Assembly: GCA_947499155.1 (NCBI GenBank)
Contig: CANMND010000004.1
Span: 1 to 64,000, forward strand
Reading direction: 5' to 3'
Origin: an uncultured Sphingomonadales bacterium
GTDB taxonomy: Bacteria > Pseudomonadota > Alphaproteobacteria > Sphingomonadales > Rhodothalassiaceae
Length of the DNA stretch: 64,000 nt
This document shows positions 1 through 64,000 of this stretch, piece after piece. A program made the translations under genes and the position numbers. The first letter of the stretch is position 1. The number at the start of each line of letters is the position of its first letter. Below the pieces are notes generated by a model. That model was not told the origin of the DNA. It did no database searches and worked only from the letters and a program-made list of their open reading frames with translations.

Positions 1-2
1 CT

Positions 3-245
3 TCTAGAATTCTTCATGATTTACATATATCTGGCGATGATGCTTTTGATCTTTTAGAAGGGATTAATAAAATATATGATGTTGATTGGGAGTGTTTTGA
101 GTTCAATGACTACTTTCCGTTTGAAGGGGAAGACTCGTTTATTCCGTGGGGAAGAATATTTCGTAATTGGTATAAAAAATACAAGATATTAACAATTGAT
201 GATCTTGTTGCTACTGTAAAGAATGGTCGCTGGTCAGATCATTAG
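3..245 (+). CDS. DUF1493-like small acidic protein, 3' part (likely immunity gene of an upstream RHS cassette)
   Basis: The open frame enters from the left edge and stops with TAG at 243-245, so the N-terminus is missing. About 80 residues are visible, with the spaced motifs ISGDDAFDLLE, YFPFEGED and LTIDDL followed by a terminal NGRWSDH. This is the pattern of the DUF1493 family, small acyl-carrier-like proteins often found beside RHS and other polymorphic toxins. The coding stretch is AT-rich, unlike the RHS core that follows it directly. Its position, just before a truncated RHS core, matches the immunity slot of the other cassettes. It is the only immunity candidate here with no visible export signal, though its N-terminus cannot be seen. 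Role as immunity protein is inferred. Confidence 0.6.
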   Translation, partial: SRILHDLHISGDDAFDLLEGINKIYDVDWECFEFNDYFPFEGEDSFIPWGRIFRNWYKKYKILTIDDLVATVKNGRWSDH

Positions 246-311
246 ACTATATACTTTGGCGAGACCGCCAACTGGTCCGGCAGCCGCTTCCGCTATACCG
301 GCCAGATCGTT

Positions 312-1124
312 TTGCCGGAAGTGGAGCTCTACCACTACAAGGCCCGCGCCTACTCACCAACCCTCGCCCGCTTCCTGCAACCGGACCCAATCGGCCTCGC
401 CGGAGGCTCCAACCTCTACGCCTACGCCAACAACGACCCGATCAACATGAGCGACCCAACGGGATTGGCACCGGACCACGTGATTGTGGTGACGGGCAGT
501 CGTATCGTCCAGAATCAAATGTTGTCCTGGCTTGATTTTGGTTATTCATCGGGCAGCGGCAGTGGAGGTGGTGGTGGCTTCGGCAATGCTGGCGGCGGCG
601 GACCCGCTGCTCTGCCGAACCCAGGAGTGGGTGAAGGGGGTGAGGAGGATATCTGTGTAGTTGATAATGCGGTGCCGCTTTCTGGTCGAATGGGAAAGCT
701 GAGCCGCTACCTGCATGGTCAGTTTGATACGTTTGGCGAGGCTGTCCGTATGGCCGCATTTAGAGTTATGGATAGGCAGACTATAGCTCGAAGACGCGAG
801 TCCAAGCATGGCCTAATAACCATAGATACAACCTCTCCATATGGTGCTGAGGTAACAAGTGGTTTTCTATCAGGATTCTCAACTTCAGGTGCATGGAGAG
901 AGTTCGGTCGTGGCGCACCACTTAGCGGTGGAACCTTTGATACTCTGGTAATTGGATTGCCATCTAAGTACTCTAATATGCTTCGTCTAAACCCGGTTGA
1001 TTTTGTTCTGAAGGGGGGCGCTAGGAATGTATTTGTCGTCACAAAGGGCGAGAATAATTCGTTCATAATTAGAGGTAATTCAGCGAATGCTGACCGAGTG
1101 CCGTGCCCGGGGAAAACGCAGTAA
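312..1124 (+). CDS. Displaced RHS C-terminal cassette 1: core end plus unrecognised toxin tip (family A)
   Basis: The frame is open from 246 with no start codon before TTG 312; RHS homology begins near 257. The first ~55 residues are the RHS core end (EVELYHYKARAYSP, FLQPDP, NNDPINMSDPTGL). An IVVTGSR motif and a glycine-rich linker follow. The tip of roughly 165 residues starts near DICVVDNAV. It has GEAVRMAAFRV near its start, DFVLKGG followed by NVFVVTKG near its end, and a terminal VPCPGKTQ. The tip of the cassette at 6253 shows the same spaced pattern, and their downstream genes are also related. A degenerate JAB/DUF4329-like fold is possible but not shown. Without a promoter, N-terminus or full core, it is probably a silent tip reservoir. 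Confidence 0.7.
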   Translation: MPEVELYHYKARAYSPTLARFLQPDPIGLAGGSNLYAYANNDPINMSDPTGLAPDHVIVVTGSRIVQNQMLSWLDFGYSSGSGSGGGGGFGNAGGGGPAALPNPGVGEGGEEDICVVDNAVPLSGRMGKLSRYLHGQFDTFGEAVRMAAFRVMDRQTIARRRESKHGLITIDTTSPYGAEVTSGFLSGFSTSGAWREFGRGAPLSGGTFDTLVIGLPSKYSNMLRLNPVDFVLKGGARNVFVVTKGENNSFIIRGNSANADRVPCPGKTQ

Positions 1125-1666
1125 TGTTTAAAAGATACATAAAGTGGCTGGTGATTTCGTTGTCATTGATTGTTGTAGGAATAATATTAATTCCTTTTGT
1201 GGATCATATTATTGGTCATGTTAATAATGGTCGACAGGTAGAGCCAACTCCTGTCTCGCTTTTGCGCATTATTTCAGACCCAAGAAATTTTGATGGAGTA
1301 GAAGTTATTACAGAAGGGTTTATGAAGCTATCAGACGAATCTTTAGGTAATAGACTTTATATTGATGAAAATTCTGCTAAAAATTATATGACTTATAATT
1401 CAATTATTATCAGCCCAAATTACTCTGATAAGTCATTACGCGGCTATAACAAGAAGTATAATACATTAAAAATGTACGATAGAAGTTATGTTTATATGAA
1501 GGGTCAATTTGAACTTCAGAAATATGATGTGGAGGATAGAGTAATAGATTTGATGGTATTACGAGTAGACTATTACGGTAGCTGTTTTTCTGATCCGGAA
1601 GTCGAGCCAAATATTGAGTTATGTGGACCGTTGGTTACAATTCCCGAACGGCCAACTCAAAACTAA
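1124..1666 (+). CDS. Putative immunity protein for cassette 1, N-terminal membrane anchor
   Basis: ATG at 1124 overlaps the cassette stop by one base (TAATG), so the two genes are translationally coupled; a GTG at 1103 lies inside the toxin frame and is less likely. The protein has about 180 residues. It starts with a basic stretch, then one hydrophobic helix (WLVISLSLIVVGIILIPF), and a soluble remainder likely in the periplasm. Motifs SDPRNFDGVEV, RLYIDEN and SIIIS match DPHLYDGANVEV, YLYLTKD and SIIIS in the gene at 7376, so both belong to one family. The gene is strongly AT-rich compared with the core. Immunity role is inferred from position and pairing. Confidence 0.7.
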   Translation: MFKRYIKWLVISLSLIVVGIILIPFVDHIIGHVNNGRQVEPTPVSLLRIISDPRNFDGVEVITEGFMKLSDESLGNRLYIDENSAKNYMTYNSIIISPNYSDKSLRGYNKKYNTLKMYDRSYVYMKGQFELQKYDVEDRVIDLMVLRVDYYGSCFSDPEVEPNIELCGPLVTIPERPTQN

Positions 1667-1764
1667 TTTATACAAATACTTACATAGTCACAAGATGAAC
1701 TCATACTTTCAGTGTCCGCGTCACAGCCATTCGTGAGAACGGGGCGGGGTCCGGGATCGGGGTT

Positions 1765-3198
1765 TTGGCGAGCTACCGCTATGACGAGCGCGGTCGCCGG
1801 GCGGAGCTGACGCGTGGCAATGGCACGGTTACCGGTTACGCCTATGATGCGGTGTCGCGTCTGGCTTCGCTCACCCAGAACCTTGCGGGCACGGGGCAGG
1901 ACTATAGCGTTGGCTTTGACTATTCCCCGGCCTCACAGATCATCAGCCGCACCCAGGACAACAGCAGCTATGCCTGGGCGGCCCCTGCGCCGGGCACCAA
2001 AACCTCCAGTCACAACGACCTCAACCAGACCACCGCCGATGCAGGGACGGCGCTGACCTATAACGGCAATGGCAATTTGGCGTCCCAAGGCTCGGTCAGC
2101 TACGGCTATGATGTTGAAAACCGCCTGACACAGGTCTCGGGCAGCATGAGCTTGAGCCTTGCCTATGACCCGCTGGGGCGGCTGGCGAAGACGACGGTCG
2201 GGGCGGCGGTGACGGCGTTTTTGTATGACGGGGCGGATCTGGTGGCGGAATATAACAGTGCGGGCACGCTGGTCCGCCGTTATGTTCACGGCCCGGCGGT
2301 GGACGAGCCTCTGGTCTGGTATGAGGGCAGCGGTACCACGGACCGGCGCTGGCTCCATGCCGACGAGCGTGGCTCGGTGGTGGCGGTGAGCAATAGCAGC
2401 GGCGCCTCGATCGCCACCTACAGCTATGGACCTTATGGCGAGACCGCCAACTGGTCCGGCAGCCGCTTCCGCTATACCGGCCAGATCGTTTTGCCGGAAG
2501 TGGAGCTCTACCACTACAAGGCCCGCGCCTATTCCCCAACGCTGGCCCGCTTCCTGCAACCGGACCCCATAGGCCTCGCCGGAGGCCCCAACCTCTACGC
2601 CTACGCCAACAACGACCCGATTAATATGAGTGATCCGACGGGGTTGGTGCCGGATTACGAGATTGTGGTGACGGGGAGCCGTACCACCTCGAACCGAAGG
2701 TTCTCTTCGGAGCGGCTTGGCTCCACATCAGGAAGCAGCTATGGCGGTCGTGCTGGAGGTGGCGGCGGCGGGGCCGGTGATATGAGGCTCTGTGTTCCGC
2801 AAAAGCCGATTCCGAACGGATGTGGTGCTGAGGGAGGGATTAAATTTCCCGATGAAATAGGTAATTTTGATTTTAAAGCAGCATGTGACGCGCATGATGT
2901 GTGTTTCGGGACGCAAGAGGCTGACTTTGCACAGTGTAATGCCCAATTCTCAGAAGACCTTAATCAGGCTGTAATGAATGGAATTAAGGATTCAAATGAT
3001 TATATGAGGAATAGTAAGGTGATTGACGTTTTGGAATTTATATCTCCATTACCAGACGGCTTTGTTGAGACCACTACTATCATATTGAATGCGGCTAGTG
3101 GATATTCTGTGGCCCAGCTTTACGATACTGCTGTGCGGGTATTTGGAAAGAATGCATTTGATAAAGCGCAGTCAAAAAATATGTGTCCTTCTAAATAG
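1765..3198 (+). CDS. Displaced RHS C-terminal cassette 2 with phospholipase A2-like toxin tip
   Basis: RHS homology starts at 1717, in frame with the first usable codon TTG 1765; the open frame begins at 1699 and has no ATG upstream. Residues 1 to ~290 are RHS/YD repeats and the core end. An EIVVTGSR motif and a serine/glycine linker follow. The tip, about 145 residues, has NGCG, then FDFKAACDAHDVCFGT, then a second conserved block ending QCNAQFSEDL. CDAHDVC is the phospholipase A2 catalytic His-Asp pair with its flanking cysteines, and the later Cys-Asn block fits the same superfamily. The substrate would be glycerophospholipids. The partner at 3211 is a membrane protein, consistent with a membrane-attacking toxin. 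The unit at 9533 carries a closely related tip. Confidence 0.82.
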   Translation: MASYRYDERGRRAELTRGNGTVTGYAYDAVSRLASLTQNLAGTGQDYSVGFDYSPASQIISRTQDNSSYAWAAPAPGTKTSSHNDLNQTTADAGTALTYNGNGNLASQGSVSYGYDVENRLTQVSGSMSLSLAYDPLGRLAKTTVGAAVTAFLYDGADLVAEYNSAGTLVRRYVHGPAVDEPLVWYEGSGTTDRRWLHADERGSVVAVSNSSGASIATYSYGPYGETANWSGSRFRYTGQIVLPEVELYHYKARAYSPTLARFLQPDPIGLAGGPNLYAYANNDPINMSDPTGLVPDYEIVVTGSRTTSNRRFSSERLGSTSGSSYGGRAGGGGGGAGDMRLCVPQKPIPNGCGAEGGIKFPDEIGNFDFKAACDAHDVCFGTQEADFAQCNAQFSEDLNQAVMNGIKDSNDYMRNSKVIDVLEFISPLPDGFVETTTIILNAASGYSVAQLYDTAVRVFGKNAFDKAQSKNMCPSK

Positions 3199-3210
3199 GG
3201 TATTTACTAT

Positions 3211-3573
3211 ATGATATATTATGTAATGATAATATCGACGATAATTGGGTTATTATTCAGATATAAAAATGTTTTTATTAATATAAAATATAGCACATTA
3301 CTATCTGTCATTATATTAATAGCAGCAAACATCATTATATTATTCAATATTGGTTATCTGGATCCATTCTTCTTCCTAGCAACGCTATATATATCATCTA
3401 TACCATTATTAGTTTTCTTAGTTATTAATTTATCTTTATATTTTGTATCTAACAATACAAATGTATTTTATAAAAGTATCAAGATATTTATATTTAGTTT
3501 TATATTTCAGATAATAATATTGTTTGTATTGTATATCGTATTAATAGCTATATTCATAATCTTTAATATATAA
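3211..3573 (+). CDS. Putative multi-pass membrane immunity protein (PLA2 partner)
   Basis: This 120-residue protein starts 12 bases after the PLA2-like tip. It is almost entirely hydrophobic, with four likely membrane helices: near residues 1-16, 28-48, 53-78 and 88-118. The motif NIGYLDPFF, then ATLYISSIPLLVFL, is nearly repeated as NIGYIDPFY and ATIYASPIPLILFL in the protein at 10407, which also follows a PLA2-like tip. Base composition is extremely AT-rich. An integral membrane inhibitor fits a toxin that hydrolyses phospholipids, but inhibition is inferred only from the repeated pairing. Confidence 0.72.
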   Translation: MIYYVMIISTIIGLLFRYKNVFINIKYSTLLSVIILIAANIIILFNIGYLDPFFFLATLYISSIPLLVFLVINLSLYFVSNNTNVFYKSIKIFIFSFIFQIIILFVLYIVLIAIFIIFNI

Positions 3574-3788
3574 TAAAAAAGATAACGTCTCCTGTTTTTG
3601 AAGTTTATTAATGTAATTAAGCAAGACTTGTACCGGGCACCAAAACCTCCAGTCACAATGATCTCAACCAGACCACCGCCGATGCAGGGACGGCGCTGAC
3701 CTATAACGACAATGGCAATCTGGCATCCCGCGGCTCGGTCAGTTACGGCTATGACGTTGAAAACCGCCTGACACAGGTCTCGGGCAGC

Positions 3789-4892
3789 ATGAGCCTGAGT
3801 CTTGCCTATGATCCGCTGGGGCGGCTGGCGAAGACGACGGTCGGGACGGCGGTGACGGCGTTTTTGTATGACGGGGCGGATCTGGTGGCGGAATATAACA
3901 GTACCGGCACGCTGGTCCGCCGCTATGTTCACGGCTCGGCGGTGGATGAGCCTCTGGTCTGGTATGAGGGCAGCGGTACCACGGACCGGCGCTGGCTCCA
4001 TGCCGATGAGCGCGGCTCGGTGGTGGCGGTGAGCAATAGCAGCGGCGCCTCGATCGCTACCTACAGCTACGGCCCCTATGGCGAGACCGCCAACTGGTCC
4101 GGCAGCCGCTTTCGCTATACCGGCCAGATCGTTTTGCCGGAAGTGGAGCTTTATCACTACAAGGCCCGCGCCTATTCCCCAACCCTGGCCCGCTTCCTGC
4201 AGCCGGACCCCATCGGCCTTGAAGGAGGCCTAAACCTCTACGCCTACGCCAACAACGACCCGATTAATATGAGTGATCCGACGGGGCTGGCGCCGGACCA
4301 CGTGATTGTGGTGACGGGGAGACGTATCGTCCAGAATCAAATGTTGTCCTGGCTTGATTTTGGTTATTCATCGGGCAGCGGCAGTGGAGGTGGTGGTGGT
4401 GGCTTCGGCAATGCTGGCGGCGGCGGACCCATTGCTTTGCCCGATCCGGTGCCAGTTGTAGGGGCTGAGGAAGGGAAGCAATGCTATGGAGCACCGTTAG
4501 CGCCCGATACTGACAAGACGCATGATGAGTTAATGGATATGGCACGTGCAAATGGAGAAACAGCCGCTTCACACAAATGGCATCTGGTGAAATTATTTTG
4601 GTTTCGCTCGCAGGTTCGGAATGGTGGGCCATGGGACTATAAACAGCTTGATCCCGGATTTGAGGATTTTGGAAATTATAATTATGGCTATACTGGCACG
4701 GCCTTAGGACTTCCTTCTGGTTTTCTGTTGCGACAGGCTGGCAGAGCACAAAAATCTGCAGGCACATCACTGCCCGAATGGGGTAATCCGGGGCCTTTAG
4801 GGCTTTTTGGTGGGTCTGGGTCTTTTGGAGACGATCCACATGATCAAATAATGATCAGACGTGGGATCTCTGACAGAAAGAATAGGTGCTAA
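3789..4892 (+). CDS. Displaced RHS C-terminal cassette 3 with polymorphic toxin type 44 (Ntox44-like) tip
   Basis: Core homology starts at 3633 (open frame from 3621); the first ATG is 3789. About 165 residues of RHS core lead to IVVTGRR, a glycine-rich linker and a tip of roughly 130 residues. The tip has WFRSQVRNGGPWDYKQ, then EDFGNYNYGYTGTALG, LLRQAGRAQKSAG and FGDDPHDQIMIRRG. This series of Trp-Asp, Asn-Tyr-Gly and DDP..DQ blocks is the pattern of polymorphic toxin type 44. The biochemical activity is not stated here because it cannot be read from the sequence. The gene ends two bases before the start of a lipoprotein gene, the likely immunity partner. Confidence 0.8.
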   Translation: MSLSLAYDPLGRLAKTTVGTAVTAFLYDGADLVAEYNSTGTLVRRYVHGSAVDEPLVWYEGSGTTDRRWLHADERGSVVAVSNSSGASIATYSYGPYGETANWSGSRFRYTGQIVLPEVELYHYKARAYSPTLARFLQPDPIGLEGGLNLYAYANNDPINMSDPTGLAPDHVIVVTGRRIVQNQMLSWLDFGYSSGSGSGGGGGGFGNAGGGGPIALPDPVPVVGAEEGKQCYGAPLAPDTDKTHDELMDMARANGETAASHKWHLVKLFWFRSQVRNGGPWDYKQLDPGFEDFGNYNYGYTGTALGLPSGFLLRQAGRAQKSAGTSLPEWGNPGPLGLFGGSGSFGDDPHDQIMIRRGISDRKNRC

Positions 4893-4893
4893 T

Positions 4894-5256
4894 ATGCATA
4901 ACATTATTACGGTTATTCTTTTGGTGGGGATATTTGTATCTTATGGTTGCCAGCCCTCATGTGAAAACGAGCTTATAGGGTCTTATCCCAGTCCAAACGG
5001 GGAAATGGCAGCCGTCACATTCTCCAGGAATTGTGGGGCAACAACTGGGAGTAATCTTCAGATATCTGTCATTAAAAAAGGTCAGTCTTATACAGACGCT
5101 GGCAATGTTTTAATAATGGATCAAGTTTCTATAGACGTGAATATTTATAAACCCATATGGAAAGATAATAATTTGTTATTATTAGAAATACCAGAAGGGG
5201 CGCGGGTTTTTAGTCAAAACCATGAAGTTGCGAGCGTACGCATCGATTATCGATAG
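4894..5256 (+). CDS. Putative lipoprotein immunity partner of the Ntox44-like tip
   Basis: ATG 4894 starts one base after the TAA of the cassette; the longer GTG frame from 4861 is inside the toxin. The 120-residue product begins with a short hydrophobic signal ending in a lipobox-like VSYGC, so it is probably a lipoprotein. The mature part has SYPSPNGEMAAV and the RNCGATTG motif seen in several small toxin-partner proteins (DUF5412-like pattern). The gene at 5616 has the corresponding SPDGYYTAEL and GSCCSAS, also after an Ntox44-like sequence. AT-rich. Immunity function is inferred from position. Confidence 0.68.
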   Translation: MHNIITVILLVGIFVSYGCQPSCENELIGSYPSPNGEMAAVTFSRNCGATTGSNLQISVIKKGQSYTDAGNVLIMDQVSIDVNIYKPIWKDNNLLLLEIPEGARVFSQNHEVASVRIDYR

Positions 5257-5347
5257 TTTCACACTCATAAGTGTCTGTATGCACAACGAGATTATTGGTT
5301 AGAACCGTTGACGGTGTGCCGCCGATGTCACCTATAAATACGACCTG

Positions 5348-5596
5348 TTGGGTCGGATGACCGAGGTGCGCTACACCGCCTCAGGTGAAAAGGTGACGAC
5401 AAGCCATGACAAGGCCTCTGGAAATAAACTTTATCCTGATGGGCAGGATTATGGGAATTTTCATTATGGTGCTATATCGATAGCTATGGGCTTCAGCCGA
5501 TTTATTTCTGATTTAGGCGCAGATGTATATTCTCTTTGGAAGAATCAAACGCTGAAAAATGAAGATAAACAGATTCACTTAGGGAAAAATATGTAA
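5348..5596 (+). pseudogene. Broken RHS/Ntox44 cassette remnant
   Basis: The open frame runs from 5312 and core homology starts near 5318, with TTG 5348 the first start-like codon. Only about 34 codons of an early part of the RHS core remain (KYDLLGRMTEVRY, TTSHDKAS). The frame then passes, at about 5419, into a non-core sequence with DGQDYGNFHYGA and MGFSRF. This matches the EDFGNYNYGY segment and following residues of the Ntox44 tip at 3789, but the tip's first half and its DDP..DQ end are missing. It therefore looks like a deletion that joined core to the middle of a second Ntox44 tip. Its downstream lipoprotein gene is intact. Confidence 0.65.
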
Positions 5597-5615
5597 TTAT
5601 GAAGTGTGATCAGCA

Positions 5616-6053
5616 ATGAGATATATTAAATTAAGAATAATTGTATCACTGGTAATCACATTGCTTGTAGTTAGCTGTTTTCCATTGAGCGTGAAGATTT
5701 TAGAATTAGACTCTCCAGATGGCTATTATACTGCAGAACTATCTATTAAAGACCGTGGAAGCTGTTGCAGTGCTTCTGCCTCCATTACATTATATGATAA
5801 TCAAGACCGAATTGGTGAATCTGAATTACTCATTTTTGAAGGCGTGGGCGGATGGCCTATTGAGCTCCATTGGATAGGACCTAGGGAGATGGTCTTGGAA
5901 TTTTGTGATGCTCATAATTATAAGGTCAGAAGCGGCATCTTTGAGAGCAAGGAAATCGATAAAAGTAATCTCATATCCAGAATAAAGATACAAATTGTAA
6001 CATTGCCGAATGTAGTGATTGGTGAACAAATATACTGTAGTAAGAATTTATAA
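5616..6053 (+). CDS. Putative lipoprotein immunity partner of the broken Ntox44 cassette
   Basis: The 145-residue product starts with a basic stretch and a hydrophobic signal, ending in a lipobox-like LVVSC near residue 21. The mature part shows LDSPDGYYTAELS and a double cysteine (GSCCSAS), matching the layout of the lipoprotein at 4894 (SPNGEMAAV, NCGATTG). This suggests one immunity family kept after its toxin was truncated. The gene is AT-rich, starts 19 bases after the remnant, and ends about 44 bases before the next core copy. Confidence 0.6.
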   Translation: MRYIKLRIIVSLVITLLVVSCFPLSVKILELDSPDGYYTAELSIKDRGSCCSASASITLYDNQDRIGESELLIFEGVGGWPIELHWIGPREMVLEFCDAHNYKVRSGIFESKEIDKSNLISRIKIQIVTLPNVVIGEQIYCSKNL

Positions 6054-6252
6054 AATGTAATAGTCAAGAATACAATTTACTTGCCAAAGTGATTATCCGG
6101 GCACCAAAACCTCCAGTCACAACGACCTCAATCAGACCACCGCCGATGCAGGGACGGCGCTGACCTATAACGACAATGGCAATCTGGCGTCTCGTGGTTC
6201 GGTCAGCTACGGCTATGATGTTGAGAACCGCCTGACACAGGTCTCGGGCAGC

Positions 6253-7371
6253 ATGAGCTTGAGCCTTGCCTATGATCCGCTGGGGCGGCTGGCGAAGACG
6301 ACGGTCGGAGCGGCGGTGACGGCGTTTTTGTATGACGGGGCGGATCTGGTGGCGGAGTATAACAGTGCGGGCGCGCTGGTCCGCCGTTACGTTCATGGCC
6401 CGGCGGTGGATGAGCCTCTGGTCTGGTATGAGGGCAGCGGCACCACGGACCGGCGCTGGCTCCATGCCGATGAGCGCGGCTCGGTGGTGGCGGTGAGCAA
6501 TAGCAGCGGCGCCTCGATCGCTACCTACAGCTATGGCCCCTATGGCGAGACCACCAACTGGTCCGGCAGCCGTTTCCGCTATACCGGCCAGATCACCCTG
6601 CCGGAGGTTCAGCTCTACCACTACAAGGCCCGCGCCTACTCCCCAACCCTCGCCCGCTTCCTGCAGCCGGACCCCATAGGCCTTTCAGGCGGCCTAAACC
6701 TCTACGCCTACGCCAACAACGACCCGATTAATATGAGTGATCCGACGGGGCTGGCGCCGGACCACGTGATTGTGGTGACGGGACGGCGGACCACCCTGAA
6801 TCAAATGTTCTTTCGGAATGATTTTGGTTATTCATCGGGCAGTGGAGGTGGTGGCTTCGGCAACGCTGGCGGCGGCGGACCCATTGCTTTGCCTGATCCG
6901 GGAGTGGATGGGGAAGGTCCATGTGGAATTTCACCTCTTTTGGCAAACAAGCAAAATCGGGCAGTGGTGTTTGAGGCTATCCACCGAGCTGCTCGGGAGG
7001 TTCGGTTGAGAAAAGAATGGGGAGGTGGAAACACCACAATTGGAGCGGCGATTGTCGGAAACCGCAATGACGGGCTATCGGTTGGTGAAGTGAGCGAGAA
7101 TGTCGTTCGTGGGCTACAGCAAGGTTCGGGAAATTTCTTACTCGGCTGTTTTGCAGGATGTTTGGCACCGCTGGAAAATGCCCAAGGCATTGCAATAGCC
7201 CTGCCCGTCTTCCAGACGCAAGAATTTATTGCCGGTCCAACTTTAAGAAAATTAGATTGGGTGGCTGAAAGTCTAGGGATTCCGATTTTTGTTTTTTCGC
7301 CAAGGGACCAGACTATAACCCTGCTTGAAAGTGGCTCTGAACCAAAAACAGTCAACTGTCCGTGGGAGTAA
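6253..7371 (+). CDS. Displaced RHS C-terminal cassette 4: unrecognised toxin tip (family A)
   Basis: Core homology begins at 6097, at exactly the same core position as cassette 3; the first ATG is 6253. About 165 core residues lead to IVVTGRR, a glycine-rich linker and a ~150-residue tip. The tip starts with FEAIHRAAREV and ends with LDWVAESLGIP, IFVFSPRDQTI and VNCPWE. This mirrors EAVRMAAFRV, DFVLKGG, NVFVVTKG and VPCPG in cassette 1, although most of the remaining sequence differs. Their partners (1124 and 7376) are related too, which supports a shared toxin family. No catalytic motif is recognised. Confidence 0.7.
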   Translation: MSLSLAYDPLGRLAKTTVGAAVTAFLYDGADLVAEYNSAGALVRRYVHGPAVDEPLVWYEGSGTTDRRWLHADERGSVVAVSNSSGASIATYSYGPYGETTNWSGSRFRYTGQITLPEVQLYHYKARAYSPTLARFLQPDPIGLSGGLNLYAYANNDPINMSDPTGLAPDHVIVVTGRRTTLNQMFFRNDFGYSSGSGGGGFGNAGGGGPIALPDPGVDGEGPCGISPLLANKQNRAVVFEAIHRAAREVRLRKEWGGGNTTIGAAIVGNRNDGLSVGEVSENVVRGLQQGSGNFLLGCFAGCLAPLENAQGIAIALPVFQTQEFIAGPTLRKLDWVAESLGIPIFVFSPRDQTITLLESGSEPKTVNCPWE

Positions 7372-7375
7372 ACAT

Positions 7376-7774
7376 ATGTCGAGAGTCGTAATTATCTTTG
7401 TCATAATATTCTTTCTGTCGCCAATCGGCGCCCTTGACGCCAAAAAGCCAAGTGTCATTGTCGTACCCTTAGTGAAACTTCTTGTAGACCCTCACCTATA
7501 TGATGGGGCTAACGTTGAGGTAATGGGATATATAGATGGTGGAATATATCTTTATTTAACAAAAGATCATGCAGATAATTTCGATTATTTATCATCAATT
7601 ATAATTAGCGATACAGATAATGGTGATATAATTTTATCTGACTGCCTACCCGGATACGTTAAAATAAGGGGGCTATTTGCAAGAACAAAAGATTATAATT
7701 ATATAATCAAGGATGTAACTGGTTTATATAAGCCGGGTTTTGGCCCTTGCTGGGTTAAGCCCGATGATGAGTAA
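7376..7774 (+). CDS. Putative exported immunity protein for cassette 4
   Basis: ATG 7376 lies four bases after the cassette stop, with GGAG at 7364-7367 as ribosome-binding site; an in-frame upstream start at 7325 lies inside the toxin. The 132-residue product has a signal peptide (RVVIIFVIIFFLSPIGALDA) and a mature part with DPHLYDGANVEVMGY, YLYLTKDHA and SIIIS. It is related to the immunity candidate at 1124, but has a cleavable-type signal rather than a long anchor. AT-rich. Immunity is inferred. Confidence 0.7.
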   Translation: MSRVVIIFVIIFFLSPIGALDAKKPSVIVVPLVKLLVDPHLYDGANVEVMGYIDGGIYLYLTKDHADNFDYLSSIIISDTDNGDIILSDCLPGYVKIRGLFARTKDYNYIIKDVTGLYKPGFGPCWVKPDDE

Positions 7775-7818
7775 GGGTTAGCGAAGTTCGTCCGATATAT
7801 GACGGGCGGCTGATCGGG

Positions 7819-8913
7819 ATGACCTATGATCCGCTGGGGCGGCTGGCGAAGACGACGGTCGGGGCGGCGGTGACGGCGTTTTTGTATGACGGGGCGGATC
7901 TGGTGGCGGAGTATAACAGTACCGGCACGCTGGTGCGGCGCTATGTCCATGGTCCGGCGGTGGATGAGCCTCTGGTCTGGTATGAGGGCAGCGGTACCAC
8001 GGACCGGCGCTGGCTCCATGCCGACGAGCGTGGCTCGGTGGTGGCGGTGAGCAATAGCAGCGGAGCCTCGATCGCCACCTACAGCTACGGACCTTATGGC
8101 GAGACCGCCAACTGGTCCGGCAGTCGCTTTCGCTATACCGGCCAGATCACCCTGCCCGAAGTGGAGCTCTACCACTACAAGGCCCGCGCCTATTCCCCAG
8201 CCCTTGCCCGCTTCCTGCAACCGGACCCCATCGGCCTCGCCGGAGGCCCCAACCTCTACGCCTACGCCAACAACGACCCGATCAACATGAGCGATCCGAT
8301 GGGGCTGGCGCCGGACCACGTGATGGTGGTGACGGGGAGACGTATCGTCCAGAATCAAATGTTGTCCTGGCTTGATTTTGGTTATTCATCGGGCAGTGGA
8401 GGTGGTGGTGGTGGCTTCGGTGATGCTGGCGGGGGTGGACCCGCTGCTCTGCCTGATCCTGTACAGGGTGAAGGGGCGGAGGAAAGTGCATGTCCTTTTC
8501 CTGCAATCTCCGAAGCTGAGAGGCGTGCAGCTCAAGATGGAAATCGAAGAGAATTTTGGAAATTGCGACTAAATTCAGGGGACCCATTAGCGCCTACGGC
8601 TCTGGCAATAGTAAACAGTTCAACTTTTTCAGGTCGATTTGCGAATGAGGTATTAAGACAGGCCATAAGAAAGCAGTCTCCGACCATCGGGCCTTTCGGT
8701 CTGGCCCACGTGATGGAGAATATAGGAGTCGATCTAATGCTAGAACATGTTATTGCTGTAGATAGATTTATTAATCCAAATATATCGCAAATTACCGATT
8801 ATCATACGGACGTTTTTAAATCTTATGGATTGCCTGAATCCACTTTTGGCGGGACATTCTTTTTTGGGAATGGTCAGCTGACAAATGTTATTGCGGAGTG
8901 GCTAAAATGTTGA
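7819..8913 (+). CDS. Displaced RHS C-terminal cassette 5 with unrecognised toxin tip
   Basis: Core homology starts at about 7823, just inside ATG 7819. The core ends with a DPMGL variant, then MVVTGRR and a glycine-rich linker. The tip of about 150 residues starts near ESACPFPAISEAERRAA and contains REFWKLRLNSGDPLAP, FGLAHVMENIGVDLML, NPNISQITDYHTDVF and ESTFGGTFFFGNG. I do not recognise the family and see no HxxD, HNH or nuclease-type signature. It overlaps the start of the partner gene at 8907, so the two are coupled. Confidence 0.68.
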   Translation: MTYDPLGRLAKTTVGAAVTAFLYDGADLVAEYNSTGTLVRRYVHGPAVDEPLVWYEGSGTTDRRWLHADERGSVVAVSNSSGASIATYSYGPYGETANWSGSRFRYTGQITLPEVELYHYKARAYSPALARFLQPDPIGLAGGPNLYAYANNDPINMSDPMGLAPDHVMVVTGRRIVQNQMLSWLDFGYSSGSGGGGGGFGDAGGGGPAALPDPVQGEGAEESACPFPAISEAERRAAQDGNRREFWKLRLNSGDPLAPTALAIVNSSTFSGRFANEVLRQAIRKQSPTIGPFGLAHVMENIGVDLMLEHVIAVDRFINPNISQITDYHTDVFKSYGLPESTFGGTFFFGNGQLTNVIAEWLKC

Positions 8914-9509
8914 ACTCAATATTTGCCACGCTTATTGGAATTGCCACCGCTTCCATGGGATTGCTTTCCATGAGTGTTTATGGGCAAGACAATGTACGCG
9001 AAATTGTTGTTGATGGTCACATTTTTCATGTGCCTGAAGGTTATATAATTAAAGGCACAATCCCGTGGCTTCCAGAAAATCCAAATGAAGGTTTTAGTTT
9101 TGTAGTTAATCCTGAAGCAGCTCTTCAAGAACAAATGATTGTAGGCCTTGAACCGCAGAAAATAATGTGTCGATATGCGGACCGAACGGTATCCGATATA
9201 CTGCCGCAGGCATGTGCTTTGGCAGAGAAAGGTGAAGATTATCAATTTGGTAAAGACTTTATGCCAGAAAAAATTTATCCATTTGAGGGAATAACATTTC
9301 AGTGGGAATATCAGATAAAGGACCCAAATGGTCAGAGCAGGACCATAGCGTCGTGCGTCACACGTCGTAATATCAAGGGTGGATCGTGCTGGTCCATTAA
9401 TAATTATAATGGCTTGATGTATTCAGTAAGTGTGCGTGACTATGATATTCACTCTATACCAAAAGTGTGGAAACGCGTGAACTCTTTGCTCGCATCCTGG
9501 GAGCAGTGA
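8907..9509 (+). CDS. Putative exported immunity protein for cassette 5
   Basis: ATG 8907 overlaps the end of the cassette 5 frame by seven bases and has GCGGAG at 8893-8898 as a ribosome-binding site. The roughly 200-residue product has a signal peptide (SIFATLIGIATASMGLLSM then VYGQ) and a mature domain with IVVDGHIFHVPEGY, FSFVVNP, four cysteines and a C-terminal VWKRVNSLLASW. The family is not recognised. Export suggests that the cognate toxin is met in the periplasm. AT-rich compared with the core. Confidence 0.65.
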   Translation: MLNSIFATLIGIATASMGLLSMSVYGQDNVREIVVDGHIFHVPEGYIIKGTIPWLPENPNEGFSFVVNPEAALQEQMIVGLEPQKIMCRYADRTVSDILPQACALAEKGEDYQFGKDFMPEKIYPFEGITFQWEYQIKDPNGQSRTIASCVTRRNIKGGSCWSINNYNGLMYSVSVRDYDIHSIPKVWKRVNSLLASWEQ

Positions 9510-9532
9510 ATAACGAAGCGTAGGGTTGTTGG

Positions 9533-10405
9533 GTGGCTGACCGGCGCTGGCTTCATGCCGATGAGCGCGGCTCGGTGGTGGCGGTGAGCAATTCCAGTGG
9601 CGCCTCGATCGCCACCTACAGCTACGGCCCCTATGGCGAGACCGCCAACTGGTCCGGCAGCCGCTTTCGCTATACCGGCCAGATCGTTTTGCCCGAGGTG
9701 GAACTCTACCACTACAAGGCCCGCGCCTATTCCCCAGCCCTTGCCCGCTTCCTGCAACCGGACCCCATCGGCCTTGAAGGAGGCCCCAACCTCTACGCCT
9801 ACGCCAACAACGACCCGATTAATATGAGCGATCCGACGGGATTGGCGCCGGATTACGAGATTGTGGTGACGGGGAGCCGTACCACCTCGAACCGAAGGTT
9901 CTCTTCGGAGCGGCTTGGCTCCACATCAGGAAGCAGCTATGGCGGTCGTGCTGGAGGTGGCGGAGGCGGGGCCGGTGATATGAGGGTCTGTGTTCCGCAA
10001 AAGCCGATTCCGAATGGGTGTGGTCCTGAGGGAGGGCCCTCTGTTCCGGATAAAGTAGGTATTTTTGATTTTAAAGAAGCATGTGACGCGCATGATGTAT
10101 GTTTTGGGACGCCTAAAGCGGATTTTCAGCAATGTAATGCCCAATTTGCGAGAGATCTAGATCGAGCTGTTTCTTACAGTATAAATAGTAGAAAGAACAA
10201 TACTACTACACCAAGAGAGCTTGATCGTGGAAGCCATGATAGTATGCTGCAAGATAGAATTAAGAATGAATTACTTGATGCCATGAGGCCTATTGGACAA
10301 GCTATTGCAGATATATACAGCTCTGTTGTAAATTCTACTTTGGGCAGAGAGGCATTTGACAATGCTCAAAAAAACATAGAATATAGCTGTAATGTTGGAG
10401 GGTAG
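9533..10405 (+). CDS. Displaced RHS C-terminal cassette 6 with phospholipase A2-like toxin tip
   Basis: Only the last ~100 core residues remain (homology from 9539; GTG 9533 is the first start-like codon). EIVVTGSR and the serine/glycine linker are nearly identical to cassette 2. The tip has CVPQKPIPNGCG, FDFKEACDAHDVCFGT and QCNAQFARDL: the phospholipase A2 His-Asp motif in CDAHDVC is kept. After that block it differs from cassette 2, with a longer, hydrophilic C-terminal segment. It is a second allele of the same toxin. Its stop overlaps the ribosome-binding site of the membrane protein gene that follows. Confidence 0.8.
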   Translation: MADRRWLHADERGSVVAVSNSSGASIATYSYGPYGETANWSGSRFRYTGQIVLPEVELYHYKARAYSPALARFLQPDPIGLEGGPNLYAYANNDPINMSDPTGLAPDYEIVVTGSRTTSNRRFSSERLGSTSGSSYGGRAGGGGGGAGDMRVCVPQKPIPNGCGPEGGPSVPDKVGIFDFKEACDAHDVCFGTPKADFQQCNAQFARDLDRAVSYSINSRKNNTTTPRELDRGSHDSMLQDRIKNELLDAMRPIGQAIADIYSSVVNSTLGREAFDNAQKNIEYSCNVGG

Positions 10406-10406
10406 T

Positions 10407-10769
10407 GTGGAATTTTACTTGATTGTTACCCCGATTATATTTGGCCTTATAATCAGGCTTAGGTATGATAAAGATATCCCAATCATAGTTGATATATTAT
10501 TTTCTATATTGATATTATTCGGTATCAATATTATATCAACCATTAATATTGGATACATTGATCCCTTTTACGCCATAGCTACGATATACGCATCACCGAT
10601 CCCATTGATATTATTTTTAATATTAAATATTAGTTTTAATTATATCAGATATAAAAATATACTTATAATCAAATACTTAAAAGTTTTCGCATATAGTTTT
10701 TTCATCCAGACTATTATATTATTCATTATATTTTATATTGTGGAACGTGTAGCACAGTATAATTATTAA
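10407..10769 (+). CDS. Putative multi-pass membrane immunity protein (second PLA2 partner)
   Basis: I chose GTG 10407 because GGAGGG at 10397-10402 is just upstream; the alternative ATG 10392 overlaps the toxin by 14 bases. The roughly 120-residue product has four likely membrane helices. It shares NIGYIDPFY and ATIYASPIPLILFL with the protein at 3211, which follows the other PLA2-like tip. Extremely AT-rich. Repeated association with a phospholipase-type tip supports an inner-membrane immunity role. Confidence 0.7.
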   Translation: MEFYLIVTPIIFGLIIRLRYDKDIPIIVDILFSILILFGINIISTINIGYIDPFYAIATIYASPIPLILFLILNISFNYIRYKNILIIKYLKVFAYSFFIQTIILFIIFYIVERVAQYNY

Positions 10770-10773
10770 ATTA

Positions 10774-11556
10774 TTGTATATTAAAGTACAAGTAAAGTTT
10801 ATTGCAAAAGACCTTCCGGGCACAGCCGCCGATGTTACCTATAAATACGACCTTTTGGGCCGGATGACCGAGGTGCGCTACACCGCTTCCGGTGAAAAAA
10901 TAACCACCAGCCATGACAAGGCCTCACGCCCCCTGTCGGTGACAAGCAGCGGGCGGACTGTGTCTTATCAGTATGATGCGGCAGGGCGGCGGACGCGGAT
11001 GACCTGGCCTGACGGCTTTTACGTCACCTACAGTTATGACCTGCTGAACCGCGTCACTGCCATTCGTGAGAACGGGGCGGGGTCAGGTATTGGGGTTTTG
11101 GCCAGTTATCGCTATGACGAGCGCGGTCGGCGGGCGGAGCTGACGCGTGGCAATGGCACGGTTACCGGTTACGCCTATGATGCGGTGTCGCGTCTGGCTT
11201 CGCTCACCCAGAACCTTGCGGGCACGGGGCAGGATTATAGCGTTGGCTTTGACTATTCCCCGGCCTCACAGATCATCAGCCGCACCCAGGACAACAGCAG
11301 CTATGCCTGGGCGGCACCGGCACCGGGCACCAAAACCTCCAGTCACAACGACCTCAACCAGACCACAACGGATGCCGGAACGGCGCTGACCTATGACGAC
11401 AATGGCAATCTGGCGTCCCGTGGTTCGGTCAGCTACGGCTATGATGTTGAGAACCGCCTGACGCAGGTCTCGGGCAGCATGAGCCTGAGTCTTGCCTATG
11501 ACCCGCTGGGGCGGCTGGCGAAGACGACGGCCGGGGTGCAATGTCCTGAATTCTGA
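10774..11556 (+). pseudogene. Terminal RHS core fragment without a toxin tip
   Basis: This is the copy that reaches furthest 5' in the core: YD-type repeats such as KYDLLGRMTEVRY, QYDAAGRRTRMTW and RYDERGRRAELTR. RHS homology starts near 10816; the TTG at 10774 is merely the first start-like codon. At about 11536, after AYDPLGRLAKTT, homology stops. A short non-RHS tail (AGVQCPEF) precedes the stop, so core end, linker and tip are lost. The fragment marks the right end of the RHS island, 55 bases before the chromosomal ycgN gene on the other strand. Confidence 0.8.
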
Positions 11557-11610
11557 GAATACCAACCTTCACTCACGCTTATACGCGCGACGACCGATCC
11601 TCTGCCATCG

Positions 11611-12066
11611 TCACGGGGCGTTGTTCAGAATGTATTTCTCCAGGGTGCCGGCCTTGCGTTCGTCCACTAAAAAGCGGTGGCGCATGGATTTTCTGGCCTC
11701 GTGGATGCTGTTGGGGTCGCCTGTTACCAGCGGGTGCCAATTGGGCAGGTCTTTTCCTTCATGAACCAGCCGGTAGCCACAGCTTTTGGGCAGCCAGCGG
11801 AAATCGGCGATCTGATCAGCGCTGAGGACGGTGCAGTCCGGCACCCAGCGGGTGCGTGTGGCATAGCGGCTGCATTGCATGGTCTCGTGATCTAAAAGGC
11901 GACAGGCAACATTGGTATAGAAGATTTTTCCCGTATCAGCGCATTCCAGCTTGTGAAGGCAGCATTTGCCGCAGCCATCACACAGGGATTCCCATTGCTC
12001 GGGGCTCATATCCTTAAGCGCTGTGGTTTTCCAGAAGGGCTGATCTGCCCCGGATTTGGTCGTCAT
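11611..12066 (-). CDS. ycgN: YcgN-type cysteine-cluster protein (UPF0260)
   Basis: The 151-residue protein starts with FWKTTALKDMSPEQWESLC and has the cysteine cluster CDGCGKCCLHKLE, then VACRLLD, C..Y, PDC and WLPKSCGYRL. It ends with WHPLVTGDP. This order is that of the YcgN/UPF0260 group of the YkgJ-like cysteine-cluster family. The cysteines probably bind metal; the cellular role is unknown. It is the first chromosomal gene after the RHS island and lies three bases downstream of the Sco gene, so the two may be cotranscribed. Confidence 0.9.
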   Translation of the reverse strand: MTTKSGADQPFWKTTALKDMSPEQWESLCDGCGKCCLHKLECADTGKIFYTNVACRLLDHETMQCSRYATRTRWVPDCTVLSADQIADFRWLPKSCGYRLVHEGKDLPNWHPLVTGDPNSIHEARKSMRHRFLVDERKAGTLEKYILNNAP

Positions 12067-12069
12067 GGC

Positions 12070-12687
12070 TTATTCCAATAGATCAACAAGTGTGATGGCT
12101 ATGTCCTCGGCGGTTTCACGGGATGAGAAAAAGTCCACAAACTGTCCTTCAGGCCCCATAAGCAAGACCATGGACGCGTGATCCATAAGATAGGCATTGC
12201 TTTCAATATCGCCACTTTTCTGGGAATAGACGCGGTAGGCGTCAGTTGCCTGCTTTACCTGTTCCGGTGTTCCGGTCAGACCCAAAAGTGTCGGGTGAAA
12301 CAACGAGACATAGAGCGCCATCTGCTCCACCGTATCCCGTTCAGGATCGACCGTGATGAACAGGGGCTGGAGTCTGGTCAATGGAATTGAGCGCTCTTCC
12401 AGTATGTCCAGGGCACGGGTTATTTTTGCCAGTTCCATGGGACAGACATCGGGGCAATAAGTATAGCCAAAATAGATCAGCATGTATTTGCCGCGAAAAT
12501 CCGCATCGGTGACGGGTTGTCCTTCGTGGGTGACAAGAGAAAACGGGCCGCCAATGGGCACAGCTTCAGCCATTTCAGGTGCTGGCTGATCAGACCTTAT
12601 GGTGATGCCGGGACGGTTCAAAATGAGAATGGCCAGCAGACCCAAGGAGATAATGAGTGCTATGACAAGAAGGCGAAGAATGGTCAT
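12070..12687 (-). CDS. senC: Sco1/SenC/PrrC family copper chaperone
   Basis: One N-terminal membrane anchor (ILRLLVIALIISLGLLAI) is followed by a thioredoxin-like domain. The copper ligands are visible: the CxxxC motif in TYCPDVCP and the histidine of MDHAS near the C-terminus. Sco proteins help assemble the CuA centre of cytochrome c oxidase and sit on the periplasmic side. ATG 12687 follows a GAGG about eight bases upstream; a longer start at 12711 is possible. In phototrophic alphaproteobacteria senC lies beside regB and regA, as here, with one ankyrin gene between. Confidence 0.9.
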   Translation of the reverse strand: MTILRLLVIALIISLGLLAILILNRPGITIRSDQPAPEMAEAVPIGGPFSLVTHEGQPVTDADFRGKYMLIYFGYTYCPDVCPMELAKITRALDILEERSIPLTRLQPLFITVDPERDTVEQMALYVSLFHPTLLGLTGTPEQVKQATDAYRVYSQKSGDIESNAYLMDHASMVLLMGPEGQFVDFFSSRETAEDIAITLVDLLE

Positions 12688-12849
12688 GTATGAGCCTCGA
12701 GCAGGTGACATGGAACGGGCATTGCCATTATGTGGCAGGGCCGCTTATAAGTCTTGTGAGATATAAGACGTGTTTTGTCGCATGTCGATGTGGTCTTGTG
12801 TACAGGGCATTTGGATTTGATGGACAATCGTACAGACAGGAAACGATGA

Positions 12850-13425
12850 ATGGTGGCGGGCTTTGGCAAAACGACGGGTATTCTCCTATCTGCTATAGTG
12901 ATGATCCTGGCAATGAAGACCATGAGCATACCGGCAGCTGCTCAGTTTTCTGCGGCTTATGAGGTCATTAAGGCTGTGGAGAAAAAGGACTATACCGAAC
13001 TGCGCACCAAAATGCTTAAATGCCGTTGTCCCAATGTACGTACGGTGGAAGAGGTGCCGGTTCTGGTGATCGCTGCGCAGGGTTCGGATGTCGAGATTGC
13101 ACGCTATCTTCTGGAACAGGGGGCCAACCCCAATATTTCTGACCGCAGTACCAAAATGACGGCCCTGATGGAATTTGCACGACGTGGCAATCTTGAAGGG
13201 GTCGCCATGCTGATTGAACGAAATGTCGATCTTGATGCCGGAGACAATACGGGGCAAACGGCACTGGTAAAGGCTGTGCGGTCACGTCAGATACAGGTGA
13301 TCCGTGCTCTGCTTGATGCTGGTGCAAATGTTGATATGCCAGACTATCAGGGCCAGACCGCTCTTGATGTTGCCCGTTCCATGCGCTTGCGGGATGTGGA
13401 GAGGGTTCTGGTGAGCGGCCAATAA
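12850..13425 (+). CDS. Exported ankyrin-repeat protein
   Basis: The 191-residue protein starts with a hydrophobic signal (GILLSAIVMILAM, then PAAAQF). Ankyrin repeats follow, with the marks EIARYLLEQGANPN, GVAMLIERNVDLDA and VIRALLDAGANVDMPD plus TAL.. helices. It is probably a periplasmic or membrane-attached protein-binding scaffold; the partner is unknown. AGGA upstream supports ATG 12850. It lies divergently from senC and just before regB. Confidence 0.85.
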   Translation: MVAGFGKTTGILLSAIVMILAMKTMSIPAAAQFSAAYEVIKAVEKKDYTELRTKMLKCRCPNVRTVEEVPVLVIAAQGSDVEIARYLLEQGANPNISDRSTKMTALMEFARRGNLEGVAMLIERNVDLDAGDNTGQTALVKAVRSRQIQVIRALLDAGANVDMPDYQGQTALDVARSMRLRDVERVLVSGQ

Positions 13426-13478
13426 GGCGCGCGTAACCTGGGACGTCAGAGTGTAGGGGGCCGTAAAGGAGACGATCC

Positions 13479-14843
13479 GTGCGAAATATGCCAGGGGCCC
13501 TCGGCGCACTGCGAGGACATGGCGATAAAGCCTCGTTTGAAGGTGGCACACATATCCGCCTTGGAACTCTGGTCACAATTCGCTGGATTGCCATCCTCGG
13601 TCAGCTTTCAACGATTCTTACGGTCCATTATCTCCTTGGGTTTGAGGTTGATATTGTGCTGGCGGGCCTTGCGGTTGCTGCATCGGCCTTAATCAACCTT
13701 GCTCTCACTTTGCTTTATCCGGCATCACGACACCTGACTGACCCGCAGGCTGCAATGCAGCTTGGTTTTGATCTGGTGCAATTGTCCTTGTTGCTGTTTT
13801 TAACGGGGGGGATGACCAACCCCTTTGCTATTTTGATGGTGGTGCCGGTTACGATATCCGCTACTGTCCTGTCACGGCGCAGCACCTGGATTTTGTTAGG
13901 GATAGCGTTTGTTGCCAGTGTCATCCTCGCCGTTTGGCATCTGCCACTGCCTGTATGGGAGGTGGAGGTGTACATGCCCAGGATTTATCTTATTGGCTCT
14001 TGGGCCGGACTCGCTTTTACCATGATCTTTCTGTCGCTTTATGCCGGTCGCGTTTCTGCCGATGCACGTCGCCGGGCGCAAGCGCTGGCAGCGACCGAGG
14101 CAGCCCTCGAGCGCGAGCACAAGCTGTCGGAATTGGGAACACTGGCGGCCGCCGCCGCCCATGAGCTGGGAACGCCACTTGGCACCATTACTCTCGCTGC
14201 TCGTGAACTCATGCGCGACACTCCGACAGATGATATGCGTTATGAAGATATCTCGCTCATTAATGATCAGGTGACCCGGTGCCGCCGAATACTGGAGCGT
14301 TTGTCCACCAAGGATCTGGGCGACGAAGAACACCCATTTGCCATCCAGACCATTGAGGCTCTGGCACGGGAAGCTGCAAGGCAATTCGATTTTTTGACCG
14401 ATGTGACCATTACAGTGACTGCAACACCGCTGGCCAATGATGATTCAGAACAGCCTCTGGTCACAAGACGCGCTGAGATTTTGCATGCCCTGACCAATTT
14501 TGTGGAAAATGCAGTCGGTTTTGCGAAAAGTGAGGTTACGGTCGAGATCGGCTGGTCGCCCCGGGCGATACGCGTGGTGATAGCTGATGATGGTCCCGGC
14601 TTTGACCCTGTTGTCCAAAAACAGCTGGGCGAACCCTATGTCACCACCAGACGGGATGGTATGGAAAGCGATGGCAGCAAGCCTGTGAATGCCACGGGAG
14701 ACACCGGCCTTGGCCTTGGCGTTTTTATCGCCAAGACGTTATTGGAGCGCACTGGTGCCACTGTTCGATTTGTTAATGGCATAGAAGGTGGCGCCATAAT
14801 TCGCATTAACTGGAAGCGCGACATATTGGAAGAAGCATTATGA
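13479..14843 (+). CDS. regB: RegB/PrrB/ActS-type redox-sensing histidine kinase
   Basis: About six N-terminal membrane helices (residues ~30-190) include GGMTNPF, the heptapeptide linked to quinone sensing in RegB. The H-box is AAAAAHELGTPLGTI, and the redox-active cysteine has its usual context in QVTRCRRIL. Kinase boxes follow: FVENAVGFA, ADDGPGFDP and GLGLGVFIA. In its family, RegB phosphorylates RegA under reducing conditions to control respiration and related redox pathways. GTG 13479 is preceded by AAAGGAGA. The cognate regulator is 50 bases downstream. Confidence 0.93.
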   Translation: MRNMPGALGALRGHGDKASFEGGTHIRLGTLVTIRWIAILGQLSTILTVHYLLGFEVDIVLAGLAVAASALINLALTLLYPASRHLTDPQAAMQLGFDLVQLSLLLFLTGGMTNPFAILMVVPVTISATVLSRRSTWILLGIAFVASVILAVWHLPLPVWEVEVYMPRIYLIGSWAGLAFTMIFLSLYAGRVSADARRRAQALAATEAALEREHKLSELGTLAAAAAHELGTPLGTITLAARELMRDTPTDDMRYEDISLINDQVTRCRRILERLSTKDLGDEEHPFAIQTIEALAREAARQFDFLTDVTITVTATPLANDDSEQPLVTRRAEILHALTNFVENAVGFAKSEVTVEIGWSPRAIRVVIADDGPGFDPVVQKQLGEPYVTTRRDGMESDGSKPVNATGDTGLGLGVFIAKTLLERTGATVRFVNGIEGGAIIRINWKRDILEEAL

Positions 14844-14893
14844 GTCATACATATAAGGCATGATTAAAACTTAACGAATGAGGAGACCGGTTC

Positions 14894-15442
14894 ATGACCA
14901 TTCCAGCCGTACCTGTGGGGGAAAGGCGCCTGCTTGTCGTTGATGATGATCTTCCTTTCCGGACACGACTGGCCCGCGCCATGGAAGGGCGGGGGTTTTC
15001 TGTCGAAATGGCGGAAGGGATAGAGACGGCCCTATTGGCCGCACACAAAGTCATGCCCGGCTATGCAGTTGTGGATATGCGTCTTGAGGACGGAAACGGT
15101 TTGGACCTGGTCCCGAAACTGCGGGCCATCCGCCCGGATATGCGCATTGTCATTCTGACCGGCTATGGCAATATCGCCAGCGCCGTATCGGCTGTAAAAA
15201 CCGGCGTAGTTGATTATCTGGCAAAGCCCGCAGATGCAGATGCAGTGGCAGCGGCCCTGCTTGCCCATGACGCCGATGCGCCGCCGCCACCTGAAAACCC
15301 AATGTCGGCTGACCGGGTCCGGTGGGAGCATATTCAAAGAGTCTATGAGTTGTGCGGGCGCAATGTCTCTGAAACGGCCCGCCGTCTTAATATGCACCGG
15401 CGGACCTTGCAGCGAATTCTGGCCAAGCGTGCGCCACGCTAA
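14894..15442 (+). CDS. regA: RegA/PrrA/ActR-type response regulator
   Basis: The 182-residue protein has a receiver domain with the acidic pair in VVDDDLPF, phosphoacceptor Asp in AVVDMRLEDG, and ILTGYG, then the lysine of YLAKPADAD. A proline-rich linker (PPPPENP) leads to a Fis-type helix-turn-helix: NVSETARRLNMHRRTLQRIL. Linker and DNA-binding helix match the highly conserved RegA family. It acts in the cytoplasm as the DNA-binding partner of RegB. GAGGAGA precedes ATG 14894. Confidence 0.95.
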   Translation: MTIPAVPVGERRLLVVDDDLPFRTRLARAMEGRGFSVEMAEGIETALLAAHKVMPGYAVVDMRLEDGNGLDLVPKLRAIRPDMRIVILTGYGNIASAVSAVKTGVVDYLAKPADADAVAAALLAHDADAPPPPENPMSADRVRWEHIQRVYELCGRNVSETARRLNMHRRTLQRILAKRAPR

Positions 15443-15450
15443 GGGCGCTC

Positions 15451-16755
15451 TCAGGCACCACGATTGTGAAAATTCTCGCGGATATATGGACCTGAAAACA
15501 GTCTGACACCAAGTTTTCGGCCAAGATCGAGCGCGTATTGTTCATCACAGCCCGCAAGAATGAGCCGGGCGGGGTCTGTGGTCCTGATGGCGTGCATGAT
15601 ATGGTCAAATCGCCAGTCGCCACTTTCTTCCCATTCCCGAAGCCGCGTCCAATCCAGACTGTCCATGTCACTGGGCAGCAAGGCGCGGTCGCGCATGGCA
15701 AATTGCAGAGGGTCATGGTGAATGAGCGCGCAGCCCAATTGTTGTCGGGAAAGACTGACACGTGCCCGCTCATAGCTCAGCGGCGCGCATGAGGCTTCGT
15801 GATAATCAATGGCTGCTATCAGTCGATTGTTGTGTTTGCATCGCTCTTGTTGCGCCACAAACTGCGCAAAGACTTGTTGCCCGATAAGTTGGAGGCTGGT
15901 GCTTAGCAGAACGGCTGACAGGCCTGTTGTGGAGAGGTCAGGCTGGGACACCAGCAGGCGTTCAGACAAAAGCGCAATAAAGGATCGGCCAAACCAGCTT
16001 TCCATTTCCAGCTTATAATCGGGCATCAAAGAGTCGAAGACAGCCGCCACATTCACAGAAACGGACTGCATCAAAGCCCGTTCAGCCCGGTCGGGATGTA
16101 AAAGCATCACGGATTCTCGGCGGATAAAGCCCGTGACATCGGCCGTGCGTACTGCGTTTTCCAACTGGGCACAGCTTGCAAGGTCCATCTGTTTTTTGGG
16201 CGAGGGGGCTTTCTTGTGAACGAGGGTGACATAGCCCTGTGGAAGGGTTGGTCCCGTTACACGCGCCAATGGTTCATTATGCAGCGTCGTTTCGGCTGGA
16301 TAGTCGTCCGGCTCAGGATCTGGAGGCACAAATGCTGCCGGCTGATTGGCATAGGCGAGAAATTCGTCATAGGCGTCAGACAGGTCAAACCACTGAAATA
16401 AAAATGTATTTTCTTCGCCACGGTCGATGGCCTTTTTGACCCGCTCATCATCACGCAACAGATAGGTGATCTTCAGCATGGCGCTTTCAAATGCGGACTT
16501 TGGTGCAGTGGCAATGCAGATCAGGTCCTTTGACTGCAAAGAGAACAGTTGACCCTTGTCGCCATCCATAAGCGCCAGAAGGGGCACTTGAACGGGGCGC
16601 AGGATGCGATCTTGACGAAATGTTCGGGTAAGAGCCGACAGGCGAACACGCAAAGCAAGGCGCCCCTTGCGGTGACGGCGCAAACGGTGGGCGTAGTCAC
16701 GCAGGCGATCCTCTGCAGTCAGGGTGGGGAATGCGATGTGTGGAGATTTTGCCAT
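15451..16755 (-). CDS. Divergent GGDEF/EAL-like protein, probably catalytically inactive
   Basis: I use ATG 16755 (the MAKSPHIAFP start); the longer start at 16800 is less likely, though no strong ribosome-binding site decides it. The N-terminal part has GQLFSLQSKDLICIA and LKITYLLRDDERV, then LFQWFDLSDAYDEFLAYA. This matches the degenerate GGDEF-like half of a common alphaproteobacterial two-domain protein. The C-terminal half ends LILAGCDEQYALDLGRKLG then LFSGPYI, resembling the AEGVET..Q..LG..QGY end of EAL domains, but the catalytic Glu-Ala-Leu and ENxT motifs are missing. It may bind cyclic di-GMP or a protein partner. It converges on regA with nine bases between stops. Confidence 0.6.
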   Translation of the reverse strand: MAKSPHIAFPTLTAEDRLRDYAHRLRRHRKGRLALRVRLSALTRTFRQDRILRPVQVPLLALMDGDKGQLFSLQSKDLICIATAPKSAFESAMLKITYLLRDDERVKKAIDRGEENTFLFQWFDLSDAYDEFLAYANQPAAFVPPDPEPDDYPAETTLHNEPLARVTGPTLPQGYVTLVHKKAPSPKKQMDLASCAQLENAVRTADVTGFIRRESVMLLHPDRAERALMQSVSVNVAAVFDSLMPDYKLEMESWFGRSFIALLSERLLVSQPDLSTTGLSAVLLSTSLQLIGQQVFAQFVAQQERCKHNNRLIAAIDYHEASCAPLSYERARVSLSRQQLGCALIHHDPLQFAMRDRALLPSDMDSLDWTRLREWEESGDWRFDHIMHAIRTTDPARLILAGCDEQYALDLGRKLGVRLFSGPYIRENFHNRGA

Positions 16756-16998
16756 GACATGAATAACTGACAATGGAATGTTGAACATAAATAGAAACAA
16801 CGGACAATATGGACAGCAGCCTCTTGATGTTTTGTAAATTTATATGATTGATCTTGGAAGTTTTTATAATCGAGGCCTGTCTGAGACATTTATGACAAAC
16901 TGCTGACACTTGTTATGCGTAAAGTTTCCTTTTTCAATGTGATTGAGTTATAATTTATCTCAAAGCAATACTGCTTTTTTGATTAAAGGAGAGATGCC

Positions 16999-17514
16999 AT
17001 GAGGATATTCTCCTGCGTTGTTTTTGCCCTGTCCGTCCTTGCCATAGGTCCTGCCGCCTGGGCGCAAGGATCAACGGGGACACGGCTTGCAAAGCCGTCT
17101 GAGCATCCTGTGAATATCATCCGATTGCAGCCGCCGTCAGAAATTGCCGAGATAAGACGACTGGTCATTGCCGGTGAAACTGATAGGGCAGTTGAACTGG
17201 CAGAGTGGTTGCTGGCAAGCGACCCGGCACCAGATATTCAATATTTTGGTCTCAATGCCCTTTGCACCACATACAGCAGTGCAAGGCAGCTTGAAAAAGC
17301 AATGGAGTTCTGTAATAACGCCCTGAAGATACGCCCCAATTACTGGATGGCGCTCAATTCGCGCGGAACCATTTATTATCAGATGGGCCAGATGGCCAAT
17401 GCACTGGCCGATTATGAGGCATCCCTTTCAGCGCTCAACTCAAAAAGCAGCGAGGCCGCAATTGTCCGCCACAATATTGCTCTGACAAAAGCCCGTCAGG
17501 GATTGGACAGCTAA
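16999..17514 (+). CDS. Exported tetratricopeptide-repeat protein
   Basis: The 171-residue protein has a clear signal peptide (RIFSCVVFALSVLAIGPAAWAQG) and a C-terminal TPR pair: QLEKAMEFCNNALKIRPN and GQMANALADYEASL. It probably works in the periplasm as a protein-interaction module; the partner is unknown. AAAGGAGAG precedes ATG 16999. Its last codons overlap the convergent gene at 17511 by four bases. Confidence 0.85.
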   Translation: MRIFSCVVFALSVLAIGPAAWAQGSTGTRLAKPSEHPVNIIRLQPPSEIAEIRRLVIAGETDRAVELAEWLLASDPAPDIQYFGLNALCTTYSSARQLEKAMEFCNNALKIRPNYWMALNSRGTIYYQMGQMANALADYEASLSALNSKSSEAAIVRHNIALTKARQGLDS

Positions 17515-18062
17515 GGCCTGATTCCGGTGGATTTATTGGGCAGGGCCTTGAATGGGCGCTTGTCTTGCTGAGCATGGATATGGTCACCAAAGGGCGATTC
17601 GTCCCCATTGGCTGCGTTGCCCCAAAGGATGAAAGAGACAGATTCTGCTTGTAGCTGGTCAGGTGCTTGCCAGATCAGATGCCACTGCCGGGCGGCTTGC
17701 GTGCTACGGGCGCGATTACCGCGTACCTCAATCGTCGCGTCCATATTTTCCATGATCCCGGCGGGCCGCTCGTCTGACCCGTCAGGGCTGGTAAGCCATG
17801 CGGCAATCATCATGCCGGTGGTGGCTGCTTGTGGCTCATCAAAGACGACAGTCAGGTGGTAGCGCTCACCCGCTGTGATCTGTTCTGGCAAGCCGGAGAT
17901 TTGAAGGGCTGCCGAACCGGTTATCGCTTCCCCTTCGAAGTGACACAAGGTGCAGCCATCTGTCATTCCCATATCCCAAGGTGCACCATCGGGAAAGGCC
18001 AGTGCCGACCCGTAAGGGGTCAGCACGACCAAAGCAGTTCCGATAAGGACGGCCCTCAACAT
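17511..18062 (-). CDS. Exported protein with single CxxCH heme-type motif
   Basis: The 183-residue product starts with a signal peptide (VLIGTALVVLTPYGSALA). Soon after comes DGCTLCHFEG, a CxxCH motif that would bind c-type heme in the periplasm. The rest is beta-rich, with ISGLPEQITAGERYHLTV, resembling Reeler or choice-of-anchor V type domains that often follow a CxxCH. It starts nine bases after the beta-propeller gene at 18072 ends, so they form an operon. Heme binding needs a sixth ligand and a cytochrome c maturation system, which cannot be judged here. Confidence 0.7.
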   Translation of the reverse strand: MLRAVLIGTALVVLTPYGSALAFPDGAPWDMGMTDGCTLCHFEGEAITGSAALQISGLPEQITAGERYHLTVVFDEPQAATTGMMIAAWLTSPDGSDERPAGIMENMDATIEVRGNRARSTQAARQWHLIWQAPDQLQAESVSFILWGNAANGDESPFGDHIHAQQDKRPFKALPNKSTGIRP

Positions 18063-18071
18063 CTGATGTTC

Positions 18072-19085
18072 TTATTCCACATCAAGGATTGCCCGTCCGA
18101 TGGTGTTGGCATCTGTACCGAACCACAGCGAATTATCGTCTTTCAGATAGTGCATATGACGCACGGACTTGGCGCCAGACGGAATGTCAGTGACGGACAT
18201 AAAAGCCTGATTTGCCGGATCAAAGCCGATAAGCCGATTGGGCAAGGCACCGGTTTCAACCAGCCAGATCCGTCCCTTGTCATCAAGAGCCGAACTATAG
18301 GGCCGGGAGGCATCCCCCCCTGGCAGGGCGTATTCAGCCTGTTCGCCGGACTGCGGTACATAGTGTCCCAGATACCCACGGGAATAATCGACATAATAGA
18401 TATCACCATTATCGGCAATTTCCAGACGACGGGGTCGGCTGTCTTCATGGGAGAGCACATGCTCCTTGAGCACCAAAGTGTCCGGATTGATTTCAGCCAG
18501 CTTGTTTGTTCCAAAAAGAACAGCCCAGATTGTGCCATCGGGAGCCATGCGAATGCCATAAGGTCGTGCGCGTTCGGTAGGTATGGGGATGAGATCGACT
18601 TTGTGATCGGCAATGTTAAGGCGACCAACGAAGTTGCCACCCTGAACCGTAAACCAGATATGGCGTTCGCCTTCATCGAAAATCAGGGTGTGCGGATCGC
18701 GGGCAGCCTTGTCCGGCATGGGGATGGATATAAACTCACCGGTTTCAGGGTCATAACGTCCGATGTAGCTTTTGAGATTGCCGGCGTACCAGACAATGCC
18801 ATCAGACCCCACAATCAGGTTGTGTGGCCCTGCATCATCGGGCAGATCGACTTTCTCAAACTCGCCGCTTTTCACATCAAGCCGAGCCAGATAGTGGCTG
18901 CGTTGGCCGACAAACCACACAGAATCTGCCGATTGGGCAAAAGGATCGCGGGGACGGCTGTCCTCATAGGGGACTTGCCATTCGGTGATCTGGACAGGAT
19001 TGACCTCATCCTTGGCAAGTGCGGGGTTGATGAAGGCAATTGCCATCAGCAAGAGTGAGGAAGCCACAAAAGACAGTGCACGCAT
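18072..19085 (-). CDS. Virginiamycin B lyase-like periplasmic beta-propeller
   Basis: I start at ATG 19085, where a signal peptide begins (LSFVASSLLLMAIAFINPALA); the longer frame adds 44 residues with no signal. The ~338-residue product contains repeated NHL/Vgb-type blades: PHNLIVGSDGIVWYAG, PHTLIFDEGERHIWFT, PYGIRMAPDGTIWAV, SSALDDKGRIWLVE. Such propellers are named for the streptogramin lyase but often have other roles. Coupling with a CxxCH protein suggests a periplasmic redox or binding function rather than antibiotic resistance. Confidence 0.8.
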   Translation of the reverse strand: MRALSFVASSLLLMAIAFINPALAKDEVNPVQITEWQVPYEDSRPRDPFAQSADSVWFVGQRSHYLARLDVKSGEFEKVDLPDDAGPHNLIVGSDGIVWYAGNLKSYIGRYDPETGEFISIPMPDKAARDPHTLIFDEGERHIWFTVQGGNFVGRLNIADHKVDLIPIPTERARPYGIRMAPDGTIWAVLFGTNKLAEINPDTLVLKEHVLSHEDSRPRRLEIADNGDIYYVDYSRGYLGHYVPQSGEQAEYALPGGDASRPYSSALDDKGRIWLVETGALPNRLIGFDPANQAFMSVTDIPSGAKSVRHMHYLKDDNSLWFGTDANTIGRAILDVE

Positions 19086-19252
19086 TATTCGTTCCCTTCC
19101 ATATCTGCAGCCACTTAATGCACGATATGCCAATTGGCTGGTGGAATGTTCGCTTAATATTCTATCAGAAACAACGGCATGTCCACCGCCTTTGACGTCA
19201 GGTCTTGCAAGGTGCATAATGGATTTTACATTATTTTTTTGGGATATATATC

Positions 19253-19999
19253 ATGCGCCCACTCACAAGCCGGTACTTGCTGTCCATTTTCCTCATATTC
19301 TCAGTCTCGTACGCCGCACAAGCGGATCAAGGCCTGTTTGAGAAGGCAAAAAAGCTGTTCAAAAAAGATGTAGCTGAAGAAAGCATTCAGTCCTTGAGCG
19401 AGGATAAGATCGCAATGGGGCTGAAAGAGGCGCTTACGGTCGCTACTGGTCGCGTGGTGGAGCAGCTTGGAGCGCCAGGCGGCTATCTGGATAATCCCGA
19501 TCTTCACATTCCCCTGCCGGATACCTTGTCAAAAGTGGACAAGGTGCTGGGCAAAATCGGTATGTCCGATATGACCGATGAACTGGAGACAAGGCTTAAT
19601 CGTGCGGCAGAAGCCGCAGCGCCAAAGGCAAAGTCATTGTTTGTGGACGCGGTCTCAAGCATGACCATTGCTGATGCTCGACAGATCCTTGATGGCCCCG
19701 ACGATGCGGCTACGCAATATCTGAAGAGTCAAATGGGGGAAAGTCTGGAAAGTGAAATGAAGCCCGTCATCCAAGAGACATTGGCGGATGTGGGGGCGCT
19801 TGCCCTTTATGACGATACCATGGAGGCCTACCGGGACGTCCCTTTTGTCCCTGACGTGAAGGGTGATCTGGTCGATTATACGGCCACCATGGCGATCGAC
19901 GGCATGTTCAAGACACTGGCCGTTGAAGAGGCTGCCATCCGTGCTGATCCCTTAAAGCGCACAACCGATCTTCTAAAAACGGTGTTTGGTGCGATCTAA
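19253..19999 (+). CDS. DUF4197 exported protein
   Basis: The 248-residue protein has a signal peptide (SRYLLSIFLIFSVSYAAQA). The mature part shows the DUF4197 pattern: LSEDKIAMGLKEALTVAT, the PLPDTL motif, TIADARQILDGPDDAATQYL and a late DYTATMAIDGMFKTLAVEE, AIRADPLKRTTDLLK. Length and motif order fit the family. Function is unknown; it is probably periplasmic. Ends convergently with pccB, 15 bases apart. Confidence 0.9.
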   Translation: MRPLTSRYLLSIFLIFSVSYAAQADQGLFEKAKKLFKKDVAEESIQSLSEDKIAMGLKEALTVATGRVVEQLGAPGGYLDNPDLHIPLPDTLSKVDKVLGKIGMSDMTDELETRLNRAAEAAAPKAKSLFVDAVSSMTIADARQILDGPDDAATQYLKSQMGESLESEMKPVIQETLADVGALALYDDTMEAYRDVPFVPDVKGDLVDYTATMAIDGMFKTLAVEEAAIRADPLKRTTDLLKTVFGAI

Positions 20000-20014
20000 C
20001 CTTCAGGGCCGAGC

Positions 20015-21547
20015 TTAAAGCGGCATATTACTGTGCTTTTTCCACGGATTTTCAAGCTTTTTGGTTTTCAGGACCTTAAGATTGCGGCAGATACGCTTTC
20101 GGGTTGAATGGGGCATGATCACCTCATCAATGAACCCCCGTGAGGCTGCAACAAACGGATTGGCGAACAGGTCTTCATAATCCTTGGTCCGTGCGGCGAT
20201 CTTGTCCGGGTCGTCCCGTTCTGCACGATAGATAATCTCAACCGCGCCCTTTGCCCCCATCACGGCAATTTCCGCTGTCGGCCAGGCGTAATTCACATCA
20301 CCGCGCAGATGCTTGGAGCTCATCACATCATAGGCCCCGCCATAAGCCTTGCGGGTGATAACGGTGATTTTGGGGACGGTTGCCTCGCCAAAGGCAAACA
20401 GCAGCTTGGCCCCATGCTTGATTATGCCGCCATGCTCTTGCGCGGTGCCAGGGAGAAATCCGGGCACATCCACAAGGGTGAGAATAGGGATGTTAAAGCA
20501 GTCACAAAAGCGCACGAACCGCGCTGCTTTTTTGGAGCTGTCAATATCAAGACATCCCGCCAGCACCATGGGCTGATTGGCAACAATTCCCACGGTTTGA
20601 CCGTCCATGCGTGCAAAGCCAGTGATCATGTTGCGTGCGTGCATGGGTTGCAGTTCAAAAAAGTCGCCTTCATCGACGATTTTCGTGATCACCTCATGCA
20701 TGTCATAGGGCTTGTTGGCGTTGGATGGCACAACACTGTCCAGCGACAGGTCAAGCCTGTCCGCCTTGTCAAAACTGGGTCGGTGGGGGGCATCTTCCCG
20801 GTTGTTAAGAGGCAGGAAATCAAAAACGCGGCGTGTTTGCAGCAGGGCTTCTATGTCATTTTCAAAGGCGTTGTCGGCCACAGATGATTTGGTTGTGTGG
20901 GTAATGGCTCCACCCAGTTCTTCTTGTGTCACCACTTCGTTGGTGACGGTTTTCACCACATCAGGGCCGGTCACAAACATATAAGAGCTGTCTGTCACCA
21001 TGAAGATCATGTCGGTCATGGCAGGAGAATAAACAGCGCCGCCCGCACATGGCCCCATGATGACAGAAATCTGCGGTACGACCCCGGACGCCAGAATATT
21101 TTTCTGAAACACGTCGGCATAGCCTGCCAGCGAGGATACGCCTTCCTGAATGCGTGCACCGCCTGAATCGTTCAGGCCTATGACAGGCGCGCCTACCCGC
21201 ATCGCCATATCCATGATCTTGCATATTTTCTGGGCATGGGTTTCAGAAAGCGAGCCGCCAAAAACCGTAAAGTCCTGACTGAAGACGAAAACGAGGCGAC
21301 CGTTGATAGTGCCAGACCCGGTGACGACGCCATCGCCGGGAATCGTCTTGTCCGCCATGCCAAAATCCGTTGAGCGGTGGGTGACGAACATATCCACTTC
21401 TTCGAAAGAACCTTCGTCCAAAAGAACGTCAATGCGCTCGCGTGCGGTGAGTTTTCCGCGTGCGTGCTGGGCATCGATGCGCTTTTGTCCGCCTCCAAGT
21501 CTTGCTTCCTCGCGGCGGCTTTCCAGTTCCTCTAGGATAGTGTTCAT
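20015..21547 (-). CDS. pccB: Propionyl-CoA carboxylase beta (carboxyltransferase) subunit
   Basis: The 510-residue protein has the two crotonase-like carboxyltransferase halves: [43 protein letters not shown] and later [14 protein letters not shown] and [11 protein letters not shown]. It ends with KHSNMPL, typical of PccB. It transfers carboxyl from carboxybiotin to propionyl-CoA, in the route to methylmalonyl-CoA. The biotin-carrying alpha subunit is not in the window. Specificity for propionyl-CoA rather than acetyl-CoA or methylcrotonyl-CoA is judged from overall pattern. Confidence 0.9.
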
Positions 21548-21675
21548 GGGCGCTTCCTGATTAATCGCAGTCGTATACTGATAACCGGATATATCGTCTT
21601 CCGACGTGCCTGACCAGCATGAGATGGCATGATTATGGTATCAAATTCTTAACAACATGATGGCAGTATGACCCA

Positions 21676-22347
21676 ATGGCGATTGTTCACAGCACATCAG
21701 TGGCTCATTTTACCGCCGCACGCATCACGGCGTCTCCTGCTCCGGCACAGGCGTCGCCCAGCTTTGATGTGCCCTCACCATTGGTGGAAACACCACAAAA
21801 TCGCCCTTTCCGGGCTGAAAGTTCCAGTGGGTTGCTCCATGGTGATACAGCCATGGTGGCGCAGGAAGTGTCAGAGAATGAGGCCCAGGCCTCAGCACAG
21901 ACTCCGGCGAATGATGGCCTGTCTTTGGAACTGAGCGACGCCGAACAGCGGCAATTGAATGAATTGCGTGCCCGTGATCGTGAAGTGCGCGCCCATGAAG
22001 CCGCCCATGCCCGTGTGGGTGGAGAATTTGCGGGCAGTCCCGGCTTTACCTTTGAAACCGGGCCAGATGGCCGCCAATATGCGGTTGCAGGGGAAGTCTC
22101 CATAGACCGCAGTCCGGTTCCCGGCGATCCGGAGGCCACAATTCAAAAGCTTGAAAAGGTAATCCGGGCCGCCATGGCACCTGTTAGCCCATCGGATCAG
22201 GACAGGTCCGTTGCCGCAACTGCCCGCGCCGATCTGCAAGCTGCCCGGGCCGAAGCCGCGACCACAGGTGAACAGCCTGAAACCGGACTGATTGGTGGTC
22301 CGGGAGACAGACCGGATACCATAGGCGGCTTGTCACTATTCGTATGA
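21676..22347 (+). CDS. SprA-related putative metalloprotease
   Basis: The 223-residue protein has a low-complexity alanine/proline/serine N-terminal half. The conserved core follows: LRARDREVRAHEAAHARVGG with an HEAAH zinc motif, then FETGPDGRQYAVAGEVSID and the IQKLEKVIRAAMAPV segment. This is the family labelled putative metalloprotease CJM1_0395/SprA-related. Proteolysis has not been shown for most members. No signal peptide is visible. It converges with xseA, 16 bases apart. Confidence 0.85.
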   Translation: MAIVHSTSVAHFTAARITASPAPAQASPSFDVPSPLVETPQNRPFRAESSSGLLHGDTAMVAQEVSENEAQASAQTPANDGLSLELSDAEQRQLNELRARDREVRAHEAAHARVGGEFAGSPGFTFETGPDGRQYAVAGEVSIDRSPVPGDPEATIQKLEKVIRAAMAPVSPSDQDRSVAATARADLQAARAEAATTGEQPETGLIGGPGDRPDTIGGLSLFV

Positions 22348-22362
22348 TCTGTACACATCAGG

Positions 22363-23778
22363 CTAGAGAAGTGACCCCTGTTTTGGTGCTGGTGGGGGAC
22401 GCATCTTTTTGCTTTTAGGTTTTGCCGGGATATGGCCTGTGACCACCAAAGTGCGCGTTCCGTCTTTCAGTTCCGCATCCACAGAAAGGCCAGTTTTCAG
22501 GACCTTGACGCTGGTCAGTGGTTCACCCTTGTCATTGCGCAACACCGCATAGCCACGGGCCAGCACGCCCTGATAACTCAGGGTTTCCAGCAGGCGGCCA
22601 TTGTTTTTGAGCCTTTGGCCGAAATCGTCCATGATCCGGGTGAAAGCCGGGTGGAGGCGGCGACCGGTGCTGTCAGCTTCCTGCCGTTTATAGGTGATCA
22701 TCTGGTTGAGATTGCCAAGACGCAAACGGCCTTCCAGACGGGCCAGCTCTGCGGCACGATCCAGCGCCACATGACGCAAGCCACGGGGGAGGCGATCTGA
22801 CAGGTCGTCAAAGCGCTGGCGGGCCAGTCCCAACAGTTCATGGGGACGCGGCAGACCGCGGGCAAGGCCCTCAACCCGGTCGCGCAACCGATCAAATGTG
22901 CGCCGTCTTGCCCCATCCAGGCGACTGTGAAGCTCTGTGGCTCTGGCCAATAGTTCAGCCCGCACCGGCACGGCGATTTCCGCCGCTGCTGTGGGTGTCG
23001 GCGCACGGCGGTCCGATACATAATCGATCAGGGTGGTATCGGTCTCATGGCCGACGGCTGAAATAAGCGGAATGGCGCTTTCCGACGCCGCACGCACGAC
23101 AACTTCTTCATTGAAAGCCCACAGATCCTCAATGGAGCCGCCACCACGGGCGACGATCAGAACATCGGGACGCGGAATGGAGCCTGTGCCATCAAGGGCA
23201 TTAAAGCCACGAATGGCCTCGGCAATTTTCTCCGCCGCACTCTCACCTTGCACCGGCACCGGCCAGACAATCACCCGGCGTGGGAATCGGTCCGACAGGC
23301 GATGGAGGATATCGCGGATGACCGCACCTGTGGGTGACGTCACGACGCCAATGACGTCGGGCAGCCACGGAATCGGACGCTTGCGTTCCGTGTCAAACAG
23401 CCCTTCGGCGGCAAGCTTTTTCTTGCGCTCTTCCAAAAGCGCCATCAGCGCGCCAGCGCCCGCCGGTTCCATATGTTCGATAATAATCTGGTATTTGGAC
23501 CGCGCCGGATATGTGGAGAGCTTGCCGCGCACTACCACTTCCAGCCCGTCTTCCGGCTTGAAACCAAGTCTTGAGACCGTGCCACGCCAGCAGACGCCGT
23601 CCATATTGGCGCGTTCATCCTTGAGGCTGAGATAAAGATGGCCGGAACTGTGAAGCTTGACGCCGGACAATTCCGCCCGCACCCGCACATTGCCAAAATT
23701 GTCCTCGACCGTGCGTTTCAGCGCCCCGGACAGCTCGGACACGGTATATTCGTGGATATTATCACTGGGTATCATCAT
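22363..23778 (-). CDS. xseA: Exodeoxyribonuclease VII large subunit
   Basis: The 471-residue protein begins with the OB-fold region (YTVSELSGALKRTVEDNFGNVRV) and then the catalytic part: GVVTSPTGAVIRDILHRL, ARGGGSIEDLWAFNEE and VGHETDTTLIDYVSDRRAPT. A basic, coiled-coil-like C-terminal third follows. With XseB it degrades single-stranded DNA to oligonucleotides in repair. XseB is not in the window. It is divergent from purD. Confidence 0.95.
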   Translation of the reverse strand: MMIPSDNIHEYTVSELSGALKRTVEDNFGNVRVRAELSGVKLHSSGHLYLSLKDERANMDGVCWRGTVSRLGFKPEDGLEVVVRGKLSTYPARSKYQIIIEHMEPAGAGALMALLEERKKKLAAEGLFDTERKRPIPWLPDVIGVVTSPTGAVIRDILHRLSDRFPRRVIVWPVPVQGESAAEKIAEAIRGFNALDGTGSIPRPDVLIVARGGGSIEDLWAFNEEVVVRAASESAIPLISAVGHETDTTLIDYVSDRRAPTPTAAAEIAVPVRAELLARATELHSRLDGARRRTFDRLRDRVEGLARGLPRPHELLGLARQRFDDLSDRLPRGLRHVALDRAAELARLEGRLRLGNLNQMITYKRQEADSTGRRLHPAFTRIMDDFGQRLKNNGRLLETLSYQGVLARGYAVLRNDKGEPLTSVKVLKTGLSVDAELKDGTRTLVVTGHIPAKPKSKKMRPPPAPKQGSLL

Positions 23779-23888
23779 GGCTTCTTCATAATGCAGATTT
23801 GCAGTTCATGGAACACTGCTTGTCTCAAAGGGCACACCCCTTTAGAACCCGGTGCAGGATTAAGGCGGCTTTGTGGGAAACAGTGGCT

Positions 23889-25178
23889 ATGAATATTCTC
23901 CTTATCGGTGGCGGCGGACGTGAGCATGCGCTTGCCTGGGCGGTGCGGCGCTCTCCCTTGTGCGATCAGCTTTATTGCGCACCGGGAAATGGCGGGATAT
24001 CAGAGCTTGCCGATTGTGTGCCCCTTGATGTGGCACATCATCAGGCGGTTATCGCGTTTTGCAAGGAAAAGGCGGTCGGACTCGTGATCATCGGGCCGGA
24101 AGCGCCGCTTGTGGCCGGGCTTGTGGATGATCTGGCAGCTGTTGGTATTAAGGCATTCGGACCGTCGGCAGCAGCGGCGCGGCTTGAAGGCTCCAAGGGC
24201 TTTACCAAGGATCTGTGCGCCAAATACAATATTCCCACAGCGGGCTATGGCCGCTTTACCGACGCGAGCGCGGCGTCCGCCTATGCTGCCACCCTGCCCT
24301 TGCCGGTTGTGATCAAGGCCGATGGCCTGGCAGCCGGAAAAGGCGTGGTGATTGCCGAAACCCGCACTGAGGCCGATGCGGCTATCGCGGATATTCTGGG
24401 CGGCCAGTTCGGCGACGCCGGGGCCGAGCTTGTGGTGGAAGAATTTCTCCATGGCGAAGAAGCGAGCCTGTTTGCCCTTGTGGATGGGGAGCACGCGCTT
24501 TTGATGGCAGGCGCCCAGGACCATAAACGCATTGGTGAGGGCGACACCGGACCCAATACCGGCGGCATGGGGGCCTATTCTCCTGCGCCAGTACTTGACG
24601 CAGCAATGGAGGCTCGTGTCATGGACGAGATTGTCCGACCGACTGTTGCCGCAATGAAGGCGGAGGGCTGCCCCTATAAGGGGGTGCTTTATGCCGGTCT
24701 CATGATTACGAAAGACGGCCCCAAACTTATTGAATATAATGCCCGTTTTGGCGACCCTGAATGTCAGGTGCTGATGCTGCGGCTTAAAAACGATATCGTC
24801 CCGGCCCTGCTGGCGACAATCGACGGCACTCTTTCAGATATTGCACTCGACTGGCACAAGGACGCGGCCCTAACCGTTGTGATGGCGGCCGGGGGCTATC
24901 CTGGGTCATATGCAAAAGGCACTGTAATAAAGGGGCTAGTTGAAGCAGGGACTGTGGAGGGCGTTAACGTCTTTCATGCAGGAACAGTCCGTGATGAGGC
25001 AGGCCAGATCAAAAGTAATGGCGGGCGTGTATTGAATATCACGGCCATGGCATCAACGGTGGCGGAGGCGCAGGCCCGCGCCTATGCTGCTATCGATAAA
25101 ATTGACTGGCCCGATGGCATCTGTCGGCGCGATATCGGCTGGCGGGCAATTCAGCGGGAAAAGCAGGGTAAGGAGTGA
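23889..25178 (+). CDS. purD: Phosphoribosylamine-glycine ligase (GAR synthetase)
   Basis: ATG 23889 starts the canonical MNILLIGGGGREHALAWA; a longer frame from 23799 adds 30 non-homologous residues. The 429-residue ATP-grasp enzyme shows GPEAPLVAGL, KADGLAAGKGVV, GPNTGGMGAYSP and EYNARFGDPECQ. It joins glycine to phosphoribosylamine in purine synthesis. The following small gene begins six bases after its stop, suggesting cotranscription. Confidence 0.96.
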   Translation: MNILLIGGGGREHALAWAVRRSPLCDQLYCAPGNGGISELADCVPLDVAHHQAVIAFCKEKAVGLVIIGPEAPLVAGLVDDLAAVGIKAFGPSAAAARLEGSKGFTKDLCAKYNIPTAGYGRFTDASAASAYAATLPLPVVIKADGLAAGKGVVIAETRTEADAAIADILGGQFGDAGAELVVEEFLHGEEASLFALVDGEHALLMAGAQDHKRIGEGDTGPNTGGMGAYSPAPVLDAAMEARVMDEIVRPTVAAMKAEGCPYKGVLYAGLMITKDGPKLIEYNARFGDPECQVLMLRLKNDIVPALLATIDGTLSDIALDWHKDAALTVVMAAGGYPGSYAKGTVIKGLVEAGTVEGVNVFHAGTVRDEAGQIKSNGGRVLNITAMASTVAEAQARAYAAIDKIDWPDGICRRDIGWRAIQREKQGKE

Positions 25179-25183
25179 GCGGG

Positions 25184-25561
25184 ATGGACATGGATGCACC
25201 CAAAAACGTTCTAGGCGGTGTATTGGACGATTGCAGCCGCGATCCGGTGACAGGCTTTTTCCGTGACGGCTGCTGCAATACGTCGGACGCCGATCAGGGC
25301 AGTCATACGGTCTGTGTGGAAATGACGGAAGATTTCCTCGCTTTTTCAAAAGCACAAGGCAATGACCTTTCCACACCCATGCCGCAATTCGGCTTTCCCG
25401 GCTTAAAGCCCGGCGACCGCTGGTGCCTGTGTGCCGCCCGCTGGCAGGAAGCGTTTGACGCAGGCAAGGCTCCGCGTGTCCGCCTTGCCGCCACCCACGA
25501 ACGCGCCCTCGAAATCATCCGACTCGAAGACCTGCTCCCCCACGCCATCGATAGGCATTGA
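25184..25561 (+). CDS. DUF2237 family protein
   Basis: I choose ATG 25184 because AGGAG at 25171-25175 sits eight bases upstream; the GTG at 25175 overlaps that site. The ~125-residue protein has KNVLGGVLDDCSRDPVTGFFRDGCC, CNTSDADQGSHTVC, then PGLKPGDRWCLCAARW and a C-terminal ATHERALEII. This is the DUF2237 pattern, with conserved cysteines that may bind metal. Function unknown, cytoplasmic. Follows purD closely. Confidence 0.9.
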   Translation: MDMDAPKNVLGGVLDDCSRDPVTGFFRDGCCNTSDADQGSHTVCVEMTEDFLAFSKAQGNDLSTPMPQFGFPGLKPGDRWCLCAARWQEAFDAGKAPRVRLAATHERALEIIRLEDLLPHAIDRH

Positions 25562-25621
25562 TCAGCGCGGGGTGACAGGCGCTATACTATCATCACCGGA
25601 TATTTCTTTGGGGGGAGTGTC

Positions 25622-26809
25622 ATGAAACACCTGGTGTATGGACTGGCTTTCTGTTGTCTTCTGTCAGCTCAAAGCCATGCAGATTCAATGGCGCGGCAAG
25701 TGGATGACGGGGCTTTTGATGGGCTTTATGAACAGGCAGCTGGCTGGAGTTCGCCATCAATGGCCGCGCAGATTACTGCGACGGTGAATACATTTTTCGG
25801 TCGTCAGGACCTTAATACGTCCCTTAAAGAGCACATCCCTTCACCCCGAACAGAATGTCTTGGCCCTGGGCAAGATAGCAGCAGCCAACAATCGGGCTCG
25901 GACTGGCTGTTGGATGCGGTGGAATATTACCGAATTCTGATGCTCAATGAAAATCATTACCGCATTGAGTCCCGCTTGTTTTTATGGCGTCTTCTGCCTG
26001 CTCTCAAGGCACGTGGCTTTTCCTGGCTGGGGGTTGAGACGCTTAATCCGAAAGGGCCGCTGCGCGACGGCGCTTATGGTCCTGAGGATGGCTATTACAG
26101 TGGTGAGCCAGCCTTTACCGCGCTGTTGCGCAGGGCGCAAGAGCTGGGGATAACACTATTTGCCTATGAAGCAGCGCCTGCACCATCTGGCAGCACACGA
26201 CAAGAGCGATTACTTCATCGGGAAATGGGACAGGCACAAGCGATTGAGGCCGTTTTTCGTGATATGCCTCCACGTGAAAAAATGCTGATTTTTGCTGGCT
26301 GGAGCCACATTGCCGAAAACCCGATCATCGATGACGAAGGCGGCTCTCAGACATGGATGGCGGCCTATCTTAAACAGGCGGTTCAAAGTGACCCCCTGAC
26401 CGTGGACCTGGCGACCTGTCGGTTTCCGTCCACTGATCCAATGAACGGGATGGATGGACGCGTAAACATCAATGATGACGGCGTGGTGCTTGTGAACGGG
26501 CAATATAAGGGAGTGGTGGACGCTCAAATAGCCTTGCCAGCGGACCCGGATAAACAATCGTCACCCGAATATTATCGGCAGCTTTTGGGCGTACCCGTCA
26601 AGAGTCCGCCGGAATTTCTCCCTGAAGCGACCCCCATCCTGATTCAGGCGCATCGCGCTGACCGGCTGGGCCTTTTGGCTGATGACAGGGTTTTGCTTTA
26701 TCCGGGTGAGGCTTTGCCGCTTTATCTGACACCGGGGTTTGAATATGTCCTTCGGGCGCAGGATGGGGATGGGCGGGTTTTGGGCAAGAAGACTGTCAGT
26801 GTTCCCTGA
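25622..26809 (+). CDS. Exported protein with EreA/ChaN/TIKI-like core
   Basis: The 395-residue product has a signal peptide (VYGLAFCCLLSAQSHA). The middle region has ILMLNENHYRIESRLFLW, LLPALKARGFSWLGVE, LGITLFAYEAAP and EKMLIFAGWSHIAE. The spacing of Asn-His near a first strand, a Gly-Val-Glu, and a late GWSH is like the EreA/ChaN/TIKI clan, whose members include heme-binding and hydrolytic proteins. Specific function is not recognised. A hairpin at 26815 ends the transcript. Confidence 0.6.
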   Translation: MKHLVYGLAFCCLLSAQSHADSMARQVDDGAFDGLYEQAAGWSSPSMAAQITATVNTFFGRQDLNTSLKEHIPSPRTECLGPGQDSSSQQSGSDWLLDAVEYYRILMLNENHYRIESRLFLWRLLPALKARGFSWLGVETLNPKGPLRDGAYGPEDGYYSGEPAFTALLRRAQELGITLFAYEAAPAPSGSTRQERLLHREMGQAQAIEAVFRDMPPREKMLIFAGWSHIAENPIIDDEGGSQTWMAAYLKQAVQSDPLTVDLATCRFPSTDPMNGMDGRVNINDDGVVLVNGQYKGVVDAQIALPADPDKQSSPEYYRQLLGVPVKSPPEFLPEATPILIQAHRADRLGLLADDRVLLYPGEALPLYLTPGFEYVLRAQDGDGRVLGKKTVSVP

Positions 26810-26814
26810 CATAA

Positions 26815-26842
26815 AAAGCGGGACCTGGTGTGGTCCCGCTTT
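26815..26842. terminator. Bidirectional rho-independent terminator
   Basis: An 11-bp perfect stem, AAAGCGGGACC with GGTCCCGCTTT, encloses a six-base loop and is flanked by A and T runs on both sides. It lies between the convergent ends of the gene at 25622 and the TonB-dependent receptor, so it can stop both. Confidence 0.85.
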
Positions 26843-26867
26843 CTTGTTTGTTGTGTCGCTTGATGGC

Positions 26868-29860
26868 CTAGAACTTCACGTTGATCTGGGCATAGCCAAA
26901 GCGGCCCGGGACATCGTAAAGCGTTGCGTCAAAGCCGTTGAGAGCGCAGGAGACGCATGCTGGCGGATCGGTCTGGAAGATGTTGTTGATGCCGAGAGTA
27001 AAGCTGATGCGGTCATCAAACATCTCCGGACGCCATGTGGCCTGAAGGTCGCCATAAATACGCGAGCCAAGCTTGTTGGTCTTGTTTCCGGGGTTGGAAC
27101 ACAGCGTGCTGAGGTCGGCGATGCCGCCTGCGGATGCACCAAACAGTGCGTCAGGACAGCGTTCAGTGATGCCGTCGATATAACGGGCCGAGAAGGTGAC
27201 CGTTACAGTTTTGAACATCCAGTCCAGATTGGCAGACATGCGCCATTCCGGCCAGCCTTTTTCCGGATCGCCCTGCTCCCTGCCCAGCTGTTTGACTGTG
27301 GTTGTACCGGCAGCAATGGTGAAGCTTTCATCATATTTGTTCACCCAGGTGGTCATCAGGCCCAGATGAAAGCGCCCAATATCAGTATCGGGAGAATCAT
27401 AATTAAGTGAAAAATCAATTCCGTCGGTTTTGATTCCACCGATATTTTGGAGTCTGATATTAAAGCCGTTGATGATCCCGTTATCGGTGCGGGTGATGCC
27501 ACTACAAAGCACAGGATCCAGCGTTTGAATACAGCCTGTAAGCTTGACCTGGGGAGCAATGGACTGGATTGCCTGGGAGATATCAATATTCCAATAGGAC
27601 ATCTCGAATGTCATGCGATCGACACCGGGAATATTTGATGCCCATGTGGGACTATAAACACTGGATATGCTCCAGCTGTCCGATGTTTCAGGTTTAAGCG
27701 CCAGATTGCCGCCAACTGTTGCAGAAATCTGGGAGTTTGCCTGCTCAAAGCTGCCATCTGCCGGAACACCGAGTGCGATACAATTGGCCTGTATCTGCGC
27801 TGATTTCGGATCGCCTGTGACACCAAGGAAATCGGAACACAGATCATCTACTGTTGCATCGAACCGGGCTGCTGAACCGAACAGTTCACCTATACCGGGC
27901 GCGCGCAGGCCTTCTGAATAACTGCCGCGCAGCAGGAAGTCGTTCGTCACGCGCCAGTTGAGGCCGGCCTTGAAGGTGGTGCTGCCGCCAAAGGTGGAAT
28001 AGTCGGAGTAGCGGATGGCGAAGGATGCCTCCAGATATTTTGCCAATGGGATATCAGCAAGTACTGGCACGACGATTTCGCCATAAAGCTCGTCAACATT
28101 GAAGTTGCCTTGTGTGGGCGTTGAGGGCACACCAGCGCTTTCACCGGCCACAACCACGGCATCGGGCTGGAAAAAGCCTTCGCGCCGCCGATGTTCATAG
28201 CCACCGGCAAAGGCGACCCAGCCACCGGGCAGTTCGAACAGGTCGCCAGAGATATTGGCAGTGAAGTCAAACAGCTCGGATTCACTTTCATCCTTCTGGA
28301 CGAAGGTGACGAAATCCAGCATGGCCTGGGTAATGGATCCGTTGCCATCGGGGCCTTGCCCGCCAAAGAAATTGAACGGTACGCAGCCATTGATGGAATT
28401 GCCATCACTATCCACGCATTCATCCAGTGGTCCCAGGGCCTGTTTCAGCTTGGCAGAGTTAAAGGCACCAAATTTACGCTGGCTGCCCCGGCTTTCCGAG
28501 AAAGTGGCGTGCATATCCCAGTAGAAATTGCGATTCTGCAATTCAAAGTCGCCCTTAAGGCCGCCATTCACATACCAGGTATCCACATTCTGTTTGAAAA
28601 TACGTGGGCCTGCTTCCAAAGGACGCCGAAGGGCAAACTGGAAGCCTGAATCTGCGTCAAGTGTTATGCCAAACGGATTGAAGGGGTTCGTCGCATCTAC
28701 TGTGACGGTATCCATCAGATTGCCATTACCCGCGTCAGGACCTATGAACAAGGGCTCGGGCGCTGCCTGATTGGTGGATTCACGATTGTTGAATACGGCC
28801 TTCATTTCGAAGGTAATATTGTCTGTCAGATCATGTTCAATATTGGAAAAAAAGCTTACCCGCTTGTTGGGGGTGGAGACCAGATTGAACTGGGCGAAAT
28901 TGAAGCGGTCCGCATCTGAGAAACTATGGAAGTCCAGCGAATTGGGATTGCTGGGATCAAATGCTGCCAGATTGCCCAGCCCATTAATTGCATTATCGTT
29001 GAGTGTAATATCTGCAATGATGGGCATGCCATTGCTATCAAGCGCTCCCGTTGCAAAACGGTAACGACCTTGCGGTGTGCCGGACGAACAGCCTGGTGTA
29101 CAGGCCCCAACGCCCGGTGTCGGGAATGTGGAAATAGCGCGATCGGAAGCCCGCACGGCACTTGCCCTGTTATAGGTAAAGTCAAAGAACATGCGGGTGC
29201 GTTCGCCCTGGGTACCAAATGACAGGGAATATTCCTGCGTTTCGCCATCGCCTTCATTCAGAAACATACCGCCATAGGCCGAGGCTTCAAAGCCATCAAG
29301 ATCGCGCTTTGTGATGATGTTGATCACACCGGCAATGGCGTCGGAACCATAGATGGCTGATGCGCCGTCTTGGAGAACCTCGATCCGGTCAATGGCGTTT
29401 GTCGGCACGGTACCAAGGTCCACAGCCGATGAGACGCCGGAGCCGGATGTTTCATTCACCCAGCGCTGGCCATCGACCAGCACAAGAACGCGTTTGGGGC
29501 CAAGCCCGCGCAGGTCCGCCTGAACTGAACCCGCACCAATGCCGCCACCATCAGGCGGAAAGCCGAAATTGCCGGAATTGTTGAACTTGCTGTTAAAGGT
29601 GCCCTGTGATTGCGGCAGTCTTTGCAGGAAGTCACCCACATTGGTTAGGCCGCTTTTGTCGATATCTTGTGAGTCAAGATTGATGATCGGCTGTGGGGAG
29701 TTCAGTTGAGAGCGCCTGATACGTGAGCCGGTAACCACCACCTCTTCGATCACGCCTTCTCCTTGTGCCGGTGCCTGCTGGGCCTCGGCAGCCCCCCTGT
29801 CAATAGTGCAAAGCCTGCACAGCCGCTCATTAGGGCGATGCGCATTGCATGATGGGTCAT
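26868..29860 (-). CDS. TonB-dependent outer-membrane receptor, signal peptide out of frame
   Basis: The body is a ~1000-residue TonB-dependent receptor: TonB-box-like EEVVVTGSRIRRSQ, plug motifs including VLVLVDGQRWVN, IEVLQDGASAIYGSDAIAGVINI, and a long barrel ending in QINVKF. Substrate is unknown. The body frame is open to 29924 but has no signal peptide there. A good signal (RIALMSGCAGFALLTGG) begins at ATG 29860, after GGAGGA, in another frame and is cut off by a stop. The frames meet at a run of six C (+ strand) at 29792-29797; adding one base would join LLTGG to AAEAQQAP. It is either a sequencing error, a recent mutation or a switch. A bidirectional terminator follows the gene. Confidence 0.85.
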
Positions 29861-30327
29861 CATGTCCTCCATATGGCTGATTTACACACGGCTCTTGCCG
29901 CGGGAACAATATTGGCGGAATCAAGCAGATAGGGGGCGAGGTATCTATTTAAATTATAATAAATTCAACCAAGAGAATATGTAATTCGGCTTTTATCTGG
30001 AAGGCCGGACAGTGCAGAATTCGCAGAAATCTGCGGATGCTGGGGATATATTGGTATTTTTCTTAAAACTGTAAAAGGAAATGCTCACAAGGTTTTAGGG
30101 CAGGACTGTTGCGTTAATATCACACAATCTGAAGGCCTTGACGCGAGATGATCCAGACAAGGACAGTGCTTCGGATGGACATGTCACAAGACAGACCACC
30201 GGTTCGTAACTCCGCAACCTGTCCTTTTGTTTCATTCTGCTGTGTCACCCCACGGCTTGACCGTGGGGTCTGGCGCAAATCGCGCTGCTGACGACTGCTG
30301 CTGACACCTAAAGACGGGCGGTACTGC
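29861..30327. other. Intergenic region upstream of the TonB-dependent receptor
   Basis: These ~470 bases hold no convincing gene; the ORFs crossing it have no family features. It must hold the receptor promoter: an AT-rich tract around 29945-29970 includes a TATAAT match on the minus strand at 29953-29958, but I see no good -35 box. A perfect palindrome lies at 30247-30269. Confidence 0.5.
30247..30269. repeat. Perfect 9-bp-stem extragenic palindrome
   Basis: ACCCCACGG and CCGTGGGGT are perfect complements around the loop CTTGA. No T run follows on either strand, so it is not a normal terminator. It sits about 60 bases beyond the mlaA stop and could be a REP-like extragenic palindrome or an mRNA-stabilising hairpin. 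Only one copy was noticed in the window. Confidence 0.55.
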
Positions 30328-31152
30328 TTATTCAGGGCGTTTAGGGCTTTGGTTGTCATCGTCGGGGAAATCGCCGAAATCCATGTCAAAAAGGTCTTCT
30401 TCTTCCTTGGACTGGCCTGCCTCACCATTGGAAATCAGGAACTGGCGACGCTGGCGATATGCAGAGCGGGCAAAAGCATAGGGGTCATCGGATTTTTTAA
30501 GTTCCTTGATCACTGACCAGTTGCGGTCACGGACTTCGATGATGCCACCAGCACTCCAGCCACGTCGTACCCAGCGCAGATCAGCAATATCAAGGCCAAG
30601 GCCCACAGGCTCTGACAGGGCGTCTCCAACGAAGCCTACAGCATCACGTGGATTGCTTGGTCCGATAAAAGGCAGAACCAGATAAGGCTCACTTTGCCAT
30701 CCCCAGACGGCAAGAGTCTGTCCAAAATCCTCATCTATGACCGGAATCTCAAATGCGGTTGCAGGGTCTGCAATGCCGCCAAGCCCCAAAACCGTATTGG
30801 CGAGGAAGCGTTTTGTCGCGATCCCCGCGCGGTTTGGTTCACCTTGCAACAATGCATTTACGATCACCAAAGGCGTCTTTGCGTTTGCGTAAATATTGGT
30901 AACAACCTGTCGTAAGGGGCTGGGAATGATCGTGCGATAAATCCAGGTCACCGGGCGCAGGATGACCTTGTCCAGAGCCATATTCAGATCCCACATGACC
31001 CGATTGAACGGTTCCAGCGGGTCATTTGCCTGCTCGTAAAGCGCAAGCGCGTGCGGGTCACTCTCCGGTGGACGGGTGGCACAGGCCGCAAGAACAAGGC
31101 TGAGAAGAATTGCAAGTAACCAGACTGGACGCCGCATATTTATAACGTGCAT
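30328..31152 (-). CDS. mlaA: MlaA/VacJ family lipoprotein
   Basis: ATG 31152 has GAAGG about ten bases upstream; the longest frame begins at 31221. A signal ends in the lipobox LAAC. The mature part has DPLEPFNRVMWDLN, SPLRQVVTNIYANAKTPL, FLANTVLGLGGI and FGQTLAVWGWQSEPYLVLPFIG, the MlaA hallmarks. In its family the protein removes mislocalised phospholipids from the outer leaflet of the outer membrane with OmpC and the MlaFEDB system. The C-terminal tail is acidic (KEEEDLFDMDFGDF). Confidence 0.92.
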   Translation of the reverse strand: MHVINMRRPVWLLAILLSLVLAACATRPPESDPHALALYEQANDPLEPFNRVMWDLNMALDKVILRPVTWIYRTIIPSPLRQVVTNIYANAKTPLVIVNALLQGEPNRAGIATKRFLANTVLGLGGIADPATAFEIPVIDEDFGQTLAVWGWQSEPYLVLPFIGPSNPRDAVGFVGDALSEPVGLGLDIADLRWVRRGWSAGGIIEVRDRNWSVIKELKKSDDPYAFARSAYRQRRQFLISNGEAGQSKEEEDLFDMDFGDFPDDDNQSPKRPE

Positions 31153-31330
31153 GAACAAATGGCCTTCTGTGACAAGAGGGCCAGACCCGGTTTGACCCGG
31201 TTCCGTGGCGGCCCGCACCAACGCATAGCGGTTTCTAGCAGAAGAAGGCGACCAGCCTCAACGCTTCTCATGTTCTAAATTGCAAATTCTGATCGGGAAG
31301 CACGCCATTGTGATAAAACTGTTTACGAGA

Positions 31331-31348
31331 CATAAAGATATGTTTATA
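31331..31348. promoter_or_regulatory. Candidate operator for the ArsR-type regulator
   Basis: ATAAA and TTTAT form an inverted repeat around GATATG, about 50 bases before the regulator's start at 31399. Size and symmetry suit a winged-helix dimer of ArsR type. Autoregulation would control the whole metF-metH operon. It is the only such repeat seen in this leader; binding is inferred. Confidence 0.4.
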
Positions 31349-31398
31349 TAGTGCATATCAATTGTCCTGTTTAAGGTGTGAAAGAGGCGCGAGTGTCG

Positions 31399-32364
31399 AT
31401 GGATGCGATTTTATCAGCCTTGCGGGCGGCTGGAGAGCCAACAAGGCTTCGGATTCTGGGCCTTTTGGGTCATGGCGAACTAACGGTGACTGAACTGACG
31501 CAAATCCTGCGCCAAAGCCAGCCCCGGGTGTCTCGCCATTTGCGGCTGTTGTCCGAAGCGGGTCTTTTGGACCGTTTCCGCGAAGGAGCCTGGGTGTTTT
31601 ACCGTCTGGTGGAAGATGGCCCGCAGGCGCATCTGGCTCGCACGATTGTGGATCTGCTGCCTGAAGATGCTCTTGACCATCAGCGCGATCTTGAACGGCT
31701 CGCCGATGTGCGTGAAGCCCGGGCCGAGGCAGCCGCCGCCTATTTCCGCGCCAATGCCCCACACTGGAACAAGATTCGCTCGCTTTATGTGCCTGAAGAG
31801 CAGGTGGAACGGCGGCTTCTGGCTGTTTTGGAAGACCACAAGGTGGATGATCTGCTTGATATCGGTACGGGCACAGGCCGAATCCTTGAGGTATTCGCCC
31901 CCCATATTCAGCGCGGTCTGGGAATTGATCTCTCGTCCGAGATGTTGACGGTCGCCCGTGCAAGCCTTGCTGCCAAGGATATAACCCATTGTCAGGTCCG
32001 TCTGGGGGACATGTACGACCTGCCTGTTCCCAATGAGAGCGTCGATCTGGTGATCCTGCATCAGGTGCTTCACTTTGCCGAGGACACATCCCTTGCCCTT
32101 AAGGAAGCGGCGCGGACACTGAAGATTGGCGGCATAACTCTCATCGTGGATTTTGCCCCTCACAATCTGGAAGATCTGCGCGATGAGCACCAGCACCGCC
32201 GCCTTGGCTTTTCCGATGATGAAGTTGTGGTGTGGGGAGAGGCGGCAGGTCTTGAAAAGGCAGAGGTGGAACACCTGGATGGCGGCGCATTGACCGTCAC
32301 TTTGTGGAAATTGCGCAAGGCCGAGCCGGTACGGAATACTAGAGGTCTGGAGTTGGTTAAATGA
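31399..32364 (+). CDS. ArsR-family regulator fused to a SAM-dependent methyltransferase
   Basis: ATG 31399 is preferred; a GTG at 31378 has its AAGG too close. Residues 1-75 form an ArsR winged helix: EPTRLRILGLLGHGELTVTE, QSQPRVSRHLRLLSEAG. The metal-binding ELCVCDL of classical ArsR is replaced by ELTVTEL. From ~residue 130 comes a class I methyltransferase: LLDIGTGTGRILEVFA, MLTVARASL and LHQVLHFAEDTSLALKEAARTL. Similar regulators (SahR-like) respond to methionine-cycle metabolites. The next gene, metF, overlaps its stop by four bases, so this probably senses SAM or SAH to control methionine synthesis. Confidence 0.88.
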   Translation: MDAILSALRAAGEPTRLRILGLLGHGELTVTELTQILRQSQPRVSRHLRLLSEAGLLDRFREGAWVFYRLVEDGPQAHLARTIVDLLPEDALDHQRDLERLADVREARAEAAAAYFRANAPHWNKIRSLYVPEEQVERRLLAVLEDHKVDDLLDIGTGTGRILEVFAPHIQRGLGIDLSSEMLTVARASLAAKDITHCQVRLGDMYDLPVPNESVDLVILHQVLHFAEDTSLALKEAARTLKIGGITLIVDFAPHNLEDLRDEHQHRRLGFSDDEVVVWGEAAGLEKAEVEHLDGGALTVTLWKLRKAEPVRNTRGLELVK

Positions 32365-33278
32365 ATGTAGTTCGTGCTCTCAATCCGTCGTTATTTGCCG
32401 AATCCGGCGGGGATGTGTCGGTCTCATTTGAATTTTTTCCGCCCAAGACCGACAAAATGGAAGAAAAGCTCTGGAGTGCTCTTAAGACGCTGGAGCCTTT
32501 GCAGCCCCGGTTTGTCTCTGTCACCTATGGGGCCGGCGGCTCAACAAGGGAGCGGACGCACAATACAGTCAAGCGTATTCTGGATGACACCAGCATGATA
32601 CCTGCGGCTCATCTCACATGTGTGGATGCGACGAAAGACGAGGTGGATGAGATCATCCGCGCCTATCACGATGCCGGCGTTCGCCACATCGTGGCCTTAA
32701 GGGGTGATGCGCCTGATCCCTCACTTGGCTATCGTCCGACGCCCGGTGGCTATGAAAATGCCGCTGACCTTGTGGCAGGCATCCGGGCTATTGGAGATTT
32801 TGAGATTTCGGTTGCGGCCTACCCGGAGCGTCATCCCGATTCTGGTACACTAGTGGCGGATCTTGATAATCTGAAACGCAAAATTGATGCAGGCGCCACG
32901 CGGGCAATTACGCAGTTTTTCTTTGAGGCAGATTGTTATTTCCGCTTTCTGGACCATGCCCGGTCCTATGGCATTGATGTGGAAATTACGCCCGGTATCT
33001 TGCCTGTCACCAATGTGAAACAGCTAAAACGCTTTTCCGAGCAATGTGGCATGAAAGTGCCGCAATGGATGGCGGACTTGTTCGATGGCCTTGACGATCA
33101 CCCCCAGACACGGGCGCTGGTGGCAGCAACGGTAGCGGGCGAGTTGTGCCGTCGTCTTCAGGCAGGCGGCGTATCGGAGTTTCATTTTTACACACTCAAT
33201 CGGGATGAATTGACATTCGCCATCTGCCGCATGCTGGGTGTAAGGCCCGGTCTGTCTGCTGTGGCGGCGGCGTCATGA
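32361..33278 (+). CDS. metF: 5,10-methylenetetrahydrofolate reductase
   Basis: The 305-residue protein starts within the regulator's stop (ATGA overlap). It shows SFEFFPPKTDKMEEKLW, FVSVTYGAGGSTRERT, IVALRGDAPD, AAYPERHPDS, ITQFFFEADCYFRF and PGILPVTN, the MetF signature. It reduces methylene-THF to methyl-THF, the methyl donor for MetH. Its stop overlaps the start of the next gene by four bases, so all three are translationally coupled. Confidence 0.96.
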   Translation: MNVVRALNPSLFAESGGDVSVSFEFFPPKTDKMEEKLWSALKTLEPLQPRFVSVTYGAGGSTRERTHNTVKRILDDTSMIPAAHLTCVDATKDEVDEIIRAYHDAGVRHIVALRGDAPDPSLGYRPTPGGYENAADLVAGIRAIGDFEISVAAYPERHPDSGTLVADLDNLKRKIDAGATRAITQFFFEADCYFRFLDHARSYGIDVEITPGILPVTNVKQLKRFSEQCGMKVPQWMADLFDGLDDHPQTRALVAATVAGELCRRLQAGGVSEFHFYTLNRDELTFAICRMLGVRPGLSAVAAAS

Positions 33279-34369
33279 AGGACACAATCATGGGCAATAG
33301 CAAAGCGGCAGAAAACAGCGCCGACTTCACTACCAGGCTGAGAGCTATCGCTTCGGAGCGTATTGTCATACTGGATGGCGCCATGGGCACCATGATCCAA
33401 TCATATAATCTGGGTGAAGCCGATTACCGAGGTGAGCTTTTTGCAGATCACACACATGACCTGAAGGGCAATAATGACATCTTATGTCTGACGGCACCCC
33501 AGATTATTGATGAAATCCATGAGAGTTTTCTGGAAGCAGGCGCTGATATCATCGAGACCAACAGCTTTAACGGTACCACAATCAGCCAGGCCGATTATGG
33601 GATGGAAGATGCGGTCGTTGATCTTAACCTGGCCTCAGCCCGGATAGCCCGTGCAGCAGCGGATCGCTGGACGGAAAAAACTCCTGAACAGCCGCGCTTT
33701 GTTGCCGGTGCCATTGGGCCGACCAACAAGACCCTTTCAGTGTCGCCGCGAGTGAACGATCCGGGCCATCGGGATGTAACCTTTGATCAGATGGAGGCAG
33801 TTTATTTTGAACAGGCGAAAGCATTGGTTGAAGGTGGCGTTGATCTTTTGCTGATCGAAACGGTTTTTGACACGCTGAATGCCAAGGCGGCTCTGGTGGC
33901 TGTGGACCGCTTGTCCCGGGAACGGGGCGAGACCATTCCTGTTATTGTGTCTGTTACTGTAACGGACCTTTCGGGACGCAATCTGTCAGGACAGACAGTT
34001 GATGCTTTCTGGTATTCCGTCCGTCACGCAAATCCGCTGGCGGTTGGCCTTAATTGCAGCTTTGGGGCTGACCAGTTGCGGCCTTATGTTCAGGCTCTGG
34101 CGAAATGTGCAGATACCCTGGTCTCCGTTTACCCCAATGCGGGCCTGCCCAATGACATGGGTGCCTATGATGAATTGCCCGAACATACGGCTGCATCCCT
34201 TGAAGGGTTTGCCAAGGATGGCTTTGTCAACATTGTAGGGGGGTGTTGCGGTACAACTCCTGACCATATGCGAGCCATTGTTGCAGCCATGAAAGGCAAG
34301 GCTCCACGTGTCATCCCCAAGCTGCCCCGGCGTCTTTATCTGGCAGGGCTTGAGACGATGACTGCCTGA
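33275..34369 (+). CDS. metH: Methionine synthase, homocysteine-binding half (split MetH)
   Basis: The 364-residue protein covers only the first module of cobalamin-dependent Met[36 protein letters not shown] and [12 protein letters not shown]. The zinc ligands for homocysteine are present in VGLNCSFGA and [11 protein letters not shown]. In many bacteria this is joined to the folate and B12 modules; here the protein stops and the rest follows as a second gene 45 bases on. Start overlaps the metF stop (ATGA). The split form is known in several alphaproteobacteria. Confidence 0.94.
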
Positions 34370-34414
34370 GCACGTCTCCGCCCGTTGTTTTCCTTTTATG
34401 TATGCAGACCAGCC

Positions 34415-37075
34415 ATGACCAGACCCATCGCACAGTTTATCAATATTGGCGAACGAACAAATATCACGGGTTCAGCACGGTTTAAAAAACTCGTGCTGTC
34501 CGGTGATTATGAAGCCGCGCTGGACGTTGCCCGCAGCCAGGTGCAAAACGGCGCCCAGATTATTGATGTAAACATGGATGAAGGCATGCTCGATTCAGAG
34601 CAGGCCATGACCACCTTTCTCAACCTGATCGCAACTGAACCCGATATCGCCCGGGTGCCGATCATGATTGACAGTTCGAAATGGTCGGTGATTGAGGCGG
34701 GCCTTAAGTGCGTTCCGGGCAAGGCTATCGTCAATTCCATATCCATGAAAGAAGGCGAAGCCGAGTTTCTGGAGCATGCCCGGATTATCCGTCGTTTTGG
34801 TGCGGCAACGGTTGTGATGGCTTTTGATGAAGAGGGCCAGGCAGCGACTGTTGAACGTAAAGTGGAGATCTGCGCGCGGTCCTACGATGTTTTAACGGCC
34901 GACGGCTTTCCGCCGGAAGACATTATTTTCGATCCCAATATTTTTGCGGTGGCGACGGGGATTGAAGAACACAACCCCTATGCGGCCAATTTCATTGCGG
35001 CCTTGCCTGAAATCAAAAAACGTTGTCCCCATGTGCGGATCTCAGGCGGCGTCTCGAATGTGTCCTTTTCATTCCGGGGCAATGAACGGGTACGCGAAGC
35101 GATGCATTCGGTTTTCCTCTATCACGCCATCCGGGCCGGTTTGGATATGGGGATCGTCAATGCGGGCCAATTGGCAGTTTATGACGACATCGAACCGGAA
35201 CTGCGGTCCTGTGTTGAAGATGTAATCCTCAACCGCCGCGATGATGCGACCGATCGCCTGCTTGAAATTGCCGAGCGCTTCAAGGGCGGTGGACAAAAGC
35301 GGGTCGAAGATCTGGGTTGGCGCGATGCTCCGGCTGCCAAGCGGCTGGAACATGCTCTAGTTAAGGGCATCGACAAGTGGGTGGTGGAAGACACGGAAGA
35401 AGCCCGCCTGCAATTTGAATATCCGATTGAGGTCATCGAAGGCCCCTTGATGGACGGCATGAATGTGGTGGGCGACCTGTTTGGCTCAGGCAAGATGTTC
35501 TTGCCCCAGGTTGTGAAATCAGCGCGGGTCATGAAAAAGGCGGTGGCCCATCTGCTGCCATTTATTGAAGCAGGAAAAACGGAAGGTCTGGGAGAGCCAA
35601 AAGGCCGTATCGTCATGGCGACGGTCAAGGGGGACGTGCATGATATCGGCAAAAATATCGTCGGTGTTGTTTTACAATGCAACAATTTCGAGGTCATTGA
35701 TCTGGGCGTCATGGTGCCATGGCAGGACATTCTCGACAAGGCGCGTGAGGTGAAGGCGGACATGATCGGCCTGTCGGGGCTGATTACGCCATCCCTTGAT
35801 GAAATGGTGACAGTCGCCGAAGAGATGGAGCGCAAGGCCCTTGATCTGCCCTTGCTGATTGGCGGGGCCACGACTTCGCGCATGCATACGGCCGTGAAGA
35901 TCGCACCCTGCTATTCAGGTCCGGTTGTTCATGTCCTGGATGCGTCGCGTTCGGTGGGTGTGGCTGGCTCCCTCGTATCTGACACTCAAAAGACGGCCTT
36001 CGTTGAACAGACCCGTTCTGATTATGATGCAATTCGAAAAAAGCGTCTGGCCCAACCCAAGGCAAGCCGCCTGATCTCACTGGAAGCCGCACGGGCCAAC
36101 AAGGCGAAAATCGACTGGTCCGGGTATAAGCCCGACCGTCCCGTCCTTTTGGGCACGGAAATTTTCAGTGATTTTCCCCTGCACGTCTTGTTGCCGCGGA
36201 TCGACTGGACACCTTTTTTCCGTACCTGGGAACTGGCGGGCGTATATCCGGCAATCCTTGATGACGAGATCGTAGGAGAAGCGGCCCGCGCTCTTTATGA
36301 AGACGCACAGGCCATGCTGAAGCGCATTGTCTCTGAACGGTGGTTGAAGGCCCGTGGCGTGTGTTCGTTCTGGCCGGTTAATGCAGATGGTGACGATGTG
36401 GTGGTCTGGACGGATGAAAGCCGGACTAAAGAACTGTCACGGTTGTATTTTCTGCGCCAGCAACAACAAAAGCGTGGTGACAGGGCCAATGACTGTCTGG
36501 CTGATTTTGTGGCTCCAATTGACAGTGGCATCATCGATTATGCTGGAGGATTTGCAGTAACAGCAGGACTGGGCATTGAAGAGCATATTGCCAGATTTAA
36601 GGCAGAAAATGATGACTATTCTTCTATCTTGTTGAAAGCACTGGCTGATCGTCTGGCAGAGGCGTTTGCCGAAACCCTGCACGAGCGGGTGCGCAAGACA
36701 ATCTGGGGCTATGCACGAAACGAAAATCTAAGCAATGAGGAGATCATCCGTGAGCGTTATCGCGGTATCCGTCCGGCACCGGGTTATCCAGCCTGCCCTG
36801 ACCATTCGGCCAAGCCTGAACTGTTTCGGCTTTTGAATGCGAGCCAGACAACGGGGATCAGGCTGACTGACCATTTCGCCATGCTGCCTGCTGCCAGTGT
36901 GTCCGGGTACTATTTTGCCCATCCCGAGAGTAGTTATTTCGGCATAGGTAAAGTGGGCCGGGACCAGGTTGAAGATTACGCAAACCGGCGTGGCGTGAGC
37001 GTGGAACAGGCAGAAAAATGGCTGTCCTCTTCCTTGGGATATGAGCGGGAGCAAGCCTTGAAGCGAGCCAGTTGA
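34415..37075 (+). CDS. metH: Methionine synthase, folate/cobalamin/activation half (split MetH)
   Basis: ATG 34415 gives an 886-residue protein beginning [20 protein letters not shown], the pterin-binding domain; a TTG at 34385 is less likely. The cap and B12 domains follow, with DxHxxG in [12 protein letters not shown] and the later [12 protein letters not shown] and [14 protein letters not shown]. The SAM activation domain is complete: [17 protein letters not shown] and [12 protein letters not shown] near the end. It transfers methyl from methyl-THF to homocysteine together with the protein at 33275. Confidence 0.95.
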
Positions 37076-37096
37076 TCCTTGACCGATTGTCTTCCC

Positions 37097-37909
37097 TTAT
37101 CCCGTCAAGGTCTCGCCGGGCTCACAGCGCCAGCGATAGGTGCCCATGGCTGTTGTTGCGGTCAGCGAGGCATCAGGGAATGACAATGTGGGGCCTATGC
37201 CACCGGGCGCTATGGCAACGCTTGGTCCGCCAGACGCACTAAGTGCAGCGCCCATAACCACAGTGACGCGGACCCGGCTTGCCGATGATGAGATGGCGTT
37301 CACCACCTTCACCCTTACCGGGGGATCGGGCAGGCCGGTATCCCCGGTTTCACTGGCATCGGCAAGGCAGGTGTTGCCGTCATTGTCTTCACAGACAACG
37401 GTTACTGTTGGTGTGACCTTGACCGTACCGGTAGTGAAATAAATCCCGTAATAGGCCCCACCCCAGGCCTTTGCGAATTCCACCAGCGCGCCATGGGATG
37501 GGCTTGTGGAATAGACAGTATAAAGATAGGTGCGCCAAGTCTTGAGGTCTGGCCCCGCGACAATGCCGGTGCCGCTTGTCAGGCGCGAGCGGCAATTGGC
37601 ACCGCTTCCCGGCGTCGTTGTATTTGTCTTGTCCGTTATGGCGTTATTATTACGGACACGAAACAGTATATAAGACAACAGTATCAGCACCAGGATAAGG
37701 CAGGCGGCACTGGCCGACAGATGTCCCATAAGAGTGGTGCTGTAAAGACCGAACACAAGAGTCAGCAGCAAAAACAGAAGCGCTGAGCCCAGGGCCCCAC
37801 TTACGGATGAGCGCCCGGCCAGGCCTTCGGCATATGGGGCAAAGGCCAATAATAGGAGGGAAAAACTTAAAAATAGAGCGGCGAAAATAGCTAAGACCGG
37901 AGCATGCAT
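37097..37909 (-). CDS. Membrane-anchored protein of unknown function
   Basis: ATG 37909 has GGGGAG upstream, giving about 270 residues. Three hydrophobic helices occupy roughly residues 3-100 (VLAIFAALFLSFSLLLLAF, LGSALLFLLLTLVFGLY, ACLILVLILLSYILF). The rest is a polar domain rich in threonine, glycine and valine, with four cysteines and an Ig-like, beta-rich look (VTPTVTVVCEDNDGNTC). No family is recognised. It converges on metH, separated by 21 bases. Confidence 0.65.
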   Translation of the reverse strand: MHAPVLAIFAALFLSFSLLLLAFAPYAEGLAGRSSVSGALGSALLFLLLTLVFGLYSTTLMGHLSASAACLILVLILLSYILFRVRNNNAITDKTNTTTPGSGANCRSRLTSGTGIVAGPDLKTWRTYLYTVYSTSPSHGALVEFAKAWGGAYYGIYFTTGTVKVTPTVTVVCEDNDGNTCLADASETGDTGLPDPPVRVKVVNAISSSASRVRVTVVMGAALSASGGPSVAIAPGGIGPTLSFPDASLTATTAMGTYRWRCEPGETLTG

Positions 37910-38001
37910 AAGGGTATCTCCCCGCCAAAGAAGAGATATTACCATAATTTATTGTGAATCTATATGCCTTACGTCCTGAACGCTGCCTAAAGGAATGCGT
38001 A

Positions 38002-38352
38002 TTACGTGAACAGGTTTAGGACGCTTTCCGGCGGACGGCCTATCGCAGCTTTTCCGTCATGTACGACAACCGGGCGCTCGATCAGCTTGGGATTGGCGAC
38101 CATGGCGGCAATAAGCTGATCGCGGCTGAGGTCAGAATTAACAAGGCCAAGGTCCTGATATTCGGTTTCAGACTTTCGCATCAGATCCCGTGGTTCCAGA
38201 TTCAGCATGGTCAGCACTTTATCAAGTGTGACTGCATCAGGGGGCGTCTCCAGATATTTGACCACTTCGGGCTTAACACCCCGGTCTTCCAGAAGTTCAA
38301 GTGTCGCGCGCGATTTGGAACAGCGCGGATTGTGCCAAATGGTGGTGGTCAT
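38002..38352 (-). CDS. arsC: ArsC-family reductase (glutaredoxin-type arsenate reductase)
   Basis: The 116-residue protein starts with TTTIWHNPRCSKSRATLELL, carrying the catalytic cysteine of the ArsC/Spx family. KYLETPPD and RPVVVHDGKAAIGRPPE follow, typical of ArsC. The family reduces arsenate to arsenite with glutathione and glutaredoxin; some members act on other substrates. No other ars gene is nearby, so arsenic specificity is not proven. Confidence 0.88.
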   Translation of the reverse strand: MTTTIWHNPRCSKSRATLELLEDRGVKPEVVKYLETPPDAVTLDKVLTMLNLEPRDLMRKSETEYQDLGLVNSDLSRDQLIAAMVANPKLIERPVVVHDGKAAIGRPPESVLNLFT

Positions 38353-38498
38353 GTATGTGCTCCCGTCATATGCAACGTTATTTTGGTTGTATCCCTGATA
38401 GAGGCTCGTGCCAAGGCTTGGAAAATACGGACTAGACGTTTAGGGTTCAGACAGCCCTTTTTGAGGGCGCCTGGTTCGTCGCTGCTGGAGGGCAATTT

Positions 38499-41108
38499 AT
38501 GTTTTTACGCGCAATCATAATGGGGTTCGCCCTGTTAAGTTTTTCATATGCAGTGTCTGCTGCACCTATCGGCTTCTTTGTGCCTGAAGGTGTCGAACAT
38601 GATGCCGGCATTCCAACGCCTGAAGCATTCCTAGGTCATGAACTGGGCGCGCGCCCTGTCAGCCATGACAGCATGGTCGCTTATTTGCGCGCGGTGGTGG
38701 ACCTGTCTGACCGCATGACGATTGAGACCATCGGCTATAGCCACGAACAGCGCCCTATCGAATTTCTTGTGATCACGTCGCCTGAAAATCACAGCCGTAT
38801 TGACGATATCAAAAAGACCCATGTGGCCCTGAGTGACCCGTCAAGCGGAGTTAAGCCATCAGAAGATATGCCGGTTGTCACCTGGCTCAACTACGGCGTC
38901 CATGGTGCTGAATCAGCCGGTATGGATGCGGTGATCCCGGTGGTTTATCATCTGGCTTCTGCCAAGGGTGGCGATATTGAGCGCACATTGTCTGAAAGCG
39001 TGATCCTGATTACGGCGATCTTCAATCCGGACGGCCACACCCGCCGCATTGATCACGTCCTGAAATATTCATCCGCTGTGCCGGTGACTGATCCGGCTGA
39101 CGCCATTCATAATCTGTGGGTGGATGCGCGCACTAATCATTACTGGTTTGACCTTAACCGCCAATGGCTTTTGCAGACCCAGCCCGAATCCCGCGCCTGG
39201 CTTGCCAAATGGCACGAATGGAAGCCCAATCTGACTGGCGATTTCCATGAGATGGGATCGGATTCCACCTATTACTTTCATCCCGGCGTGCCGAAAAGAA
39301 AAAATCCACTCATCCCGGACCGCTCACGCGATCTATTGAAGGCGATCGGGAATTATCATGCGGAAACGCTGGACCGGGACGGGGCACTATATTTTTCGGA
39401 AGAAGGCTTCGACAATTATTATATCGGCAAGGGCTCTACTTATCCTCATATCAACGGCTCAGTCGGGATATTGTTTGAAGCAGGAGCAGCACGTGGCGGC
39501 ATGATCGAAACGGACAATGGCCTGCGCACCTATGCGCAAAACATCCGCAAGCATTTCCTGACCTCGCTCTCCAGTATCGAGGGTGCACGCGCCTTGCGTA
39601 AGGACCTGCTGGACAATCAGGCCACATTTTTTCAGGAAGCCAGGAACCTTGCATCATCGGACCGCACCAAGGCCTATGTCTTTGGCTCTCCCGACCGGGG
39701 CCGTCTTGACCGTTTTCTTGATCTTCTCGCCCGCCACAAGATTGATGCCTATGCCCTAAGCCGTGATGTGGATGCAGAAAATCGCACCTGGCGTCAGGGT
39801 GAGGCTTATGTGGTGCCCGTGGCGCAGGCCCAATATTTTATGATCAAGGGCATGTTCGATCGTGTGCGGGAATTCGAGGAAGAGATCTTCTATGATGTCT
39901 CGGGCTGGACCATGCCTTTGGCCTATGATCTGGATTACGCAGCACTGTCACGCAGCGACTGGCGTGATGCCTTGATGGGCGCACCGACCAAAATGGAAAA
40001 ACAGTCCGTCCCAGTACCGTCTGAGGCGAGCTATGGCTATCTGATCGAATGGAATGACTATTACGCCCCGCGTGCACTTTATCGCCTGCTTGATGCAGGG
40101 CTTAAGGTGCGTGGTGGCCTGAGACCGTTCCGGATTGAGACCGATCAAGGCGTCCGTGACTTTGAGCGTGGCACTTTGTTTGTACCCTATGAGGGCCAGA
40201 CTAAGGCGGCGAGTGCGCAAATATACGATCTGATGCGGGCGGTTGCGACCGAGGAGGGAATTCCTGTGTACGCCGTCTCCAGCGGACACACCCAGACGGC
40301 AGGGTCTGATCTGGGCGGGCGGGATTCATTTCGTTCAATCACCAAACCTAGCATTATGCTGTTGATTGATAACGGACTTGATAAATACGAAACCGGTGAA
40401 GCGTGGCATGTGCTGGATTATGAAATGCGTATCCCCGTCACCTTGCGCCGCAGTGATGAGTTGGGCGGGATAAACTGGTCACGCTATACCCATATTATCC
40501 TGCCGGGCGGGCGCGGGCGACTAGACGAGAAAACGTCTGTCCGGCTTGAGCGCTGGATCCGCGAAGAAGGCGGTACCCTGGTAGCTCTTCGTCACAATGC
40601 CAAATGGGCGCAAGAGACATTGCTGCGTGATAAAGACACCCAAGATGAGGACAATAAGGACGCGAGCCAGCAGGCAGCCACAAAACGGGTGGACTATGCC
40701 GATTATTCTGTCGAGGAAGCTCGTGACGTAATTGGTGGTGCCATCTTTGGCAGTGATCTTGATATTTCTCACCCAATGGCGTTTGGTCACTATGACCGGC
40801 TTATTCCCAGCCTGCGCAATACGACGCTGGTGCTTGATTCTCCGAAAAACCCTTATGCAACCGTAGCCCGCTATCTGGACGAAGGAGTGGTGATGTCAGG
40901 TTATGCATCGGAAAAGCGAGCATCGGAAATTTCCGGTACACCTTTGATGATTGCCGAACGACTGGGAAAAGGCAGTGTGGTGCTGTTTGCTGACGACCCC
41001 AATTTCCGTGCGACATTCCTTGGGACCAGCAGACTGTTTCTCAACAGTCTCTACTGGTCGCGGGCCTTTAACGCGCCTCGGGCATCAGAAGAAGCCGAAG
41101 CGCATTAA
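38499..41108 (+). CDS. Exported M14-family zinc carboxypeptidase
   Basis: The 869-residue protein has a signal peptide (AIIMGFALLSFSYAVSA). The N-terminal third is a peptidase M14 domain with the zinc ligand pair in NYGVHGAESAGMD, ITAIFNPDGHTRRI, and a following NRQWLLQTQPESRAW and DFHEMGSDSTYY. A long C-terminal part includes PGGRGRLDEKTSVRLERW, a glutamine-amidotransferase-like segment common in large secreted members. It likely trims peptides in the periplasm or outside the cell. Confidence 0.88.
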   Translation: MFLRAIIMGFALLSFSYAVSAAPIGFFVPEGVEHDAGIPTPEAFLGHELGARPVSHDSMVAYLRAVVDLSDRMTIETIGYSHEQRPIEFLVITSPENHSRIDDIKKTHVALSDPSSGVKPSEDMPVVTWLNYGVHGAESAGMDAVIPVVYHLASAKGGDIERTLSESVILITAIFNPDGHTRRIDHVLKYSSAVPVTDPADAIHNLWVDARTNHYWFDLNRQWLLQTQPESRAWLAKWHEWKPNLTGDFHEMGSDSTYYFHPGVPKRKNPLIPDRSRDLLKAIGNYHAETLDRDGALYFSEEGFDNYYIGKGSTYPHINGSVGILFEAGAARGGMIETDNGLRTYAQNIRKHFLTSLSSIEGARALRKDLLDNQATFFQEARNLASSDRTKAYVFGSPDRGRLDRFLDLLARHKIDAYALSRDVDAENRTWRQGEAYVVPVAQAQYFMIKGMFDRVREFEEEIFYDVSGWTMPLAYDLDYAALSRSDWRDALMGAPTKMEKQSVPVPSEASYGYLIEWNDYYAPRALYRLLDAGLKVRGGLRPFRIETDQGVRDFERGTLFVPYEGQTKAASAQIYDLMRAVATEEGIPVYAVSSGHTQTAGSDLGGRDSFRSITKPSIMLLIDNGLDKYETGEAWHVLDYEMRIPVTLRRSDELGGINWSRYTHIILPGGRGRLDEKTSVRLERWIREEGGTLVALRHNAKWAQETLLRDKDTQDEDNKDASQQAATKRVDYADYSVEEARDVIGGAIFGSDLDISHPMAFGHYDRLIPSLRNTTLVLDSPKNPYATVARYLDEGVVMSGYASEKRASEISGTPLMIAERLGKGSVVLFADDPNFRATFLGTSRLFLNSLYWSRAFNAPRASEEAEAH

Positions 41109-41141
41109 GGGATTGGACCAAAAGCAGTCCGTATTTGCAGA

Positions 41142-41966
41142 TTACGGAAATGTAAGTCCGGCATAAGGGGTCATGGCGTCAGCCATGGCCCTGATGTCAC
41201 TAGGATTTGCGCCATCGGCAACGGCGGCCAGAATATGTTGAATCTGTTTGAGTTGGTGACGTTCAAACGCCCCCTTGGGCGTCATGGTTGCCGCAAGGCG
41301 CAGATGTTCCAGACCGCGATCTTCAAAGTCTTGCTTGTTAAAGCGCAGCAACAACAGGCCATAGCCTGCACGAATCGCCAGATTGTCGGGGGCAATGGCG
41401 ATGGCCGCGTCATAGGCCATGATCATGGACGCGCGTTTGGCCCCGAACATGAGTCCAGCGAACAATCCGCCAGCTTCAAGCACAATTTGGCCATGCCATG
41501 ATCCCAGTCCCGCCAGAACATAAGGATTTGCGGGCGCGGCCATCAGGGCGCGATCAAGCGTGCTGCGTGCCAGTCTGGCATCACTAGCCTGGCGATTGAC
41601 AAGGGCACGAAAGCCATAGGCGGCAGCCGTTTGCAGCAGAGCTTCAGGATGTGCGTTTTGCAGTGCCAAGGCACGGTCTGCCAGGTTTAGCGCCTGGTCA
41701 ATGGCGGCGAGGCGTTTGTCCCGGTCCGGTTCATAGGCTGCACTGGCCAGAGCTGCCCGTGCGGCCAAGGCAAGACCATCGGCCGAATGCAGTTTTTCGC
41801 CCGTCTGTATTGCTTCTTGCCATTCACCACGTGCAAATTGCTCTTCCGCCAATATATAGCTGATCGGCGAGTCGTTATGTACCGCTCTTGCAGCAGCTGA
41901 TGCGGCAGGCACTTGGTGCAGGCAGACAAGCAAAGCCAAAAGTGACCAAGGCGCAGACTTGATCAT
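41142..41966 (-). CDS. Exported TPR-like protein
   Basis: The 274-residue product has a signal peptide (WSLLALLVCLHQVPAASAAA) and helical repeats of TPR type: QFARGEWQEAIQTGEKL, ALNLADRALALQNAHPEAL, RSTLDRALMAAPANPYVLAGLG and AYDAAIAIAPDNLAIRAGYG. Family and partner are unknown; it is probably periplasmic. It ends convergently with the M14 peptidase. Confidence 0.78.
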   Translation of the reverse strand: MIKSAPWSLLALLVCLHQVPAASAAARAVHNDSPISYILAEEQFARGEWQEAIQTGEKLHSADGLALAARAALASAAYEPDRDKRLAAIDQALNLADRALALQNAHPEALLQTAAAYGFRALVNRQASDARLARSTLDRALMAAPANPYVLAGLGSWHGQIVLEAGGLFAGLMFGAKRASMIMAYDAAIAIAPDNLAIRAGYGLLLLRFNKQDFEDRGLEHLRLAATMTPKGAFERHQLKQIQHILAAVADGANPSDIRAMADAMTPYAGLTFP

Positions 41967-42057
41967 GAGGTATCATATCCAGAACCCGTCCGATCCTGTG
42001 GAATTGGTATCGGAAGGTTCTGCGCATGTCTTTCATGACCTGCCACGGATGCGACCT

Positions 42058-42597
42058 TTATTTCGGTGCCACTACCATGGTCATCTGCCGTCCTTCGAGC
42101 CGTGGGTGAGCCTCAATCTTGGCGATACTGGCGACATCAGTCTGTACGCGCTTCAATACCTCCATACCCAAATCCTGATGGGCCATTTCGCGACCACGAA
42201 AGCGCAAGGTGACTTTAACCTTGTCACCGGCGTCCAGGAACTTGTTCACCGCTTTCATTTTCGTTTGATAATCATGGATATCAATACCAGGACGCATTTT
42301 TATTTCTTTTATCTCTTGCGTCTTTTGCTTTTTCTTGGCCGTGTTGGCTTTTTTCTGGGCTTCGTACTTATATTTACCGAAATCCAGAACCTTGCAGACG
42401 GGTGGTTCGGCATTGGGTGAAATTTCGACAAGATCAAGGCCGACCTGCTTGGCTACTTGCAGGGCCGTGTCAATGTCAACAACACCGTGATTGTCTCCAT
42501 CTGGTCCGATCAGGCGCACCTTTGGCACCTTGATGCGTTCGTTGATCCGGGGGCCCGTGGCTTTGGGCGGCGGACCGACAAGACGTCCTTTACGTAT
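42058..42597 (-). CDS. infC: Translation initiation factor IF-3, apparent AUA start
   Basis: The protein has [40 protein letters not shown] and [19 protein letters not shown], and is full length from 42597 (180 codons). The longest ATG-type frame to 42687 would add 30 unrelated residues. A strong AGGAGG at 42605-42610 lies seven bases before ATA at 42595-42597, with no ATG, GTG or TTG near, so initiation at AUA is likely. In E. coli infC starts at AUU and IF-3 represses its own translation; a similar loop is likely here. It follows thrS, its usual neighbour. Confidence 0.9.
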
Positions 42598-42610
42598 GAG
42601 CTTTCCTCCT
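42595..42610 (-). promoter_or_regulatory. infC ribosome-binding site with AUA start codon
   Basis: Read on the minus strand: AGGAGG, seven bases, then ATA in the infC frame, then CGTAAAGGA (RKGR). The RBS is the best in the neighbourhood and no standard start is at proper spacing, so this site decides the start. Confidence 0.7.
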
Positions 42611-42727
42611 TCAAAAACCGTGAAACAGGCACCATGCCCGTCACGTGTGAAAAATAACGGACTCAGTATAATACGCGCACAGCCCATTGGCGAGTGCTAC
42701 GCATACGACATTCTCTCAAAAAACAGA

Positions 42728-44698
42728 TCATTGTGGCATGACTGCCTCGTTCACGAGTGCCTTTATGGCGTCGTCGAGAGACAGGGTCACCTGGTCTTTC
42801 GAACCAAGACGCCGTATCGATACCCCGCCTTCGTCGGCCTCGCGGCGACCAACGACCAGAAGAGCCGGGACCTTGGCCAGGCTATGGTCGCGGACCTTGT
42901 AATTGATCTTTTCATTACGCAGGTCAATTTCCGCCCGAAGGCCAGCAGCCTTCAGCTTGTCATGGACCTCATGGGCATAGGCGTCTGCGTCGGATGTGAT
43001 GGTGGCAACAACCACCTGCACCGGCGACAGCCAAAGCGGAAAGCGCCCGGCATAATGTTCGATCAAAATTCCTATAAACCGCTCAAAGGAGCCAAAAATC
43101 GCGCGATGCAGCATAACTGGTCGATGACGTGCGCCATCTTCGCCAATATATGTGGCATCCAGGCGTTCGGGCATGACGAAATCCACCTGAAGCGTACCAC
43201 ACTGCCAGTCGCGTCCGATGGCGTCGGTCAGAACAAATTCGAGTTTGGGGCCATAAAATGCCCCTTCGCCTGGATTGAGTTCGATATCAAGGCCCATGGC
43301 TTTAGTTGCGTCTTTCAAGGCCGCCTCGGCCCGATCCCATGTGGCGTCGTCTCCTGCACGCACCTCTGGTCGGTCAGAGAATTTTACCTTGACCTGCTCA
43401 AAGCCCAGATCTTTATACACTTCGAACAAGAGCGTGGCGAACGCTTCGCTTTCTGACTGGATCTGGTTCTCCATACAGAAAATATGTGCGTCATCCTGCG
43501 TAAATGCCCGGACCCGCATCAGGCCGTGCATGGCACCGGATGGCTCATAGCGGTGGCAGGAGCCAAACTCAGACAAGCGCAGAGGGAGATCACGATAGCT
43601 GTGAAGCTGCTGGTTATAAACCTGAACGTGACACGGACAGTTCATCGGCTTAACGGCAAGTTCGCGCGCATCTGATGTGAGCGAGAACATGTGTTCTGCA
43701 AATTTGTCCCAGTGGCCAGATTTTTCCCAAAGACTGCGGTCAACAATCTGGGGCGTGTTGATTTCCTTGTAACCCGCCTTGTCCAGCTTGCGGCGCAGAT
43801 AGGTTTGAAGCGCGCGATAAACGGTCCAGCCCTTGGGGTGCCAGAAAGCCATGCCGGCAGCTTCTTCCTGAAAGTGGAAAAGCTGCATGTCCTTGCCCAG
43901 CCGTCGATGGTCGCGCTTCTCCGCTTCCTCGATCCGGTGGAGATAGGCCTTCAGTTCCTTTTTATCCCGCCAGGCCGTGCCATAGATACGTGTGAGCATC
44001 TCATTGCGTGAATCACCACGCCAATAAGCGCCCGCGACCTTGGTCAGCTTGAAGGCATCGCCAATCTTCCCTGATGACGGAAGATGCGGTCCACGGCAGA
44101 GGTCAAGCCAGTTATCCCCATGACGATAAATGGAGACTTCTTCGTCGGCAGGCAGGCCTTCGATGATCTCGGCCTTGTAGTCTTCGCCGATGGAGCGGAA
44201 ATAGCCGACGGCCTCGTCCCGGTCCCATACTTCGCGGCGAATCGGCTCGTCTCTGGCGACGATCTCACGCATGCGAGCCTCAATTACCTCAAGCTCTTCC
44301 GTGGTAAACGGCGTGTCACGGGAAAAGTCGTAATAAAAGCCGTCCTTGATCACCGGGCCGATGGTGACTTGCGTTTCGGGGAACAGTTCCTGAACCGCTT
44401 CGGCCAGGATGTGGGCCGTATCATGCCGGATCAGTTCCAGGGCATCGTCTTCATCGCGGGCGGTAATGATGGCAAGGTCACTGTCTTTGGAAATGGGCGC
44501 AAGAAGGTCCCGCAGCTCGCCATCAACGCGCACGGCAAGGGCGGCTTTGGCAAGCCCAGCGCCGATATCGGCGGCAATATCAGCCCCGGTTACAGGTCCA
44601 TCATAGCGCCGCACACTGCCATCAGGCAAAGTAATGGCAACGGGGCCTTTATGGTGCTTTTCAGACGGGACGGGCCGACTTATGACATTGTTCTTCAT
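42728..44698 (-). CDS. thrS: Threonyl-tRNA synthetase
   Basis: The 656-residue protein has an N-terminal TGS domain ([23 protein letters not shown]), the editing domain HxxxH in [11 protein letters not shown], and the class II core: [27 protein letters not shown] with the zinc cysteine, [17 protein letters not shown] and [13 protein letters not shown]. The anticodon-binding domain ends the protein. Length and order are normal. infC follows on the same strand 130 bases downstream. Confidence 0.97.
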
Positions 44699-45029
44699 GA
44701 TTTCTGGGTCCGGTTCATCATCTTTTCCGGGTCATGCATGCTGCATAGACAGGTATATGCCTCAGGCAGACTCTGCCATAAGCTCCAATGGATAATACCA
44801 AGTCTTCTGGAGCGGGTCTTTGGGGTAAGCCTGCCCCGCATTTGGGGGCGGTCATCAGCACATGGTGAGACATTCCGGCGCGGTGACGCCGGTTCGGTCT
44901 GTCAAAATTTTGTTGGCATATGGTGCCAGCATGTACCGAACCTGTCTCTTTCTGTTGAATATTGCCTTTTATGTAGGTGAGTTTGCCGCTTTGTGCAAGC
45001 CGTTCGAGGGATGTTGGACTGGATCTTGG
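44699..45029. other. Intergenic region between thrS and rlmN
   Basis: About 330 bases upstream of thrS and downstream of nothing coding on the plus strand. No gene, tRNA, clear terminator or attenuator was seen. The thrS promoter is expected here. Confidence 0.4.
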
Positions 45030-46259
45030 TCATGGGCCTGAAACAGATGCCCGGTCCTTTTCTGCCTGTTCCTTCAACAATTCACTTTTTCGCTTTTTCT
45101 CGGTGGTGGATTTGAGCTGACCACAGGCTGCCATAATATCGCGTCCGCGCGGTGTTCTGATCGGCGCGGATATGCCAGCCTGAAAAACAATATCGGAAAA
45201 GCGTTCGATTCGCTCAGGGTCGGAACATTCATACTGACTGCCGGGCCAGGGATTGAAGGGAATGAGATTGACCTTGGCGGGCAATTTATATGACGACAGC
45301 AGACGCACCAGTTCGCGTGCGTCAGCGTCACTGTCATTGACGCCCTTCAGCATAATATATTCAAAGGTGATCCGGCGGGCATTGTGGGTGCCGGGGTAAG
45401 CCGCACAGGCCTCCAGAAGCTGCTCCAGCCGGTACTTTCTGTTCAGCGGCACGATTTCGTCACGTATTTCATTGGATACCGCATGAAGGGAGACAGCCAG
45501 ATTGACACCGATTTCTGCGCCACATCTTTCCATCATGGGAACGACACCGGCGGTTGACAGTGTGATGCGACGGCGGGAAAGCTGGATGCCTTCCTTGTCC
45601 ATGATGATATGGAGCGCTTTTTTCACATTGTCGAAATTGTAAAGCGGCTCACCCATGCCCATCATCACAATGTTGGTGACGCGGCGATTGTCGGTACTGA
45701 CAGGCCATTCGCCCAGATCGTCGCGGGCCAGCATCATCTGAGCAACAATTTCCGCTGGCGTCAGATTACGCACCAGACGCATGGTCCCTGTATGACAAAA
45801 GCGGCAGTTGAGCGTGCAGCCCACTTGACTTGAAATGCATAAGGTGCCCCGATCCTCTTCAGGGATATAGACGGCTTCCGCCTCCGACCCATCAGCAAAG
45901 CGCAGGAGATATTTGCGGGTGCCGTCTTCGGAATATAGTGCTTCCACGACTTCGGGACGGGATATACGGAAGGCAGCAGCAAGCTCTGTGCGCAGGTCTT
46001 TTGCCACATTGGCCATGTCTTCAAAATCAGTGACACCGCGATGGTATACCCAGTGCCAGATCTGCTTTGTCCGCATATTGGCCTGCTTTTCCGGGACACC
46101 AATTGCGATAAGCGCTGCACGTAATTCCTCACGGGACAGGCCGAGAATATCCTGACGCGGGTCGGCATCAGGTGCACGATCAGCCACAACGGGCATGATC
46201 GGGCCGGGGCTGGCCATGAGAGCGCCGGATTGTTCAGATTTGAGAGCAGCCTGGGTCAT
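45030..46259 (-). CDS. rlmN: Dual-specificity rRNA/tRNA adenine-C2 methyltransferase
   Basis: The 409-residue radical SAM enzyme has [14 protein letters not shown] (CxxxCxxC binds the 4Fe-4S cluster), [34 protein letters not shown] and the second catalytic cysteine in [11 protein letters not shown]. The N-terminal ~40 residues vary; a later start near residue 15 or 21 is possible. In the family it methylates A2503 of 23S rRNA and A37 in some tRNAs. Confidence 0.95.
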
Positions 46260-46347
46260 CTGTCAGTCGGTTCCATTAAAGTCATAACGGGCCATGTAAG
46301 GGCCATATAGTGGATTGTATCACGAGAAGCGAGAGGCACGTTGGCTT

Positions 46348-46887
46348 TCAGCGCGGGCAAGCCTTGCTTACGGCATTATGGGCGGCTGTAAAGCCCGAAA
46401 GTGAATAGCGGTCGGTGGTTTTCGTACCCCGTGACGACTCGCCATCAACGATCAGATCCCTGCCGCGACGCATGGCTTTCACCATTTCAGAATCATCTTT
46501 GGATGTATAAAGCCAGGCCCCGTCCCCCTGGGTGAAAAGGGTGAATCTGCTTTTGCCATCGACGACGGCCTTTACTTCCGATCCAGCTTTCAGCGGATAT
46601 CCGACAACGATATTCACCTGGTCACGAATCTGGGCTTTTGGCCGGTGGGTGACAATCAGATAGATTTCACCGCGATTGACTCCGCCTTTGTTGGCTTTCC
46701 ATGATTTTGCCCTGGACACCAGATAGCACAGCTTTTCCCCATCGGGTTTACGCAGGGTGAAGGCGTCCCAGTCATTGTACCCGCCAATAAGGTCAATTTT
46801 ATCTTGTGCGTGTGCTGGCATGCCCAATAAGAGCGCACAGGACAGAATGAACACCCCCAAAAACGAATACAGAAACGGCTTCGACAT
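46348..46887 (-). CDS. Invasion-associated locus B (IalB) family protein
   Basis: The 179-residue product has a signal peptide (SFLGVFILSCALLLGMPAHAQ). The mature part shows YNDWDAFTLRKPDGEKLCYL, GEIYLIVTHRP, a central GSEVKAVVDGKSRFTLFTQGDGAW and DRYSLSGFTAAH, with a cysteine near each end of the domain. The family is common in alphaproteobacteria; its envelope role is not well defined outside Bartonella. Confidence 0.88.
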   Translation of the reverse strand: MSKPFLYSFLGVFILSCALLLGMPAHAQDKIDLIGGYNDWDAFTLRKPDGEKLCYLVSRAKSWKANKGGVNRGEIYLIVTHRPKAQIRDQVNIVVGYPLKAGSEVKAVVDGKSRFTLFTQGDGAWLYTSKDDSEMVKAMRRGRDLIVDGESSRGTKTTDRYSLSGFTAAHNAVSKACPR

Positions 46888-47218
46888 GACTTCCCTTATC
46901 CTTATGATAATTCCCGAACGATTCTGGCTTATTGTTTAACTACGGCCCCGACCTGTCTCACATAAGGCACAGCGCGTCATTCCTCAAGCGCTGCCCGCCT
47001 CGTTCCGTTGATCATATAGAGGCATGGTTATCAACCTTTAGGGCCATAAGGGCCAAACATGTCGAAATCCTGATCAAATGGCGGTTTTCGCCGATTCTGT
47101 CGGCGCAAATACATAGTGTCTTCAACCGTGGCGCGTCATCATCCGCCTTGACCTCGTCATATGAGCCGCATTAGAGCAAGAGATCAGGAATTCATGATTG
47201 GCGATGAAGGACAAGGGA
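46888..47218. other. Intergenic region between ialB-like gene and scoA
   Basis: About 330 bases separate these divergent genes and must hold both promoters. No gene, RNA or repeat was recognised. Confidence 0.4.
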
Positions 47219-47923
47219 ATGGCGAACAAGATCTACCAGTCAGCCGCAGAGGCACTTGATGGCCTGTTGTTTGATGGCATGACCATCATGGCGGGTGGAT
47301 TTGGGTTATGTGGCATTCCTGAATCCCTGATTCTCGCCATTCGTGAACATGGTACAAAAGATCTGACTGTTATCTCCAATAATTGTGGCGTGGATGATTT
47401 CGGTCTCGGCCTGCTGCTGCAAACGCGCCAGATCAGCAAGATGATAAGTTCCTATGTGGGTGAGAACAAGGAGTTTGAGCGCCAGTTTCTCAATGACGAA
47501 CTGGAGCTGGAATTCAACCCGCAAGGCACTTTGGCTGAACGTATCCGCGCTGGCGGTGCCGGAATCCCCGGCTTTTATACCAAGACAGGAGTTGGCACTC
47601 TTGTGGCTGAAGGCAAGGAGCACAAGGATTTTGAGGGTGAAACCTATATCCTTGAGACCGGCCTTAAGGCGGATCTTTCAATCATCAAGGCGTGGAAGGC
47701 GGACGAGCAGGGCAATCTGGTTTACCGCATGACGGCGCGGAATTTTAATCCGATGATGGCCATGGCTGGCAAAACCACCATCGCCGATGTGGAAGAAATC
47801 GTACCACTGGGCGACCTTGATTCAAACGCCATTCACACGCCAGGCATTTTTGTGCAAAGGGTGGTGAAAGGCACGTTTGAAAAGCGGATCGAGCAACGCA
47901 CCAACCGCCCCCGTGCGGCCTGA
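47219..47923 (+). CDS. scoA: 3-oxoacid CoA-transferase subunit A
   Basis: ATG 47219 follows AAGG by eight bases; the frame from 47198 is longer by seven codons. The ~234-residue protein has GMTIMAGGFGLCGIPESLI, NNCGVDDFGLGLLL, GGAGIPGFYTKTGVGT and a late DSNAIHTPGIFVQRVV, typical of the alpha subunit. With scoB it moves CoA from succinyl-CoA to acetoacetate in ketone-body use. The partner starts 22 bases downstream. Confidence 0.93.
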   Translation: MANKIYQSAAEALDGLLFDGMTIMAGGFGLCGIPESLILAIREHGTKDLTVISNNCGVDDFGLGLLLQTRQISKMISSYVGENKEFERQFLNDELELEFNPQGTLAERIRAGGAGIPGFYTKTGVGTLVAEGKEHKDFEGETYILETGLKADLSIIKAWKADEQGNLVYRMTARNFNPMMAMAGKTTIADVEEIVPLGDLDSNAIHTPGIFVQRVVKGTFEKRIEQRTNRPRAA

Positions 47924-47945
47924 CGTCATTTAAAGGGAGGCAGCT

Positions 47946-48593
47946 ATGGCCTGGACACGTGAACAGATGGCCGAACGTGCGGCCCAGGAACTGGAAGACG
48001 GTTTTTACGTCAATCTTGGCATCGGCATTCCGACGCTGGTGGCGAACTTCATCCCCGAAGGGTATGACGTGACGCTCCAGTCCGAAAACGGCATGCTGGG
48101 CATGGGGCCTTTCCCCTATGAGGGTGAAGAAGACGCAGACCTCATCAATGCGGGCAAGCAGACAATTACCGAACTGCGCCGCACCAGCTATTTCGACAGC
48201 GCCACAAGCTTTGCCATGATCCGTGGCGGCCATATCGACCTGTCGATCCTTGGCGCCATGCAGGTATCCAAGACAGGCGACCTTGCCAACTGGATGATCC
48301 CCGGCAAGATGGTGAAGGGTATGGGCGGGGCCATGGATCTTGTGGCGGGCGTGAAAAAAGTCGTGGTGATTATGGATCACACCGCAAAGGACGGTTCGCA
48401 CAAAATTCTCAATGAATGCACCCTGCCCCTGACAGGCGTTGCCTGTGTTAACCGCATCATTACAAATCTGGGTGTGTTCGATATCACGGCTAAAGGGCTG
48501 CAGCTTGTGGAACTCGCCCCTGATGTGACTGTCGATGAAGTGCGGGAGAAAACTGAATGCGCGTTCACACTTACGGATGACCTTGCCGCCTGA
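47946..48593 (+). CDS. scoB: 3-oxoacid CoA-transferase subunit B
   Basis: The 215-residue beta subunit carries the catalytic glutamate in [14 protein letters not shown], with [29 protein letters not shown] and [23 protein letters not shown] precedes ATG 47946. It forms the active heterodimer with scoA. A strong terminator follows. Confidence 0.94.
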
Positions 48594-48620
48594 AGGACGT
48601 CGTGACGCCAAACGTCAAAA

Positions 48621-48657
48621 AACCCGCCCCGGATGGATAACCTGTCCGGGGCGGGTT
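48621..48657. terminator. Strong bidirectional rho-independent terminator
   Basis: AACCCGCCCCGGA and TCCGGGGCGGGTT form a 13-bp perfect stem with an 11-base loop, flanked by an A run and a T run. It lies between the convergent ends of scoB and the FKBP gene and serves both. Confidence 0.92.
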
Positions 48658-48678
48658 TTTGTTGGTTTAAAGCTGTAA

Positions 48679-49287
48679 TCAGCCCTTGTCGGCAACATCC
48701 AGAAGTTCAAGCGTGAAGATCAGCGTGGAGTTGGGCGGGATGCTGGCACCAGCGCCACGTGCGCCATAGGCAAGATCAGATGGGATAACGATTTCCCATT
48801 TGTCGCCAACGGACATCATTGGCAGGATTTCAACCCAGCCCGGAATCAGCCGGTCACTGGGGAATGTTGCGGGCTGGCCCCGGCTGTAGGAACTGTCAAA
48901 TACTGTGCCATCAATCAGTTTGCCTTCATAATGGACTGTGACAACGTCGCCCTTGACAGGGCTTGCGCCATCACCTTGTTCCAGGACCGTGTAAAGCACG
49001 CCGCCAGGGCTTTTAAGCACGCCATCTTCGGTTTCATATTCAGCCAGATAGGCGATCTGGTCGGCGGCCCAGTCGTCCGCATTGGATTGTGTGGTATCGG
49101 GCATATCCTTAACACTTTCTCTGGCAGCACGATCAGAGGTGGTCGTGGTGTCAGTGGTGGCGGTTCCTGTTTCGGATTTTTCCTGCTGATCGCCCTGACG
49201 GTCGTCGCTATCGCCACACGCAGCAAGGGGTACGGCCAGCAGAGCCAGAAGGGCATATCTCAGGCGATGGGATTTGAGGTCGATCAT
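48679..49287 (-). CDS. FKBP-type peptidyl-prolyl isomerase lipoprotein
   Basis: The 202-residue product has a signal with lipobox LAAC near residue 24, a low-complexity Ser/Thr/Asp/Gln linker, and a C-terminal FKBP domain: GDVVTVHYEGKLIDGTVFDSS, PGWVEILPMMSVGDKWE and IPSDLAYGARG, then PPNSTLIFTLELLDV. It probably speeds proline isomerisation during folding in the periplasm. Confidence 0.92.
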   Translation of the reverse strand: MIDLKSHRLRYALLALLAVPLAACGDSDDRQGDQQEKSETGTATTDTTTTSDRAARESVKDMPDTTQSNADDWAADQIAYLAEYETEDGVLKSPGGVLYTVLEQGDGASPVKGDVVTVHYEGKLIDGTVFDSSYSRGQPATFPSDRLIPGWVEILPMMSVGDKWEIVIPSDLAYGARGAGASIPPNSTLIFTLELLDVADKG

Positions 49288-49608
49288 CTAAGGATCCTTT
49301 TGAATAATATTAGCGGACAGTCATTTGTCTTAAACAAAAGCACGGCACGTCCTCATGTTCAATCGGTGACACTCAAATCAGACAACTTTTTGACAGAGAC
49401 GACGATTTTTCATGTGCAAATGTGAGGGCCATGGCAACCATTTGGAGATTTCTTGCCGCCCCTGTCCCATTGGCGGGCATATACTGCAATGACTGGCATC
49501 TTCTGCGGTGCTTTGTTTTCCTGAACTTTCGCCAAGATTGAATGAAGTCAGCCCTGCAATTAAAAGTGCAATAGCGGATTTTACAAAAAATTTATTGCCG
49601 CTGACATC
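49288..49608. other. Intergenic region between FKBP gene and galE
   Basis: About 320 bases with no supported gene. It is AT-rich near 49560-49600. It should contain the FKBP promoter (minus strand). No RNA or clear terminator for galE was recognised. Confidence 0.4.
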
Positions 49609-50613
49609 TCAAATGGACCTGGCAGGTGCCTGATCCAGACTTTTTTCCCAAATATAAGCGGTTCTGACGATGGTCTCCAGATCATCGAAATTAGGTGTCC
49701 AGCCAACGGTCTCACGAATTAGCGACGCATTGGAAATAAGCGATGGCGGATCACCGGCTCGGCGCGCTGCGTCTGTGGTCTGAAGCTGGCTGCCGGAGAC
49801 CTTGGAGACAGCCGCCAGAACCTCACGCACGGAATAGCCGGTGCCATAGCCACAATTGAACAGGCCCATGGGTCCGTTTTTGTGAAGCCAGGCCAAGACA
49901 TCGACATGGGCGCGGGCAAGGTCAGACACATGGATATAATCCCGGACGCAGGTGCCGTCTTTTGTCTCGTAATCCGTGCCGAAAATCTCCATGCCGGGGC
50001 GCTTTCCGGCGGCCACTTCGCTCGCCACCTTGATTAGATGTGTGGCGTTTTTCGTGCGCTGTCCAGTACGGCCCTTTGGATCAGCGCCCGCCACATTGAA
50101 ATAACGCAGGATTGCGACGTTGAATCCGGGATGGGCCGCGACCGTGTCACGCAGCATCTGCTCTGTCATCAGCTTTGACCAGCCGTAAGGATTGATCGGC
50201 AGGGTTTCGGTTTCTTCCGTGACGCAGGTGATCTTTGGGATGCCATAGGTGGCAGCAGTCGAGGAAAAAATGAAATGGGTAACGCCGCTTTTGCGGGCCT
50301 CATCAATCAGAATCCGACTTTTGGCTGTATTATTGTCATAGTATTTTAAAGGGTCGGCAACGGATTCTTCCACCCTGACACTGCCGGCAAAGTGCATAAT
50401 TTCACGAATATCATGGCGGCGAATGCTGTCAGACACGAGGGCTTTGTCGGCGATATCACCGACAATCAGTTCAACATCTCCGGGCACAGCCTCGCGGACA
50501 CCGTTTGAAAGGTCGTCGATGACCACAACAGCGCGGCCTGCATCACGCAGAGCCAGAACCGCATGGCTGCCGATATAACCCGCACCACCTGTTACCAGAA
50601 CCGGTTTTGTCAT
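49609..50613 (-). CDS. galE: UDP-glucose 4-epimerase
   Basis: ATG 50613 starts KPVLVTGGAGYIGSHAVLAL; the longer frame to 50685 adds 24 unrelated residues. The 334-residue SDR enzyme has the NAD motif GGAGYIGS, SSTAATYG and the YxxxK pair in NPYGWSKLMTEQ, then FNVAGADPKGRTGQ and DGTCVRDYIHVSDLA. It interconverts UDP-glucose and UDP-galactose for surface sugars. Confidence 0.95.
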   Translation of the reverse strand: MTKPVLVTGGAGYIGSHAVLALRDAGRAVVVIDDLSNGVREAVPGDVELIVGDIADKALVSDSIRRHDIREIMHFAGSVRVEESVADPLKYYDNNTAKSRILIDEARKSGVTHFIFSSTAATYGIPKITCVTEETETLPINPYGWSKLMTEQMLRDTVAAHPGFNVAILRYFNVAGADPKGRTGQRTKNATHLIKVASEVAAGKRPGMEIFGTDYETKDGTCVRDYIHVSDLARAHVDVLAWLHKNGPMGLFNCGYGTGYSVREVLAAVSKVSGSQLQTTDAARRAGDPPSLISNASLIRETVGWTPNFDDLETIVRTAYIWEKSLDQAPARSI

Positions 50614-50761
50614 AGCCTTTGTCCCCTTGCCCAAAACATCCTCTGTGCGTTTTTCGCGTATTCCTGCCGTATGGGCAAGGGGCAAGCCTTAAAATGCCGG
50701 ACAACAGGGTCAGCGGACGCGAAAAACGCCCGCCATTCGCTTTCTGAACAGTGTGGATTTT

Positions 50762-51067
50762 TCAATGCAGGTGGAATTCACCATCAAGAACACGAAATTC
50801 CTGGGGCTGGACAAGGACTTTCGACGCAACCCGCACTGAATGGAGGCGTCCATCCAGATTTCGGTGCCAGAAATCAAGAAAGCGCCGCAAGATGGGAAAG
50901 TTTGGAGCTATGTCCAGCTCCTGCCACACAAAGCTTTGCAGAAAGGCCGGGTGATCGGGCATGTGATAGAGAATTTCAGCTGTTGCCAGCTCATAACCCA
51001 GCAAGTGGCGTTCCAGATCAGTCAGGGGCGGGTTGCTGGCGGATATCCTTTCATCATATGTGCTCAT
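50762..51067 (-). CDS. usg: Usg-like family protein
   Basis: The 101-residue protein has LTDLERHLLGYELATAEILYHM, PDHPAFLQSFVWQELDIAP, FLDFWHRNLDGRLHSV and a final LVQPQEFRVLDGEF. This is the conserved pattern of Usg, a small alphaproteobacterial protein first noted near trpF. Function is unknown. AAGGATATC-type leader is compatible but weak. Confidence 0.88.
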   Translation of the reverse strand: MSTYDERISASNPPLTDLERHLLGYELATAEILYHMPDHPAFLQSFVWQELDIAPNFPILRRFLDFWHRNLDGRLHSVRVASKVLVQPQEFRVLDGEFHLH

Positions 51068-51187
51068 GGCAAACTCCGTATCTTATTAACAAGACCGGTC
51101 AGCTAGATGACCATTAATATGATGACCTAAAAGGCACCATATGAGCAATAATAATTCTAGAATATTTGATAATTTATTGTAATATTA

Positions 51188-52561
51188 TCACTCAAGGGTG
51201 TGGAGTGCTGCCGGAGCCGGGACAGCTCTTTGCAGCAACAGGGGATAGAAAAGCGCCAGACCGAGGCCCCTCGCTGCGAAAAATACCATCATCGCCGCCC
51301 ACAGCCCGTGATTGCCATAAATGGGTACCAGCCACAGTAGGCTCAAGGCGTAAAGCGTAAAGGCCGCAATCATCCCCCACATCATGATGCCGGCTTCTGT
51401 GGCTCCGATGAAAATGCCGTCATACTGATAGCTCCAGACAGCAACAAGTGGCGCGGCTATCAGCCAGGGCAAATACGTCTCCGCCACCAGACGGATGGTG
51501 GGAAGATCGGTAAAGCCGTGAATGATGGACTTGCCTGCTCCCCAAAATAAAAGACTGTAGCCGATGGCAAAAAGCACGGCCCAGCCATGGGTCAGGCGGA
51601 CCATGTACCGCAAGCGGCTGCGACTTTGGGCACCCTTGGCTTCACCTACCAGCGCCTCAGCCGCATAGGCGATACCGTCAAGCCCAAAGGATGTGAGCAG
51701 CAGGAATTGCATCAGAACCTGATTGGCAGACAGAATTTCGATCCCAAGATTTGCACTGGTTCGCCACAACAGGGCAAAGGCAAACAGCAGAAACAAAGTG
51801 CGGATAAAAATCGCGCCATTGATAGACAAAAGGGCAGTAAAGGCCCGTGGCTGCCAAAAGTCTGATTCCCGCGCTGTCTTCAGCAAGGCCGGTCCATAGA
51901 GATGCCGTAGCATCAGTAAAACAGCAACAAGGGCGGCAACGGATTCCGCCACAAGGCTCGCAAGGGCTGCCCCCTTCATGCCAAAGCCCAGCAGGGTGAC
52001 TAACAACACTGTAAGGGCTGCATTACTCAGATTGAGCACCAGTTCGATAGCAAGGACCAGGCGGGTGCGCTGGGTGCCGATCAGAAAACCAATCACTGTC
52101 ACCCGCACCAGAATGAACGGCGCACCCCAGATGCGGATCAGGCAATAGTCCATGGCAAGGCTGGCGACCACAGGGTCAGGATTTAAAAGCAGGAAAAGCC
52201 CGGCCAGAATCGGCTTTTGCAGCAGCAGGATCATGCCGGCAAAGAAAACACCCAGCGCCAGTGACCGCACCATGACGGCATGCAGATGGCCAGACTGTCT
52301 GGCACCATGGGCCTGGGCCACAAGGCCTGTTGTGCCCATGCGTAAAAAGCCAAAGCTCCAATAGATGAAATGAAAGACAAAAGCCCCGATGGCGATGGCG
52401 GCCAGAAACCGTGGTGCATCCAGATGGCCAAGCGCCCAGGTATCCACAATACCGACCATTGGCCCTGAAATGCTGGCAAGAATGGCAGGCCCCGCTATGC
52501 GCCAGATGCGGCGATGGGGGTCAGCTGGCAGTGCGTCAGTGGGGGCGGGACTGATGGTCAT
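51188..52561 (-). CDS. MATE family efflux transporter
   Basis: ATG 52561 gives 457 residues. An upstream frame to 52792 runs through tandem repeats and is not coding. About twelve membrane helices are visible; family marks include RRIWRIAGPAILASISGPMVG, VDTWALGHL, LGFGMKGAALASL and a GLDGIAYAAEALVGEAKGA segment typical of DinF-like MATE proteins. It probably exports a toxic compound in exchange for sodium ions or protons. It is divergent from the DUF411 gene. Confidence 0.88.
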   Translation of the reverse strand: MTISPAPTDALPADPHRRIWRIAGPAILASISGPMVGIVDTWALGHLDAPRFLAAIAIGAFVFHFIYWSFGFLRMGTTGLVAQAHGARQSGHLHAVMVRSLALGVFFAGMILLLQKPILAGLFLLLNPDPVVASLAMDYCLIRIWGAPFILVRVTVIGFLIGTQRTRLVLAIELVLNLSNAALTVLLVTLLGFGMKGAALASLVAESVAALVAVLLMLRHLYGPALLKTARESDFWQPRAFTALLSINGAIFIRTLFLLFAFALLWRTSANLGIEILSANQVLMQFLLLTSFGLDGIAYAAEALVGEAKGAQSRSRLRYMVRLTHGWAVLFAIGYSLLFWGAGKSIIHGFTDLPTIRLVAETYLPWLIAAPLVAVWSYQYDGIFIGATEAGIMMWGMIAAFTLYALSLLWLVPIYGNHGLWAAMMVFFAARGLGLALFYPLLLQRAVPAPAALHTLE

Positions 52562-52695
52562 GCAAGGGACACTCGAAAAGATTAAGAAAACAAGGGCTAA
52601 AGCCACCCGGACCCTACCTGCCCTTGACTGGTTCGTCCATCGGACTGACGGGCCTGTCCTGCGACAAGTATATTGTCGCGCTCCATTTATGGCAG

Positions 52696-52766
52696 TACAC
52701 TTTTGCTGGAAAAGTCCATTATACTTCAGGTGGAATAGCCCAATGTACTTCAGGTGGAAAAGCAAC
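52696..52766. repeat. Three imperfect ~24-bp direct repeats in a divergent promoter region
   Basis: TACTTCAGGTGGAATAG at 52722 and TACTTCAGGTGGAAAAG at 52746 are near-identical, 24 bases apart; TACACTTTTGCTGGAAAAG at 52696 is a weaker third copy. They lie between the MATE gene and the DUF411 gene. Regular spacing close to two helical turns suggests a regulator-binding array, but a chance tandem duplication is possible. Confidence 0.6.
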
Positions 52767-52813
52767 GGGCATGCAGGCCTAGTTTCAGTCACGGTCCGTC
52801 ATAAAGGAACAAG

Positions 52814-53260
52814 ATGATGATGCGCACAGTAATTGCAGCTATTTTTGCGACCAGTCTTTGGCTGGTTACAGCCCCTGCGCTGGCCGGAGACGAGACAGTT
52901 GTCGTCTATAAATCACCCACTTGCGGCTGTTGCGTCAAATGGGTTGACCATATGCGCGACAATGGTTTTGAGGTGGACGTCCATGATGTGGATGATCTCG
53001 CGGCGATCAAGGCCGAACACCATGTGCCCGGCGATCTGCAATCCTGCCACACGGCAATTGTGGGTGACTATGTGATCGAAGGCCACGTGCCCGCAGCCGA
53101 TATTCTGGCGCTTTTGGAATCAAAAGCCGAAACCACAGGCCTCGCCGTCCCCGGAATGCCCATCGGCTCCCCCGGCATGGAATACGGCAACAGACAAGAC
53201 CCCTACGCCGTCATCTCCTTCGACAAAGACGGCAAGCGGACAGTTGTGAACCAGTATTGA
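52814..53260 (+). CDS. DUF411 metal-binding exported protein
   Basis: The 148-residue product has a signal peptide (AAIFATSLWLVTAPALA), then VVVYKSPTCGCCVKWVDHM, DLQSCHTAIVGDYVIEGHVP and PGMPIGSPGMEYG. This is the DUF411 pattern: a thioredoxin-like fold with a CxCC site and conserved Cys-His, probably binding copper in the periplasm. AAAGGAACAAG precedes the starts at 52814 and 52817. Confidence 0.92.
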   Translation: MMMRTVIAAIFATSLWLVTAPALAGDETVVVYKSPTCGCCVKWVDHMRDNGFEVDVHDVDDLAAIKAEHHVPGDLQSCHTAIVGDYVIEGHVPAADILALLESKAETTGLAVPGMPIGSPGMEYGNRQDPYAVISFDKDGKRTVVNQY

Positions 53261-53309
53261 GGGGAAGGATGATTGTTTTTCGCCATCAGGGTGGTTGCTG
53301 GATGTGTAT

Positions 53310-54161
53310 TCAGACGATCAAGTCCAAGGGCAAATCTGAAATATCGCGTAGCCTTTTGCCTTCAATCATGGTTTCAAGAAGTTCCAGTGTCTCCTCGCGG
53401 CCCTGATTGATCAACGCTGTACGTAACTCGTAAAGTGCCATGTGATATACACAATCAATATCGCCAGTACCAAGCGCCAGAGAAGCAATCCGGCCTGGCA
53501 TGGGCTCGCCCGTTATGACGGCGATGTGGGGCAGCTTCCCCTTCCGGTTGCGGACAAGATTTAAACCCTCTGAGCGAGCATTTTGCGCCCTGTCACTACG
53601 TAACGTCCATTTGCAACTGATTGATGCGTGTAAAATGGCCAGTGGCTGATTGGTGCGCCGAAGACTTGTTAATCGTCCGGCTGTGTCATCAACGAGCAGC
53701 TCTGTTGCGTTGATAGTTTTATCTGATTCGGGCTCCCGGGCGATGACGATATCTGGCTTGATAAGATAGTCAGAGCCAATGGCGGTCGCAATCTCACGGT
53801 TTGACTTGGCGATGGCTTCCAGATCGTCAAGATGGGCGTATTGATCAAACTGCGCGATACCCCCGCCTTTTATGACAGAAAATTGGCCCGGGCGAAGATG
53901 GCGGACCCGGTCGATACAGATGCGAAGATAGGTTGCACAAACTTGCTCGAAATTGGCACCGGCTGTTTGTCCGGGCAATTTTGGCGTCGTTTGGGCAGGG
54001 CCGAGTTGATCCAGTATTGCGCTGGAAATTGCTACGCTTGGACGGCTGCCTTTATCAGCATTGCTGGGAATTCCCGATGTGCCACGAGTAAGTATTCCGC
54101 CAAGGAGTGAGGCATGAAACTCACGTCTGGCTACCGTCAGCCACGCTTCTTGCGCTGTCAT
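53310..54161 (-). CDS. Type II restriction endonuclease, NgoMIV-like
   Basis: The 283-residue protein has the SxK catalytic motif in LHASISCKWTLRSDRAQNAR, an upstream PDIVIAREP aspartate, and RNRKGKLPHIAVITGEPMP and LGTGDIDCVYHMALYEL. These match the NgoMIV family, which cuts GCCGGC. Its start overlaps the methyltransferase stop by four bases (ATGA), so it is made after its protective enzyme. Exact specificity is inferred from family. Confidence 0.88.
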   Translation of the reverse strand: MTAQEAWLTVARREFHASLLGGILTRGTSGIPSNADKGSRPSVAISSAILDQLGPAQTTPKLPGQTAGANFEQVCATYLRICIDRVRHLRPGQFSVIKGGGIAQFDQYAHLDDLEAIAKSNREIATAIGSDYLIKPDIVIAREPESDKTINATELLVDDTAGRLTSLRRTNQPLAILHASISCKWTLRSDRAQNARSEGLNLVRNRKGKLPHIAVITGEPMPGRIASLALGTGDIDCVYHMALYELRTALINQGREETLELLETMIEGKRLRDISDLPLDLIV

Positions 54162-55138
54162 GCGATGACCTGGATTGCCGTGCGTACGGTAAGTGCCGCG
54201 TGAATCCTGGATGCCACGGCCTCTGCGACGGGTGGCGGAAAGGCATTGCCAACCTGTCTGTATGCCGGGGTCTTGCGCCCCGAAAATGCCCAGTTGTCAG
54301 GAAATCCCTGCAATCTGGCGACCATACGCACCGTCAGTCTGGGCATCCCGACAAAATCTTTGTCAGGCGCTTCATTGGCGATTCCCATGCCATCGACACC
54401 AAGGCTGGCCCATGCGCGTTTGGCGCGGGTTGGGCCAAGGTCCGGGCCGCCATGTTTTTTGGAACCACCAACGATGGTTGGAGCAATCTCGTCGGCCCTG
54501 TTGCGCCATTTTGCTGCTCCATGCCACCCGCGCTCGGCCATCAGGTCAAATAATGTTTCGCCTACAGTTGGCGGGTTTGTTTCACTGCTGGTTGGCCAGG
54601 AAAAATGATCAGCCTTGTCTTTCTGGATGGCGACAATGACAACACGTGGACGGAGTTGTGGTACTCCAAAATCACTTGCATTGAACAAGTGCCAGTCAGT
54701 CGTATAGCCGAGAAGAGAGAGTTGTCGCTTCAGGTATTTGCGATAATCAGTGAACACGGCACCAAGAAAGCCGCGTACGTTTTCTATCATGATTGCCTGG
54801 GGCCGGGTTTCATCAATAATACGGAGGGCATCAGGAAACAGATTTCGTTCGTCATCCTGGCCAAGTTGTTTTCCTGCAACGGAGAATGGTGGACAGGGCA
54901 ACCCGCCAGCGAGAAGATCAATTCCATGATATGGGGTGCCATCGAAATGCTTGAGGTCTGCTTGCTCATCCTGAGCGACATGCCATTCTGGACGATTTAA
55001 GATCAGAGTCTCACGGCAGTGTCTGTCGATTTCGACAAGAGCCTTGTGCGTGAAACCGGCATTTTCAAGTCCAAGGGCCTGCCCGCCTGCACCAGCGCAA
55101 AGTTCAACAGATGTGAGGGTGTTTGCATTAGGTATCAT
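54158..55138 (-). CDS. DNA (cytosine-5) methyltransferase of the NgoMIV-like system
   Basis: The 326-residue protein has the C5-methyltransferase motifs in order: VELCAGAGGQALGLENAGF (I), GGLPCPPFSVAGKQLG (IV, catalytic cysteine), IENVRGF (VI), QLRPRVVIV (VIII), RMVARLQGFPDNW (IX) and QVGNAFPPPVAEAVA (X). The short variable region between VIII and IX holds specificity, expected to be GCCGGC from its partner. It lies first in the pair and ~100 bases from tRNA-Phe. Confidence 0.93.
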   Translation of the reverse strand: MIPNANTLTSVELCAGAGGQALGLENAGFTHKALVEIDRHCRETLILNRPEWHVAQDEQADLKHFDGTPYHGIDLLAGGLPCPPFSVAGKQLGQDDERNLFPDALRIIDETRPQAIMIENVRGFLGAVFTDYRKYLKRQLSLLGYTTDWHLFNASDFGVPQLRPRVVIVAIQKDKADHFSWPTSSETNPPTVGETLFDLMAERGWHGAAKWRNRADEIAPTIVGGSKKHGGPDLGPTRAKRAWASLGVDGMGIANEAPDKDFVGMPRLTVRMVARLQGFPDNWAFSGRKTPAYRQVGNAFPPPVAEAVASRIHAALTVRTAIQVIA

Positions 55139-55242
55139 TGGTGTCCTGGTACATCATGTTCTCATTGTGTTCTAGGTTATATACGAGCAACATCAACGAT
55201 GCAATGCATCGGGGCATTTGTGAGTTCAGAAAAAGGGAGAAG

Positions 55243-55318
55243 TGGTGCCCAGGGGCGGAATCGAACCACCGACACTGCGATTTTCAGTCGCATGCTCTAC
55301 CAACTGAGCTACCTGGGC
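55243..55318 (-). tRNA. tRNA-Phe (GAA)
   Basis: The minus strand folds as a 76-nt tRNA including an encoded CCA. Acceptor arms GCCCAGG and CCTGGGC pair fully, the D arm has AGCTCAGTTGGTAGAGC, the anticodon loop CTGAAAA gives GAA, and the T loop is GGTTCGATTCC. Confidence 0.95.
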
Positions 55319-55418
55319 GCAGACCTTGGCTTGAAGGTCGCTTGTGCGAAGTGAACTTCGCTTGTGGGGGCTGCTTATAGGCAATCATGACGGCGCTGTC
55401 CAGCGCTGTCATGACAAA

Positions 55419-55634
55419 TTAATCGTTATCGCGATCAAGGTCTTCCGTACTGTCCCTCATCCCCTCCAGCGGCGTGTTTCCCGCAAGGACATAGTGCTCG
55501 CCAAACCACCCCGCCAGATCAAGATTGGCACAACGGTCAGAACAAAAAGGACGGTACGCCTTGATGGCGGGCTTTTTGCACATGGGGCAGGGTGCGGATG
55601 ATATTTGTGCTGGCATCGTGTCGCTTTCCGGCAT
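55419..55634 (-). CDS. yacG: DNA gyrase inhibitor YacG-like zinc protein
   Basis: ATG 55634 overlaps the stop of rng by one base (TAATG). The 71-residue protein has the zinc cluster CPMCKKP and PFCSDRCANLDLAGW, then EHYVLAG. YacG binds GyrB and inhibits gyrase in E. coli. It is the last gene of infA-maf-rng-yacG, a common alphaproteobacterial order. Confidence 0.9.
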   Translation of the reverse strand: MPESDTMPAQISSAPCPMCKKPAIKAYRPFCSDRCANLDLAGWFGEHYVLAGNTPLEGMRDSTEDLDRDND

Positions 55635-57031
55635 TATGGGACGATATGGCATGTGGCATCAGTATCCCGGCCATCGGCCATGACTTCAAGTCTGACGATG
55701 CGCCCGGTGCGGTCCTGCAGGCTTTGAAGCCTTTTGTCCTGCTCCAGCCATTGGGCAAGCTGTGGTCCCAGTTTAAGGCACAGCGCACCGGGGCGAGGGT
55801 CTTTAAGTGCCTCGCGCTCGGCCTGGCGCAGCAGGTCATGCCCTGTTTGATCAAGATGTGGTGTTGGTGCATGGCGTTCACGAATCTGGTCAAGCAAGGA
55901 CGGCCCCTTGCGCCGTCTGGTGATGGACAAGATACCATGGACATCAAGTCCCGAACGCCGGGTTGGCGCCGGGTCAGCCGCAAGCTCCTGATCCAGAATC
56001 CCCAGTAGCGCTTCCTTGTCAGATGTTTTTCGCATGTCGATGAAATCAACCACAACCAGCCCGCCGATATTGGCAAGGCGCAAAAGACGGGTGATGGCTG
56101 TTGCGGCTTCCTCATTGGTCTGTTTGCGGACCATGGCCGCCATGCGTGGAGAGGCGACAGAGCCGCTGTTCACGTCCATCACAGTGGCGGCGCGGGTTTC
56201 ATCAACTAGGATCGAGCCGCCCGAGGGCAAGGGAATGACGCCGCTTGCAAGCTGATCAAGGGCGTCTTCGATTCCCATGGCAGTAAAAAGCGGCTCCTCG
56301 CCCGTCCAAAGGGCAGGCAGAGAAGAAAGATCCGGCCAGCGCTGGCATAATTTCTTTGCATCAGCCAAAAGCGCCCGGTCAGACAGATCGATTCGGGCAA
56401 GGCCTGTTGGCGCATCTCGCAAGACCTGCTCCAGCAGGCCGGGTGCTGGCCTTATCATGCGTGGTCCGCCGCCCGCTGCCGCAACCGCCTTCATCTGTCC
56501 CAAAAGCTGGGCCGCTTCTGCCAGGACGGGATCGTCATCCATCCGGGCCGCTGGCTCATGAATGGTGACACCGCATTGATCCGTGACGGGCAAAAGCGCA
56601 TCCCGCAGCCGGTCGCGGGTTTTACCGTCAGCACAGTCTGCGGCAAATCGGAGGCCAGGATAATCGGGTTCAAGGGTCACATAGCGGCCACGAAAGCGCA
56701 GATCCGCCCGCACCAGCCACCCCTTGCCCGGCTCTGAAGGGGGAGAGACCAGCTCAACACACAGCATCTGGCCTTCGTCCACAGCCTCATTAATGCGCTG
56801 CGCCTTTGGCATGGCCGCATATTTTCGTGGCAGAAAGCCCTCGTCTCCTTCGCCCAGATCAAGGAAGGCGGCATCGATCTCAGGTGCAAGGCGTGTGACG
56901 CGTGCAAGCCTGATTGCGCCAATTTGTCCTGTCTGTCCGCGTGACAGATGGATTTCAAGCGGTCGATCTTCCTCCAGCAGACTTGCACGCACTTCACCGG
57001 CACTACTGTCGGCAATGAGGCGTATGGTCAT
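55634..57031 (-). CDS. rng: Ribonuclease E/G family protein
   Basis: The 465-residue protein has an S1-like N-terminal part (GAIRLARVTRLAPEIDAAFLDLG) and the RNase E/G catalytic region with metal-binding Asp in TVMDVNSGSV and VVDFIDMRK, then SITRRRKGPSL. It lacks the long C-terminal scaffold of RNase E, so it is RNase G-like. It starts inside the maf stop (ATGA). Confidence 0.92.
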   Translation of the reverse strand: MTIRLIADSSAGEVRASLLEEDRPLEIHLSRGQTGQIGAIRLARVTRLAPEIDAAFLDLGEGDEGFLPRKYAAMPKAQRINEAVDEGQMLCVELVSPPSEPGKGWLVRADLRFRGRYVTLEPDYPGLRFAADCADGKTRDRLRDALLPVTDQCGVTIHEPAARMDDDPVLAEAAQLLGQMKAVAAAGGGPRMIRPAPGLLEQVLRDAPTGLARIDLSDRALLADAKKLCQRWPDLSSLPALWTGEEPLFTAMGIEDALDQLASGVIPLPSGGSILVDETRAATVMDVNSGSVASPRMAAMVRKQTNEEAATAITRLLRLANIGGLVVVDFIDMRKTSDKEALLGILDQELAADPAPTRRSGLDVHGILSITRRRKGPSLLDQIRERHAPTPHLDQTGHDLLRQAEREALKDPRPGALCLKLGPQLAQWLEQDKRLQSLQDRTGRIVRLEVMADGRDTDATCHIVP

Positions 57032-57678
57032 AATGGAATATCACCGGATGTCGTCGAGCCATGGACCGGATAGCCCATTCCCTGAAGCATTGCTGCCACA
57101 TCATAAAGCGGCAAGCCAACCACATTGCTGTAGGAGCCGGACAAGAAGCGGATAAAGGCGGCAGCATGGCCCTGGATCGCATAGCCACCGGCTTTGCCCT
57201 GCCAATCACCATGATCAAGATAAAAGGCCCGTTCCTGCTCCGACAGGCGCTTGATGCCAACAATGGATTCTACGCAGCGCACCCGCTTTTGCCCGTCAGG
57301 TGCAATCAGGCACAGGCCGGTCATCACCCGGTGGCGTCGGCCTGACAGCAGGCGAAGACACTGTTCCACCTGGTCGCGATCTTCTGTCTTGGGCAGAATG
57401 CGCCGTCCAACGGCAACAACCGTATCCGCCGCCAGAATGAGTGCGTCCTTGTGATCTGCGGCCACGGCCTGGGCCTTTTCCACGGCCATGCGCTTTGCAT
57501 AGGCGCGGGGCAGTTCCTGACGATGGGGTGACTCGTCAATTTCCGCCGGTATGATCGAATCGGGGGTGATGCCGATCTGTGCCAGCAAGGTGCGTCTGCG
57601 CGGCGAGGCGGATGCAAGAATCAGTCGCCAGTCTCCGACAGGCGCCTTTGGGGGTGCCTTGATTGTTGACTGGGACAT
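57028..57678 (-). CDS. maf: Maf family nucleotide pyrophosphatase
   Basis: The 216-residue protein has LILASASPRRRTLLAQIG, PAEIDES, ILAADTVVAVGRRIL, RHRVMTGLCLI and a late GYAIQGHAAAFIRFLSGSYSNVVGLPLY. Maf proteins hydrolyse non-canonical or canonical nucleoside triphosphates and affect septum formation. Its stop overlaps the rng start. Confidence 0.93.
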   Translation of the reverse strand: MSQSTIKAPPKAPVGDWRLILASASPRRRTLLAQIGITPDSIIPAEIDESPHRQELPRAYAKRMAVEKAQAVAADHKDALILAADTVVAVGRRILPKTEDRDQVEQCLRLLSGRRHRVMTGLCLIAPDGQKRVRCVESIVGIKRLSEQERAFYLDHGDWQGKAGGYAIQGHAAAFIRFLSGSYSNVVGLPLYDVAAMLQGMGYPVHGSTTSGDIPL

Positions 57679-57697
57679 TGACGACCCCTTTTGCGCC

Positions 57698-57916
57698 TTA
57701 TTTAAAGCGATAGGTGATGCGACCTTTGCTCAGGTCATAGGGCGTCAGTTCCACGAGCACATCATCGCCCGCAAGAACACGGATGCGGTTTTTGCGCATT
57801 TTACCCGCTGTGTGACCAAGGACTTCATGTCCGTTTTCCAGCTTGACGCGGAACATGGCATTCGGCAGCAGCTCGGTGACCGTGCCCCGCATTTCAAGGA
57901 TTTCTTCTTTCGCCAT
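57698..57916 (-). CDS. infA: Translation initiation factor IF-1
   Basis: The 72-residue protein has the whole IF-1 sequence pattern: [60 protein letters not shown], ending YRFK. It binds the ribosomal A site during initiation. First gene of the infA-maf-rng-yacG run. Confidence 0.98.
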
Positions 57917-58041
57917 TGATTACTCGAATAGTTTCAGTTGTATGTTGAAAAGATGGTGCCATAAATGAGTGAGAAGCCCGCCGAATGCAAGCGCGACGAT
58001 GGCATTGTCCCCATTTAAGGCGGTATTTTCGTCTTTTAGGG

Positions 58042-58818
58042 TCAGCTTTGGTCTTTCATATGCCTGATACGGGCAAAAACATCCACATCATCAGCCGTTT
58101 CCATTCCGAGGCGGGCGCGGATTTCCGGACTGTGTGGGCGCAGGAATGGATTGGCGTCCCGTTCCATGGTCATGGTGGATGGAACAGTTGGCAGGCCTTT
58201 CGCACGCAGGGCTTTTACGTCTTCCATGCGGGACTGCAAGGCCTTGTTGTCCGGCTCTATGCTTAGCGCAAAGCGGCCATTGGCCTCGGTATATTCATGG
58301 GCACAATAGACTTTGGTGTCGTCAGGCAGCGCTGAAAGCCGTGACAATGACTGCCACATATCATCGGGCGTTCCTTCAAACAGCCGCCCGCAACCAAGGG
58401 AAAACAGGGTATCACCGCATAACAGGGTCTTCTGTTCAGGGAAATGATAGGCGATATGGCCGGTGGTGTGTCCTGGTACTGCCAGCACCTCACCCCGTGC
58501 ACTGCCGATATGGACGCTGTCGCCATCGCCCACCCATTCGTCCGCCTCGCTGATTCGGTGCCGGTCGGCAAGGGGTGCAATGATACGCGCACCATAGCGG
58601 GCTTTAAGGGCTGAGGCGCCGCCGATATGGTCTGCATGATGATGGGTAAGCAGGATAAGCTCTGGCTGCCATTGCAGACGCTCCAGCACCTTTATCACTG
58701 GTTCCGCCCAGCCCGGATCGACCACCGCGACTGTCCCGCTTTTGGGTTCGCGCAGCAGATGGACGTAATTGGCCAGCGGTTTTTCGATATAAACAAGATC
58801 GGTCTCAAAACCGGTCAT
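58042..58818 (-). CDS. gloB: Hydroxyacylglutathione hydrolase (glyoxalase II)
   Basis: ATG 58818 follows AAAGGAGACATC; a longer frame to 58845 lacks such a site. The 258-residue metallo-beta-lactamase-fold enzyme has LLTHHHADHIGGASAL, VPGHTTGHIAYHF, LLCGDTLFSLGCGRLFEGT and YCAHEYTEANGRFA. It hydrolyses S-lactoylglutathione in methylglyoxal detoxification. Confidence 0.95.
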   Translation of the reverse strand: MTGFETDLVYIEKPLANYVHLLREPKSGTVAVVDPGWAEPVIKVLERLQWQPELILLTHHHADHIGGASALKARYGARIIAPLADRHRISEADEWVGDGDSVHIGSARGEVLAVPGHTTGHIAYHFPEQKTLLCGDTLFSLGCGRLFEGTPDDMWQSLSRLSALPDDTKVYCAHEYTEANGRFALSIEPDNKALQSRMEDVKALRAKGLPTVPSTMTMERDANPFLRPHSPEIRARLGMETADDVDVFARIRHMKDQS

Positions 58819-58865
58819 GATGTCTCCTTTAAAAATAGTCCCCATGGATGAAGCGACAGATGCGC

Positions 58866-59333
58866 TTACTTCTTGGGGCCATAAACCTCATCGGGCACAT
58901 AGGCCTTGTCTTCGATGGCAACCAGACGCACCTGCCCGTCTTCACCCTGCTCCACCTTGCGATAGAAGCACGAGCTGTAGCCCACATGACAGCAGCCCGG
59001 ACCATGCTGGTGGACCGCAAGCCAAAGGGCGTCCTGATCGCAATCGATGTGGAGGTCCACCACATCCTGATGATGGCCGGATTGTTCGCCTTTTTTCCAG
59101 ATGGCTTGTCGGGATCGGCTGTAATAATGGGCAATGCGGGTTTTAAGCGTCAGGCGCAGGGCTTCCTCATCCATATAGGCAAGCATCAAGGGTCTGCCAC
59201 TATTGGCATCGGTGGTGATAACCGCGAGCAGGCCATTGTCATCAAAACGCGGCGTAAGCTCTTGGCTTTCCTCCAGCGTTTTTTTGTCAGGGGACGGGGC
59301 GGGGAAGCTTAAAAATGGGGGTGTATCATTCAT
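58866..59333 (-). CDS. hisI: Phosphoribosyl-AMP cyclohydrolase
   Basis: The 155-residue protein has GLLAVITTDANSGRPLMLAY, MDEEALRLTLKTRIAHYYSRS, LHIDCDQDALWL and GPGCCHVGYSSCFYR with the zinc cysteines. It opens the purine ring in histidine synthesis. No HisE fusion is present. It is divergent from the NifU-like gene, a common alphaproteobacterial neighbour. Confidence 0.93.
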   Translation of the reverse strand: MNDTPPFLSFPAPSPDKKTLEESQELTPRFDDNGLLAVITTDANSGRPLMLAYMDEEALRLTLKTRIAHYYSRSRQAIWKKGEQSGHHQDVVDLHIDCDQDALWLAVHQHGPGCCHVGYSSCFYRKVEQGEDGQVRLVAIEDKAYVPDEVYGPKK

Positions 59334-59406
59334 GGATGCAGCCTGCGTCTGGTAGAAGGTGATTTGTCAGCTTGGAATTTGTGCCCCATGGGCGTAACTG
59401 AGAGGG

Positions 59407-59844
59407 ATGAGCACGCTTTATACCACCGATATCTTAAGATTGGCGACGCAAATTCCGTATACCGACCGGCTGGTCGATGCGGATGTGACCGTCATGCGGA
59501 CGAGCCGTGTCTGCGGCTCCCGTATCATTATGGATGCTGTGTTTGAAGGGGAATGCCTTGCGCGCATCGGGCTTGAGGTGAAGGCCTGCGCACTTGGTCA
59601 GGCAAGTGCTGCAGTGGTTGCTCCCCTGCTCATCGGCATGAAGGAAGCGGATATCCTGGCAGGGGCAAATGATTTCAGTGCGATGCTAAATCAGGGTGCC
59701 CCTGTACCCAAACCCCCGTTCGATGGTCTTGCAATACTGGATGCAGTCCGTGATCACAAAGCACGACACGGATCGGTCATGCTGATTTTTGATGTGGCGC
59801 TGGCGGCGTTTCAAGAGAAAGCACGCAATAAGCCAACGCCCTAA
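59407..59844 (+). CDS. NifU/IscU-like iron-sulfur cluster scaffold protein
   Basis: The 145-residue protein has VCGSRIIMDAVFE, then EVKACALGQASAAVVAPLLIGM, the layout of alphaproteobacterial NifU-like proteins with two of the cluster cysteines in view (CGSR and CALGQAS). It probably helps assemble or carry iron-sulfur clusters. Its stop overlaps the end of the gene at 59841 by four bases. Confidence 0.85.
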   Translation: MSTLYTTDILRLATQIPYTDRLVDADVTVMRTSRVCGSRIIMDAVFEGECLARIGLEVKACALGQASAAVVAPLLIGMKEADILAGANDFSAMLNQGAPVPKPPFDGLAILDAVRDHKARHGSVMLIFDVALAAFQEKARNKPTP

Positions 59845-60095
59845 AGCGGGCGCGGTGGCCAGTATCTGGATACAGGCAAGCCCGGCTCATCTATCAGCTT
59901 GATTCCTGTGAAAATTGCCCGCGTCAGACGTGAAGCGCGTTGTTCTAATGTTTCATCATTTCGTCGTGGCGGTATTTGACGAAACAGCTTGAAATAAATG
60001 CGTTCCATCTCTGCCATTCGACTCGGATTTTGTAACGACATTAATTGACCTTCCCAACTTTCCTCATCCACCGTCCCCATCTGATAGAGTGCCAT
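59841..60095 (-). CDS. Small hypothetical protein
   Basis: A ~84-residue frame, from an ATG at 60095 (MALYQMG), ends MALYQ..SWEGQLMSLQNPSRMAEMERIY then RYWPPRPL. It is basic, with no signal peptide or membrane helix. No family is recognised. The tail-to-tail overlap with the NifU-like gene and a plausible amino-acid mix support a gene, but the evidence is slight. Confidence 0.4.
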   Translation of the reverse strand: MALYQMGTVDEESWEGQLMSLQNPSRMAEMERIYFKLFRQIPPRRNDETLEQRASRLTRAIFTGIKLIDEPGLPVSRYWPPRPL

Positions 60096-60247
60096 TATTT
60101 CTTTTTCAGGACAACAAGTGTTCAAAAGTCAGGAAATTATTTTTTAGGTTATAACGCTACATAAGCCCAAATAGACGGTTTATTTCAAATAAATGCGAAT
60201 TATGCCAAGACAGTACAAGCGGGCCTTGTGCATTTGAACCGAATCAC

Positions 60248-60727
60248 TCAGCCAAAGGCATCGGACAGAATCGATTCGAGCCATGCCCCGTCCACCTCAT
60301 TAAAGCTGCCAAGAGCTGTAGAGTCGACGTCAAAGACGGCGATCAGTTCACCGGCCTTGTCGATGACGGGCACGACGATTTCAGATTGTGAGAGTGCGTC
60401 ACAGACCACATGGTCATCAATTTTATTAACGTTAGGGACAATCTGGGTCACGCGGGTACGGGCAGCGGCACCGCATACGCCCCGGCTGAAAGGAATGCGC
60501 AGGCAGCCAAGTGTGCCCTGATAGGGACCTACGATCAGGTCTTGCGGCTTGTCGGGATCGACCATGTAAAAGCCGGTCCAGTAATAATGTTCAAATGCCT
60601 GCGATAACAGGCATGAGATAGTTGCCATGCGTGTAATGGGATGATTTTCCCCTTCAATGACTGAGGCGATTTCTTTTGCCACCTGTTCATATCGGGCGTT
60701 CTTTTCGTCATCGGTCATGGCATTCAT
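60248..60727 (-). CDS. msrC: Free methionine-(R)-sulfoxide reductase (GAF-domain)
   Basis: The 159-residue GAF protein has HYYWTGFYMVDP, GPYQGTLGCLRIPFSRGVCGAAA and DHVVCDALSQSEIVVPVID, so all three active-site cysteines of the fRMsr family are in place. It reduces free methionine-R-sulfoxide. It lies 21 bases downstream of the CAT tRNA on the same strand and may be cotranscribed. Confidence 0.92.
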   Translation of the reverse strand: MNAMTDDEKNARYEQVAKEIASVIEGENHPITRMATISCLLSQAFEHYYWTGFYMVDPDKPQDLIVGPYQGTLGCLRIPFSRGVCGAAARTRVTQIVPNVNKIDDHVVCDALSQSEIVVPVIDKAGELIAVFDVDSTALGSFNEVDGAWLESILSDAFG

Positions 60728-60748
60728 TCCGAATCGCGAGGAGGGTAA

Positions 60749-60825
60749 TGGTGGGCCCGGCAGGACTCGAACCTGCGACCAAGCCGTTATGAGCGGCTCG
60801 CTCTAACCAACTGAGCTACAGGCCC
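60749..60825 (-). tRNA. tRNA with CAT anticodon (probably Ile2, possibly elongator Met)
   Basis: A 77-nt minus-strand tRNA with encoded CCA: acceptor GGGCCTG pairs with CGGGCCC, D arm AGCTCAGTTGGTTAGAGC, anticodon loop CTCATAA within GCCG/CGGC, T arm GCAGGTTCGAGTCCTGC. The anticodon is CAT. The acceptor start GGGCCTG is like tRNA-Ile, so I favour the lysidine-modified Ile2 tRNA, but Met cannot be ruled out. Not an initiator, since position 1-72 pairs. Confidence 0.85.
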
Positions 60826-61020
60826 CTGGACCGCAAGCGGCACCGTCAAGGATGCCTCTAGATAGCAACGTGTCTGCGATCCGCCAAGAGGCTTATACAG
60901 AAAATCGCACAATACCAAGAGAATATGTACTTCTGGTCCACGGTTCTGGACTGGTATCACGTGCAGACATGAACCTATTCGTTGACGATTACAGGTGGGG
61001 CGGTTATCGCCCTTTGCAAC

Positions 61021-62211
61021 ATGACAGACAAAAAAGCACAGTCCAGTTCAGGCGTAAGCGATGTCCTCGCCAGCATAACGGCAAGTGCGCAGACGCGTTT
61101 GGATCAGTTGGACACGCAAGATCTTCGGCGACATCTGAAAACGACGGCGCGCATGCCAGAACAGACCGTTCTGCGCGATGGGCGATCCATGGTGTCATTT
61201 TCCGATAATGATTATCTGGGGCTGGGTGTTGACCAAAGGGTGATCAAGGCAGCGTGTGAAGCGGCCCATCTTTATGGCGCAGGCGCTGGTGCCTCACGTC
61301 TGGTCACCGGAGATCATCCGCTTTATGCGGAGTTTGAGGCACGGCTTGCTGCGTTCAAGGGAGAAGAGGCGGCTCTCGTTTTCGGATCTGGCTATATGGC
61401 CAATATCGGCACAATTCCGGTGTTTGCAGCCAAAGGTGACCTTATATTGATCGACCGGCTGGCCCATGCCTGTCTCTATGCCGGTGCACAGTTGTCCGGT
61501 GCCAGAATGCTGCGGTTCCAGCACAATAATCCAGATGATCTCGCCCGCCTGCTCGCTCGTTACAGGTCATCCCATCGACATGCCCTGATTATGACTGACG
61601 GCGTCTTTTCCATGGACGGCGATCAGGCGTGTCTCAAGCCTTTGAAGATGCTGGCCGATGAGCATGACGCCTGGCTGCTGGTGGATGATGCCCACGGACT
61701 TGGCGTGCTGGGAGATGGACGCGGGACGGCCCATGCCCAAAAGCTAAGGCCCGATCTGTCTGTTGGAACTCTGTCCAAGGCGCTAGGATCTTATGGCGGC
61801 TATGTGGCTGGTGACAGTTCGGTGATCGATCTGCTTAAAAACCGTGCCCGCAGTCTGATTTATACGACCGCCTTGCCGCCTATGGTGATTGGCGCGGCTT
61901 TAAAAGCGCTGGAGATCATGGAGAGTGAGCCAGCCCTTTGCGCCCGTCCACTGGAGCTGGCGTCCCAGTTTTGTGCGTGTCTCAACCTGCCAGAGCCGGC
62001 CAGCGCGATTGTACCTTTGGTGGTGGGTACTGAACAGGCCGCATTAGAGGCACAGGCCCGGCTTGAAGATGCAGGTTTTCTGGTTGTGGCCATTCGCCCG
62101 CCAACGGTGCCAAAGGGTACGGCACGGTTGCGTCTGTCTTTTTCTGCGGCCCATCGGGACGAGGATGTAACAAGGCTTGCAGATGCGGTCCGGCAATTGG
62201 GGCTGGTGTGA
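61021..62211 (+). CDS. bioF: 8-amino-7-oxononanoate synthase
   Basis: ATG 61021 starts TDKKAQSSSG; the longer frame from 60982 adds 13 residues. The 396-residue PLP enzyme has VSFSDNDYLGLGVDQRV, GAGASRLVTGDHPLYAEFE, DDAHGLGVLGDGRGT and the PLP lysine in GTLSKALGSYGGYVAG, then IYTTALPPM. It joins pimeloyl-ACP/CoA and alanine in biotin synthesis. bioD overlaps its stop by one base. Confidence 0.94.
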   Translation: MTDKKAQSSSGVSDVLASITASAQTRLDQLDTQDLRRHLKTTARMPEQTVLRDGRSMVSFSDNDYLGLGVDQRVIKAACEAAHLYGAGAGASRLVTGDHPLYAEFEARLAAFKGEEAALVFGSGYMANIGTIPVFAAKGDLILIDRLAHACLYAGAQLSGARMLRFQHNNPDDLARLLARYRSSHRHALIMTDGVFSMDGDQACLKPLKMLADEHDAWLLVDDAHGLGVLGDGRGTAHAQKLRPDLSVGTLSKALGSYGGYVAGDSSVIDLLKNRARSLIYTTALPPMVIGAALKALEIMESEPALCARPLELASQFCACLNLPEPASAIVPLVVGTEQAALEAQARLEDAGFLVVAIRPPTVPKGTARLRLSFSAAHRDEDVTRLADAVRQLGLV

Positions 62212-62891
62212 TGGCGGGGCTTTTTATTACAGCGACCGGGACCGCAATCGGCAAAACCCTTGTCACCTCGATCCTGGCCAGCCAGGTGCGCGAAAAGGGC
62301 CTGCCAGTCCGTGCCTTAAAGCCGGTGATTTCAGGTTTTGACGATGATGCACCAGATGCAGAGTCCGATACGGACTGCCTGTTAAAAGCCCAAGGCCTGC
62401 CGGTTGATGACCAGCATCGGGCGATGATTTCCCCCTGGCGCTTTAAACTGCCGCTGTCGCCGGACATGGCGGCTGCAAAAGAAGGCCGTCGCATTCCGTT
62501 CGATACGCTTGTTGAATTTTGTCAGGATGCGCTGGCTTCTCCTGATTTTACCCTGATCGAAGGGGTTGGCGGGCCTTTTGTGCCGCTGGATCAAGACTAT
62601 CTGGTTGCCGACTGGATGAAAGCGCTTTCTTGCCCGGCTATTTTAGTGGCTGGCAGCTATCTTGGCACCATCAGCCATACCATTGCGAATTTCGAGGCGC
62701 TGGATGCCCGCGCTATCCCCCCGCGGGCCGTGATAATCAGCCAGTCTGAAGATGAGCCGGTGTCACTGTTTGAAACCAGAGATGCCCTTGCCGCCCGCCT
62801 GCCTTGCCCGGTTCATGTGGTTCCCCGCCTGTCTGGTCCTCGGCCATGGCGTCATGCACCGGATCTATTGTCCCTGCCCGGCATTATCTGA
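62211..62891 (+). CDS. bioD: Dethiobiotin synthetase
   Basis: ATG 62211 overlaps the bioF stop (TGATG). The 226-residue protein has the P-loop GLFITATGTAIGKTLVTSIL, ALKPVISGFDDD, LIEGVGGPFVPLDQ and VAGSYLGTISHTIANFEAL. It closes the ureido ring using CO2 and ATP, the step before biotin synthase. bioA and bioB are not in the window. Confidence 0.93.
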   Translation: MAGLFITATGTAIGKTLVTSILASQVREKGLPVRALKPVISGFDDDAPDAESDTDCLLKAQGLPVDDQHRAMISPWRFKLPLSPDMAAAKEGRRIPFDTLVEFCQDALASPDFTLIEGVGGPFVPLDQDYLVADWMKALSCPAILVAGSYLGTISHTIANFEALDARAIPPRAVIISQSEDEPVSLFETRDALAARLPCPVHVVPRLSGPRPWRHAPDLLSLPGII

Positions 62892-63042
62892 TGCCCTTCC
62901 CGGCAGAACATGCCCTGTTACAGATCAGGGGTCGTTAAATGGCTTATGATATTATTCATATAATTCAATAACCTGTGCATAGTTTTCTTGTTGGCCCGAC
63001 TTTTGCTGAGTGGTGTTCAGTAGTTTTAAGCTGGAGAACATC

Positions 63043-63267
63043 ATGCCGGACGTACAAGGATTCGACCCAGAGATTTATTTTGGAATTGCCGCTGAGGGGC
63101 TGTTGCGTGATTTTGGTGTAAAGGCGCTTTATTACGCTGATGAGGCCTTAAAGAAAATGCGTGCCCTTGATGATGTGGACGGGCTGGACATCTGGCATGG
63201 CATTCACCGGCAGATTCTGGCGCGTTTGAAGGCTCAGCATGTGCCTGCAGGTGTGACAGTCCATTGA
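63043..63267 (+). CDS. Small conserved-type hypothetical protein
   Basis: ATG 63043 has GGAGAACATC upstream. The ~75-residue product (PDVQGFDPEIYFGIAAEGL, KALYYADEALKKMRAL) is helical and soluble, rich in Ala, Leu and Asp. No family is recognised. The good ribosome-binding site and isolated position support it as a real gene. Confidence 0.55.
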   Translation: MPDVQGFDPEIYFGIAAEGLLRDFGVKALYYADEALKKMRALDDVDGLDIWHGIHRQILARLKAQHVPAGVTVH

Positions 63268-63278
63268 TATGACCAATA

Positions 63279-64000
63279 TCAGACCTGATAGGTTCCGGGC
63301 TGATAACGGGCAAGATTCGATGGATCCTTAAACCAGGTTATCGTCTGGTCCAGCCCTTTCATAAATCCGTCCCGGCCGCCATGGTCCGGCTGCCAGTTCA
63401 GCAGCTTTTGTGCCTTTGAGATATCGGCAAAAAGGCGTTCAACTTCGCTTTTGTCAGGGCGCAGGCGGGCCTCATCTGTCTCAATTTCGATCTCAACACC
63501 CATGCGTTCGGCGATAAGACGGGCGGTGTCGCCTATGGAAATCTCAAATCCGCTGCCGATATTGATCACCTCACCCGCGGCATTTGGCGACAGTGCAATG
63601 GCGATGAAGCCTGACACGGTGTCAGCGACATAGGAAAAATCTCGGGTCGGTGTCAGGGCACCAAGCCGGATATGTCGCGCACCCGCCGCAATCTGGGTGA
63701 TGATGGTGGGTATGACGGCGCGGGCCGATTGACGCGGGCCGTAAGTGTTGAAGGGGCGGATGATGGCAACCGGCAGGTCAAAGCTTGCATAAAACGACCA
63801 GGCCATCTGATCGGCACCGATTTTTGACGCCGAATAGGGCGATTGACCCATTAAGGGGTGGCTTTCCGGGATCGGAACCTGTTGTGCCGTTCCATATACC
63901 TCGCTGGTGGATGTGTGTACGATTCGTTTGGTTTTAAGGGTGCGGGCTGCCTGCATCACATTCAGCGTACCGCGAATATTGGTCTCAAGATAAGAATCCG
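63279..64000 (-). CDS. LegB-like NAD-dependent nucleotide-sugar 4,6-dehydratase, 3' part
   Basis: The gene runs off the right edge, so the N-terminal NAD-binding part is missing; the frame is open to 64000. Visible are NIRGTLNVMQAAR, VHTSTSEVYGTAQ, YSASKIGADQMAWSFYASF with the YxxxK pair, RPFNTYGPRQSARAVIPTII, and PTRDFSYVADTVSGF. This order resembles LegB-type UDP-sugar dehydratases of legionaminic/pseudaminic acid routes, or related NDP-sugar dehydratases. It suggests a surface-sugar cluster beyond the edge. Confidence 0.8.
   Translation of the reverse strand, partial: DSYLETNIRGTLNVMQAARTLKTKRIVHTSTSEVYGTAQQVPIPESHPLMGQSPYSASKIGADQMAWSFYASFDLPVAIIRPFNTYGPRQSARAVIPTIITQIAAGARHIRLGALTPTRDFSYVADTVSGFIAIALSPNAAGEVINIGSGFEISIGDTARLIAERMGVEIEIETDEARLRPDKSEVERLFADISKAQKLLNWQPDHGGRDGFMKGLDQTITWFKDPSNLARYQPGTYQV

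Follow-up and report, generated by a model that had tools for sequence, protein, structure and literature searches.

The window, the whole 64,000-nucleotide stretch of DNA analysed here, carries an operon in which an ArsR-type regulator fused to a methyltransferase-like domain is followed by metF and by a methionine synthase made in two parts. This arrangement raises the question of what the regulator senses, and of which genes would answer to it.

The regulator and its operon

The features of the locus are as follows.

31322..31350, + strand: candidate promoter (TTTACG, 17 bp, TATATA), a stretch that, when aligned, is also conserved in L008 and L009
31330..31349, no strand: operator, imperfect 20-bp palindrome ACATAAAGATATGTTTATAT, with an exact core ATAAA-N6-TTTAT at 31332-31347
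31399..32364, + strand: sahR, ArsR-type winged HTH fused to a SAM-methyltransferase-like sensor domain
32361..33278, + strand: metF, methylenetetrahydrofolate reductase (TIGR00676, 344.1 bits, cut-off 293.7)
33275..34369, + strand: metH1, the methionine synthase module that binds homocysteine (PRK09490, profile positions 5-353 of 1234)
34415..37075, + strand: metH2, folate-binding, B12-binding and reactivation modules (PRK09490 positions 359-1233 of 1234, over the cut-off)

A Pfam/NCBIfam search places HTH_5 (E 1.9e-13) and Methyltransf_11 (E 2.4e-22) in a single ORF, bearing out the ArsR-methyltransferase fusion claimed in an earlier note on this DNA. The same note was right that the ArsR domain lacks metal cysteines: it contains none at all, and the sole cysteine of the whole protein (residue 205, counted from GTG 31378) sits in the methyltransferase-like domain. 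GTG 31378 is an alternative upstream start, but ATG 31399 (ORF residue 8) is the likelier one because tblastn alignments begin at ORF residue 7 or 8 in 52/80 relatives, and it gives a protein of 321 residues. The 80 named relatives are the best-scoring among 122 found, and a further set comprises 69 loci. The AF2 model of SahR has a mean pLDDT of 91.7, and its C-terminal domain resembles SAM methyltransferases (best Z 23.4, 1.7 Å, 176 residues, among the matches listed). A solved SahR structure was present neither among the 60 listed of 74 sequence matches nor among the 50 fold-search matches listed. The SAM-site residues D161, G163, G165 and D184 are invariant in all 152 alpha-type rows, and the regulator of Iodidimonas is 81% identical to that of the window. 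A manual count of the listing, done twice, gave 94 out of 190 genomes; in G127 there is just a fragment, cut by the edge of a contig.

The genes are tightly packed, as had been claimed: ATGA overlaps join the sahR stop to the metF start (32361-32364) and the metF stop to the metH1 start (33275-33278), and 45 nt separate the metH1 stop from the likely metH2 start, ATG 34415, close without overlap. The metH2 ORF could begin earlier, at TTG 34385, this start region having been set beside those of relatives. The proposed coupling of the regulator to metF and a split metH is borne out, and metF comes after the regulator in 78/80 relatives (best 80 of 122) and in 63/69 further loci. Riboswitch control of the operon was rejected, as an Rfam search of 30500-37500 gave zero matches up to E 1.

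A conserved operator and a small predicted regulon

The ATAAA-N6-TTTAT repeat that the earlier note had seen before the regulator is present, with an exact span of 31332-31347 rather than 31331-31348, and it is conserved. With up to three mismatches to ATAAAGATATCTTTAT, the operator is found upstream of the regulator in 79/80 named relatives (best 80 of 122) and in 59/69 further loci, leaving 1/80 and 10/69 without a match, while shuffled patterns matched in 4/1600 and 9/1380 scans, respectively. Such retention, set against the rarity of shuffled matches, argues that the palindrome is not there by chance. A consensus scan of 31200-31450 gave no sigma-70-like promoter and the candidate at 31322-31350 is therefore a weak one; the operator may fall in its spacer and over its -10.

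In the window's own 2.8 Mb genome the consensus, allowing up to two mismatches, has three sites only, ahead of ahcY (0 mismatches), the sahR operon (1) and metK (2), and the reversed control pattern has 0 matches. The repeat, which the earlier note had suggested seeking before other methionine genes, thus recurs ahead of ahcY and metK, and AhcY, the SAH hydrolase, is encoded in this same genome. Fifteen other genomes (own genome excluded) hold 29 further consensus sites away from sahR. Nine of these were left out (4 in G041, 2 in G079 and 3 in G104, genomes in which the reversed control pattern is frequent too), and 13 of the 20 fetched precede ahcY (8), metK (3), metF (1) or metH1-metH2 (1), the ahcY count including the L256 site, inside which the ahcY alignment starts by 16 bases. 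The other seven have none of the tested genes behind them. Across 19 other genomes the real pattern gave 47 matches against 19 for the reversed control, 15 of those 19 in G041, G079 and G104.

According to the accessible text of PMC4239095, SahR is an SAH-responsive ArsR-family repressor with a core regulon of sahR, ahcY, metH, metH2, metF and metK, and five alphaproteobacterial groups are already listed as having it. The sites together with the operon contents (sahR, metF, MetH, ahcY, metK) therefore equal this core regulon, a match made by predicted sites in the window's own genome. The predicted SahR regulon is small, three promoters spanning the SAM cycle, and would extend SahR control to a further lineage, one related to Iodidimonas.

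What the fused domain would sense

A methyltransferase-like domain fused to the ArsR-type HTH is a defining feature of SahR, and the window protein has one; the 2014 SahR abstract reportedly calls the sensor domain methylase-related, and the published SAH test (Novichkov 2014) is reported to be on the Desulfovibrio protein. We consider it very probable that the regulator is alphaproteobacterial SahR, an SAH-released repressor of sahR-metF-metH1-metH2, ahcY and metK, with the two MetH proteins forming one enzyme. A presumed SahR dimer would bind the ATAAA-N6-TTTAT palindrome where it overlaps the promoter of sahR and, as in the family, repress its operon as well as ahcY and metK elsewhere. By the same analogy the methyltransferase-like domain would bind S-adenosylhomocysteine, the build-up of which would take SahR off the DNA and induce the SAM cycle, AhcY then removing SAH, MetF and MetH remethylating, and MetK making SAM. 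The earlier proposal that the fused domain reads SAM or SAH directly agrees with the SAH-responsive SahR family (PMC4239095), although the idea is not new, and it is SAH, rather than SAM, that is reported as the effector of the Desulfovibrio protein. The sahR operon is a clean new example of an already described switch. In what is accessible of PMC8877191, the sahR of Ensifer aridi has a size of 1023 (taken as bp), which would accommodate such a fusion, and it is expressed more strongly in a sahR deletion.

The window regulator shares with SahR of Proteobacteria its place as an ArsR-family SAM-cycle regulator, the predicted targets sahR, metF, metH, metH2, ahcY and metK, and a palindromic operator. 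The experimentally tested member is that of Desulfovibrio, and the alpha type differs in its operator and in its acceptor-side signature. Within the phylum, non-alpha relatives give full-length matches in 18/200 sampled genomes (E 1e-43 to 1e-58); these are 26-34% identical to the window SahR, and 10/14 of those beside metK carry a different dyad, of the ATATCAA..TTGATAT type. Given this identity, the other dyad and the other acceptor-side signature, the effector of the alpha type could differ.

One such difference would be sensing of SAM in place of SAH, with high SAM acting as a MetJ-like co-repressor. The SAM-binding motif is indeed intact, ligand data for the alpha protein were not found in the literature searched, and SAM is the effector that Leyn et al. 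propose for SamR, a related, SahR-like regulator of Xanthomonadales that, as in the window, adjoins metH1 and metH2 (PMC4239095, accessible text). This reading is nonetheless unlikely, as the operator stands ahead of the SAH hydrolase gene ahcY both in the window's own genome and at 8/20 fetched sites elsewhere, and that same text ties ahcY to SAH-responsive regulons, metK being the sole SAM-cycle gene in those of SamR. SamR is also distant (~30% identity to SahR) and uses another operator.

More remote still is that the regulator is a bifunctional ArsR^M, its fused domain methylating arsenite and its HTH coupling arsenic stress to methionine supply. The accessible text of PMC10190100 describes ArsR^M of Brevundimonas sp. 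M20 as the first gene of an operon of the same order (metRFHH); it is reported to bind its own promoter, to make E. coli tolerate more arsenite (a higher MIC) and to give a methyltransferase signal with arsenite. One relative of the window regulator, L126, is 320 residues long, and its Cys134, His223 and HQVLHY run fall at the positions published for ArsR^M; as it lies in the regulator's family, ArsR^M is most likely, judging from sequence, the same orthologue as alpha-type SahR. An ArsC-family gene also lies 0.9 kb downstream in the window. Yet the arsenic-site residue C134 is cysteine in just 2/152 alpha-type rows (L126 and L223, which share the family code f64; before L222 and L223 were added it was 1/150, L126) and is proline (P139) in the window, and Y228 is Phe in 105/150 rows and Tyr in 44/150, the window having Phe (F233). 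With one cysteine in all, the window protein lacks the ArsM cysteine set, and it scores 52 bits with the ArsM profile, for which the cut-off is 263; another gene of the same genome reaches 173, below the cut-off too. The sites found precede SAM-cycle genes, and the kit assay used for Brevundimonas measures SAH formation, direct detection of methylated arsenic not being described in the accessible part of that paper. On these grounds SahR would be preferred over arsenite methylation, the function assigned to ArsR^M, as the function of the family, and two literatures, on an SAH sensor and on an arsenite methyltransferase, appear to join on one orthologue. The formation of SAH from SAM by the Brevundimonas protein upon arsenite addition, as given in the accessible text of PMC10190100, is an observation that counts against the SahR reading.

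The motif order of class I methyltransferases gives a presumed acceptor side, assigned by that order and not by measured distances. It is strongly conserved in the alpha type and carries a different signature in the non-alpha type: H228, H232, D258, H262, R268 and H273 are kept in 147, 151, 152, 151, 144 and 151 of 152 alpha-type rows. Catalysis had been raised by the earlier note as an alternative, and it is conceivable, if unlikely, that alpha-type SahR is still an active methyltransferase and switches by means of that activity, repression following SAM-to-SAH turnover on some acceptor. SahR would then read methylation flux and not SAH alone, and the activity reported for Brevundimonas would arise at this site as a side reaction.

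A methionine synthase in two proteins

All MetH modules, for homocysteine, folate, B12 (cap and binding) and reactivation, are present across the two ORFs, metH1 encoding the homocysteine S-methyltransferase (PF02574) and metH2 Pterin_bind, B12-binding_2, B12-binding and Met_synt_B12. No second methionine synthase or MetE was found in the genome. MetH is made, as the earlier note had it, as two proteins, here domain-complete halves of the sole methionine synthase found. MetH1 and MetH2 would assemble into one B12-dependent enzyme, cut at the linker between the homocysteine and folate modules, and it is plausible that the two must bind each other.

Such a split is of an already described type (PMC7311316). 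In Burkholderia phytofirmans MetH (GapMind, PMC7311316) the S-methyltransferase module is likewise separate from a pterin/B12/reactivation protein, in another lineage, whereas the window split lies inside the SahR operon. Phaeobacter inhibens, also an alphaproteobacterium, has a split B12-dependent methionine synthase as well, but in three parts and with separate reactivation proteins (PMC5764234).

It is barely credible that a single fused gene only looks split here, through a sequencing error or as a pseudogene. Fused orthologous MetH does occur in the same operon in 12/51 sequences with both halves, as in L016 and L020, where the MetH alignment starts upstream of the metF stop. However, in the other 39/51 the break falls in this same linker or close to it, each with its own stop and start; the window's halves are domain-complete in a genome where other MetH and MetE were not found. 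A quick MetH2 tree without bootstrap (49 of 51 rows, 2 being dropped for length) needs just 4 changes between split and fused forms.

Operon, operator and predicted regulon

The earlier note described a regulator coupled to metF and a divided metH, and this anatomy is borne out by four plus-strand genes in which two junctions are ATGA stop/start overlaps and the third measures 45 nt.

Features of the operon (genes assigned by Pfam and NCBIfam)
31332-31347: ATAAA-N6-TTTAT repeat, inside an imperfect 20-mer at 31330-31349
31399-32364, +: regulator (sahR), from the likely ATG (alternative start GTG 31378); ArsR-type HTH plus class I methyltransferase domain
32361-33278, +: metF; MTHFR
33275-34369, +: metH1; homocysteine S-methyltransferase domain
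34415-37075, +: metH2; pterin, two B12 and reactivation domains

This run is a well-formed SahR operon, a new member of a kind already known. SahR, described by Leyn et al. 2014 (PMC4239095) from alpha-, delta- and some gammaproteobacteria, is an ArsR-family regulator that responds to SAH. It is associated with a palindrome of 20 bp and has a core regulon of sahR, ahcY, metH, metH2, metF and metK, every member of which is also found in the window's own genome.

Conservation of the repeat ahead of the regulator is confirmed. In the best 80 of 122 regulator relatives the consensus ATAAAGATATCTTTAT lies upstream with 0, 1, 2 or 3 mismatches in 34, 27, 12 and 6 loci, respectively (79/80; the remaining locus has 5), compared with 4/1600 scans of shuffled patterns at ≤3 mismatches, and within the same limit it precedes the regulator in 59/69 further loci from genomes of the window's class (shuffles 9/1380). 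The block TTTAC-N-AGACATAAAGATATGTTTATATA, common to the window and two relatives' loci (L008, L009), suggests that the operator may be placed in the promoter spacer and -10; a consensus scan detected no promoter at the operator region.

The repeat also stands before other methionine genes, a check proposed in the same note. The 2,814,840 bases (25 contigs) of the own genome contain three sites with ≤2 mismatches, before ahcY (0), this operon (1) and metK (2), and no match at this level to the reversed control pattern; a further 13 sites carry exactly 3 mismatches, versus 8 for the control. Nineteen other regulator-bearing genomes yield 47 consensus sites at ≤2 mismatches versus 19 control matches, 15 of the latter concentrated in three genomes (G041, G079, G104). 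Eighteen of the 47 precede sahR. Gene context was taken for 20 of the remaining 29 sites: 13 are upstream of ahcY (8), metK (3), metF (1) or metH1-metH2 (1), and seven precede none of the tested genes.

Of the surrounding genes, a TonB-dependent receptor (26868-29924, -), an MlaA lipoprotein (30328-31221, -) and an M14-type peptidase (38499-41108, +) have no obvious tie to methionine. Directly past metH2 on the opposite strand is a 282-residue ORF (37097-37945, -) with no Pfam match at E 0.001.

The divided methionine synthase

MetH is indeed encoded as two proteins: on a full-length model of 1234 positions, metH1 spans 5-353 and metH2 spans 359-1233, so that the enzyme is cut at the homocysteine/folate linker with all modules present. 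The own genome has one PF02965 match, one PF02574 match and no PF01717 match, making the split enzyme the only methionine synthase found there. MetH is divided into two proteins, as here, in Burkholderia phytofirmans, and accounts for 9 of the 11 split cases in that study (PMC7311316).

Among 121 sequences compared (the window, the 80 best relatives and 40 further loci), 51 have both halves of orthologous MetH, split in 39 and fused in 12. A quick tree of 49 of these 51 entails at least four changes of state, two of them forced by well-supported branches. A different fused MetH of ~31-38% identity is present instead in 40/80 loci (42/80 with two reassigned loci). Azospirillum-type SahR operons (L012, L015, L017, L018, L021-L027, L029) carry a different, fused MetH class at 31-35% identity, the L012 protein passing TIGR02082 with 1248 bits, and the SahR-adjacent methionine synthase thus differs between lineages.

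The sensor domain and the arsenic reading

Direct sensing of SAM or SAH, raised by the earlier note, is by analogy with published SahR the likely mode for this regulator, but as an idea it had already been described. Novichkov's founding SahR paper of 2014 reportedly found that SAH causes release and described a sensor domain akin to SAM-dependent methylases. In the literature listings and passages covered, no assay directly measuring SAH or SAM binding was found for an alpha-type protein, which may also be catalytic. The C-terminal domain of the AlphaFold2 model (59 sequences, mean pLDDT 91.7) resembles SAM methyltransferases in fold (best Z 23.4, 1.7 Å, 176 residues). At the top of the whole-chain Foldseek matches stand proteins that combine an HTH with a methyltransferase domain, for example Rv2258c (17% identity), but the two domains superpose poorly when taken together (rmsd 19.5); no solved SahR structure is among the matches listed by fold or sequence search.

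An arsenic-directed role has been assigned to ArsR^M, the first gene of a 'metRFHH' operon in Brevundimonas sp. M20, which was shown to bind its own promoter and termed an arsenite methyltransferase (960-bp gene; C134, H223, Q224, H227, Y228; Li et al. 2023, PMC10190100). Compared by this published description, ArsR^M would be orthologous to the window's regulator family, given the same operon order and the agreement in length and residue numbers of a family member, L126 (320 residues, Cys at 134, His at 223, run HQVLHY). Arsenite methylation is nevertheless unlikely as the role of the family, because the cysteine proposed for the arsenic site is kept in 1/150 rows (L126), or in 2/152 alpha-type rows once L222 and L223 are included (L126 and L223, which share family code f64), the Tyr228 position is Phe in 105/150 and Tyr in 44/150, and the window protein, with Pro and Phe at these two sites, reaches 52 bits against the ArsM profile, whose cut-off is 263. 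The activity reported for the Brevundimonas strain may be real there. An ArsM-like methyltransferase elsewhere in the own genome (L263, C2:284808-285521) scores above the window protein, at 173 bits, and also under the cut-off.

An ArsC-family protein (PF03960; 38002-38352, -) lies 0.9 kb downstream of the operon; the family also includes housekeeping members, and this neighbour therefore implies no arsenic role.

Distribution and non-alpha relatives

A strong regulator match (E ≤8e-77) occurs in 94/190 sampled genomes of the window's class, its own counted; 93 span both domains and one is a fragment. The next match is to a single domain (7e-20), leaving 96/190 genomes without the regulator at the strong level. 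In a 200-genome phylum sample, 53 genomes have a match at 1e-30, of which 35 belong to the window's class and 18 do not; G303 and G330, from the same order as the window, have no match at this threshold.

The 18 non-alpha relatives share 26-34% identity with the window protein. Their genes lie before metK in 14 cases and before metH1-metH2 in four, and the best upstream 20-base dyad is of ATATCAA..TTGATAT type at 10 of the 14 metK-adjacent loci. SAM-site residues are largely common to alpha and non-alpha proteins, with His262 and Gly277-Phe278 almost shared as well, but the sequence between these last residues is divergent: the alpha form is H..e.LR..h.HrrLGF, the metK group mostly has H.q.wa...cGd.wLGF and the metH group a third form. 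Most metK-adjacent non-alpha SahR (L207, L209-L221) carry cysteines near the presumed acceptor loop (LC..H...CGD), none of which is present in the window protein. Since a P. aeruginosa sahR mutant is reported to be HOCl-sensitive (PMC7950407), these cysteines might indicate a redox input to the metK-adjacent proteins.
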